Source of the DNA: Paludisphaera soli
GTDB taxonomy: Bacteria > Planctomycetota > Planctomycetia > Isosphaerales > Isosphaeraceae
Assembly (NCBI RefSeq): GCF_011064595.1
Contig: NZ_JAALJI010000039.1
Span: forward strand, 1 to 43,840
Direction of reading: 5' to 3'
Length of the DNA stretch: 43,840 nt
Made by a program: the position numbers and the translations under genes. This document shows, one piece after another, positions 1-43,840 of this stretch (within the stretch, counting starts at the first letter, position 1; each line of letters starts with the position of its first letter). Under the pieces are notes generated by a model. The model made no database searches. It had not been told where the DNA came from and was given only the letters and a program-made list of their open reading frames with translations.

Positions 1-445
1 GGTCGACCTCCACGCCGGTCGGCCATTCGTAGGGCCGGCGATCCGCCGCGTTCGGGACGATCGGGGCCGAGATCACGACCCCGGCGGCGTCTGCGACGAT
101 GGAGTCGTCGGCGGTCGCGGTCGCTTTTCGGATGGTCGTGGGAATGTTCCGCGTCGGCCTGTCGTACCGGCCCGCGCGGTCGATCTCGCCGCGGGCGAGG
201 CATGAGGGCCTACGGCGGGTCGAGAGGTCAGGCGGGGCATCAGGTTCTCCTGCGTATGTCGCCTCGCTCGTGGAATCCGGGTTTCCGCATGGTCGGAATC
301 GGGGCCGGCGCGGAGGATTCTCGAAATCCCGAAGGTCTCTGCCGGGTTTCGATGGCCGGCGGATGGCCGGCGCCGCGGCGACTGGGGGGGGCCTTCCGAG
401 CAGATCGAAGAGGTCCGCCCCTTGGACTCGTAGAGAAGCTGCCAC
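1..445 (-). CDS. Partial hypothetical protein running off the left edge; 5' end unresolved
   Basis: One minus-strand frame is open from a GTG near 445 to the window edge. Its last 60 or so codons look strongly coding: they read like ordinary protein (for example VVISAPIVPNAADRRPYEWP), with G or C at most third positions. The middle part is proline/arginine-rich and less convincing. Just upstream, in another minus frame (528 to about 435), the stretch GDFIREAIYAASSERWQLL also looks coding. A single frameshift near the AAGGGG at 430-436 would join the two, so this may be one gene with a frameshift or the remains of one. I do not recognise the family. It is transcribed in the same direction as the HTH gene at 525-794. 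Confidence 0.35.
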   Translation of the reverse strand, partial: MAASLRVQGADLFDLLGRPPPVAAAPAIRRPSKPGRDLRDFENPPRRPRFRPCGNPDSTSEATYAGEPDAPPDLSTRRRPSCLARGEIDRAGRYDRPTRNIPTTIRKATATADDSIVADAAGVVISAPIVPNAADRRPYEWPTGVEVD

Positions 446-524
446 CTCTCGGAGGAAGCTGCGTAGATGGCCTCGCGGATAAAGTCGCCGAGGCATGTCG
501 CTCGGGTCGCGCCGACGCTCCTCC

Positions 525-794
525 TCATTCCTCGTACGCTCCCTGGACGGCCTGGCGCCAGCGTCGTTCCACCTCCAACTCGACCAGCCGACGGGAATAC
601 TTGCGGCGGCCGCAGTTGGGGACGCCGTGCTCGAAGCGGCGCAGCCGGCCCGCCTTGGCTTGCAACGACGCGGTCCTCTCAAACACGCCGAATAGGGCCG
701 CGATCTGGCGCTGGCAGATCGCGTCGGTCCGGAGATCGGGCGTAGATCGGGGCTCGGTCGCAGGTCCCATTTCGTTCGGCTCCATGAAGTTCAA
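525..794 (-). CDS. Small excisionase/MerR-like HTH DNA-binding protein
   Basis: The product is about 86-89 residues. The start is uncertain: a TTG at 794 or an ATG at 786, neither with a clear ribosome binding site. The centre (RQIAALFGVFERT, then AKAGRLRRF and GVPNCGRRKYSR) matches the helix-turn-helix plus wing layout of the HTH_17/excisionase family, which binds DNA in phage and plasmid control circuits. It is divergent from the repressor-like gene at 896 across a 100-base AT-richer gap, the usual layout of a lysogeny or excision switch. Its stop overlaps an ATG at 528 by ATGA, so it may be coupled to the following minus-strand reading frame. The DNA-binding role is inferred from the motif only. 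Confidence 0.5.
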   Translation of the reverse strand: MNFMEPNEMGPATEPRSTPDLRTDAICQRQIAALFGVFERTASLQAKAGRLRRFEHGVPNCGRRKYSRRLVELEVERRWRQAVQGAYEE

Positions 795-895
795 GGAATC
801 ACTTGCTCTGTCCCACTGCCGACATTAGACTTTGTAAATTACCAGGGTGATAAGCCTATGACAACTGATAAAAAACTCGCAGCGTCGAGGAACCC
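795..895. promoter_or_regulatory. Divergent promoter/operator gap between HTH gene and repressor
   Basis: This 101-base gap is clearly richer in A and T than its surroundings. TGATAA occurs twice in direct orientation (848-853 and 866-871, 18 bases apart), close to two helical turns, which suggests binding sites on one face of the DNA. A GAGG ribosome binding sequence lies at 887-890 just before the ATG at 896. I cannot assign -35 and -10 boxes with confidence. Confidence 0.4.
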
Positions 896-1819
896 ATGCC
901 CCGCAAGACGACGTACGGCTCGCTGGACCCCGAGACGCAGCTCGGGCGGATCGCAATCCTCCTCCGCGACGTCTGGGGCGGCAACCAGCGCCGCATGGCC
1001 GAGGACGTGGGCGTGACGCAGCCGGCGATCTCCCAGGTGGTCCGCGGCGACAAGCCCCCCGGACGCCGGTTCCTCGAACTGGTCGCCGCCGACCCCAAGG
1101 TGAACGCCGACTGGCTGCTCCGGGGCGTCGGCGAGCCGACGCCCGCCCCGGCCCCGGACGTCGCGAGCGGCGACTGGATGGCCCCCATGGCCGTGTGCAT
1201 CCTCCCCGGCCACCCGCGCCGGCACGCGGCCCTTCTCAGCGGGGCCCGCTTCCCGTTGGCCCGTTTCCACGGCAGCGAGTCGCGGTACCTGCTGACCGTC
1301 CAGCCGGGCGACCCGGTCGTCCGGGTCGAGGGCGAACGCATCGCGCCGGGCGATCATCTCCTGATGGAGACGGATCGTGACCTCTGGCTGGGGAACCGCA
1401 TGGTGCTGGTCGGCAGGTTGGTCGCCCTGCGGCTCGCCGGAGGACGCGGCCTCGACTTTGTCCTGGCAAAGGCGGTCTTGGATCCCACGACCCGTGAAAT
1501 CTCATTCGACTGCTTCGGCGCCGACGTCCCGTCGGCGACCGGGGCGCGGGAACTGGCGGGACGAGGCGAAGGAGAGGACCGGCCAGGCTCGGTCGCCGGC
1601 ACCGACCATGGGGCGACGCGGCCGACACGCGTCCGGCCGGGCCGCGGCGTCACGCTTAGAGGACCCTCGAAGCGTACGGCTGCCGCCTCGGCCCCGATGC
1701 AGCCCGTCCATCAGCCCTCTCAGGCCGATCCGGATTCACCCACGGAGGGGGAGGGCGTCAGGGCCCGCCCCGGCATCGACGACGTCGTCGCTTACTGCAT
1801 CCTGCTGATCCGCATGTGA
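896..1819 (+). CDS. Phage-type transcriptional repressor, N-terminal HTH with S24-like C-terminal domain
   Basis: The protein has 307 residues. Residues 20-75 form a lambda-repressor-like HTH (QRRMAEDVGVTQPAISQVVR) followed by the phage-typical NADWLLRGVGEP segment. Residues about 120-205 resemble the beta-rich S24/LexA C-terminal domain: GD at the position of the GDSM motif, then GERIAPGDHLLME. The Ser of GDSM is replaced (GDP is seen) and no clear catalytic Lys is visible, so it probably dimerises without self-cleavage. The last 100 residues are low-complexity and may be disordered or shifted. The start is set by GAGG six bases upstream. The likely role is to repress itself and the divergent HTH gene; it heads a block of replication-type genes on the same strand. 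Confidence 0.7.
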   Translation: MPRKTTYGSLDPETQLGRIAILLRDVWGGNQRRMAEDVGVTQPAISQVVRGDKPPGRRFLELVAADPKVNADWLLRGVGEPTPAPAPDVASGDWMAPMAVCILPGHPRRHAALLSGARFPLARFHGSESRYLLTVQPGDPVVRVEGERIAPGDHLLMETDRDLWLGNRMVLVGRLVALRLAGGRGLDFVLAKAVLDPTTREISFDCFGADVPSATGARELAGRGEGEDRPGSVAGTDHGATRPTRVRPGRGVTLRGPSKRTAAASAPMQPVHQPSQADPDSPTEGEGVRARPGIDDVVAYCILLIRM

Positions 1820-1891
1820 GAGGGGATCGGCCGCCCGGCGGAGGCCCCACGTCGCACGCGAGAGATCGACACTCATTTTGGAGATGCGCCC

Positions 1892-3253
1892 ATGAAGCAA
1901 TGTACGGAGACCGGGACGGAGCTGGAGCCCCATACCCTCGCCGAGCTCTTTCCCCCGCTCGAAGGCGAGGAGTTCGAGGCCCTCGCGGCCGACATCCGGG
2001 CCAACGGGCTCCTGGAGCCGATCACGACCTATCAGGGCAAGATCCTGGACGGCCGCAACCGCGCCCGCGCCTGCGCCGCGGCCGGCGTGGCCCTCAAGAC
2101 TCGTGAATTCGCGGGCCCGGGGTCGCCGGTCGAGTACGTCTTCTCCAGGAACATCCTCCGGCGCCACCTGAACGAATCCCAGCGGGCCATGTCCGGCGCT
2201 CGCCTCAAGGAGGAGTTCGCGAAGGAGGCCAAGCTCAACATGAGCCGGGGCGGGAAAGGGTTGGCAGATCTGCCCACCCGTCACAGCCGCGACCAGGCGG
2301 CCGAGGCCGTGAACGTCTCGCCGCGGCTGGTGGGGTCGGCCGAGAAGGTGTTGCAGCACGGGGTCCCCGAGTTGATCGATGCGGTGACGAAGGGCAAAGT
2401 CGCGGTCACGCCCGCCGCCGAGATCGCCAAGCTCACGCCTGCGGCGCAGTCCGAGGTCGTGTCGCAAGGCCCCTCGGCCGTCAAGAAGGCGGCCGCGAAC
2501 GGTCGGGCCGAGAAGGCCAAGAGGGCCGCCAAGGGATCGGCCTCGCCGGCGGGCGGCCCTGTCCTCTCCGGGACGGACGCGGTCGGAGACGAAGAGCCCG
2601 ACGAACTCTGGCTGCAGGGCTTCTCGATCCGGTCGAAGTTGAGCGGCGGTAACAAGGAGAAGTTCGATCGCGAGGCGACGTACTGGCGTCGTCTCAAGGC
2701 CCTGGACGACCGGATCCGCGCGGCGGACCCCGGCTTCGTGGCCGAAGCCTGCGACCGACTTCGCGAACACGGGTCGGGGCCCTTGCTCGCGGACGCCTTC
2801 CTGTTCGTCCGGCGCCCCGCGGATTGGCGGCTCTGCGAGGACTGCCGGGGCTCCGGCGTCAACAACGAGGGCCGGACGTGCTGGTTCTGCAGCGGCGATG
2901 GGTTCCGGAACCTGCGGCACTTCGATCCCTTCGATGAGATCGAAGATTCGCAGCCCGGCGTCGACGAAGGGGCCGCCGAAGCGTGCCGAGGGATCGAGGC
3001 GGGAGAGGCCCCGCGCGACGCCGAGGAGCCTGCCGGTCCCCGGAAGGGTCGGCCCGCCAAGGGGTCGAGCATTCCCCCGGCGAGCAAGCCCGCCAAAAAC
3101 GCCGCGACGACCCCCGGGTCGGACCGACGCGGGAGGGCGGGGCGCGACGAACCGGCGGGGGCGCCCAAGGCCCTCAAGTCGCGGAGGAAGCAAGCCGTCG
3201 ATGCGGAGACTCAGGCGCCTCGGCGTCCGTCCCGACGTCGGGGCTCCCTTTGA
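1892..3253 (+). CDS. ParB/Srx-like DNA-binding protein with a C-terminal CxxC zinc knuckle
   Basis: The protein has 453 residues, with GGAG at 1878-1881 before the start. Residues about 20-90 form a ParB/sulfiredoxin-type domain: ADIRANGLLEPIT, then ILDGRNRARAC, the conserved nucleotide-binding loop. Residues 90-170 contain an HTH-like segment (SRDQAAEAVNVSPRLVGSAE) as in ParB and phage or plasmid partition proteins. Residues 315-333 hold two CxxC pairs (C315/C318 and C330/C333) in a DnaJ-like CEDCRGSG...CWFCSGDG context, probably a zinc site; this is unusual for ParB. The tail (350-453) is basic and low-complexity. ParB-like proteins act in plasmid partition or as element-encoded regulators. 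No ParA partner is visible, so regulation or a DNA replication accessory role is as likely as segregation. Confidence 0.75.
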   Translation: MKQCTETGTELEPHTLAELFPPLEGEEFEALAADIRANGLLEPITTYQGKILDGRNRARACAAAGVALKTREFAGPGSPVEYVFSRNILRRHLNESQRAMSGARLKEEFAKEAKLNMSRGGKGLADLPTRHSRDQAAEAVNVSPRLVGSAEKVLQHGVPELIDAVTKGKVAVTPAAEIAKLTPAAQSEVVSQGPSAVKKAAANGRAEKAKRAAKGSASPAGGPVLSGTDAVGDEEPDELWLQGFSIRSKLSGGNKEKFDREATYWRRLKALDDRIRAADPGFVAEACDRLREHGSGPLLADAFLFVRRPADWRLCEDCRGSGVNNEGRTCWFCSGDGFRNLRHFDPFDEIEDSQPGVDEGAAEACRGIEAGEAPRDAEEPAGPRKGRPAKGSSIPPASKPAKNAATTPGSDRRGRAGRDEPAGAPKALKSRRKQAVDAETQAPRRPSRRRGSL

Positions 3254-3324
3254 CAGCGAGTACGACACCCATTCCCGGCCGGCGACGTCGAACGCGTCGC
3301 CGGTCTCACGAGGAGCACCATGCG

Positions 3325-3798
3325 ATGCGACGAGAAGTCGACCGACGCGGGGCGTTCTACGACGAAAGGCTCGGCGGCGGCGCCGACATGATCGACCGGC
3401 TGATGCAGCGGGACACACCCCCGCCCGCGTGGCCGCGTCACTGGGAGGAGCGGGCGGCGGAGGTCGTCCTGGACCCCGAAGGCCTGGGGGCATCCTTCCT
3501 CGGCGACCTCGCGGCCGCCGGGTCGGGGACGGCCTGGGACCTCCGGGCCCTGGTCACGCGGGCCGAGCGTCTCGCGGCGGGCGGCCACAGCGCGGCGACG
3601 ATCGGGACTCGCCCCAGGGATCGCGCAAGGCGACCGAGCGCACGAATCGGGACGCGGGCCGCCGCGCGCGCCCGCGTCGAAGGGCTGTCCGACGCAGGCT
3701 GCGATGGGGGCCCGCCGGCGTTCCAGGCTTCCGACCCCATGCCTCGCGTCGAAACCGCCGGCTCGATCCCGGCCGCGTCCTCGGAGGGCCCGCGATGA
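3325..3798 (+). CDS. Hypothetical protein of the replication block
   Basis: The protein has 157 residues. The frame is open well upstream, but AGGAG at 3311-3315 favours the ATG at 3325. The first 90 residues look like ordinary protein (FYDERLGGGADMIDRLMQRD, then a helical segment ending LVTRAERLAAGGHSAATI). The C-terminal half is arginine/alanine-rich and disordered. The stop overlaps the next start as ATGA at 3795-3798, so it is translationally coupled to the primase-like gene. I do not recognise the family. Its position between ParB-like and primase-like genes suggests a replication accessory role, but that is inference. Confidence 0.5.
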   Translation: MRREVDRRGAFYDERLGGGADMIDRLMQRDTPPPAWPRHWEERAAEVVLDPEGLGASFLGDLAAAGSGTAWDLRALVTRAERLAAGGHSAATIGTRPRDRARRPSARIGTRAAARARVEGLSDAGCDGGPPAFQASDPMPRVETAGSIPAASSEGPR

Positions 3799-4952
3799 GC
3801 CTGGCCCGCAAGCTCGCCGGGTTCGACCCCCGAAACCGGCCCGATCCCGCAGCACGTCCGAAGCCTCGGCCCCGCGCCGAGCTCGGGCGACTGAAGCCGC
3901 TCGACCGTGTGCTCGCCCAGCTCGACGCGCTCGAGTTGCAGCACCAGCGGACCTATTCCGGCTATGCCGCCCGATGCCCCAGCCACCTCGGCGACGTCGG
4001 CCGCCTGAACTTCGAGGTCGTCGAGCTGGACCGAGAGAGACACTCCCGCGACGGCCGCATCATGCCGGTCGGGTCGGTGCTGCTATACTGCCAGGCGTAC
4101 GGCGACATCGCCGGCGCCCGAGGCTGTTCGCAGCCCAGGGTCATCAAGGCCCTCGGCCTGCTGCCGTGCGACCTGTTCCCCGGGGATGCGGGCGAGGAAC
4201 GGGCCGACCTCCGCGCCGGCTCCCGCTATCGCCTTCCGGCCCACGGCGCCTACCGCCCGCCTCTCGACGAGGATGCGATCGAGCGCTGGGAGGAGCTGGC
4301 CGCTCGCTTCGAGGCCGCCCTCAGGGGTCGCCACGCGGGGCGTCTGGGGCAGTTGGCCGACCAGCTGGGCGTCCCGGAGTCGGCCCTGGCGCGCTTCCAC
4401 GTCGGCTGGCGCAGGCCCGACCTCCGGCAGGTCGACGGCAAAGTGGTCGAGGGCCAGTGCTGGACCATCCCCGAGCGCGACGGCGACGGCCGGATCACGG
4501 CGATCAACCGCCGCTACGAGGACGGGGGCAAGCGGATCATGGCCGGCGGCCGCCGGGGCCTGTACGTCCCGGCCGGCTGGCGCGAGCATCCGGGCCCCGT
4601 CCACTGCCCCGAGGGCTTCAGCGACGCGGCCGCGCTGGTCGCCGCCGGCGCCTGCGCGATCGGCCGCCCCTCGGCCTCCGGCGGCGTCGCCGAGCTGGCC
4701 GAGTTGCTGGCCGGGGACCCGCGGCCGATCGTCGTCTTGGGCGAGAACGACGCCAAGCCGATGCGTCGCGACGGCGGGCTCGTGCTGGAGCACGGCGCTC
4801 CTGCGGTGCGGCGCCCCGGCTACGACGGGGCGGTCGCGGCCTGTCGCAGGCTCCGCGCCCTGATGGGCCGCGACGACGTCACGGTCAGCATGCCGCCGGC
4901 GGGCTTCAAGGACGTCCGCGAACTCCTGACCCGGAAGGGGGCGCCGTCATGA
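3795..4952 (+). CDS. Primase-like protein with degenerate CHC2-type N-terminus and TOPRIM domain
   Basis: The protein has 385 residues and starts in an ATGA overlap with the preceding gene. Residues 50-120 follow the phage primase pattern RCPSH ... LLYCQAYGDI ... ALGLLPCDLFP, in which a CHC2 zinc site normally binds template; here several ligands look lost. Residues about 265-330 are TOPRIM-like: E273 in PEGFSDAAALVAAGA and the ND of VVLGENDAK (N318, D319) in place of the usual DxD, giving the acidic metal site of primases and topoisomerases. The middle (LGVPESALARFHVGW, then a beta-rich WTIPERDGDGRITAINRRY) matches the linker domain of phage and plasmid primases. It probably lays RNA primers for element replication with the downstream helicase. 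The family call is good; activity is uncertain because of the weakened zinc site. Confidence 0.7.
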   Translation: MSLARKLAGFDPRNRPDPAARPKPRPRAELGRLKPLDRVLAQLDALELQHQRTYSGYAARCPSHLGDVGRLNFEVVELDRERHSRDGRIMPVGSVLLYCQAYGDIAGARGCSQPRVIKALGLLPCDLFPGDAGEERADLRAGSRYRLPAHGAYRPPLDEDAIERWEELAARFEAALRGRHAGRLGQLADQLGVPESALARFHVGWRRPDLRQVDGKVVEGQCWTIPERDGDGRITAINRRYEDGGKRIMAGGRRGLYVPAGWREHPGPVHCPEGFSDAAALVAAGACAIGRPSASGGVAELAELLAGDPRPIVVLGENDAKPMRRDGGLVLEHGAPAVRRPGYDGAVAACRRLRALMGRDDVTVSMPPAGFKDVRELLTRKGAPS

Positions 4953-6541
4953 GCATCGACGTAGGCGTCGCCGCGGCCCCCGACGAATTGCTGGAGCGGT
5001 TGGTCCCCGTGCCCGAGGGCGAGCTGGAGGCCGGACGCCCGGAGATCGTCTGCGTCGACCGGGCGCTCGACGCGATCACCGACGACGCCCTGGCGGCCGT
5101 CGAGCTGTCGAACGACCCTCCCACGCTTTTCCAGCGGGGCACGACCTTGGTGCGAGTCCGGGCCGCGGGGGCGGGCGGGACGCCCCTCATCGAGCCGATG
5201 GGGCCTGACGCCCTCCGAGGCCACCTGGCGCGGATCGCCACGTGGCGGGGGGCGCGGTACGGCCGGGCCGGGGGGGCCCTCGCCCACGTCCCCCCGCCGC
5301 TGGAGACCGTCCGCGACCTGCTGGCCCTGCCGGGCTGGCCGCAAGCGGCGATCCCGCCGCTGGAGGGGGTCGTGGAGTGCCCGACCTTCGCGCGCGACGG
5401 GACGCTGGTCGCCACCCCGGGCTACCACCCCGCCGCCGCCGTCGTCTATCGCCCCGCCCCGGGCCTGATCGTGCCCGAGGTGCCGGAGCAGCCGAGCCCC
5501 GAGTCGGTGCAGGGTGCCCTGCAGCTTCTGCTCGGCGATCTGATGGGCGACTTCCCCTTCAAGGACGAAGCCAGCCGCACCAACGCCCTGGCCCTGCTCC
5601 TGCTGCCGTTCGTCCGGTCCTTGATCGACGGCCCCACACCGCTGCACCTGATCGACGCCGCCAAGCCCGGCACCGGCAAGGGGCTGCTGGTCGACGCCGT
5701 CCACGTCGTGGCGGCCGGGCGTTGCGCCGAGCCGATGCCCGAGGCCGACGACGACGCCGAGTGGCGCAAGCGCGTCTTCGCCGCCCTGCTGGGCGACCCG
5801 AAGTTCCTGTTCATCGACAACGTCAACACCTACGTCGACTCGGGGGCGTTGGCCTCGGCGCTCACGGCCCGGACGATGAAGGATCGGATGATGGGCGCGT
5901 CCCGGACGGCGGAGGTCCCCGTCCGTTGCGTCTGGGTGGCGGCCGGCAACAACGTCCGGATGAGCGAGGAGTTAGCCCGTCGCACGCCGCTGATCCGCAT
6001 GGTGGCCCCCGTCGAGGAGCCCTGGACGCGGCCGCCCTCCGACTTCCAACATCCGGACCTGATCGCGTGGGCCGCGGCCCATCGCGGGCCGCTGATCGGT
6101 GCCGCCTTGACGCTCTGTCGGGCGTGGATGGCGGCCGGCCGGCCCGACGGGTCGGTCGCCGTCGGCAGCTACGAGCCGTGGGCGCGGGTCATGGGGGGGA
6201 TCATGGGGTCTATCGGCCGCCCCGATTTCATGGCCAACGCCGCCGAGATGACGGCGCACGCCAGCGACGACGCGACGAAATGGAGGGCATTCGTAGAGCG
6301 TTGGTGGGCCGTGTTCGGGGGCGATGTCGTCGGCGCTCCGGTGCTGTTCCCCCTGATCGAGGCCGAGGGCTTCCAGGAGGGGGTCCTGGGCGACGGCAAC
6401 GAGCTGAGTCGGAGGTCGAAGCTGGGGAGGGCCCTGTCCCGGCGACGTGACGCCTCGTTCGGGGGCCTAAGGGTCCTCGCGGCGGGCACGGCCGGCAACG
6501 GGGGGGCCCTCTACCGGTTGGAGCCTCTGGCCGTCGGTTAG
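4949..6541 (+). CDS. P-loop helicase/ATPase of phage or plasmid replication type
   Basis: The protein has 530 residues, starting in an ATGA overlap with the primase-like gene. Residues 1-200 are an N-terminal domain of unknown fold. From about 230 there is a Walker A motif (AAKPGTGKG, K244), then Walker B (FLFIDN, D290) and a sensor-like segment CVWVAAGNNVRMSEELARRT, typical of DUF927/SF3-like helicases fused to or paired with primases in mobile elements. The C-terminal 100 residues (LSRRSKLGRALSRRRDASFGG) resemble a winged-helix DNA-binding end. With the primase-like gene it would form a two-protein replisome start. It is the last gene of the four-gene plus-strand block; a possible origin region follows at 6672. 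Confidence 0.75.
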   Translation: MSIDVGVAAAPDELLERLVPVPEGELEAGRPEIVCVDRALDAITDDALAAVELSNDPPTLFQRGTTLVRVRAAGAGGTPLIEPMGPDALRGHLARIATWRGARYGRAGGALAHVPPPLETVRDLLALPGWPQAAIPPLEGVVECPTFARDGTLVATPGYHPAAAVVYRPAPGLIVPEVPEQPSPESVQGALQLLLGDLMGDFPFKDEASRTNALALLLLPFVRSLIDGPTPLHLIDAAKPGTGKGLLVDAVHVVAAGRCAEPMPEADDDAEWRKRVFAALLGDPKFLFIDNVNTYVDSGALASALTARTMKDRMMGASRTAEVPVRCVWVAAGNNVRMSEELARRTPLIRMVAPVEEPWTRPPSDFQHPDLIAWAAAHRGPLIGAALTLCRAWMAAGRPDGSVAVGSYEPWARVMGGIMGSIGRPDFMANAAEMTAHASDDATKWRAFVERWWAVFGGDVVGAPVLFPLIEAEGFQEGVLGDGNELSRRSKLGRALSRRRDASFGGLRVLAAGTAGNGGALYRLEPLAVG

Positions 6542-6671
6542 GGGGTGATTCGGGTGCGAAGGGCGGCCAGCCGAGATCCGACGCCTCGCCGGCCGGCCCC
6601 CGTGATCCGGGACGCCGGGACGGTGTGGGGCGGCGGACGACCTTCCGAGGTGCGGCATGAGGTGCGCCGCC

Positions 6672-6824
6672 AAACCTAGGAGAGCTAAACTTTTGCCGTT
6701 CCAAGATTTAGATTGGACGCCTAGGTTGCATAGGTTTAGGGTCCGAGGGCTCTCCTGCTAGATCAATAGGGGAGCGATCCGCTTAGTATGTGCGAAAGTC
6801 GAGGGATACCTATGAAACCTATGC
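6672..6824. repeat. Cluster of ACCTA-core direct and inverted repeats; candidate origin or recombination site
   Basis: Five copies of an ACCTA-centred element occur in 153 bases. They are AAACCTAGG (6672-6680), its inverse CCTAGGTT (6720-6727), GCATAGGTTT (6728-6737), ATACCTATG (6806-6814) and AAACCTATGC (6815-6824). The third and fifth are perfect 10-base inverses; the last two are direct repeats at a 9-base step. AGGAGAGC (6679-6686) is also inverted at 6749-6756. An A/T-only run with TATTTAAATAA follows at 6829-6840. Iterons next to an AT-rich patch directly after primase and helicase genes fit a replication origin. A site for an integrase or regulator is the alternative. Confidence 0.5.
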
Positions 6825-7949
6825 TTGTATATTTAAATAATTGACATGTAGTTGTTTGCGAAGCACAAGTTCTCGACTGAAAGTCTGTCGAAACCTGCAA
6901 ACCAATTCGAGCGCGCCGCCGTCGCCAGACGGTTCCGACGCGCCATGCGGACAGTCGGTCGCAACCGGACGATCTCCTTCCGGAGACCGTGCTTTTCCAT
7001 CTCGCTCGGCATACATTGTCGTCGGCAGTCGCCGCGATCCGGCTCGACGTCGGTCGTCGAAGCGGGGAATGGCGTCGGCCTAGATGCCGGGCCCCGGGCG
7101 ATGCGGACGCATCGGCTCGACCATCCGACCGATTCCACCCCCATGTCGCGCCAATCGCGACCGGGCGCCTCCAACCTACGATCTTGCAACGATCATCGAT
7201 CGCAGCATGCGTTCGATGATCCACCCTCCCGAGCGGCTGGGGGCCAAGGGTCGTCTGGGGGGGGGCGATGATGCACGGGTCGATCCAAAAGGCCCTTTCG
7301 ACTTCGTCCCGCCTAGGGGATGCCGGCGTGTACCGGCGGGTCCCGGGACCCGAAAGTCCCTAAATCGCCGACGCGGGATTTGCAAGCCCGATCAACCCGG
7401 CCAAAACCTCGATTCGACGTCCACCGGCGATGCGAGCGAGGGGACGTCCTTACCGCCGGGACCCGCGCGGCGTGATCCGTCCGCCCTCTTACCGGCCCCT
7501 CTCTCCCTCTCCACCTCGGCCTTGGCGGCCGTCCGTCTGCCGCCTCGCCGCCGACCCTTTCCGCCGACCGCGTCGTCGAGGATCACCCCGAACCGATCGG
7601 GGAGGCGGGGGCCTTCGGTCGGCGACGCGGGCCGAGCCGGCGTCGCCGACCAAGCGGTGAACCCGCGCCACGATTTCCTGAAGCTCACGGCGGCCTGAAA
7701 CCCGCCATGGGCGCGGCCGAGGGGTACGCCACCGATGTGAGCGGGTTTTGATTAACGTTGATCGATCGATCGGGTCGTTTGAAACTGGCCCGGCGACACG
7801 GCGCCGGCGCGATTCGACGCCGGGCCGGGGCGGGACCGGCGGATGCGGCGACCGACGCGGCGCGTTGGCATGGGCCGGCGTCTGTGGGACCATGGGATGC
7901 GAGCCGCCGCACTCGATCCGGGCGGCGGCCCCACGACGGGAGAGGCCCC
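6825..7949. other. Long stretch without a convincing gene
   Basis: About 1.1 kb with frames open only because of high GC; translations are arginine/proline-rich and show no motif. The first 20 bases are AT-rich. Two minus-strand pieces between 7560 and 7700 (ELQEIVARVHRLVGDAG in one frame and DRFGVILDDAVGGKG in another) look weakly coding and could be remnants of a frameshifted gene. The only other structure I see is the ACGT-centred motif at 7750. Confidence 0.4.
7750..7764 (+). promoter_or_regulatory. ACGT-centred near-palindrome, copy A
   Basis: GATTAACGTTGATCG, a near-palindrome around AACGTT, about 185 bases upstream of the gene at 7951. It resembles the motifs at 12813, 20562 and 32206 with the two half-sites exchanged. 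The adjacent sequence repeats ATCG. Function unknown; a regulator site is the simplest guess. Confidence 0.35.
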
Positions 7950-7950
7950 C

Positions 7951-8811
7951 ATGTCCCTGGAGCTGATCCACCCCGAGAGCCCCCGCCTCGCCGTCGACTG
8001 GCGGTGGCGGCTGGCGTCGTCGCTGCGAGGGGCGGCCGCCGCGACGGGCCGCGGATGGGCCGACCCCTGGGTGGATCGGGCCGTCGCGCGCCAGGACGCG
8101 CAGGAGGTCGCCGATAGCGATTGCCGAGCGATCGGCGCGGACGAGTCGCTCGCCCGGGCCCTCCGCCTCCGCGACGGCGGGAACCGGCGGCGCTGGGAGG
8201 TCGAGGCCCGGCTGCTGGCCGCCGAGGGCGACGACGCGATCGCGAGGAAGTGCTGTATGCCCGCCGGGGCGGTCGCCGCCTTCGCGGCCGTCTTCTTCGA
8301 CGTCCGGCCCCGGCTCGACCGCGCGGGCTACATCCAGCACCAGGCGATCAACCCGCCCGTCGACGCGTCGGAGCCGCCGGCCGGCCGCGCCTGGAGGGCG
8401 CTGGGCTACGGGGGCGGGCCGCTCGTCGTCGACTTCCTGGCCGCCGCGGGCGAGGCCGAGTTCGCGGCCGACGGCTCGTTCGCGGTCGGTCCGGCGGCCC
8501 CCAGGGGCCGCGACGCGCGGCTGCGTCGCCTCGTCGCGGCCTCCCTGGCGCTCGACCTCGACGCGGCCGCCGCCCTCCGCATGCTCCCCCTGATCGCCTC
8601 GCTGGACGAATCCGGCTTCGGATCGGCGCCTGCGACCGGCCTCGCCCCGACGCTCGCGGGCCTCGACCTCGCGGCCGTGCTTTCGTCGGACGAGGGCTGC
8701 GAAGGTGCCCGGGGCGGACCCGGATCTCCCGCGAGGCGTCCGGGTGGAGGCTTGGTGCGAGAATGCCATGAGGGCGGGGAGCCGGCCCCGCTGCGACGCT
8801 TCGGGTCGTGA
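7951..8811 (+). CDS. Helical hypothetical protein of a planctomycete family
   Basis: The protein has 286 residues. The ATG at 7951 is preceded by GGGAGAGG with good spacing; the frame is open further upstream without start signals. The core contains RRRWEVEARLLAAEGDDAIARKCC followed by MPAGAVAAFAAVFFDVRPRL and DRAGYIQHQAI. This has the look of an HTH-like helical pair and matches, from memory, a hypothetical family common in planctomycete genomes near phage-like genes. A second helical half (ALGYGGGPLVVDFLAAAGEAEF) follows. The last 40 residues are glycine/arginine-rich and may come from a late frameshift. No enzymatic motif is visible. It belongs with the mobile-element genes to the left by family association, which is inference. 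Confidence 0.6.
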   Translation: MSLELIHPESPRLAVDWRWRLASSLRGAAAATGRGWADPWVDRAVARQDAQEVADSDCRAIGADESLARALRLRDGGNRRRWEVEARLLAAEGDDAIARKCCMPAGAVAAFAAVFFDVRPRLDRAGYIQHQAINPPVDASEPPAGRAWRALGYGGGPLVVDFLAAAGEAEFAADGSFAVGPAAPRGRDARLRRLVAASLALDLDAAAALRMLPLIASLDESGFGSAPATGLAPTLAGLDLAAVLSSDEGCEGARGGPGSPARRPGGGLVRECHEGGEPAPLRRFGS

Positions 8812-8946
8812 ATCGGCGACCAGAGTCCCCGCCCGGGGCGGGAGGCCCAGCGTGGACGTCGATCCCCCGGGCCGCGGGATCGTCGCACGGGCGTCGGTCC
8901 GTCGGGCCGGAGCGCGCGACGGGAGCTTCGCGGACGCCAGGGCGTG

Positions 8947-9243
8947 CTAACCGCCGGCGACGGCCCCAACGACGAGGAACGGCTCCCGCCCCTCGGCGAC
9001 GTCGGCGGGCAGCGGCGCGTCGGGGTCCTCCAGGGAGAGGTCCCGGCGGCAGGCGAAGAAGCGCAAGAACGCCCGGCGCCGTTGCGTCTCCTGGTCGCGG
9101 ATCGTCCCTCGGAGGACCGGGAAGCGGGCCTCGAGCGCGTCGAGGACCGCCCGTTGGGTCGCCGGGCCCTCCACGCTCAAGACGACGTCGCCGGTCGCTC
9201 CAGCCAGGTTCCGCAGGTGGAACGGCAGCGCGACGCGGATCAT
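8947..9243 (-). CDS. MoaD/ThiS-family small sulfur-carrier-like protein
   Basis: The protein has 98 residues. It begins [15 protein letters not shown], the beta-grasp start seen in MoaD/ThiS proteins, and ends in a diglycine (VVGAVAGG), the feature that is adenylated and turned into a thiocarboxylate in true carriers. The middle ([18 protein letters not shown]) is the usual helix. The start overlaps the stop of the BNR-repeat gene as ATGA at 9240-9243, so the two are translationally coupled. MoaD-like proteins paired with BNR-repeat proteins occur in other genomes, as far as I recall, and the partner reaction is unknown. No molybdopterin or thiamine genes are near, so a role in those pathways is not supported here. 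Confidence 0.75.
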
Positions 9244-10418
9244 GGCAGCGTCTGGACCTCGACCGAGAGGACCGCCGGCAGGTCGCGGACGATGGGCGTC
9301 CAACGGTCGCCGCCGTCGGGCGAGACGTACACCTGGCCGCCGGTCGTGCCGAAATAAACGCCGCACGGGTAGAGCTGATCGACGCACATGGCGTCGCGCA
9401 GCACGTTCACGTAGCAGTCGGCCTGGGGCAGCCCTTCCGTGAGGGGTTCCCAGGCGTCGCCGCCGGTGCGGCTGCGGTAGACGCGGAGCCTCCCCTCGGG
9501 CGGGTAGTGCTCGGAGTCGCTCTTGATCGGGACGACGTAGACGGTCTCCGGCTCGTGGGCGTGGACGTCGATCGGGAACCCGAAGTCGGACGGCAGGTCG
9601 CCGCTGACCTCGCGCCACGTCTCGCCGCCGTCGTCGGTCCGCATGACGTCCCAGTGCTTCTGCATGAAGAGCGTGTCCGGCCGCGACGGGTGCATGGCGA
9701 TGCGGTGCACGCAGTGGCCCACCGGGGCGTCCGGGTCGGGGATGTACTGCGAGCGGAGGCCGCGGTTCTTCGGGGCCCAGGTCTCGCCGCCGTCGTCGGA
9801 TCGGAACACCCCCGCCGCCGAGATGGCGATGAAGATCCGCCTCGGGTCGCCGGGGTCCAGGACGATCGTGTGAAGCCCCATCCCGCCCGCGCCGGGCTGC
9901 CAGCCCGGGCCCGACTCGTGGCCCCGCAGGCCGGCGAGCTCGCCCCAGGTCCGGCCGCCGTCGGCGGATCGGAACAGGGCGGCGTCCTCGACGCCGGCGT
10001 AGACGAGGTCGGGGTCGGTCGGCGAGGGCTCCAGGTGCCAGACGCGCTTGAACTCCCACGGGTGCTGCGTGCCGTCGTACCACTGGTGCGTCGTCAGCGG
10101 CCTGCCGGTCTCGGGCGAGACGTCGTAGGCGAACCGATTGCTCTGCCCGATCGGCATGCCTTCGGGAGTCGTCGTCGGACCGCCGCCGGGGGGAGACCAG
10201 GTCCGGCCGCCGTCGTCGGAGCGCTGGATGATCTGACCGAACCAGGCGCTCGACTGCGAGGCGTACAGCCGGTCGGGATCGGCCGGCGACCCCTTCAGGT
10301 GGTAGATCTCCCACCCCGCGAAGTGGGGGCCGTCGACCTTCCAGCGGCCCCGGCCGCCGTCCGACGTGAGGATGAACGCCCCCTTGCGCGTGCCGACCAG
10401 GACCCTGACGCCGCTCAT
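9240..10418 (-). CDS. BNR/Asp-box repeat beta-propeller protein (exo-sialidase-like fold)
   Basis: The protein has 392 residues. AAGGAGG lies eight bases before the ATG at 10418, a near-perfect ribosome binding site that rejects the longer open frame to 10898. Six Asp-box-like motifs are visible ([48 protein letters not shown]), giving a propeller of about six blades. There is no signal peptide: the protein starts [15 protein letters not shown], typical of the cytoplasmic 'glycosyl hydrolase' BNR group. The sialidase arginine triad cannot be recognised, so calling it a sialidase would be unsafe. It forms a two-gene operon with the downstream MoaD/ThiS-like gene. Confidence 0.8.
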
Positions 10419-11696
10419 CGCCGCCCTCCTTCTGAGCCCGCGAACGCCCCGCGGCGGGGGCGCCGGATTCGTCGTCCTCCGGGCGGCCCCCCGGCCGGCT
10501 CGACTGCAAGAAGCCGTAAGTCCCCGGAATCCGGGCCGTCGCGGACGCGAGGGGCGGGCCGCGGCGGTCGACGATGTCGGCCGGGACGACGCCCCGTAGG
10601 TCCGCCGCCCGCCAAGGCCTCCTGGAACGCCCCCCGGCCATGTCGAGGTCGCCGAGCGGCCGGATCGACGTGGGAGGCCCGGTTCGGCCGACGTCCCCCG
10701 CCGCGTCGCGAAGCCGCCCGACGGGGCGGCCCTCGATGCGGCCCCGTCCCCCGGGTGCCCCGGGCGGTGCATCCCCGACGCCCGGCAAGATACCCGTCGA
10801 TCCGATCCGCTCCAAGGGGATTCGTGCGACTTTTCCGTACGCCCGCCGCCCCCACGACCCGGCCCGCCGGCCTTCGCCCCAGGCTCGGCCGCGCCCATGA
10901 GGACGGCCGCGTGACGGCGTGCCGGGAAACGCTCTCATGCCCGGATCGGACTCCCGGGCGATCCGAATACGCCGCGGTCCGTCCGTCGCCCTCGCCGGGA
11001 TCGATCGGGAGGACGAGGACGAGCTCGGGACCTCGATCCCCACATCCCGGTCGTAGATCGAGCGACCGACGCCGGCAGGCGTCGCGCCCGATGAAGCGCC
11101 CGCTCGCCGGAGCACGATCATTCGCGTGGAGATGGACGCGTTCCATGCGTCGGCCGGGCGGCGGGCGTCCCCGGCCTCCTCAGGCGAGCCGGTCGCGGCC
11201 GGGAATCGCGCGGCCGCGGCGTCGTCGACGGCCCCGAGCGACGAGGCCCGCCGATCCGGCGTACGTCACGCGACGCCCTCGATCGCCGCGAAGCGGAGGC
11301 GTCCGCAGCCGATCTTCGCGAGGCCGCGGTCCGACGTCCATCGATCGATCTCGCCTCGGATCCGGGCCGTTCCCGCCGAAGTCGCCCCGCTCGTCGAGCC
11401 GCCGTCGCTCGACGAGGCCCGTCTCGACGTCGCGGAGGCTCCGAAAGCGATCCCCTCGGCGACCGAGATCTCCGAGGAGGTCCGCGGAGGATCGGCCCCG
11501 AGGCCGGGCCGACCGCGTCGGCGGGCGCCTCCCGCAACGAGCTCCCGGCCGAGACGGCGTCCGACGAGCGGGCGCGACGGACCGCCGAGGCTCCGCCGGC
11601 CTCGTTTTCCTGTCGCCGGCCGCCGGGATCGAGGATGATGGGGAGGACGCCGGGCGTCCCGATCGAGGTTTCGTAGCACAAGCGGTGGATGAATCC
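10419..11696. other. Long gap with no supported gene
   Basis: This gap of 1.28 kb holds the upstream region of the minus-strand BNR gene and the upstream region of the plus-strand gene at 11697. A plus-strand frame at 11126-11638 (170 codons) has high GC at third positions and a stretch SLDEARLDVAEAPKAIPSAT that could be coding, but both its ends are arginine/proline-rich and the opposite strand is equally open. I rate it unlikely (about one in four) to be a real disordered protein. I see no promoter or repeat worth naming. Confidence 0.4.
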
Positions 11697-12593
11697 ATGG
11701 GATGGGAGCGGCGCGGGGACGTCTTCTGCTACTACCACCCCCGCCGCGTCGGCGGCCGGGTGGTCAAGGGCTACCACGGCTCGGGGGCCCCGGCGCAGCT
11801 GGCGGCCGACCTGATCGCCGAGGTCCGCGACCTCCGCGCCGACCGCGTGCGGGCCCGCGCGGCCGCGCGGGCCCGGCTGGACGACCTGGACCGGGCGACG
11901 GCCGAACTGGACGCCATCTGCGACATGACGAGCGAGGCCGCGAGGGCGGCCGGTGGAGGCGCGATGCATGGAAGCGATGCCGAGGGGCCGCAGGGCGCCC
12001 CGAACGCCGAGATCGACGAGATCCGCGGCCTGCTGACGGACGCCCGCCGCGGGGGCGACGAGGCCCTGGCCCGGCTGCGGGCGGCGCTCGACCGCCGGCC
12101 CGAGATCTGGCGGCGGCTGGGCGACCTGGCCGCGCACGTCGAGAGGAGCTGGATCGGCGAGCTCGCCGGGCCGGACGCGGCGTTGGCGGAGATCTTCGCG
12201 CGCAAGGCGGCCGACCTGAGGCGCGAGCTGGGCGGAGCCGCCGCCTCGCCCCTGGAGCGGCTGCTGGTCGACCGGGTGGTCGCCTGCTGGCTGCAGGTCC
12301 ACCACGCTGACCTGGCGGCGGCCCGGCCTGGGGGGGCGACGGCCGAGGGCCGGGACCGTCTGACGAGGCGGCAGTCGGCGGCCGAGCGGCGGTACGTCGG
12401 TGCGATCGAGGCGCTCGCGAGGCTGCGCCGCACGCCGTCGGCAGCCGGGGAGCCCCGCACCGAGCCGACGGCCGAGCCCGGCGGTTCGGCCGACGTCATC
12501 CCGTTCGAGCCTCCCGCCGCGGCCAAAGCGTCGTCCGGCGCCCCGGGCTCGGTCGGGGATGGACGCGGCCGACGGCGTGCCTGGCGGTCTTGA
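11697..12593 (+). CDS. Two-module planctomycete hypothetical protein (repeated family, intact copy 1)
   Basis: The protein has 298 residues and starts at the ATG at 11697 (a GTG at 11685 is possible). Module A, residues 1-90: RRGDVFCYYHPRRVGGRVVK, GYHGSGAPAQLAADLIAEV, then a long basic coiled coil. Module B, residues 90-250: IDEIRGLLTDAR, RAALDRRPEIWRRLGDLAAH, ERSWIGELAGPDAALAEIF, LERLLVDRVVACWLQVHHAD and RRYVGAIEALARLRR, all helical. From memory these are usually two neighbouring genes in planctomycete mobile regions; here they are one frame. An internal ATG at 11964 preceded by GGTGGAGG may be a relic of the second start. No function is known to me. Decayed copies lie at 19980 and 31096. 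Confidence 0.7.
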   Translation: MGWERRGDVFCYYHPRRVGGRVVKGYHGSGAPAQLAADLIAEVRDLRADRVRARAAARARLDDLDRATAELDAICDMTSEAARAAGGGAMHGSDAEGPQGAPNAEIDEIRGLLTDARRGGDEALARLRAALDRRPEIWRRLGDLAAHVERSWIGELAGPDAALAEIFARKAADLRRELGGAAASPLERLLVDRVVACWLQVHHADLAAARPGGATAEGRDRLTRRQSAAERRYVGAIEALARLRRTPSAAGEPRTEPTAEPGGSADVIPFEPPAAAKASSGAPGSVGDGRGRRRAWRS

Positions 12594-12812
12594 CGAGTTC
12601 GGACGGGGTTCGCCCGCCCGGCCGATGCGGCGAGTCGGCCTCCCGCCGCCCCGACCTCGCTCGCGTCGCGACGTCGACCGACCATCGACGCCTGGGTGCC
12701 CACTATCATCATCACGGCCGCCCAGGCGTCGGCCTCGGCCGGTGTGCTCCGCGTGCATCCCCCAGCGGAGATGCCGATCTGGTCGGACGGGCACCATGGC
12801 GGATGACGTACT

Positions 12813-12828
12813 CGATTGACGTTAATCG
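12813..12828 (+). promoter_or_regulatory. ACGT-centred near-palindrome, copy B
   Basis: CGATTGACGTTAATCG, a 16-base palindrome with one mismatched pair, in the 378-base gap between 12594 and 12971. It lies about 220 bases after the intact repeated-family gene and 145 bases before the gene at 12972. The 15-base core GATTGACGTTAATCG is identical to the copy at 32206. Nothing else in this gap stands out. Confidence 0.45.
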
Positions 12829-12971
12829 GATGTAGCGGCCGAGCATCAAGTCCACCCGCTCGCGGCCTCCGCTTCGGCGTCCCCCCCCCGCGACCTGGCG
12901 TAGGGTGACGGAATGAAGCCTCATATGGGGTGGGACCTCGGGGCCGAGCCCGGCCTCAACGAGAGGCCGAC

Positions 12972-13547
12972 ATGGACGCGAAGCGGGGACCCGATCCGGT
13001 GGGCCGAGCGGTCGACGGCCTGAGGCGGGCCGTCGATAAGCTGATCGACCTGTCGAAGAGCCCGGACGGGGCAGTCCGCGCCGGGGCGGCCGACGCCCTG
13101 CGCGGGCTCGACACGCCGCCCGTCGGGGCCCTGATCGAGGTGCCGATGAAAGCCGAGGACGTGGGCTTCAAGATCGAGATCATCGAGGTCCCGGGCGGCC
13201 AGGGCGAAGCGTACCGGACGCATCTCCTGCTGGCCGTGGGCGGGAGCGGCGGCGGGGGGCCAGGCCGTTCGGCAGGCGAGCTTCCGCGCGCTGCAGGCCA
13301 TGGGTCGGGCGAGGCCGCCCCGGGGCCGGCTCTCGCCCGGCCCCCGAAGGAGGTCGATGGGCTCGCCGACCGGACGGGGTACGTGAAAGCTTCGGCGGCC
13401 GCGAAGCCGAGCCGCCCGCCGGACGCCCGCCAGGCCGGCCATGCCTGGGACGCGAAGCCGGCCGCCGTCGTCCCGGACGGCTCGGGGCGGGGCTCGCGCC
13501 CCGGGCGCAATCGGCCCTCCCCGCGTGCGACGCGCCCGGCCGCATGA
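12972..13547 (+). CDS. Hypothetical protein with short HEAT-like segment and disordered tail
   Basis: The protein has 191 residues; GAGAGG at 12961-12966 sets the ATG at 12972. Residues 1-75 are well-behaved: DGLRRAVDKLIDLSKSPDGA followed by VRAGAADALRGL (HEAT-like helices), then EVPMKAEDVGFKIEIIEVPG, which looks like beta strands. From about residue 95 the sequence is glycine/alanine/proline-rich and probably disordered or degraded. I do not recognise the family. It is convergent with the giant surface-protein gene, whose end is 34 bases away. Confidence 0.5.
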   Translation: MDAKRGPDPVGRAVDGLRRAVDKLIDLSKSPDGAVRAGAADALRGLDTPPVGALIEVPMKAEDVGFKIEIIEVPGGQGEAYRTHLLLAVGGSGGGGPGRSAGELPRAAGHGSGEAAPGPALARPPKEVDGLADRTGYVKASAAAKPSRPPDARQAGHAWDAKPAAVVPDGSGRGSRPGRNRPSPRATRPAA

Positions 13548-13581
13548 CCCGAGTCCCTTCGGGGGCCGGAGGATCGTCCCA

Positions 13582-16500
13582 TCAGGGGAGGCGCGTGCCG
13601 ATCCTTCGGCTCACCCAATCCCTGTCGGCCTTGTCCACGTCCCCGTCCCCGTCCATGTCCATCCACAGGAGCAGATGCGACGGCGGCTTCTTGTAGAAGT
13701 TGAGGTCCGAATTGCTCACCCGCCCGTCGCCGTCGACGTCGCCCGGCAGGACGTCGAACCGGACCGGCGCGGCGTTCCAGACCGAGATCGTCGGATCGAC
13801 CAGGGCGCCGAACTTGTCGTCGAGGGCCAGCATCAAGCGATCGACGCCCAGGGCCGTCGGCAACGTCCATGTGGCCGTGTCCGTGCTCGGGTCGAAGCCG
13901 AACCCGTCGAAGCGGTACGACTTGCCCGCCGTGGCGGTGCTGGCGAGCGACAGGTTGGCGAGGCTCGCATTCACGTCGTCCGAGAAGACGACGTCGACGG
14001 CCGTTATGTTCGCGAACGGCAGGGGGCGGGCGGGGCCCATCAGGGACATCGACCTCGACCCCCAGCGGACCCGGACGTCGAGCACCTTCGGATGGATCGT
14101 CATCGTCCCCGAGGCGAGCCGGAAGTCGTAATCGGCCGCGGCCAGCGTGCCGACGGCGGCCGTGATCGGATACCGGCCCGCCGCGCTCGCCGTCGTGGCC
14201 GTCGTGGTCAAGGCGGGCGCCCCGGAGACGACCGAGGCGAGGTCGCCGGGGACGAAGCCGGAGATCGCATAGGAGAGGGCCGGCATGGCGTCCCCGCGGC
14301 CCATGTCCTTGCTCGCGGGGGCGACGGTCAGCGTGGCTTTCCGCACGTCGATCGTCGTGGATAAGCCGACGGTCGTGTAGTTCGCCGAGTCGGCGGGGCT
14401 GAAGGCGACGCTCAATACCCGACCGGCGCCCGCTCTCAGGACCGTCCCCGCGGCGGGCGAATAGCTGAAGGCGCCGGGCGCGGAGGCCGTCGCGTTCAGC
14501 TGCGACGGCCCCAGGGGCGTCCCGTAGACGATCGCCGCCTGCGCGGCCCAGGTGATCGTGGGCGTCGCCTTCAGGACGTCGATCGAAGTCGTCAGAACGA
14601 CGCCGTTGAAGTTCGCCGCGTCGGCCGGGGTGAAGGTCGCCGAGAGCCTCTGCCCCGGACCCGCGTTCAGGATGGCGCCGGCCCCCGGCGTGTAGGCGAA
14701 CCCGCCGGGCACGGAGGCGGTCGCGTTGAGCTGCGAGGAGCCCAGCGGCGTGCCGTACGTGATCGGAGCCGGGACGGACCAGGTCAGCGTCGGCGTCGCC
14801 TTCAGCACGTCGATCCGGGCCTGGACCGAGGTCGCCCGGTAGTCCGGATCGTACGGGACGAAATTCGCGGTCAACACCCGGCCCGCCCCGGCGCCGAGGA
14901 TCGCCCCGAAGCCCGGGCTGTAGGCGAACTCGCCCCGGATGTTCGCCGTGGCGTTGAGCTGCGAGGAGCCCAGCGGCGTGCCGTAGACGATCCCGGCGGG
15001 GTCGTTCCAGGTGAGCGCGAGGGCCGGCTTGACGTCGATCGTCACGGCCGCCGGCGCGCTCGAGGATCGGCCGTCGGAGGCCGCGAACGTGAAGCCGTCG
15101 GGGCCGGCGTATCCGGCGTGGGGCGTATAGACGAGGTTCGGGGCCGAGCCCGTGAGCGTCCCGTGGGCCGGGCCGGCCACGATCGTGTAGGTCAGCGCCG
15201 CGTCGTCGGGGTCGGCCGCGGCCAGGGTGATCGCCTTCGAGTCCCCCTGCACCAGCGAGACGGCTTGCCCCGAAGCGGTCGGGGTCGCATCGACGACGAC
15301 GGTGACGGTCGCGACGTTCGAGCTGGACCGACCGTCGTTCGCCCTGTAGGTGAATCGGTCGACCCCGACGAAGCCCGGGGCCGGCGTGTAAACGAACGAT
15401 CCGCCCGGTCCGAGGGCGACCACGCCGTTGGCCGGGCCGCCGACCAGGGCGGCGGACAGCGAGTCGCCGTCGGCGTCGCCGTCGTTGCCCAGGACGCCGG
15501 GGGCAGCGATCGTCAGCGACGAACCCTGGGCCGTGGTATAGGAGTCGTCCGCGGCGACGGGGCCCCCATTCGGGGCGCCGGGCACGGCGAACGCCGTCAC
15601 GAACGCGTCGTTGCTCAAGAGCAGGTGGCCCCCCCCGAAGGCCATCTCCATGAAGGTCCCGCCGTCCTCGCCCGCGGTCCGGTTCTCGTAGCTCCATTCG
15701 GGCTGCCCGGTCGCCAGGTTGATCGCGTAGACGCGCGAGTAACCGTAGTTCGACGCCTGGACGAAGGCGTGGGTGCGGGTCAGGACGATCTCGGAGTTCA
15801 GGCTGTCGGGCGCGTCCCACGTGTTGATTTGCGCGCCGGTGGCCTCGTCGAGGAGGATGAGCTGCGCCCCCGCGGCGACCGCGACCACGCCGTTCCCGAC
15901 CGCCTTGCCCGCCGGGGCCGCGGGCAGGACGACGGTCCAGCGCGGCGTCCGCCTCTCGGCGTCGTAGGACGAGACGCCGAACCGAGCCGGGTAGTTCAAG
16001 GAGTCGCGCACGTTGAACAGCAGCCGCCCCGAGCCCGAGACGACCGGGGAGCCGACCCAGGACATGCCGGCCGGCGGCGCGACCTCCCCCTGATAGGCCC
16101 CCGTCGTGCGCGAGTACACCTTGTTGCCGTAGGCGTAGACGTAGAGGTCGTCGAACGCGGCCATCGGGGACTCGGACTGCGACCCCGGATTGTTCCACTG
16201 CCGGGCGAGCGACGAGGCCGTCCACGCGCTGAAGCCGCCGTAGTAGCCGTCCGGGGCGACGAGCTGGTCCCCGGCGATCGCGGGCCGCTCGTCCGAATCC
16301 CATTGCGCGGAGTACGTCTGGCGGAGGAGGGTCGCGCCGGTGCGGGCGTCGAGCTGGTAGATCCACGGCCGGTCGGCGTCGGTCCCGCCCGAGATGCCGG
16401 AGTGGCCCGAGCGGTTGACGTAGACCTTGCCGGCGGCGATCGAGGGGGCGCTGACCGGGCCGTTGCCGACGACGACCCGGTTCCAGACCGGGGCCCCGGT

Positions 16501-19452
16501 CCTCAGGTCGTACGCGATGATGTGATATTCGCCGGAAGCCCAGTAGCCGTCCAGGTCGGTCCGGTAGACGTGCATGTCGTCGATCGCGACCGCCCGATTG
16601 CCTGACTGGGCCCAGTATCCGACCGACGCGTAGTTCAGCGGCTGACTCCAGGCGGCCGCGATGCCGGTCGCGTCGATGCGGGCGTCGACGTAGTTCGAGT
16701 GCCCGGCGTCGCCCCCGCGCTGGGTCCACTGGTTGCCCGACGAGTCGGCGACGATGAGCCGCACTGTCGCGATCGCGGATTCCAACTCGCCGTCGCGGAC
16801 CTTGTAAGTGAAGGCGTCGGGGCCGATCCACCCGGCCGCGGCGGTGTAGGTGAAGGAGCCGTCGGCGTTCAACGTCAGCGAGCCGTGGGCCGGCTGCGTC
16901 ACGACCGACGCCGTGACCGGCCGGCCGTCCGGGTCGCCGTCGTTGGCGAGGACGCCGGGGGCGGCGACGGTGAGCGGAGACCCCGGCCGGTAGCTGTAGG
17001 CGTCGTCGCCGGCGAACGGCGGCCGATCGACGAACGCCACGTCGATCGTGTCGACGACCGTCGCGCTGGATTGCTTGCCGTCGTAGACGTAGTAGGCGAA
17101 GGCGTCCCGGCCGACGAACCCGGCCCGGGGCGTGTAGGTGAACGAACCGTCCGGGTTGAGGGCGAGCGTCCCATTGTTCGGGGCGGCCGAGACGTAGGGG
17201 CGGAGCGGCAGCCCGTTGGGCGAGACGTCGTTGCCCAGGACCCCGGGCGACGCGACGGTCAGCGGGGTGTCCTGAGGGGTCGAATAGGATTCGCTCACGG
17301 CCGTGGGCCGGCCGTAGACCGTGATGCTCACGGTCGCCGGCACGCCGCCGAGCGCGCCGTCGCTCGCCCGGTAGGTGAAGCGATCGACGCCGTAGAAGCC
17401 GCCGGTCGGAGTATAGGTGAACGACCCGTCGGGGTTGAGGGCCACGGTGCCGTGGGTCGGCGAGGAGGCGAGCGAGGCCGTGATCGGCTGGCCGTTCGGG
17501 TCGCCGTCGTTGGCGAGGACGCCGGGGGCCTGGATCCGCAGCTGCGACGTCTGGCCGGATGTGACGAGCTCGTAGGAATCGTCGCCGGAGGCCGGCGCGT
17601 CGTTCACGCCGGCGACGCTCAGGCCGACGGTGGCGACGTTCGAGGTGTAGACGCCGTCCGTGACCCGGTAGCTGAACGTGTCGAAGCCGAGGTAAGACCC
17701 GTACGGCGCGTAGGCGAACGAGCCGTCGGGATGGAGGCTGAGCGATCCGCGGCTCGGGCCGGCGACGAGCACCGCCGCGAGGGTCCTCCCGGACGGGCTG
17801 GCGTCGTTGGCGAGGACGCCGGGGGCCGCGACGGCCAGGGTCGTGCTCTTCTGCGCGCCGTACGCGTCGCCGCCGGCCGTGGGGACCTGCGTCCCGATCA
17901 CGGTCACCGCGTCGCCGGCGGTGACGGTGGAGGACCCGGCGTAGGCGTCGAGGTAGCCGGCGTTGGGCGAGCCGCCGACGACGACGATGCGCCCCCCAGG
18001 CTGGAGGGCCATCGCGTTGACGGCGGTCCCGGAGGCCGAGCCGAGGTAGGAGCCGTCGGCGGCGAACCGGGAGACGGGCCGGAACGGCGCCGCCCCGTCG
18101 GACAAGCCCCCGACGACGATCCTCCCATCGCCCTGGAGCACCACGGACGACGCCGTCTCGTATCCGCCCAGGTCTTTCACGACGATCCCGCCCGCGCCGA
18201 AGGAGCCGTCGAGCGCCCCGGTCGTCGTGTAGCGTACGAGCGCCATGTCGGCCCCGGAGGAACCGGTGACGACGATCTTCCCGTCCGGTTGGAGGGCGAG
18301 CCCGCGCGCCTGATCGAAGGAGCCGGGGACGTCGGTCTGGACCTTGCCGCCCGATCCGAAGGTCGGGTCGAGCCGGCCGTCGGCCGTCCAGCGGGCGACC
18401 GCGAAGTTCGAGGTCGAGTTGCCCCCGAAGCTCGTCCCGGCGAGGAGGATCCTGCCGTCCGGTTGCACGCCCAGGCCATAACCCCGATCGCCGCCGACGG
18501 CGAAGCTCGTCGTGGCGTAACCGCCGCTTCCGAAGGTCGGGTCGAGCGAGCCGGTCGAATCCAGGCGGGCGACGGCGAAATCGGCGTAGGTCGAGGCGTT
18601 GGAGATGGCGCCGCCGATCAGGATCTTCCCGTCGGCCGCCACGGCAAGCGCCCAGATCTCATTGTAGGAGCCCGAGGTGGGGACGAGGCTCACCCATCCG
18701 TCGGCCCCGAACGAGCGGTCGAGCTGCCCGTCGGCGGTGAGGCGGGCGAGCTGCATGTTCCAGCTCGAAGCGCCCTGGTCCTGGTAGTAGCCGCCCACGA
18801 GGATCTTGCCGTCGGGCTGGACCGCCACGGCCTGCGCCGTCATCGTCCGCCCGACCTTCCCGTAGACGGCCGCGGAGCCGTTGCGGAAGGTCGCGTCCGG
18901 GGAGCCGTCGGGGTTGTACCGACGGACGGCGAAATTGTTATAGTTCGACGAGACGCCGGTGTAGTACGTCCCGGCCGCGATGATCTTCCCGTCGGCCTGA
19001 GCGGCCACCGCGTTCGCCCCGAAGCCCGGCGCCGCGGCGCCGAACGAGGCGTCTCGGCCGAAGACGCCGTCGACCGTGGCGGAACCGGTGATCGTGACGA
19101 CCTGATTGCCGGGCGTCGCATTGCCGGTCGGGGCGCCCACGGCGAAGGTCGCCGAGGCCTGGCCGGCCGGGATCACGACCGAGCCCGGCACGGCGGCGGC
19201 GTACGGGGCCGAGCTGGTCAGCGAGACGGTGAGCGACTGGGAGACGTCGGCGGAAGTCCGCGTGATCGTCCCGCTGGTCGCCCCGGGGCCGGCGTTCGCG
19301 GCGATCGAGTCGGCGAGGATGTTCAGCGTCAACCCGGGGGCCGCGAGGAGGCGGCGGTGCTCCAGCGCGTCCAGGCCGGGCCGCAGTCGCGACGCGCATC
19401 GGCTGCGACGGGCCGGAAGTCGAGGCGACTGGACCCGGATCAAGGAGCGCAT
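13582..19452 (-). CDS. Giant secreted/surface multi-domain protein (delta-60 repeats, cadherin-like and PQQ-like domains, dockerin-like end)
   Basis: The protein has 1956 residues. The ATG at 19452 follows AGGAGG and begins a basic segment with LDALEHRRLLAA, the planctomycete LEPR-XLL-type export motif. The domain order is as follows. Residues about 40-130: Calx-beta-like domain. Residues 135-505: seven delta-60 repeats (QPDGKILVGG and variants), probably a propeller. Residues 520-900: four cadherin-like/Big domains (PGVLANDGDPDG ... PDGSFTYTP ... FTY). Residues 905-1295: PQQ-like propeller (RTGAPVWNRV, TGATL, LATGQPEWSY). Two more cadherin-like domains follow. Residues about 1480-1850: three MBG repeats (YGTPLGSSQLNATA) plus a divergent one. 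The C-terminus is a dockerin/EF-hand pair (GDVDGDGRVSNSDL, DMDGDGDVDKADRDW). It is probably cell-surface adhesion or scaffold material, calcium-dependent; function inferred from domains only. Confidence 0.9.
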   Translation of the reverse strand: MRSLIRVQSPRLPARRSRCASRLRPGLDALEHRRLLAAPGLTLNILADSIAANAGPGATSGTITRTSADVSQSLTVSLTSSAPYAAAVPGSVVIPAGQASATFAVGAPTGNATPGNQVVTITGSATVDGVFGRDASFGAAAPGFGANAVAAQADGKIIAAGTYYTGVSSNYNNFAVRRYNPDGSPDATFRNGSAAVYGKVGRTMTAQAVAVQPDGKILVGGYYQDQGASSWNMQLARLTADGQLDRSFGADGWVSLVPTSGSYNEIWALAVAADGKILIGGAISNASTYADFAVARLDSTGSLDPTFGSGGYATTSFAVGGDRGYGLGVQPDGRILLAGTSFGGNSTSNFAVARWTADGRLDPTFGSGGKVQTDVPGSFDQARGLALQPDGKIVVTGSSGADMALVRYTTTGALDGSFGAGGIVVKDLGGYETASSVVLQGDGRIVVGGLSDGAAPFRPVSRFAADGSYLGSASGTAVNAMALQPGGRIVVVGGSPNAGYLDAYAGSSTVTAGDAVTVIGTQVPTAGGDAYGAQKSTTLAVAAPGVLANDASPSGRTLAAVLVAGPSRGSLSLHPDGSFAYAPYGSYLGFDTFSYRVTDGVYTSNVATVGLSVAGVNDAPASGDDSYELVTSGQTSQLRIQAPGVLANDGDPNGQPITASLASSPTHGTVALNPDGSFTYTPTGGFYGVDRFTYRASDGALGGVPATVSITVYGRPTAVSESYSTPQDTPLTVASPGVLGNDVSPNGLPLRPYVSAAPNNGTLALNPDGSFTYTPRAGFVGRDAFAYYVYDGKQSSATVVDTIDVAFVDRPPFAGDDAYSYRPGSPLTVAAPGVLANDGDPDGRPVTASVVTQPAHGSLTLNADGSFTYTAAAGWIGPDAFTYKVRDGELESAIATVRLIVADSSGNQWTQRGGDAGHSNYVDARIDATGIAAAWSQPLNYASVGYWAQSGNRAVAIDDMHVYRTDLDGYWASGEYHIIAYDLRTGAPVWNRVVVGNGPVSAPSIAAGKVYVNRSGHSGISGGTDADRPWIYQLDARTGATLLRQTYSAQWDSDERPAIAGDQLVAPDGYYGGFSAWTASSLARQWNNPGSQSESPMAAFDDLYVYAYGNKVYSRTTGAYQGEVAPPAGMSWVGSPVVSGSGRLLFNVRDSLNYPARFGVSSYDAERRTPRWTVVLPAAPAGKAVGNGVVAVAAGAQLILLDEATGAQINTWDAPDSLNSEIVLTRTHAFVQASNYGYSRVYAINLATGQPEWSYENRTAGEDGGTFMEMAFGGGHLLLSNDAFVTAFAVPGAPNGGPVAADDSYTTAQGSSLTIAAPGVLGNDGDADGDSLSAALVGGPANGVVALGPGGSFVYTPAPGFVGVDRFTYRANDGRSSSNVATVTVVVDATPTASGQAVSLVQGDSKAITLAAADPDDAALTYTIVAGPAHGTLTGSAPNLVYTPHAGYAGPDGFTFAASDGRSSSAPAAVTIDVKPALALTWNDPAGIVYGTPLGSSQLNATANIRGEFAYSPGFGAILGAGAGRVLTANFVPYDPDYRATSVQARIDVLKATPTLTWSVPAPITYGTPLGSSQLNATASVPGGFAYTPGAGAILNAGPGQRLSATFTPADAANFNGVVLTTSIDVLKATPTITWAAQAAIVYGTPLGPSQLNATASAPGAFSYSPAAGTVLRAGAGRVLSVAFSPADSANYTTVGLSTTIDVRKATLTVAPASKDMGRGDAMPALSYAISGFVPGDLASVVSGAPALTTTATTASAAGRYPITAAVGTLAAADYDFRLASGTMTIHPKVLDVRVRWGSRSMSLMGPARPLPFANITAVDVVFSDDVNASLANLSLASTATAGKSYRFDGFGFDPSTDTATWTLPTALGVDRLMLALDDKFGALVDPTISVWNAAPVRFDVLPGDVDGDGRVSNSDLNFYKKPPSHLLLWMDMDGDGDVDKADRDWVSRRIGTRLP

Positions 19453-19979
19453 CGGACCTCCTCTTCCCTCAAGGGGCGAATCATCGGAACCCGGAGGAAC
19501 GGAGACGGGACGGGCTATGGCGGCCGACGCGGCGGGGACGACACCGCCGGCGGACGTGGACGAATGCGCAAGAGAACGTCTGGGCCGAGACGGACCTGGA
19601 GCGACCGTCGATCGGGGGCCCGAACGGACGTGGCGTTCGGATTCACCTCCGGGACATCGGAACATAAGAGAGAAGCGAGTCCGGGTCAAACCAGTGATAC
19701 GAAATTCTCGGGAACGGTGACATTGGTCATCGTCGTGACGCCGCGCTCTAAGTCGTCCCGCCGAACGAGCATGGCCGCGAAAGGACTCCGGGCCGAAGTC
19801 GGCGGCTGGACCGGCTCCGGTCATATCGGTCCCGCGAGCTGAAAGGCATGGCCAAGAGGGCGAACGATTCAGGGGGCGAAATCAGAGGAGCCGCGGAGAA
19901 TGTCGGGGCCGATCGAGACCTTCGCCGAGACCCACGGCCTTCCGCCTCGCGTCGCGGCGGTGAGACGCCGCCCGGGCCG
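19453..19979. promoter_or_regulatory. Upstream region of the giant surface-protein gene
   Basis: This 527-base gap includes an AT-richer stretch at 19660-19740 about 210-290 bases before the start of the minus-strand surface-protein gene; a promoter is likely there. The ribosome binding site AGGAGG lies at 19457-19462. I cannot fix a -35/-10 pair. No gene of the plus strand is convincing before the decayed copy at 19980. Confidence 0.35.
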
Positions 19980-20494
19980 CGGACGGATCTCGACCTCCGG
20001 TCCGTCGCGTGGCGGCGGCGGGGCGACATGGCCGTGCACGTCGGGCCGGACGCGGTGCCGGCCGAGGTGTTCGCAAAGGCGGCCGACCTGAGGCGCGACC
20101 CGGTCGGGCCGGACCCTTGCCACCGGGGCGGTTACTCGTCGACTGGGTGCTCGCCTGCCGGCTGCAGGTCCACCACGCCGACCTGGCGGCCGCCCGTCCG
20201 GGGGGCCTGACGGCCGAGGGCCTGGACCGTATGACGAGGCGGCAGGCCGCGGCCGAGCGGCGATACGTCGGGGCGACCGAAGCGCTGACGAGACTGCGCC
20301 GCACGCCGCCGGCGTCCGCGCCGACTGCCCCGGCGAGGGGGGCGACGCCGGACGGCTCCGTCGAGGCGGATCACGAGCCGGCCGACGTCGTCCCTTTCAT
20401 GTCGCAATCCCGGCATCGGTTGCCACCGGCGGCCAAAGGCTTGACCGAGGGCGGACGAGGCCGTCGATCCGCTCGGAGGCCCCGACGGCATTGA
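19980..20494 (+). pseudogene. Decayed copy 2 of the two-module planctomycete family
   Basis: Nucleotide and protein similarity to 12090-12593 is plain, but the copy is broken. It begins inside module B (WRRRGDMAVHV), lacks about nine residues around the ERSWIGELA segment, and shifts frame near 20115-20140. After the shift it reads LLVDWVLACRLQVHHADLAA, AARPGGLTAEGLDRMTRRQ and RRYVGATEALTRLRRTP, ending with the conserved DVVPF tail at 20494. Module A is absent. An in-frame protein could still be made from 20009 (161 codons), but its first 40 residues would be out of phase with the family. Most simply it is a truncated, frameshifted relic. Confidence 0.65.
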
Positions 20495-20561
20495 TCCGCG
20501 GCATCGATGCAGGAAGGGACGTCGAGGGGATTCGGAATGTGGAAAACGAGACAATTCGGAT

Positions 20562-20576
20562 GATGGACGTCAATCG
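20562..20576 (+). promoter_or_regulatory. ACGT-centred near-palindrome, copy C
   Basis: GATGGACGTCAATCG, 68 bases after the decayed repeated-family copy 2. It matches the consensus GATTRACGTYAATCG with one change in the left half-site. It lies between that copy and the end of the convergent minus-strand gene at 20622. Confidence 0.35.
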
Positions 20577-20621
20577 ATCCGGTGGTCTGGGAGTCGCACC
20601 TCGACTCGCCGCATCTCCTGC

Positions 20622-20972
20622 TTACGGCCGTCCGAGCCGGACGGGCTCCAGGAAGACGCTGCGATCAACCGTGGCATGGATCGCGTCCCAGAAGGCGGGG
20701 GGCCCCCAGGCGGGCCGGCCGGCGCGATGAGTCCCGGGCACCGTTGCGGAGACGTCGCCGACCGCGTCGTCGACGACGTCGAAATCCTCCACGGCTCGGT
20801 CCATCGCCGCGGCCGCCTCGAAGGGGTTCGCAGCCTCCGCTTCGTCGAGGTGGGAGAAGATCTCGTCGCCCCCCTCGCGGCCGTATCTCGGCGCGACGGC
20901 GAAGCCGACGCCCGCCCCCCCGCCGATGACGAACCGCCGCCCTACCTTCGAGCTTGCCCGAGACCTCGTCAT
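20622..20972 (-). CDS. Hypothetical small protein
   Basis: The protein has 116 residues. The frame is open to 21194, but only the part from the ATG at 20972 reads as normal protein and uses codons ending in G or C consistently; a weak GCGAGG precedes it. The N-terminus is basic and then glycine-rich (GRRFVIGGGAGVGFAVAPRY), followed by an acidic helical part (NPFEAAAAMDRAVEDFDVVDD) and a C-terminal WGPPAFWDAIHATVDRSVFL. The glycine-rich stretch might be a weak membrane or nucleotide-binding segment, but no known motif is complete. I do not recognise it. Confidence 0.5.
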   Translation of the reverse strand: MTRSRASSKVGRRFVIGGGAGVGFAVAPRYGREGGDEIFSHLDEAEAANPFEAAAAMDRAVEDFDVVDDAVGDVSATVPGTHRAGRPAWGPPAFWDAIHATVDRSVFLEPVRLGRP

Positions 20973-21367
20973 GGCCTCGCGATGAGAGTACTTGATTCGT
21001 GGTCCGGGCCCCAATCCGGCTCCTGGTCGCGCTCGGCCTCGACATGGACGGGGTACCTCTCGCGGGTCGGAACGCGGTCGATGTCGACCGTCGAAGCAGC
21101 CCATCCCGCGAGCCCCGCGGCGGCGCGGCCTCTCACGCTCGATGAAGGGATCCGATCCCACCCATTGAGGACCGCTCGGCCGGTCGTACGGCACCGCATG
21201 GCCGAACTCGGAGCGACCGCCTGGCGTCAGGCTCTCTACCTCCGCGGCGGCTCGCGAACGACGGCGGTCGCCGGTTCGTTCGCCGCATCTCCCGGGCGGT
21301 CGTCGAAGCGGGTCGGACCCCCGTAAGGACGGCCCCCCGGCCGATCTCGACGGTGGGACGTGAGACG
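20973..21367. other. Gap without a supported gene
   Basis: This gap holds the upstream region of the minus-strand gene ending at 20622 and nothing else I can support. Open frames on the plus strand here read as low-complexity or as the complement of neighbouring genes. Confidence 0.35.
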
Positions 21368-21577
21368 CTACTCCGGGCCGGCGGCGCGGGCCCTGTAGTC
21401 CATCTCCGCCGCGACGATGCGGGCCAGCAGCGTCACGATTCGGACCTGGCGTTCGGTGCCGGCGAACTCGCCGACGGCCAGATGGTCGACCTCGGCGCGC
21501 AGGGCCCGCAAGCTGGCCCAGAGCTGGTCTCGCTCCGAAATCTCTCTCGCCTGATCCGGGCGCATGTCAGCCCCCAT
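21368..21577 (-). CDS. Short coiled-coil hypothetical protein
   Basis: The protein has 69 residues from the ATG at 21577, or 65 from the ATG at 21565, which has GGGGG a few bases upstream and is the better supported start. The sequence is helical throughout: PDQAREISERDQLWASLRAL, then RAEVDHLAVGEF and RQVRIVTLLARIVAAEMDYR. A heptad-like spacing of leucine, valine and isoleucine suggests a small dimeric coiled coil. There is no known family. It is divergent from the doubtful frame at 21606, with 28 bases between starts. Confidence 0.5.
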   Translation of the reverse strand: MGADMRPDQAREISERDQLWASLRALRAEVDHLAVGEFAGTERQVRIVTLLARIVAAEMDYRARAAGPE

Positions 21578-21605
21578 CTTGCGTGTCAATCGAAAGGGAC
21601 CCCCG

Positions 21606-21875
21606 ATGACGACCGAGCGACCGATCCGTATCGAGAACCTGCGCCCAGGCCTCTTGCGGACGAGCCCGATAGGCGTCCGGGCTCTCATGCACGCCCTGCG
21701 CCCTATGGGCCGAAGGCTCATCATAACCGGGTCGACGGCCGAGGAGATGCCTGCTCCTGTAAGACTGTACGAGATGCGGGACCTCGCCGGGCCATGCCCC
21801 GATTTCAGGACCCTGCATACTCGACCCGTCCATGTCCCCCCGCCGGCCCAGTTCGAGTCGGCCTGGGCCTTGTAA
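21606..21875 (+). CDS. Doubtful small hypothetical protein
   Basis: The frame has 89 codons from the ATG at 21606, with AAGGGA nine bases upstream. It starts MTTERPIRIENLRPGLLRTS, which loosely resembles the start of the planctomycete small family seen at 43669 (IRISNL), but the rest does not match. Third-position GC is lower than in neighbouring genes. It may be a young, foreign or decayed gene, or not a gene at all. Confidence 0.3.
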   Translation: MTTERPIRIENLRPGLLRTSPIGVRALMHALRPMGRRLIITGSTAEEMPAPVRLYEMRDLAGPCPDFRTLHTRPVHVPPPAQFESAWAL

Positions 21876-22345
21876 TGGTTGCGTCGGCCTCGCAAAGCCC
21901 GGCGTCTCGAAAGTAGACCGATGTTTGATCCATCAAGTCGATCCCGCGTGGGAGCCCTTGCGGACCTGTTCGGGGCGTGAGTATCGTAGTCGATCATACC
22001 GGTGCGAGGCTTGCGGCACGAGTGGACGATCCTTGCCCCCATTCAAAACCGATGGCGTCGTCCACTCCGAGGCGCCGAAACTCCGGGCATCCACCCCGCC
22101 CCGCCTTGGAGGACGAAGTCGGAGCGACGATCGACGACCACGCTGCCGTCACCCCGCACCCGCTCGCCCCGAGCCGGCGTGAAGCACGAGCTTCGTGCGT
22201 CGGCGATCGGTTCCTGACCTAGATCGGGCGGTCCCGTCGAGCTACGTCGCAGCTAATCGACAGCGCCCCTCCCTGCTCGGGTGCCGGCTCCGCCCACAGG
22301 GGACCCGACGCACCGGCCGAGGACGATCAACCGGAGGTTCTTCCC
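21876..22345. other. Upstream region of the HAMP-array kinase
   Basis: This 470-base gap contains no convincing gene; a plus frame from 21832 is cysteine- and arginine-rich without a recognisable zinc motif. TTGAT and ATCAA form a short inverted repeat with a two-base spacer at about 21924-21935. GGAGG about ten bases before 22346 serves the kinase start. The promoter of the kinase should lie here but I cannot place it. Confidence 0.35.
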
Positions 22346-28000
<5,655 letters not shown>

Positions 28001-28101
28001 GGTGGGGCCGATCGTCGACGTCTCGGGTTGCGAGGCCGGCTGCACCCCCGGCCCGCACGAACCGGCCTGGAGTCGAGGTTTTGAAGCTGGAGGGCGACAG
28101 G

Positions 28102-30897
28102 ATGTCATTCGGCGAGGACCGCACGCCAGACGGGCCCGGGAGGCGGGCCGATTCCGGCCGAATCGAAGGAACGGCCCCTGGGTTGGGAGATCCAGGGGCC
28201 GGCGGCGCGACCCGCGTTTTGCTAGTCGACGACCTGCCCAAGAACCTGCTCGCCCTGGAGGCCGTCCTGGGCGGCATGGGGCTGGACCTGGCGCGGGCCG
28301 GATCGGGCGAGGAGGCCCTGCGTCAGGTCCTGGACGGGGATTTCGCCGTCATCCTGATGGACGTCCAGATGCCCGGCATGGATGGTTTCGAGGCGGCCGA
28401 GCTGATCCGCCGACGCGACCGCTCCAGCCACACGCCGATCATCTTCCTGACGGCCTTCCAGAACACCGAGGGGCAGGCCTTCCAGGGATACGCCCTCGGG
28501 GCGGTCGACTTCCTCTCGAAGCCGATCGTGCCGGCGGTGCTGCGATCCAAGGTGGCCGTGTTCGTCGAGCTGCACCAGAAGACCGACCAGGTCAGGCGTC
28601 AGGCGGCCGAGCTGGTCGAGAACCAGCGTCGGGAGCACGACCGCGCGTTGGCCGAGGAACGGGGCCGCTGGGAGGTCGAGAGGCTCCGGGCGGAGGCGGC
28701 CCGAGAGCGGGAGGCGGCCGGGGCGTTGGCGCGCACGGTCTCCGAACTCACGCGGGCCGAGACGGACCTCCGCGCCCGGGCCGCCCAGCAGGCGATCGTC
28801 TCCGAATTGGGCCACCAGGCCCTGGCGGGCGCGGGCCCGGCCGGCCTGATGAACGAGGCGGTCGCCCAGGTGGCGGGGATATTCGGAGTTCGGTACGCCT
28901 ACGTCGCGGAGGCCGCCCCCGGGCGGGATTTCCAGATCGTGAGGGCCGGCTTCGGCTGGGCGGCGGGGAATGCGGAACGGGCCGTCCTCGGCGCCGGTGC
29001 GGGGTCGATCGCGGGATTCACCCTTCTGACGGGGGAACCGGTGGTCGCCGAGGACCTTCAGGCCGAGAGCCGCTTCGCCCCGTCGCCGCTCCTCCGCGAC
29101 CACGGCGTCGCGGCCGGCTTGTGCGTCCCCATCCAGGGGCGAGAAGGGCCGTACGGCACTTTGGGCGTGTTCAGCGACGGCGCGAGGACCTTCGCCCGGG
29201 ACGACGTCCACTTCCTGCAATCCGTCGCCAACGTGCTGGCGGCGGCCGTCCAACGCCGACGCGACGAGGACGAGCTGGCGGCGGTCCGCGACGAGCTGGC
29301 GGCCCAGTTGGCCGACATGATGCGGCTGCACGCCCTGGTGGCCCGCCTGTCCACCAGCCTGGAGTTGACGTCCGTCCTGGAGGAGGTCCTGTCCGCGGTC
29401 TTGGCGCTCCGCGGATCCGAGCGGGGCGTCCTGACGCTCAGGGACGCCGACCGGGACGCCGCGGCGACGGCGGTCAGCATGGGCTTCACGGCCGAGGGGC
29501 TTGACGACGGCCTCACCGCTCCGGCGGCCGGCGCGGCGAACTCACCTCCGTGCGCCGCACCCCACCGGCCGGCCGAGCGGCCCGAGGGCGACGTCGACGC
29601 GGTCCTCACGCCGCTGCTGACCAGCGGCGGCGTGCATGTGGGTAGCATCGCCGCCTACTTCTCATCGCCCCACCGTCCCACCGGGCGCGAGACCCGCCTC
29701 GTCGAGCTCTACGCCCGCCAGGCGGGCGACGCGATCGACAACGCCCGACTCTACCGGGCCATTCGCGACGACGACCGGCGAAAGGGGGAGTTCCTCGCCA
29801 TGTTGGCGCACGAGCTTCGCAACCCGCTCTCGCCTTTGCTGCACGCGCTGCAAATGCTCGGGCCGGGTGCCGGCCCCCTCCGGGACGTCGCGGAGCGTCA
29901 GGCTCGGCATCTGGTGCGTCTGGTCGACGACCTGCTGGACGTCTCGCGGATCAGCACGGGCAAGATCGAGCTGCGTCGAGGGGTCGTCGACCTGCGCGAG
30001 GCCGTCGCCCACGCCGCCGAGACCGCGCGGCCGCTGATCGAATCCCGTCGGCACGAGCTGACGATCACGCTGCCCGAGGAGCCGATCCCCCTGGAGGCGG
30101 ACGCGGCCCGGTTGGAACAGATCCTGGTCAACCTGTTGAACAACGCCGCCAAGTACACCGAGCCGGGGGGCCTGATCGCGGTCGAGGCGCGACGCGAGGG
30201 GGAGGACGCGGTGGTCCGGGTGCAGGACTCGGGCGTCGGCATCGAGCCGGAGCTCCTGCCGCGGATCTTCGACCTGTTCACGCAGGCGGGGCGCTCCTTG
30301 GACCGCAGCCAGGGGGGGCTGGGCGTCGGCCTGACGCTGGTCCGGCGCCTGGTGCAGCTCCATGGCGGCGAAGTCTCCGCCGGCAGCCCCGGCGTCGGCC
30401 GGGGCAGCGAGTTCGTCGTCCGCCTGCCCATCCGGGCGTTCCGAGAGGGGGGCTCGACGCAGGACGAGGGATCGCCGCCCTCCGGCCCCGGCGGGCGGGG
30501 CGCCGCCGGGCCGAAGTTCGTGCTGATCGTGGACGACAACGCCGACGCCGCGCTGACCCTGGCCCGGCTCCTTGAGTCGAGCGGCCACCGCGTCGAGGCG
30601 GCCCACGACGGGCCGGCCGCCCTGGAGCGGGCGGGCTCCCGGCCGCCGGACGTGGTGTTGCTGGACATCGGGCTGCCGGGCATGGACGGCTACGAGGTGG
30701 CCAGGCGGCTTCGGGCTTCGGGCCTGGACCGGGCGATGATCGTCGCGTTGACCGGATACGGCCAGGAGGAGGACCGACGTCGATCCCGCGAGGCGGGGAT
30801 GGACGCCCACCTCACGAAGCCCGTCGACCTGCAGACGCTCAACGAGCTTTTCTCCCTCCATCGACCGCCTGTCCGACGTGCTGCGACGCCGGAGTGA
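28102..30897 (+). CDS. Hybrid histidine kinase, REC-GAF-GAF-HisKA-HATPase-REC
   Basis: The protein has 931 residues; GGAGGG at 28089-28094 sets the ATG at 28102. The first receiver (residues 35-155) has LLVDD and D87 in LMDVQMPGMDG. A coiled coil (QKTDQVRRQAAELVENQRRE) leads to a first GAF domain (about 230-390) and a second GAF-like domain (about 410-550). H570 in MLAHELRNPL is the phosphorylation site; NLLNNAAKY and GGLGVGLTLV mark the ATPase. The terminal receiver has VDDN and D855. There is no membrane segment, so it is cytoplasmic. An N-terminal receiver means it can be driven by another kinase, plausibly the HAMP-array kinase just upstream. The last residues of the protein are at 30897, followed by the decayed repeated-family copy. 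Confidence 0.92.
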   Translation: MSFGEDRTPDGPGRRADSGRIEGTAPGLGDPGAGGATRVLLVDDLPKNLLALEAVLGGMGLDLARAGSGEEALRQVLDGDFAVILMDVQMPGMDGFEAAELIRRRDRSSHTPIIFLTAFQNTEGQAFQGYALGAVDFLSKPIVPAVLRSKVAVFVELHQKTDQVRRQAAELVENQRREHDRALAEERGRWEVERLRAEAAREREAAGALARTVSELTRAETDLRARAAQQAIVSELGHQALAGAGPAGLMNEAVAQVAGIFGVRYAYVAEAAPGRDFQIVRAGFGWAAGNAERAVLGAGAGSIAGFTLLTGEPVVAEDLQAESRFAPSPLLRDHGVAAGLCVPIQGREGPYGTLGVFSDGARTFARDDVHFLQSVANVLAAAVQRRRDEDELAAVRDELAAQLADMMRLHALVARLSTSLELTSVLEEVLSAVLALRGSERGVLTLRDADRDAAATAVSMGFTAEGLDDGLTAPAAGAANSPPCAAPHRPAERPEGDVDAVLTPLLTSGGVHVGSIAAYFSSPHRPTGRETRLVELYARQAGDAIDNARLYRAIRDDDRRKGEFLAMLAHELRNPLSPLLHALQMLGPGAGPLRDVAERQARHLVRLVDDLLDVSRISTGKIELRRGVVDLREAVAHAAETARPLIESRRHELTITLPEEPIPLEADAARLEQILVNLLNNAAKYTEPGGLIAVEARREGEDAVVRVQDSGVGIEPELLPRIFDLFTQAGRSLDRSQGGLGVGLTLVRRLVQLHGGEVSAGSPGVGRGSEFVVRLPIRAFREGGSTQDEGSPPSGPGGRGAAGPKFVLIVDDNADAALTLARLLESSGHRVEAAHDGPAALERAGSRPPDVVLLDIGLPGMDGYEVARRLRASGLDRAMIVALTGYGQEEDRRRSREAGMDAHLTKPVDLQTLNELFSLHRPPVRRAATPE

Positions 30898-31095
30898 AGA
30901 GACTGGCCTGGCGGTTCCCGGTTCAGGATCCGTGGGCGAGGGATCGTCCCCCGAGAACGTACCCCTCGTCCGCATACGGCAGTTTCTACCTCATGAAGAC
31001 CGGGACCCTCCGAGCGGCGGTTCGACGGCCTGGGGCGGACGCTCTCCCGGGGGCGCGACCGTAAGGTCGGAGATCGACGCAGCCGGTGGGGGCGG

Positions 31096-31870
31096 CCGCC
31101 GGCGCGGGCGGGGACAGTGGGTCGAGGACGCTTACGGCTCGGGGCCGCTCAGGCAGCTGGCGGCCCATCTGGTCGCCGAGGCCCGCGAGGCCGGACGCGT
31201 CAGACTGGCCGAGCTGGACGAGGCGATGGTCGAGCTGGACCTGGCCTGCACCGCGGCGTGCGAGGCCGTCCGGGAGTCCGGAGGAGTCATGACGAAAATA
31301 AACGAAACCGAGAATCCGCAGGCCGTCCCGACCGTCGAACTCGACGAGATCCGCGATCTGCTGCGGCGCGCCGCCGGCAAAGATGCGGGAGCCATGCCAG
31401 AGCTGCGGGCGGCGCTCGACCGCCGGCCCGAGGTCTGGCGGAGGCTGGGCGACCCGGCCGCGCACGTCGAGAGGACCTGGATCGGCGAGCTCGCCGGGCC
31501 GGACGCGGCGCTGGCCGAGGTGTTCGCTCGCAGGGCGGCCGACCTGAGGCGCGAGCTGATCGGGCCGGCCCCTTCGCCCCTGGAGCGGCTGCTGGTCGAC
31601 CGGGTCGTCGCCTGCTGGCTGCAGGTCCGCCACGCCGACCTGGCCGCCGCCCGGCCGGGGGGCCGGACGGCCGAGGGCCGGGACCGCATGACGAGGCGGC
31701 AGTCGGCCGCCGCTACGCCGGCGCCATCGAGGCGCTGGCGCGGCTGCGACGGATGCCGCCGGTCGTCGCGACGCCGGGCGAGAGGGCGCACGAGGCGCCG
31801 GCCCAGCCCCCCGGCGTGCACGACCATACGGCCGATATCGTCCCTTCCCCCCCCCGCCGAGGGCCGGGGA
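31096..31870 (+). pseudogene. Frameshifted copy 3 of the two-module planctomycete family
   Basis: Module A is present in part (EDAYGSGPLRQLAAHLVAEA, then the coiled coil RLAELDEAMVELDLA) and runs in frame into module B, as in copy 1. GGAGGAG precedes an internal ATG at 31290 (MTKINETENPQ), supporting a former separate second gene. Module B is well kept (RAALDRRPEVWRRLGD, ERTWIGELAGPDAALAEVF, LERLLVDRVVACWLQVRHAD) up to about 31705. There, a seven-base deletion relative to copy 1 shifts the frame; the expected RRYAGAIEALARLRRMPP continues in another frame. The open frame runs on to 31933 as nonsense sequence. A product with a wrong C-terminus could still be made from 31290. Confidence 0.65.
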
Positions 31871-32352
31871 CCGTCCGGCGGCGCAAGCTCGACCGAGGGC
31901 GGACGCCGCCGCCGGCGCGTCCGGGGGTCGTGAAGACGCCGGACGAACAAAGCCCTCCCGTCCGATGCGACGGGTCGGTCATGCTCCACGCCGTCCTCGC
32001 CGCGAGCCCGACCGATCGTCGCGTGGTCCCGCCCGGCCGTGGGGTTAGAGGAGCTCTCGCGGATTCCGCACCCGCGAGCCTGGCCGCCTCGGCCTCGACA
32101 TCCGCCAACGAACCACGCCCACCGAAGCCCTCCTTCAGCCATGCCGATTCGACCCGCGGGATGTCGCGCAGGGGCCCGCTGGCGGCGGGACGAAGATGGT
32201 CTGCTGATTGACGTTAATCGAAGTTTGGAATTGGACTTCCCACGACCGACGCTCTCCGTCGACGGCCATCCGACTCGCTCATGTTCCCCCGACGCCAAGG
32301 CCGTCGACGTCGTTCCACGGCCCGCGCCGCGATCCGGAGGATGGAAGCCTCA
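31871..32352. promoter_or_regulatory. Intergenic gap with ACGT-centred near-palindrome, copy D
   Basis: The gap holds GATTGACGTTAATCG at 32206-32220, identical over 15 bases to copy B and in the same orientation relative to a repeated-family copy. An AT-richer stretch (AAGTTTGGAATTGG) follows it. Otherwise I see no gene; the minus-strand GH32 gene ends at 32353. Confidence 0.4.
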
Positions 32353-34347
32353 TCACCGGAGCGCGGGCCCCGGCGTCTTCCAGATCGATTCGAGCTCCCA
32401 CGCACGGAAGTGCTTGAGCATCGCGGGGGCGCCACGCGAGAAGGCCTCCACGCCGCGGTTCGCCGGGTCGGGGAAGATCAGGGCCGTCAGGGTCGTCCCG
32501 CCGTCGTCGACGAAGACCTCCACCGAGGATTGGTCGAGGAAGATCCGCAGCCTGATCTCGCGGCCGGACGGCGCGTGCGGCGCGGAGACGCGGCGGGCGA
32601 ACCGCGGGTCGAACCCCGCCTCGCCGGAACGCCGACGGTCGAGGTAGACGGTCGACGTCCGGGCGTCGAAGCCCACCGTCGTCCGGGCGTCGCCGCCGAT
32701 GCAAAGGTCGAATCCGACGGCGGCGCCGGGCCCGTCCCAGGCGAACGACGCCTCGATCTCGTAGCAATTGCGGGACGGGCGGAAGCCGAGATCCTCGCCC
32801 CCGCCGCGCAGCGGCCGATCGCGGATCTCGAACGCTTCCCGACGCAGCGAGGCCAGCTCGGGGATGGGTCGCTGGCGGATCGCGTAGCCTCCCGGGGCGG
32901 TCGCCAGCTCGACCTCGCGGGGGAGGGCCTCGGCCCCCCTGCCCCAGGAGGTGGGGACCTTCTGGGCGTACTCCCAGTTCCCCATCCAGCCGAGCCACAC
33001 CGTCCGGTCCTCCCGCTCGCCGAAGTCCCGCCAGGCGCGCAGGGCGTAGTAGTCCGGCCCCCAGTCGATCCAGCTCGCCTGCTCGCGGCCGTGGTCCAGG
33101 AGCACGTCCGAGTAGACCACGTGATCCAGCGTGACGTTGCCCCAGTCGCCCCGATGCCGGTCGACGACCCGCAGCCGCGCCCGATTCCCCTTCAACGCGG
33201 ATACGTCCCAGCCCGACCAGGTCAGGGCGTCGCTGTCCCGTCCCGTCGCCTCGCGGACGACCTCGCCGTCCACGAGGAGCTGCAGGCCGGTCTCGCCCGG
33301 GTGGTCCCCGCCGCCGATCAGGAAGTTGATGCAGCCGTGGGCGAGCGTGAACTCCGGCGAGGTCAGCGAGCCAGTCGCCTCCGGCCCGGCCCTCCGCGTC
33401 GAGACCAGGCGCCTGCCCAGGTACCCGGCCAGGGGCGGGGCGCCGACGTCGGGCCCGGCCCCGAAGGCGTCCCCCTCGGCCGTCCAGCCCGCGTAGCCGT
33501 CGGCCTCGAAGTCGGCGAACACCTCGCCCGGGACGCCGGCCCCATCCTTCAGGAACGCCCGCTGGGCCTCGTCCGGCGTGAACCGCGTCCCGTCGAACTC
33601 GCCGACGAAGAACTGCTCCTTGTTCGGCCCCATGCCGCAGACCAGCACCCACTTCATCCGCGAGCGGTCGCCGTCGAGCGGCAGGCGGATGAGGTTGGGC
33701 ACCTCCCAGATCTGCTCGCGGGCTCCGAGGGGGCCGAAGTCGCTCAGCGGCGTCCACGACTTGAGGTCGGGCGAGGCGTAGAAGCGGACCTTGCGCTCTT
33801 CCGGGAGGGCGATGACCATGACCCAGCGGCGCGTCGGCTCGTGCCAGAAGACGTCCGGGTCGCGGAAGGCCGGGCTCTGAATGTCGAGGACCGGGTTGCC
33901 CTCGTAGAACTTGAAGGTCTCGAAGTCGGTGCTGGACGACAGGCACTGGGTCTGGAGCCGGGCGGGGCCGTGGTCGAGCGTGTAGACGGCGACCATCGCC
34001 GGCTCGCCCGGGCGCCCGAAGCCGGCGGTGTCCGCCTCGTCGATCACGGCGCTCCCGGTCGTCTTCAGGAGGCCCGGGGCGCCGTCCGCCAGCGGGTAGG
34101 GGCGCTCGTCCCAGTGGACGAGGTCCTTCGAGGTCGCGTGGCCCCACCAGAACAGGTGGTAGACCCCCTTGTGATGCACCAGCCCGCAGGGGTCGCCGAT
34201 CCAGCCGGAGCGCGGCGAGAAGTGGTACTGCGGGCGATATCTCTCCGAGTAAGAAGACGTGACCTCCTGGGCGGCGGCGGGCGGGTCGCCCGTCGGGAGC
34301 AACGCGACTCCGAAGATCATGATCCACGAACTGCGGACGACTGGCAT
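32353..34347 (-). CDS. Secreted GH32 glycosidase (levanase/invertase/fructanase-like)
   Basis: The protein has 664 residues. GGGAG lies about ten bases before the ATG at 34347. The first 27 residues form a signal peptide (SSWIMIFGVALLP ... AAAQ). GH32 landmarks are the nucleophile motif WIGDPCG (D52, usually WMNDPNG), RDP at 162-164, and E215 in EVPNL (usually EC), the acid/base. The catalytic propeller is interrupted by a beta-rich insert at about 280-425 (FADFEADGYAGWTAEGDAF ... LTSPEFTLAHGCINFLIGGG) that resembles a carbohydrate-binding module. The propeller then resumes with DYYALRAWRDFG. The C-terminal beta-sandwich has SSVEVFVDDGG. It should cleave beta-fructosidic bonds of sucrose, levan or inulin outside the cytoplasm; the exact substrate is not decided by sequence. 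The gene is convergent to the signalling genes and seems unrelated to them. Confidence 0.9.
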   Translation of the reverse strand: MPVVRSSWIMIFGVALLPTGDPPAAAQEVTSSYSERYRPQYHFSPRSGWIGDPCGLVHHKGVYHLFWWGHATSKDLVHWDERPYPLADGAPGLLKTTGSAVIDEADTAGFGRPGEPAMVAVYTLDHGPARLQTQCLSSSTDFETFKFYEGNPVLDIQSPAFRDPDVFWHEPTRRWVMVIALPEERKVRFYASPDLKSWTPLSDFGPLGAREQIWEVPNLIRLPLDGDRSRMKWVLVCGMGPNKEQFFVGEFDGTRFTPDEAQRAFLKDGAGVPGEVFADFEADGYAGWTAEGDAFGAGPDVGAPPLAGYLGRRLVSTRRAGPEATGSLTSPEFTLAHGCINFLIGGGDHPGETGLQLLVDGEVVREATGRDSDALTWSGWDVSALKGNRARLRVVDRHRGDWGNVTLDHVVYSDVLLDHGREQASWIDWGPDYYALRAWRDFGEREDRTVWLGWMGNWEYAQKVPTSWGRGAEALPREVELATAPGGYAIRQRPIPELASLRREAFEIRDRPLRGGGEDLGFRPSRNCYEIEASFAWDGPGAAVGFDLCIGGDARTTVGFDARTSTVYLDRRRSGEAGFDPRFARRVSAPHAPSGREIRLRIFLDQSSVEVFVDDGGTTLTALIFPDPANRGVEAFSRGAPAMLKHFRAWELESIWKTPGPALR

Positions 34348-34784
34348 GGCGATCGTCTCCCGGTCGATGGCGACGGCCCGAGTCTAGCCGACGCCGCGCG
34401 GGCGGCGCCAGGCGGCCTCCCGGACAGGCCCGCCGTCGTCGCGATCCTGCTCCGACACGGCCGGCGTCCGCTCTCGCCGATCGAGCGATCCAGGTGATTA
34501 GGGAAAAGCCTCGAACGCGGGCCCTGCTCGACCGTGGTCCTGGACTCGATCTGCTGCAGATCGTACAATCGCTCTCCGCTCGTGGAGCGCCGAACAAACG
34601 ATGTTCGGCGGGCGTCGGATGGGCCGAGCGACGAGGCCGGCCTTCGCCGCACCGTTCGAGCGGCCATGTCAGTGGTTTGGGACGTCGCCGAACGCGCCAT
34701 CAAAGCCGGCAGCCTTGGACGGCCGCCGCCGCGGAGATGGGACGATGCGTTGACGCCCCTCGTTTCGCCAGGAGCCGGTTGACG
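34348..34784. promoter_or_regulatory. Upstream region of the stressosome operon with a perfect inverted repeat
   Basis: CGCCGAACA (34588-34596) and TGTTCGGCG (34602-34610) are perfect 9-base inverses separated by five bases, about 175 bases before rsbR. A dimeric regulator site or an RNA hairpin is possible. The half-site CGAAC/GTTCG recalls Gram-positive LexA boxes, but the spacing is wrong for that. AGGAG at 34770-34774 serves rsbR. No gene is supported in this gap. Confidence 0.45.
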
Positions 34785-35651
34785 ATGAGCGACAACGGGA
34801 AGGGACTCTCCGAAGTCCTCTCGAAACACGAGGCCGACCTCCAGGCCGACTGGATCAAGGAGCAGACGGCCGGCTCGGCGCGGAGGACCGGCGCGATCAA
34901 GGAGGTCGAGCTTCGGGATCAGTGCAAGGAGTTCCTCGGGCTGGTCATCGAGGCCCTCCAAGGCGGTGGCGACCTCGACGTCCGAGGGCCCCGATGGAAC
35001 CCGGTGCGCGATCTGCTCGCGAACCTCTCCCGCTCGCGGGGGCTCCAGGGGTTCACCCCGTCGGAGACCGCGTCCTTCGTGTTCTCCCTCAAGAAGCCGC
35101 TGTTCGCCCGCATCCGGCGGGACCTCTCCAAGGACGGCGAGGCCATGGCCGAGGCCACCCTGGCGGCCACCGTGCTGCTCGACGGCCTCGGGCTGTACAC
35201 GACCGAGGTCCACCAGAAGGCCCGCGAGGAGATCATCGCGCGGCAGCAGCAGGAGATGCTCGAACTGTCCACCCCGGTCGTGACGCTCTGGGAGGGGATC
35301 CTGGCCCTCCCCATGATCGGCACTCTCGACAGCGCCCGGACCCAGGTCGTCATGGAGTCCCTCCTGCAGAAGATCGTCGACACGGCGTCGAGCATCGCCA
35401 TCATCGACATCACCGGGGTCCCGACCGTCGACACTCTCACCGCCCAGCACCTCCTCAAGACGGTGACCGCCGCCCGGTTGATGGGCGCCGAGTGCATCAT
35501 CAGCGGCATCCGCCCGCAGATCGCGCAGACCATAGTCCACCTGGGCGTGGACCTGGGCGACGTCACGACCAAGGCCTCGCTGGCCGACGCGCTAGCCGTC
35601 GCCCTGGAACGGACCGGGCGGGCCGTCCGCCGCGTCCGGGCCGGTTCCTGA
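34785..35651 (+). CDS. rsbR: RsbR-type stressosome co-antagonist (RsbRD-like N-domain + STAS)
   Basis: The protein has 288 residues. AGGAG at 34770-34774 sets the ATG at 34785 against a longer open frame. Residues 1-160 form the helical RsbRD-type sensor domain (EADLQADWIKEQ ... SETASFVFSLKKPLFARIRR). Residues 170-280 are a STAS domain very close to RsbR (LSTPVVTLWEGILALPMIG; ISGIRPQIAQTIVHLGVDL). T217 (PTVDT) and T249 (AQTIV) sit about where RsbT phosphorylates RsbR proteins. RsbR and RsbS build the stressosome core, and the variable N-domain receives the signal. This is the first gene of a six-gene operon; RsbS starts 14 bases after its stop. Confidence 0.92.
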   Translation: MSDNGKGLSEVLSKHEADLQADWIKEQTAGSARRTGAIKEVELRDQCKEFLGLVIEALQGGGDLDVRGPRWNPVRDLLANLSRSRGLQGFTPSETASFVFSLKKPLFARIRRDLSKDGEAMAEATLAATVLLDGLGLYTTEVHQKAREEIIARQQQEMLELSTPVVTLWEGILALPMIGTLDSARTQVVMESLLQKIVDTASSIAIIDITGVPTVDTLTAQHLLKTVTAARLMGAECIISGIRPQIAQTIVHLGVDLGDVTTKASLADALAVALERTGRAVRRVRAGS

Positions 35652-35665
35652 AGGAGTCCGTCCCG

Positions 35666-36061
35666 ATGGAACGCATCCCGATCCTCAGGATGGGCGGATT
35701 CCTCCTGGTCACGATCCAGGTCGACATGCACGACCGCCTCGTGACGACTCTGCAGGACGAGCTCACGACCATGATCGCCCAGACGGGGGCCCACGGGGTC
35801 CTGATCGACATCTCGTCGCTCGACATGGTCGATTCCTTCATCGGCCGGATGATCGGCGACATCGCGGGGATGTCGCGCGTGCTCGACGCCGAGACGGTCG
35901 TGGTCGGCATGCGACCCGCCGTCGCCATCACCCTGGTGGAGCTCGGGCTCTCGCTCGCCGGCGTTCGCACGGCGCTCGACGTCGAGAAGGGCATGGGCCT
36001 CCTCCGGGCCGCGACGCGGCGGCGGCTCGCGGAGGCCGACGATGGTGGTGTCGAAAGATGA
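35666..36061 (+). CDS. rsbS: RsbS stressosome antagonist (STAS-only)
   Basis: The protein has 131 residues; AAGGAG at 35651-35656 sits on the rsbR stop. It is a single STAS domain with the very conserved IDISSLDMVDSFIGRMIG, in which S57 corresponds to the RsbT-phosphorylated serine of RsbS. DAETVVVGMRPAVAITLVEL and ALDVEKGMGLL follow, as in canonical RsbS. Unphosphorylated RsbS in the stressosome holds RsbT; phosphorylation frees it. The last 20 bases overlap the start of rsbT. Confidence 0.95.
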   Translation: MERIPILRMGGFLLVTIQVDMHDRLVTTLQDELTTMIAQTGAHGVLIDISSLDMVDSFIGRMIGDIAGMSRVLDAETVVVGMRPAVAITLVELGLSLAGVRTALDVEKGMGLLRAATRRRLAEADDGGVER

Positions 36062-36446
36062 GATCATGGAGATCCGGGCGTCGGATCACGTGGTGCTGGT
36101 GCGTCAAGCGGTGCGGAAGTGGTCGACCGAGCTCGGCTTCGGGCTGGTCGACCAGACCAAGATAATCACGGCCGCCAGCGAGTTGGCGCGGAACACGCTT
36201 GACTACGGCGGCGGGGGGACCGTCCGCCTGGAGGCGGTCGAGTCGGGGGGCAGACGCGGCTTGAGGCTGATCTTCGAGGACCAGGGGCCCGGCATCGTCG
36301 ACCTGGAGAAGGCCCTGACGGACGGATACACCACCGGCAAGGGGATGGGGATGGGCCTGAGCGGATCCAAACGGCTGGTCAACGAATTCGACATCGTCTC
36401 GCGAGTCGGCGAGGGGACCCGCGTCACCATCACGAGGTGGAAGTGA
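36042..36446 (+). CDS. rsbT: RsbT switch protein kinase (GHKL ATPase)
   Basis: The protein has 134 residues. The chosen ATG at 36042 overlaps rsbS by 20 bases and has GGAGG upstream; an ATG at 36066 is the alternative. The GHKL fold is shown by SELARNTLDYGGGG (N-box), EDQGPGIVDLEKALTDGYTT (G1) and GKGMGMGLSGSKRL (G2), all typical of RsbT. In characterised systems it phosphorylates RsbR and RsbS and, once released, activates a downstream phosphatase (RsbU). No RsbU is visible here; the PP2C enzyme of the next gene is more like RsbX fused to a second ATPase. It is translationally linked on both sides. Confidence 0.95.
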   Translation: MVVSKDEIMEIRASDHVVLVRQAVRKWSTELGFGLVDQTKIITAASELARNTLDYGGGGTVRLEAVESGGRRGLRLIFEDQGPGIVDLEKALTDGYTTGKGMGMGLSGSKRLVNEFDIVSRVGEGTRVTITRWK

Positions 36447-37486
36447 TCACGACGGCGGGCCGGCCGTTCGCGCTGGCGATCGACGACGCCAGCATGGTCG
36501 GCGAGGCCAGGCGGGCGGCGACCGCGCTGGCGGGGAGCCTCGGCTTCGGCGAGACCGGGCGCGGCCGGGTGGCCATCGTGGCGACGGAGGCGGCGACGAA
36601 CCTGTCGAAGCACGCGACGGGCGGCGAGATCCTCATCCAGGGGATCGAGGCCGGGGAGTTCGGCGGGGTGGAGATCCTGGCCCTGGATCGAGGGCCCGGC
36701 ATGGCGGACGTCGATCGCTGCATGTCGGACGGATATTCGACCGCCGGCTCGCCCGGGACGGGGCTGGGGGCCATGTCCCGCCTCTCGGGGACTTTCGACG
36801 TCCACTCGCTGCCCGAGCTCGGCACGGCCGCGTTGTCGCGACTCTGGGCGGGGGCCTCCCCCGGGGCCTCGTCGTTCGCGGGGCTGGAATTCGGGGCCGT
36901 CAGCGTCCCCCTGGCGGGCGAGGAGGTCTGCGGCGATTGCTGGGCGATCGACGGCGACGAGGGCCGGGCCCTCGTGCTGGTGGTGGATGGGCTGGGCCAC
37001 GGCCCGCAGGCCGCGGAAGCCGCGCGCAAGGCCGTCGGGAGCTTCGCGGAGGCGGCGGCCCGGCTCGAACCGGCGGAAGTCCTCAAGGCGGCCCACGCGG
37101 CCCTCGGCGGCACGCGCGGGGCCGCGCTCGCCGTCGCGCGGATCGACCGCGAGCGGGGGGAGGTCCGGTTCGCCGGGGTGGGAAACATCTCGGGCGTCAT
37201 CTACGGCTCCGTCGACGAGGCCGGGAGGACGAGCATGGTGTCCCACAACGGCACCGTGGGGCACACGGTCCGCAAGATCCAGGAGTTCGTCTACCCCTGG
37301 ACCCCCGGCTCGACGCTGATCATGCACTCGGACGGCGTGGCCACCCAGTGGCGCCTAGACCGTTACGCGGGCCTGTCCGCGAAGCACCCCGGCCTGATCG
37401 CCGGGACGCTCCACCGGGATTTTCGGCGGCCCCGGGACGACGCGACCGTCGTGGTAGCCCGGGATTGCGGGCCGGGCCGCCCATGA
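36437..37486 (+). CDS. RsbT/RsbW-like GHKL ATPase fused to a PP2C (RsbX/SpoIIE-like) phosphatase
   Basis: The protein has 349 residues and starts at GTG 36437, overlapping rsbT by ten bases. Residues 1-140 form an anti-sigma-type ATPase: ATEAATNLSKHATGGE (N-box), DRGPGMADVDRCMSDGYST (G1), GSPGTGLGAMSRL (G2). Residues 150-345 form a PP2C-type phosphatase with all metal ligands: D167 in CGDCW, D184 in VVDGLGHG, D299 in HSDGV and the DDATVVV pair (334-335). The RsbX role, removing phosphate from RsbR/RsbS to reset the stressosome, is the most natural. Fusion of the two enzymes, as far as I recall, occurs in other stressosome-linked modules. The stop overlaps the next start as ATGA. Confidence 0.88.
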   Translation: MEVITTAGRPFALAIDDASMVGEARRAATALAGSLGFGETGRGRVAIVATEAATNLSKHATGGEILIQGIEAGEFGGVEILALDRGPGMADVDRCMSDGYSTAGSPGTGLGAMSRLSGTFDVHSLPELGTAALSRLWAGASPGASSFAGLEFGAVSVPLAGEEVCGDCWAIDGDEGRALVLVVDGLGHGPQAAEAARKAVGSFAEAAARLEPAEVLKAAHAALGGTRGAALAVARIDRERGEVRFAGVGNISGVIYGSVDEAGRTSMVSHNGTVGHTVRKIQEFVYPWTPGSTLIMHSDGVATQWRLDRYAGLSAKHPGLIAGTLHRDFRRPRDDATVVVARDCGPGRP

Positions 37487-39639
37487 GCCTCCCCCTGCTG
37501 ACCGTGGAGATCCGCCTGGAGCCCGACGTCGTGTCGGCCCGCCAGAGGGCCCGCCAGATCGCGGGGCTGCTGGGCTACCCCCCGCTCGACCAGACGCGAA
37601 TCGCCACGGCCGTCTCCGAGATCGCCCGCAACGCCTTCCAGTATGCGGGCGGCGGCACGGTCGAGTTCCGGGTCGAGACGGGGGCTTCGCCGGGGATGCT
37701 GATCCGGGTCAGGGAGCGGGGCCCGGGCATCCGGGACCTGCAGGCCATCCTCGACGGCCGCTACGACTCGCCGACGGGTCTCGGGGTCGGCATCCTGGGG
37801 GCCAAGCGGTTGATGGACCGGTTCGAGATCGAGTCGACCGACCGCGGCGCCGCCGTCACGATGATCAAGGATTCGCCGCGCGGGAGGGCCCCGTGGGGCC
37901 AGGCCGAAATGGCTCGGGTCTCGGCCGAGTTGGCCCGGAACGCCCCCCTCGGGCTGCAGGAAGAACTCCTGATCCAGAACCAGGAGTTGCTCCGCACCTT
38001 GCAGGAGCTCCGGGAGCGGCAGGCCGAGCTCGCCGAGCTGCACGCCCGCGAGCTGGAGGAGACCAATCGCGGCGTGGTGGCCCTCTACTCCGAGCTCGAC
38101 GAGAACGCGAAGGACCTGCGCCGGATCTCGGAGCTCAAGTCCCGGTTCCTGTCCAACATGAGCCACGAGTTCCGATCGCCGCTCAACACGATCCTGAGCA
38201 TGTCGGGGTTCCTGCTCGACGGCAGCAGCGGCCGGCTGACGGCCGAGCAGGAGACGGAGGTCGGCTTCATCCGCAAGGCGGCGGAATCCCTGACGGCCCT
38301 CGTCAACGACCTGCTGGACCTCGCGAAAGTCGAGGCGGGTAAGGCCGTCGTCCGGGTCGAGACGTTCGACGTCGCCGACCTGTTCGAGACCCTGCGGGGG
38401 ACGACCAGGCCGCTGCTCGCCCCCGGGGTCGTGTTGCTGATCGTCGATGAGGCCGCCGGCCTCCCGCCGCTCCGCACCGACGAGGGGAAGGTCGCACAGA
38501 TCCTCAGGAACTTCCTCTCGAACGCGGCGAAGTTCACCGAGCGCGGGGAGATCCGCCTGGGCGCGAAGGTCGGCCCCGGGGGCACCGTCGTCTTCACGGT
38601 CTCCGACACGGGGATCGGGATCGCCCCGGCGGACCAGCGGCGGGTCTTCGAGGAATTCAACCAGGTCGATGGGCCGGTCCAGAAGCGGGTCAAGGGGACC
38701 GGGCTGGGCCTGCCTCTGTCGCGCAAGCTCGCCGAGCTGCTGGGCGGCGGCGTCTCCGTGCGGAGCGACCCGGGGGCCGGCTCGACGTTCTTCGCCGTCA
38801 TCCCGCGATCCTACAAAGAGCCGGACGAGGGCGACGTCAAGCACGAAGACACATGGCGGACGGCCCCGCCCCGCCGGCCCGTCCTCGTCGTCGAGGACGA
38901 CCCCGTCGACCTGCTGCTGTACGAGAACCACCTCCGGGGCTCCGGCTTCCAGGTCCTCCCGGCGCGGAGCCTCGACGAGGCTCGTCGGGTCCTCGATCGG
39001 GTCCGCCCGGTCGCCGTGCTGCTCGACGTCGTCTTGGATGCGGGAAGCGGGTGGAGCTTGCTCGCCGAGATGAAAGGGTCGGAGGCCAACAGGGAAGTCC
39101 CCATCTTCGTCGTGTCCGTCCTCGACGGGAGGGAACGCGCGATGGGGCTCGGGGCCGCCGATTTCCACCTCAAGCCCATCGGCCGCGATTGGCTCCTGGG
39201 CCGCCTGGAGGCGTTGGGGGCGGCCCGGCCTCTCGACACCATCCTGATCATCGACGACGAAGAGGCGGACCGGTACGCGTTGAAGGGGCTCTTGAACGCC
39301 CAGGGGAGGTTTGCGATCGTCGAGGCGCCCAGCGGCGAGGAAGGCCTCCGGCGGGCCCGGGCCGAGCGGCCCGACGCGATCTTCCTCGACCTGTTCATGC
39401 CGGACATGACCGGTTTCGAGGTCCTGGAGCGACTGAAGTCCGACGAGGGGACGAGGGACATCCCCGTCGTCCTGAACACCTCGGGCGTCCTCGACGACCG
39501 AGATCTCGGCCGTCTCGCGCCAAAGACCGCGATGATCCTCTCCAAGTCCGCGGGGACGGCGGAAGAGGCGTCGGCGACGATCCGGGAGGCCCTGGCCAAC
39601 GCCGGCTTGAACCTGGACCCCGCGGGCCCGGAGGGGTGA
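37483..39639 (+). CDS. RsbT/RsbW-like ATPase fused to a hybrid histidine kinase with two receivers
   Basis: The protein has 718 residues and starts in an ATGA overlap. Residues 1-130 are an RsbT/RsbW-type ATPase (SEIARNAFQYAGGG; RERGPGIRDLQAILDGRYDS; GLGVGILGAKRL), plainly related to the two preceding proteins. A coiled coil (140-215) leads to the kinase: H228 in SNMSHEFRSPLN, then NFLSNAAKF, DTGIGIAP and GTGLGLPLS. Receiver 1 has D515 and VEDD; receiver 2 has D636 (FLDLFMPDM) and IIDDEE. Receiver 1 has a divergent DVVLDAGSGW in place of the usual PxMDG loop. The N-domain may bind RsbR/RsbS or an anti-sigma partner and so gate the histidine kinase. This is inference from its position in the stressosome operon. 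Confidence 0.9.
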   Translation: MSLPLLTVEIRLEPDVVSARQRARQIAGLLGYPPLDQTRIATAVSEIARNAFQYAGGGTVEFRVETGASPGMLIRVRERGPGIRDLQAILDGRYDSPTGLGVGILGAKRLMDRFEIESTDRGAAVTMIKDSPRGRAPWGQAEMARVSAELARNAPLGLQEELLIQNQELLRTLQELRERQAELAELHARELEETNRGVVALYSELDENAKDLRRISELKSRFLSNMSHEFRSPLNTILSMSGFLLDGSSGRLTAEQETEVGFIRKAAESLTALVNDLLDLAKVEAGKAVVRVETFDVADLFETLRGTTRPLLAPGVVLLIVDEAAGLPPLRTDEGKVAQILRNFLSNAAKFTERGEIRLGAKVGPGGTVVFTVSDTGIGIAPADQRRVFEEFNQVDGPVQKRVKGTGLGLPLSRKLAELLGGGVSVRSDPGAGSTFFAVIPRSYKEPDEGDVKHEDTWRTAPPRRPVLVVEDDPVDLLLYENHLRGSGFQVLPARSLDEARRVLDRVRPVAVLLDVVLDAGSGWSLLAEMKGSEANREVPIFVVSVLDGRERAMGLGAADFHLKPIGRDWLLGRLEALGAARPLDTILIIDDEEADRYALKGLLNAQGRFAIVEAPSGEEGLRRARAERPDAIFLDLFMPDMTGFEVLERLKSDEGTRDIPVVLNTSGVLDDRDLGRLAPKTAMILSKSAGTAEEASATIREALANAGLNLDPAGPEG

Positions 39640-39640
39640 C

Positions 39641-41593
39641 ATGGCCGCTCAACCGCCCGAAACCATCCTGGTCGTCGACGACGACGCGGCGAAACGGCAC
39701 GCGGTGACGAAGATCCTCCGCAGGGCAGGGTACGCCATCCGCGAGGCCGAGACCGGCACCGACGCCCTCCGCCTCGTCGCCGAGAGGCCGTCCTTGATCG
39801 TCCTCGACGTCAAGCTGCCGGACCTGAGCGGGTTCGAGGTCTGCCGCCGGATCAAGGAGGACCCCGCCACCGCCATGATCCCCGTCCTCCACCTCTCGAC
39901 GACTTTCGTCGACATCGAGGATCGCATCTACGGCCTGGAGGGCGGGGCCGACGGCTACCTGACCGACGTCCTGGAGCCGCTCGAACTGGTGGCGACGGTG
40001 AGGGCCTTGCTGCGCACCAGGAGGGCCGAGGAAGCCGCCCACATCTCGTCCAAGCAATGGCAGGCGACCTTCGACTCGGTCAGCGACGGCGTCCTCTTGC
40101 TGGACCGGAGCGGCAAGGCCGTCCAGTGCAACGCGGCGATGGAGGGCATCCTGGGCAGGCCCTGGAACGCCCTGGCTGGAGATTCGATCCACGACCTGCT
40201 GTCCATCTCCCCCGCCGCACATCGGTCGCCCTTCCTGCGGATGCTCGACAGCGGCCGCCGCGAGGAGGTCGAGCTGACGCTGGGCGACCGATGGCTGCGC
40301 GTCACCATCGACCCCATCCGCGACGCGGCCGGGGTCGTCAAGGGGGGCCTCTGCATCGCCTCCGACGTGACCGACCGCAGGTCCATGGAGGAGGAGCTGA
40401 GGCGGCGGGCCGACGAGTTGGTGGCGGCCGACAGGCGCAAGGACGAGTTCCTGGCGATGCTGGCCCACGAACTTCGCAACCCCCTCGCCCCTATCTCCAA
40501 CGCGCTCCAGATGATCCGAATGCTGCGGGGCAAGCAGCCGGAGTCGGAAGAGGCGCTGGACATCGCGGCGCGTCAGGTCAAGCACATGTCCCGCCTGCTG
40601 GACGACCTGCTCGACGTCGCGCGATTCACGCGGGGCAACGTCCAGCTGAGCAAGGTCCCGGTGGAGCTGGCCTCGGTGCTGGCGCAGGCCGTGGAGACCG
40701 CACGCCCCCTGATCGAAGGCGGCGGCCACCAGTTCGCCACATCGTTCCCGCCCGAGCCCGTCTGGCTCGTGGGCGATCCGACCCGGCTGGCCCAGGTCGT
40801 TGCGAACCTGCTGAACAACGCCGCCAAGTATACCGACCCGGGCGGGCGGATCGCCCTCACAGCCGCACGCGAGGGGGGCGAGGCGGTGATCCGCGTGCGG
40901 GACGACGGCGTCGGACTGGACGCCCCGATGCTCGCGAGGGTCTTCGACCTCTTCGCCCAGGAAGACCGCTCGCTCGCACGTTCCCAGGGGGGCCTTGGCA
41001 TCGGATTGACGCTCGTCCGCAGCTTGGTCCAGCTGCACGGGGGGACCGTCGGCGCCGAGAGCCGCGGGCTCGGCCAGGGCAGCGAGTTCATCGTACGCCT
41101 GCCCGCGGACTCGCACGTCGAGCCGACGCCCGAGCGAGAGGTCGAGCCCCTCGGGGTCGAACTGCGGCGGCGGCTGCGGCTCCTCGTCGTGGACGACAGC
41201 GTCGATTCGGCGCGGAGCCTCGCCCAATGTCTGAAGCTCTGGGGGTACGACGAGGTTAGCGTCGCCCACGACGGCCCGTCGGCGGTCGCGGTCGCGACAT
41301 CCCAGCCGTTCGACGTGATTTTCCTCGACATCGGCCTCCCGGGGATGGACGGCTATCAGGTCGCCGAGCGGGTCCGAGATCAATTCGGTTCGGCCGGCCC
41401 CGTTCTGATCGCCCTGACGGGATACGGCCAGGCCGAGGACTCGGCACGCTCGCGGGACGTCGGATTCGACGAACACCTCACCAAGCCGGTGGATTTGGAT
41501 CGACTCCGCACGATGCTCGGGGATCCATCTTTTCAGCGAGGGAGGGGTGGTCGTCGAGATTCCACCGGGGGGGTGGCCGGCGAGTCCCGATGA
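39641..41593 (+). CDS. Hybrid histidine kinase, REC-PAS-HisKA-HATPase-REC
   Basis: The protein has 650 residues and starts one base after the preceding stop, with GGAGGGG upstream. The N-terminal receiver (about 8-125) has VVDDD and D56 (VLDVKLPD). A PAS domain spans about 140-250 (FDSVSDGVLLLDRSG, then IRDAAGVVKGGLCIASDVTD). H276 in MLAHELRNPL, NLLNNAAKYTDPGG and GGLGIGLTLV mark the kinase core. The terminal receiver has VVDDS and D563 (LDIGLPGMDG). There are no membrane segments. The N-terminal receiver could be phosphorylated by the kinase encoded just upstream, giving a relay. It is the last gene of the stressosome operon. Confidence 0.92.
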   Translation: MAAQPPETILVVDDDAAKRHAVTKILRRAGYAIREAETGTDALRLVAERPSLIVLDVKLPDLSGFEVCRRIKEDPATAMIPVLHLSTTFVDIEDRIYGLEGGADGYLTDVLEPLELVATVRALLRTRRAEEAAHISSKQWQATFDSVSDGVLLLDRSGKAVQCNAAMEGILGRPWNALAGDSIHDLLSISPAAHRSPFLRMLDSGRREEVELTLGDRWLRVTIDPIRDAAGVVKGGLCIASDVTDRRSMEEELRRRADELVAADRRKDEFLAMLAHELRNPLAPISNALQMIRMLRGKQPESEEALDIAARQVKHMSRLLDDLLDVARFTRGNVQLSKVPVELASVLAQAVETARPLIEGGGHQFATSFPPEPVWLVGDPTRLAQVVANLLNNAAKYTDPGGRIALTAAREGGEAVIRVRDDGVGLDAPMLARVFDLFAQEDRSLARSQGGLGIGLTLVRSLVQLHGGTVGAESRGLGQGSEFIVRLPADSHVEPTPEREVEPLGVELRRRLRLLVVDDSVDSARSLAQCLKLWGYDEVSVAHDGPSAVAVATSQPFDVIFLDIGLPGMDGYQVAERVRDQFGSAGPVLIALTGYGQAEDSARSRDVGFDEHLTKPVDLDRLRTMLGDPSFQRGRGGRRDSTGGVAGESR

Positions 41594-41712
41594 TGAGCGG
41601 CCGTCCCGCCGAGCAGAGCCCCCATCTTGCACGATTGGAACGTTGCATCTCATGACGGCGGGGAAGGCCTCGGGCCTCGCACGGCCCGATTCGGGCGCGT
41701 TGCGCCGAGACC

Positions 41713-41728
41713 TGATAGCGTTCTATCA
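41713..41728. promoter_or_regulatory. Palindrome TGATAG-N4-CTATCA
   Basis: Perfect 6-base arms (41713-41718 and 41723-41728) around CGTT, in the gap between the stressosome operon and the decayed kinase. The surroundings are AT-richer. It could be an operator of the former kinase gene; it is too short and lacks a T-run for a terminator. Confidence 0.35.
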
Positions 41729-41879
41729 TCGAGTCGACCTTTACCCCCTGCCGTTTAGCCGTGTTTCCATTTCACCGGCGCCAACCGCAGATTCATGTGC
41801 CGCCGCCGACGAAAAGTCCGGCGGCCGGCCCCGTCGGCGGCGCGATGGTCCGCACGCCGCGCGAGCGACCGCCTCGCGG

Positions 41880-42850
41880 ACCCGCTCGACGTCGAGGCCG
41901 GGATCGGCGAGCGGCGAGGCCCGATCCTGGCCGAGCTCAGCCACGAGCTGCGCACGCCGCCGGGCTCCATACTCGGCTGGGCCAAGATCCTGCGGTCCGG
42001 CCGCGTGAGCGAGGATCACGTGCGGGAAGGCCTGGCGGTGATCGAGCGCAATGCGGCCGCCCAAGTGCAGATCATTAAGGATCTGCTCGACATCTCTCGG
42101 ATCGTCTCGGCCAACTTCCGCCTGGAGGTAGCGGGTCAAGGCCCAGGACGTCGTCGAGGCGGCGGTCGTTCGGCCACGCCGGCGGCCATGGCCAAGGGGG
42201 GCCACCAAAAGATGATCGACTCGCTGGCCGGCACGTATCCGACCGCTTCCGCCAGGCCGACTCGGGCACGACGCGGCGCCACGGCGGACTTGGGCTGGGC
42301 CTCGCGATTGTGAAGCAGCTGGTCGAGCTGCACGGCGGCTCGGTGCGGGCCAAGAGCCCGGACGAGGGCTGTGGCTCGACCTTCATCGTGACCCTGCCTT
42401 TAGCGGTCGTCGACTCGGAGCAGCCGGCGGCCGACTCGCGACCGAAACCGAGGAGCGAGGCCGACCAAGTCTGCAAGGACCACCTGCTCGAAGGTGCCCG
42501 GGTTCTGATCCTGGACGACGAGCCGGACGCACGGCAGCTGATCCAGAGCGTGCTCACGGACTGCGAGGCCGAGGTCGCGCAGGCCGCTTCGGGCGCGAAG
42601 CCCTCCAACTCGTCGAGTCGTTCCGCCCCGACGAGATCGTCAGCGGCGTTGGGATGCCCGAGCAGGACGGCTACGACTTCATCCGCCAGGTGCGGGCTAA
42701 ACGGTCGTTCAGGGAGCTGCCGGCGGCGGCACCCACGGCCTTCGCCAGGGCGGAGGACCGCAGGCAGGCGCTCTTCGCCGGCTTCCGGCCAAGCCGGTCG
42801 AGTCGGAGGAGCTGGTGGCCGTGATGGCCAGCCTGGCCGGCAGGACCTAG
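41880..42850 (+). pseudogene. Decayed hybrid histidine kinase (HisKA, partial HATPase, REC)
   Basis: The histidine box ILAELSHELRTPPGSILGWA and DLLDISRIVS are intact near 41930-42110, but upstream sensor sequence is missing. After about 42130 the frame shifts and most of the ATPase domain (N- and G1-boxes) is deleted. The G2-box resumes in another frame at about 42240 (DRFRQADSGTTRRHGG, then GLGLAIVKQLVELHGG). A receiver follows (RVLILDDEPDARQLIQSV), shifts frame near 42597 and continues as ALQLVESFRPDEIVSGVGMP, where the phosphorylated Asp is replaced. A last shift near 42790 brings AKPVESEELVAVMASLAGRT and a TAG at 42848-42850. At least three frame changes and one large deletion make a functional kinase impossible. 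Confidence 0.8.
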
Positions 42851-42877
42851 AGGGCGTGAGGCCGTTCGGTCGCCCGA

Positions 42878-43246
42878 TCACTCGACGCGGAACTCGCCAC
42901 TCCCATACCGGGCCAGCAGATCGAGGACGTCCGCCGGCTTGATGACGACGTCCGTCGCACCGGCCTCCCGAGCAAGGCGTTCGACGTCTTGCCTGGAGTC
43001 GGCCGTCACCATGACCTTCGGCACCCTGTCGAGCCCCTGCATGGAACCGAGCCGACGGATGAGTTCGATGCCGTCCATCTGGGGCATCATGAAGTCGGTC
43101 AGCACGAGCTCGGGCGTGAAGCCCTCCAGCCGACTTAGGGCGTCGGTCCCGGACGGGGACGCGAGCACCTCGCAGCCGGCGTACTGGAGGAGCCAGGCGG
43201 ACGATTCGCGCAGGTCGTCCATGTCCTCGACGAGAAGTACTCGCAT
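42878..43246 (-). CDS. Stand-alone response regulator receiver protein
   Basis: The protein has 122 residues, a single receiver domain without output. The acidic pocket is E7/D8, the phosphorylated Asp is D51 (LVLTDFMMPQMDG), and T81 and K103 (VIKPAD) complete the active site, so it should be phosphorylated normally. The ATG at 43246 fits the family length; no ribosome binding site precedes it, and a hairpin lies seven bases upstream. It is convergent with the decayed kinase. It may be a shuttle or a partner of the nearby hybrid kinases, in the manner of CheY/DivK-like proteins. Confidence 0.88.
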   Translation of the reverse strand: MRVLLVEDMDDLRESSAWLLQYAGCEVLASPSGTDALSRLEGFTPELVLTDFMMPQMDGIELIRRLGSMQGLDRVPKVMVTADSRQDVERLAREAGATDVVIKPADVLDLLARYGSGEFRVE

Positions 43247-43253
43247 GGCGATA

Positions 43254-43362
43254 ACGGTGCCGGACGGGCCTGGCACCGTCCTCCCTGTTCGTTGTCGCTG
43301 CGTCTTCGGCTGCGGCCTTCGATAAGGCAACTGACGGGCCACTCCTGCCTCGTCAGGACGAG
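43254..43362 (-). promoter_or_regulatory. Leader of the receiver gene with a start-proximal hairpin and an upstream palindrome
   Basis: ACGGTGCC (43254-43261) and GGCACCGT (43272-43279) are perfect inverses with a ten-base loop, placed where a ribosome binding site should be for the ATG at 43246. Further upstream CTCGTCAGGACGAG (43349-43362) is a 14-base near-perfect palindrome. The first could control translation, the second could be an operator. Both are inferred from sequence only. Confidence 0.4.
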
Positions 43363-43668
43363 TCGCTCCGATTTGCCTTTGGTGCACTTAGGGTAAAACC
43401 ATTACACCCCCTGCATCCCGTCCCTCCGAATGATGCTCCCATGCATCGCGAGCAGGCCCAAGACACCATCTATCCCTTTCCCATGCCACCCCGCCCTCAA
43501 CCTTTCATCGGAAAACTGAAAGCAGAGCCACGCCGCTCCAGCAGAAAAGCGGCTCCCTCTGAAGTTTGCCCCCCACTCTTCAGCCTGCACGGCGGAGCAC
43601 CAGCGGCTCCGGTCCGCTCTCCTGCAAGGCCTGAAAGGCGGGCTGGAAACAGAGAAGGGGGAGACGGC
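43363..43668. other. Lower-GC gap with short hairpins
   Basis: The composition is visibly less GC-rich than the rest of the window. Short inverted repeats are present (GCCGCT with AGCGGC near 43532-43553, and GGAGC with GCTCC near 43600). A plus frame from 43441 runs into the gene at 43669 but does not look coding before that start. This may mark the left end of another inserted segment. Confidence 0.35.
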
Positions 43669-43840
43669 ATGAGTGAACCCGCGCACAAGATCCGGATCTC
43701 GAACCTCACCTCTTTCATCCGGCGGAACCTCGCCGAACACGGCGACGGGTACAGCGTCTAGCCGACCCGCATCTCCAAGACCGACGACGAGTGGCGCGAG
43801 GCCGAGAATCTCGGTTGCGACGACCTCCCGCCCGGAGCTA
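43669..43840 (+). pseudogene. Planctomycete small-protein gene interrupted by an in-frame TAG; runs off the right edge
   Basis: GGGGGAG precedes the ATG at 43669. The first 30 codons (MSEPAHKIRISNLTSFIRRN, ending GDGYSV) match, from memory, the start of a widespread planctomycete family of about 70-100 residues beginning xxKTIRISNLTATIWRN and continuing YSVxxTRSYKxxDxWKExDSxGxDDL. At 43759 a TAG interrupts it; the same frame then continues PTRISKTDDEWREAENLGCD and DLPPG, exactly the expected continuation. CAG to TAG at the Gln position would explain it. Either this is a fresh nonsense mutation, a sequencing error, or readthrough. The family's role is unknown to me. Confidence 0.65.

Follow-up and report, generated by a model that had tools for sequence, protein, structure and literature searches.

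In Bacillus subtilis, the stressosome signals through RsbRST-RsbU-RsbV-RsbW-SigB, with RsbT acting in trans on RsbU_N, the classical RsbT receptor. Released RsbT activates RsbU via the RsbU N-terminal domain and linker, according to PMC12143880. The same paper cites the stressosome of Moorella thermoacetica, in which a modular output replaces RsbU, this output being a diguanylate cyclase (RsbU_N-GGDEF) reached through RsbU_N, and, like PMC9237108, it cites histidine kinases that carry RsbU_N and pass on stressosome output with a coiled-coil linker. The locus described here, from a 43,840-nucleotide stretch of Paludisphaera soli (contig NZ_JAALJI010000039.1; hereafter, the window), has a STAS scaffold with conserved phospho-sites, an RsbT kinase and an RsbX-type phosphatase as in B. 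subtilis, a putative modular output in place of RsbU as in M. thermoacetica, and a histidine kinase with a coiled-coil linker as in the RsbU_N kinases. However, whereas those kinases carry the RsbT receptor, the kinase here (HK1) carries an RsbT-like domain itself, within the effector, and no RsbU_N was found in the P. soli genome.

RSTX modules beside HisKA/REC phosphorelays have already been published (PMC9237108), which bears out the preliminary description of this locus where it called stressosome clusters next to two-component genes known. Since such clusters are in print, the new part here is the RsbT-effector fusion, not phosphorelay output as such. The Vibrio vulnificus locus in the accessible text of that paper likewise has rsbR-rsbS-rsbT-rsbX followed closely by two-component genes, and it too is without RsbU or a sigma gene; its RsbX, however, is by that account a single-domain PP2C, whereas X in the window has an added N-terminal ATPase domain. 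Within the same text, most downstream proteins show no RsbU_N, no RsbT-like domain is named on a kinase, and an attempt to show RsbT binding to the downstream kinase failed. A Vibrio plasmid locus in our own set (L157) encodes PAS-HK-REC-REC-Hpt with no RsbT-like head. Among the matches listed in our literature search, none describes a kinase or other effector fused to an RsbT-like domain, although a 2005 review (Pane-Farre, Lewis and Stulke) may contain drawings of such domains. Gene order, domain identity, interface arginines, the loss of an ATP-site Asp in most of the family, the undetected RsbU_N and an exchange of outputs in actinobacteria, all read from sequence, form the basis on which we consider it somewhat probable that HK1 has RsbT in cis and that the RsbR/RsbS scaffold gates it.

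Organization of the operon

Coordinates and Pfam domains confirm the earlier claim of six genes with overlaps or gaps of 14 bases or less: all six lie on the (+) strand of the window, no intergenic gap exceeds 14 bases, and the spacings are, in order, +14, −20 (or −14), −4, −4 and +1 bases. The features are as follows.

RsbR: 34785..35651, + strand; RsbRD_N sensor domain and STAS (PF14361, 1.6e-27; PF01740, 7.3e-14)
RsbS: 35666..36061, + strand; lone STAS domain, scaffold (PF01740, 1.6e-7)
RsbT: 36042 (or GTG 36048)..36446, + strand; switch kinase (PF02518/PF13581)
X: 36443..37486, + strand; ATPase domain (~36494-36808) and RsbX-type PP2C (~36956-37462) (PF13581, PF07228)
HK1: 37483..39639, + strand; RsbT-like domain, coiled-coil linker, HisKA, HATPase_c, REC, REC (PF13581, 1.8e-16; PF00512; PF02518; PF00072 twice)
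RsbT-like head of HK1 (residues 1-132): 37483..37878, + strand; assigned by fold, tree and residues; E78 for the G1-box Asp
Signalling coiled coil of HK1 (residues 158-214): 37954..38124, + strand; motif ETNRGVVALYSELD; runs on into the HisKA helix in the AlphaFold2 model
HK2: 39641..41593, + strand; REC, PAS, HisKA, HATPase_c, REC (Pfam)

RsbR, with its N-terminal sensor and STAS domains, adjoins the STAS-only RsbS, as in a stressosome module, and PDB relatives include RsbR and RsbS chains, with RsbR chains among those of RsbR. RsbS S57 is kept in 71 of 73 rows, and RsbR T217 and T249 in 71 of 71; from sequence context, we take these three residues to be the known B. subtilis phospho-sites. 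The ATP site of RsbT is complete (E45, N49, D78, G80, G82, G101 and G103, numbered from GTG 36048), with D78 present in 78/78 RsbT rows, and the nearest solved structures by profile are those of SpoIIAB; no report of an RsbT D78N variant was found in the literature search. Directly 3′ of rsbT lies the RsbX-type PP2C that makes this an RSTX module: the two best profile matches of X are 3zt9 (2e-27) and RsbX 3w40 (3.8e-19), and its acidic residues D165, D182, D297, D332 and D333 are invariant among 13 Isosphaeraceae sequences. The Pfam calls were HATPase for RsbT, HATPase_c_2 plus SpoIIE (PP2C) for X, and HATPase_c_2 for the head of HK1.

HK1 has the parts of a hybrid histidine kinase, namely HisKA with an H-box, HATPase_c and REC with a phospho-acceptor Asp, and its H228 is invariant in a 31-row alignment. 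A single predicted helix (residues 158-245 of a 450-residue AlphaFold2 model of HK1) joins the head to HisKA, and G197, V198, A200, L201, Y202 and E204 of the coiled coil are invariant in 81 rows. HK2 is the likely recipient of phosphate from HK1.

The preliminary description had also held that RsbU, RsbV, RsbW and a sigma factor are missing, and this agrees with the contig, where Sigma70_r2 has no match, STAS matches are limited to RsbR and RsbS, and the only HATPase_c_2 matches over the cut-off are the three of the operon, as well as with the genome-wide search for RsbU_N. That domain went undetected in 27 of the 29 genomes with such a cassette, while the B. subtilis positive control was detected; matches were present in G439 and G440. 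The P. soli genome as a whole has 66 Sigma70_r2 places, plus other STAS and HATPase_c_2 proteins elsewhere, and a route from the stressosome to a distant sigma factor is possible.

The RsbT-like head of HK1

Tree and fold alike mark the N-terminal domain of HK1 as RsbT-like. With histidine-kinase catalytic domains as the outgroup and SpoIIAB left out, the HK1 heads formed a single clade (support 0.944) of 85 sequences, a count that excludes the degenerate heads of L043, L044, Streptomyces, Nonomuraea and Embleya. This clade was nested in a group with RsbT proteins (support 0.907), apart from most X ATPases, among which one RsbW was placed on a long branch; support for the branching among RsbT, the heads and Bacillus-type RsbT was only 0.068. 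Both the tree and the residue counts drop eight loci whose best "T" match was the HK1 head itself and, for the X ATPase, six loci; Halob_H, which is without an RsbT-like head, was in the tree data set and omitted from the residue counts, and RsbT counts in the 81-row-stage alignments still included those eight loci. By fold, the head was closest to SpoIIAB (Z 15.9) and RsbW (Z 14.0), with RsbW, UsfX, Rv1364c, LvrC (11.3) and SiaB (10.2) found between Z 15.9 and 8.8. The latter was the score of the first chain titled histidine kinase, and on this ground we reject an N-terminal duplication of an ordinary histidine-kinase catalytic domain; no solved RsbT structure was among the matches of the structure searches. 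The proposed physical joining of a partner-switching-type ATPase to a histidine kinase is real.

SpoIIAB R20 and T49 are essential for SpoIIAA contact (PMC4166321). The R20 position is Arg in 85/85 heads, 78/78 RsbT proteins and 78/80 X ATPases, so R20 alone does not single out RsbT-type binding, and the T49 position is Arg in 85/85 heads and 78/78 RsbT proteins and in only 6/80 X ATPases; the third contact, E104, is on our reading without a counterpart in the alignment.

In the window, the head does not have complete N, G1 and G2 boxes. With Glu (E78) in place of the G1-box Asp, the ATPase domain reported earlier may be without ATPase function. Since the window and 11 of the 12 other Isosphaeraceae copies no longer have the Asp (D78 being kept in 1 of 13 family heads), the head here looks like a docking domain, and in most Isosphaeraceae members it resembles a docking pseudo-kinase. 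Loss of the ATP site as a general trait of heads, as the 13 Isosphaeraceae sequences suggested, was ruled out: the Asp is mostly kept in other phyla and in one family member (G011, L042), and only 10 of the 85 heads have lost it, nine of them from Isosphaeraceae. All seven ATP-site motif residues are intact in 70 of 81 head rows. With the site intact in most phyla and the Asp kept in L042 and in a more distant planctomycete (L146), the head may have a kinase role there. These intact sites, the family member that keeps the Asp, and the serine kinases SpoIIAB and RsbW as the closest folds would fit a head that is itself an active serine/threonine kinase, that is, a second RsbT acting on RsbR/RsbS or another STAS protein, which would make HK1 a dual kinase whose head output is catalytic rather than docking. 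We regard this as unlikely, given the Asp loss in the window and nearly all other Isosphaeraceae heads, the Streptomyces, Nonomuraea and Embleya heads, whose nucleotide site is degenerate and yet whose fusion and coiled coil are kept, and RsbT itself, which keeps the Asp throughout.

Distribution of the gene order and of the head

Conservation of the gene order in relatives had been set beforehand as one test of the preliminary description, and the order is indeed conserved: 68 of the 80 best named loci show R-S-T-X-HK1 in collinear arrangement, and the order recurs in 10 of 12 other Isosphaeraceae contigs, the remaining two being cut by contig ends. This recurrence in the family, together with loci of many phyla, rules out a local accident. 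The cassette order was found in about nine phylum-level groups; among laboratory strains, it is carried by plasmid MP1 of Deinococcus radiodurans R1 (L126) and, without the sixth gene, by Phaeobacter inhibens DSM 17395. A scan for head-fused proteins listed at least 466 candidate places. In 66 of the 80 best named loci, HK1 is followed by an ORF that begins with REC (42 of these being REC-kinase-REC), and in 57 of the 80 this ORF forms the sixth gene behind a collinear R-S-T-X-HK1. Two further loci (L097 and L077) have R-S-T near a head kinase in a different arrangement. Four planctomycete stressosome loci have the ATPase-PP2C and no HK1 head in the stretch examined, and the head was found in 0/5 other genomes of the same genus. 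No conserved gene was found after HK2, the largest group of alike downstream ORFs having only 5 members, and distance correlations among the six protein parts (0.55-0.77 for all pairs) showed no pair that stands out.

In two Isosphaeraceae genomes (L043 and L044), head-fused kinases stand alone on short contigs that yielded no stressosome gene, as might be expected if the head sensed nucleotide or another small ligand and drove the kinase alone, the stressosome genes being merely co-transcribed. Such a role is improbable, however, since R-S-T-X-HK1 occur together in most of the best named loci, with R-S-T nearby in L097 and L077 as well, and nucleotide-site loss in two lineages speaks against ATP sensing as a general role.

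Within actinobacteria, the output domain of the head appears, from sequence, to have been exchanged. Streptomyces joins a degenerate RsbT-like head and a similar coiled coil to a PP2C phosphatase, and 1 of 2 records also has a SigF gene near the fusion. In Nonomuraea and Embleya, such a head and coiled coil are fused to HisKA and the next gene encodes REC-PP2C. The latter gene order suggests a path like that of B. cereus RsbK-RsbY, where a hybrid kinase with an S-helix acts on a REC-PP2C; the RsbK input, however, is CHASE3-HAMP-GAF, with no RsbT-like domain among the domains given in the available part of PMC4574943. The earlier proposal of phosphorelay rather than sigma release is partly supported by the kinase fusion, the conserved order and the failure to find RsbU_N, but it does not extend to these actinobacteria as a general rule.

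Proposed wiring of the stressosome to HK1

If HK1 does have RsbT in cis, the STAS scaffold would consist of RsbR and RsbS, with RsbT as its serine/threonine kinase, and X would reset the scaffold by dephosphorylation, perhaps being held there by its own ATPase domain. HK1 would dock via its RsbT-like head on unphosphorylated RsbS/RsbR, competing with RsbT. Upon stress, RsbT would phosphorylate RsbR and RsbS, and the head would let go or shift its position; a change in the coiled coil that follows the head would then switch the autokinase of the HK1 dimer, and phosphate would probably pass to HK2 and to HK1's own REC domains. What Bacillus RsbT does in two roles would thereby be divided, with the kinase role staying with RsbT and the messenger role fused to the effector, and an RsbU_N receptor would not be needed.

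SpoIIAB and RsbW dimerise, and the head could by analogy pair with free RsbT or the X ATPase as a GHKL heterodimer instead of with STAS proteins, RsbT release still being the signal that HK1 reads as RsbU does. Although activation of RsbU by released RsbT through its N-terminal domain and linker (PMC12143880) fits such pairing, we consider it the least probable reading, because the head resembles RsbT, not RsbU_N, and its conserved positions match the STAS-facing contacts of SpoIIAB.

Returning to HK1 with RsbT in cis, we tentatively propose, at somewhat less than even chances, a second, widespread stressosome wiring in which the RsbT messenger is fused to the effector and the effector itself is held and released by the scaffold. 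The head would be a docking module that can shed its kinase activity and be transferred from one output to another (in most phyla seen a histidine kinase, in Streptomyces PP2C), leaving free RsbT only as the scaffold's own kinase. If true, a diffusible messenger would here clearly have turned into a fused docking domain that went on to lose its enzyme site, and a group of proteins that so far carry only the name "ATP-binding protein" would gain a role. The conserved RsbT-like head on a kinase offers a concrete candidate contact point for stressosome output outside Firmicutes, and the cassette suggests a direct wire from stress sensor to phosphorelay.

The six-gene operon and its relatives

The window belongs to a planctomycete genome of 7.97 Mb, and its closest named matches, among the matches listed, are Aquisphaera, Singulisphaera and Isosphaeraceae records. 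ORF and domain calls delimited the following feature:

34785-41593, (+) strand: six-gene operon in the order rsbR (R), rsbS (S), rsbT (T), X (ATPase-PP2C), HK1 (ATPase-HisKA-HATPase-REC-REC) and HK2 (REC-PAS-HisKA-HATPase-REC)

The domain calls agree with those assigned to all six genes in the preliminary description. The intergenic spacings in operon order are +14, −20 (−14 if a GTG start is used), −4, −4 and +1 bases, the phospho-sites of the scaffold are present (S57 in RsbS; T217 and T249 in RsbR), the ATP site of RsbT is complete, and the top profile matches of X are 3zt9 and RsbX 3w40. Neither STAS proteins beyond those of the operon nor a Sigma70_r2 match was found on the window's contig. 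Three other stretches of the window gave matches of the signalling type:

41795-42942, (+) strand: HisKA in one short ORF, with kinase- and REC-like pieces seen by eye in adjacent frames; probably the decayed remnant of another hybrid kinase adjoining the operon
42878-43387, (−) strand: lone REC protein (PF00072, 5.3e-21), a possible phosphate recipient
30094-30357, (+) strand: HATPase_c_2 match below cut-off, likely to mark the catalytic domain of a further kinase, within an open frame of great length

Residues 1-215 of HK1 were matched in 14 of 45 family genomes, the window's own included (E-value of 1e-5 or better), with 13 close matches and one weak match (G044). The six-gene order reported in the preliminary description is kept in relatives, all six genes lying in order on 10 of the 12 other family contigs with a close HK1 match, while contig ends interrupt the operon on the remaining two. 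The distribution of the cassette is patchy, since the N-terminal RsbT-like domain of HK1 (the head, residues 1-132) was not found in any of the five other same-genus genomes (G028-G032), and this pattern arose by either gain or loss. Lone kinases bearing a degenerate RsbT-like head occur at L043:3071-4477 (−) and L044:2043-3647 (−); no stressosome genes were found on those short contigs, and the L043 genome also carries the full operon.

The gene order also recurs beyond the family. A scan of named genome contigs returned at least 591 matching stretches, at least 466 of which are relatives, and genes were detected in the best 80 of these with profiles built from the family. R-S-T-X-HK1 was followed by a REC-starting sixth ORF in 57 of the 80 and was present in 11 more (68 in total); as the 80 were picked by HK1 likeness, these counts tell the companions of HK1, not its frequency among stressosomes. 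The sixth gene was scored solely by its REC start, which was present in 66 of the 80 loci (42 REC-kinase-REC, the others shorter, cut or different), and HK1 itself carried two REC domains in 41 loci, one in 19 and none in 19, with one head-only case. Among the 12 loci without R-S-T-X-HK1, eight lie too near a contig end to judge (L049, L068, L085, L088, L095, L119, L121 and L124), HK1 is upstream of R-S-T-X in L097, R-S-T is divergent and close by in L077, and R-S-T was not found in L059 and L083 (fragments in L083). As labelled, the 80 loci comprise Cyanobacteria (25), Proteobacteria (20), Acidobacteria (14), Planctomycetota (11), Rokubacteria, Anaeromyxobacter, 'Deltaproteobacteria' and Gemmatimonadota (2 each), Nitrospira (1) and Verrucomicrobia (1), and eight match, by length, contigs already in the family set. 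We found R-S-T-X-HK1 on annotated plasmids of Deinococcus radiodurans (MP1), Sphingomonas aliaeris and Phaeobacter inhibens, and S-T-X-HK1 with R not detected on one of Paraburkholderia aromaticivorans; the plasmid HK1 is annotated as 'ATP-binding protein' or 'sensor histidine kinase'.

Identity of the HK1 head

ATPase domains (n = 248, 133 columns) were placed in a FastTree phylogeny with the HK1 and HK2 catalytic domains as its root. Operon RsbT, the HK1 heads, the RsbT of Lysinibacillus and a single archaeal RsbT fell into a common group (support 0.907; 0.95 with one archaeal X ATPase added). Within it, 85 heads form a single clade (0.944), and the order among RsbT, heads and Bacillus-type RsbT is poorly supported (0.068). 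Nearly all X ATPases are separate, together with one long-branch RsbW (0.874). An AlphaFold2 model of the head (mean pLDDT 87.9, 40 aligned sequences) matched SpoIIAB best by VIA-align (Z 15.9, rmsd 2.3, 131 aligned), next RsbW (14.0), then UsfX, Rv1364c, the response regulator LvrC (11.3) and SiaB (10.2), with the first chain titled histidine kinase at Z 8.8; SpoIIAB and RsbW were likewise the top Foldseek matches. In a 450-residue HK1 model (mean pLDDT 83.7, pTM 0.49), helix 158-245 runs unbroken from behind the head into HisKA, with confidence dropping to 67-69 near residues 191-230.

SpoIIAB residues R20, T49 and E104 are reported as essential for SpoIIAA contact (PMC4166321). In a profile alignment, R20 and T49 correspond to R19 and R48 of RsbT and to R20 and R49 of HK1, and E104 falls in an insertion absent from RsbT. 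Arginine occupies the R20 position in 85/85 heads, 78/78 RsbT and 78/80 X ATPases, and the T49 position in 85/85, 78/78 and 6/80, respectively. By these counts, the first arginine is common to all three, and the T49 position appears to set the head with RsbT, not X. The ATP-site Asp is kept in 78/78 RsbT, 80/80 X ATPases and 75/85 heads, the ten heads lacking it being those of the window, eight further family members and one cyanobacterial MAG. In the family alignment it is missing from 12 of 13 heads (G011 retains it); among other planctomycetes, the ATP site of the head is degraded in L145, from the same class, and its Asp is intact in the more distant L146.

Other stressosomes and exchange of the output

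RsbS was matched at 1e-20 in 12 of 392 phylum genomes, the window's own included, and 12 regions were fetched from this set for layout (L145-L156). R-S-T-X-HK1 is followed by a sixth gene that begins with REC in two of them (L145 and L146, that of L146 seemingly short or split); four have an ATPase-PP2C without the HK1 head (L148, L149, L155 and L156) and five an RsbX without a joined ATPase (L150-L154), and L147 is cut. Ten downstream proteins, from phylum regions and one Vibrio locus, were scanned for domains. RsbU_N occurs in one of them (L153); L150 and L151 each have a sigma-54 activator directly after RsbX in a planctomycete RSTX locus, possibly another stressosome output. RsbU_N was not detected in 27 of 29 HK1-head genomes, the window's included, with a positive B. 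subtilis control; the two others, both cyanobacterial, have one match each, one of them over the cut-off.

In two Streptomyces species, S. goshikiensis (L130) and S. microflavus (L162), gene five encodes a degenerate RsbT-like head, a coiled coil akin to that of HK1 (TNAGVMAMYAEL and TNAGVMALYAEL) and a PP2C (SpoIIE) domain. Of these, the PP2C alone is detected by Pfam, and the head is detected by our own profile; the first 216 residues match Deinococcus HK1 heads (tblastn 3e-9). A SigF gene lies ~1.8 kb further on in S. microflavus, on the opposite strand. A haloarchaeal plasmid (L129) carries R-S-T-X, its X with an ATPase domain, and then a PAS kinase without the head; this kinase (L129:7417-8610, +) begins with a similar coiled coil, TETNEGMVALTLELE. 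Nonomuraea (L159) and Embleya (L163) encode a kinase-REC protein that bears a degenerate head, and a REC-PP2C gene comes next; on this evidence, phosphate is likely to be passed to the product of gene six. No gene downstream of HK2 is widely common among the loci. Beyond the contig, Sigma70_r2 was matched at 66 places in the window's genome, which encodes other STAS and HATPase_c_2 proteins as well, so the operon may act via a distant sigma factor.

Novelty and proposed mechanism

Published work on rsbRSTX modules (PMC9237108) distinguishes eleven downstream types, which include HisKA/REC relays, and describes a single-domain RsbX as well as RsbU_N in some downstream proteins; the section on these modules makes no mention of an RsbT-like domain on a kinase or RsbX. 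Among the papers listed, our literature search likewise returned no description of an RsbT-like domain fused to an effector. While a phosphorelay downstream of rsbRSTX is already known, we regard the RsbT-effector fusion as new with moderate confidence, because the literature covered excludes a 2005 survey of RsbRST modules.

Release of RsbT upon phosphorylation of RsbS S56 has been proposed for Listeria in a preprint (PMC12154155), and B. subtilis RsbU is reported to be activated by RsbT through ordering of its coiled-coil linker (PMC12143880). The HK1 head is itself fused to such a linker. The system probably works by dividing the kinase and messenger roles of RsbT, with RsbT remaining at the scaffold and the effector carrying a fused RsbT-like head; the head would dock on RsbS/RsbR and be let go upon their phosphorylation, and the active HK1 could be either the scaffold-bound or the free state.
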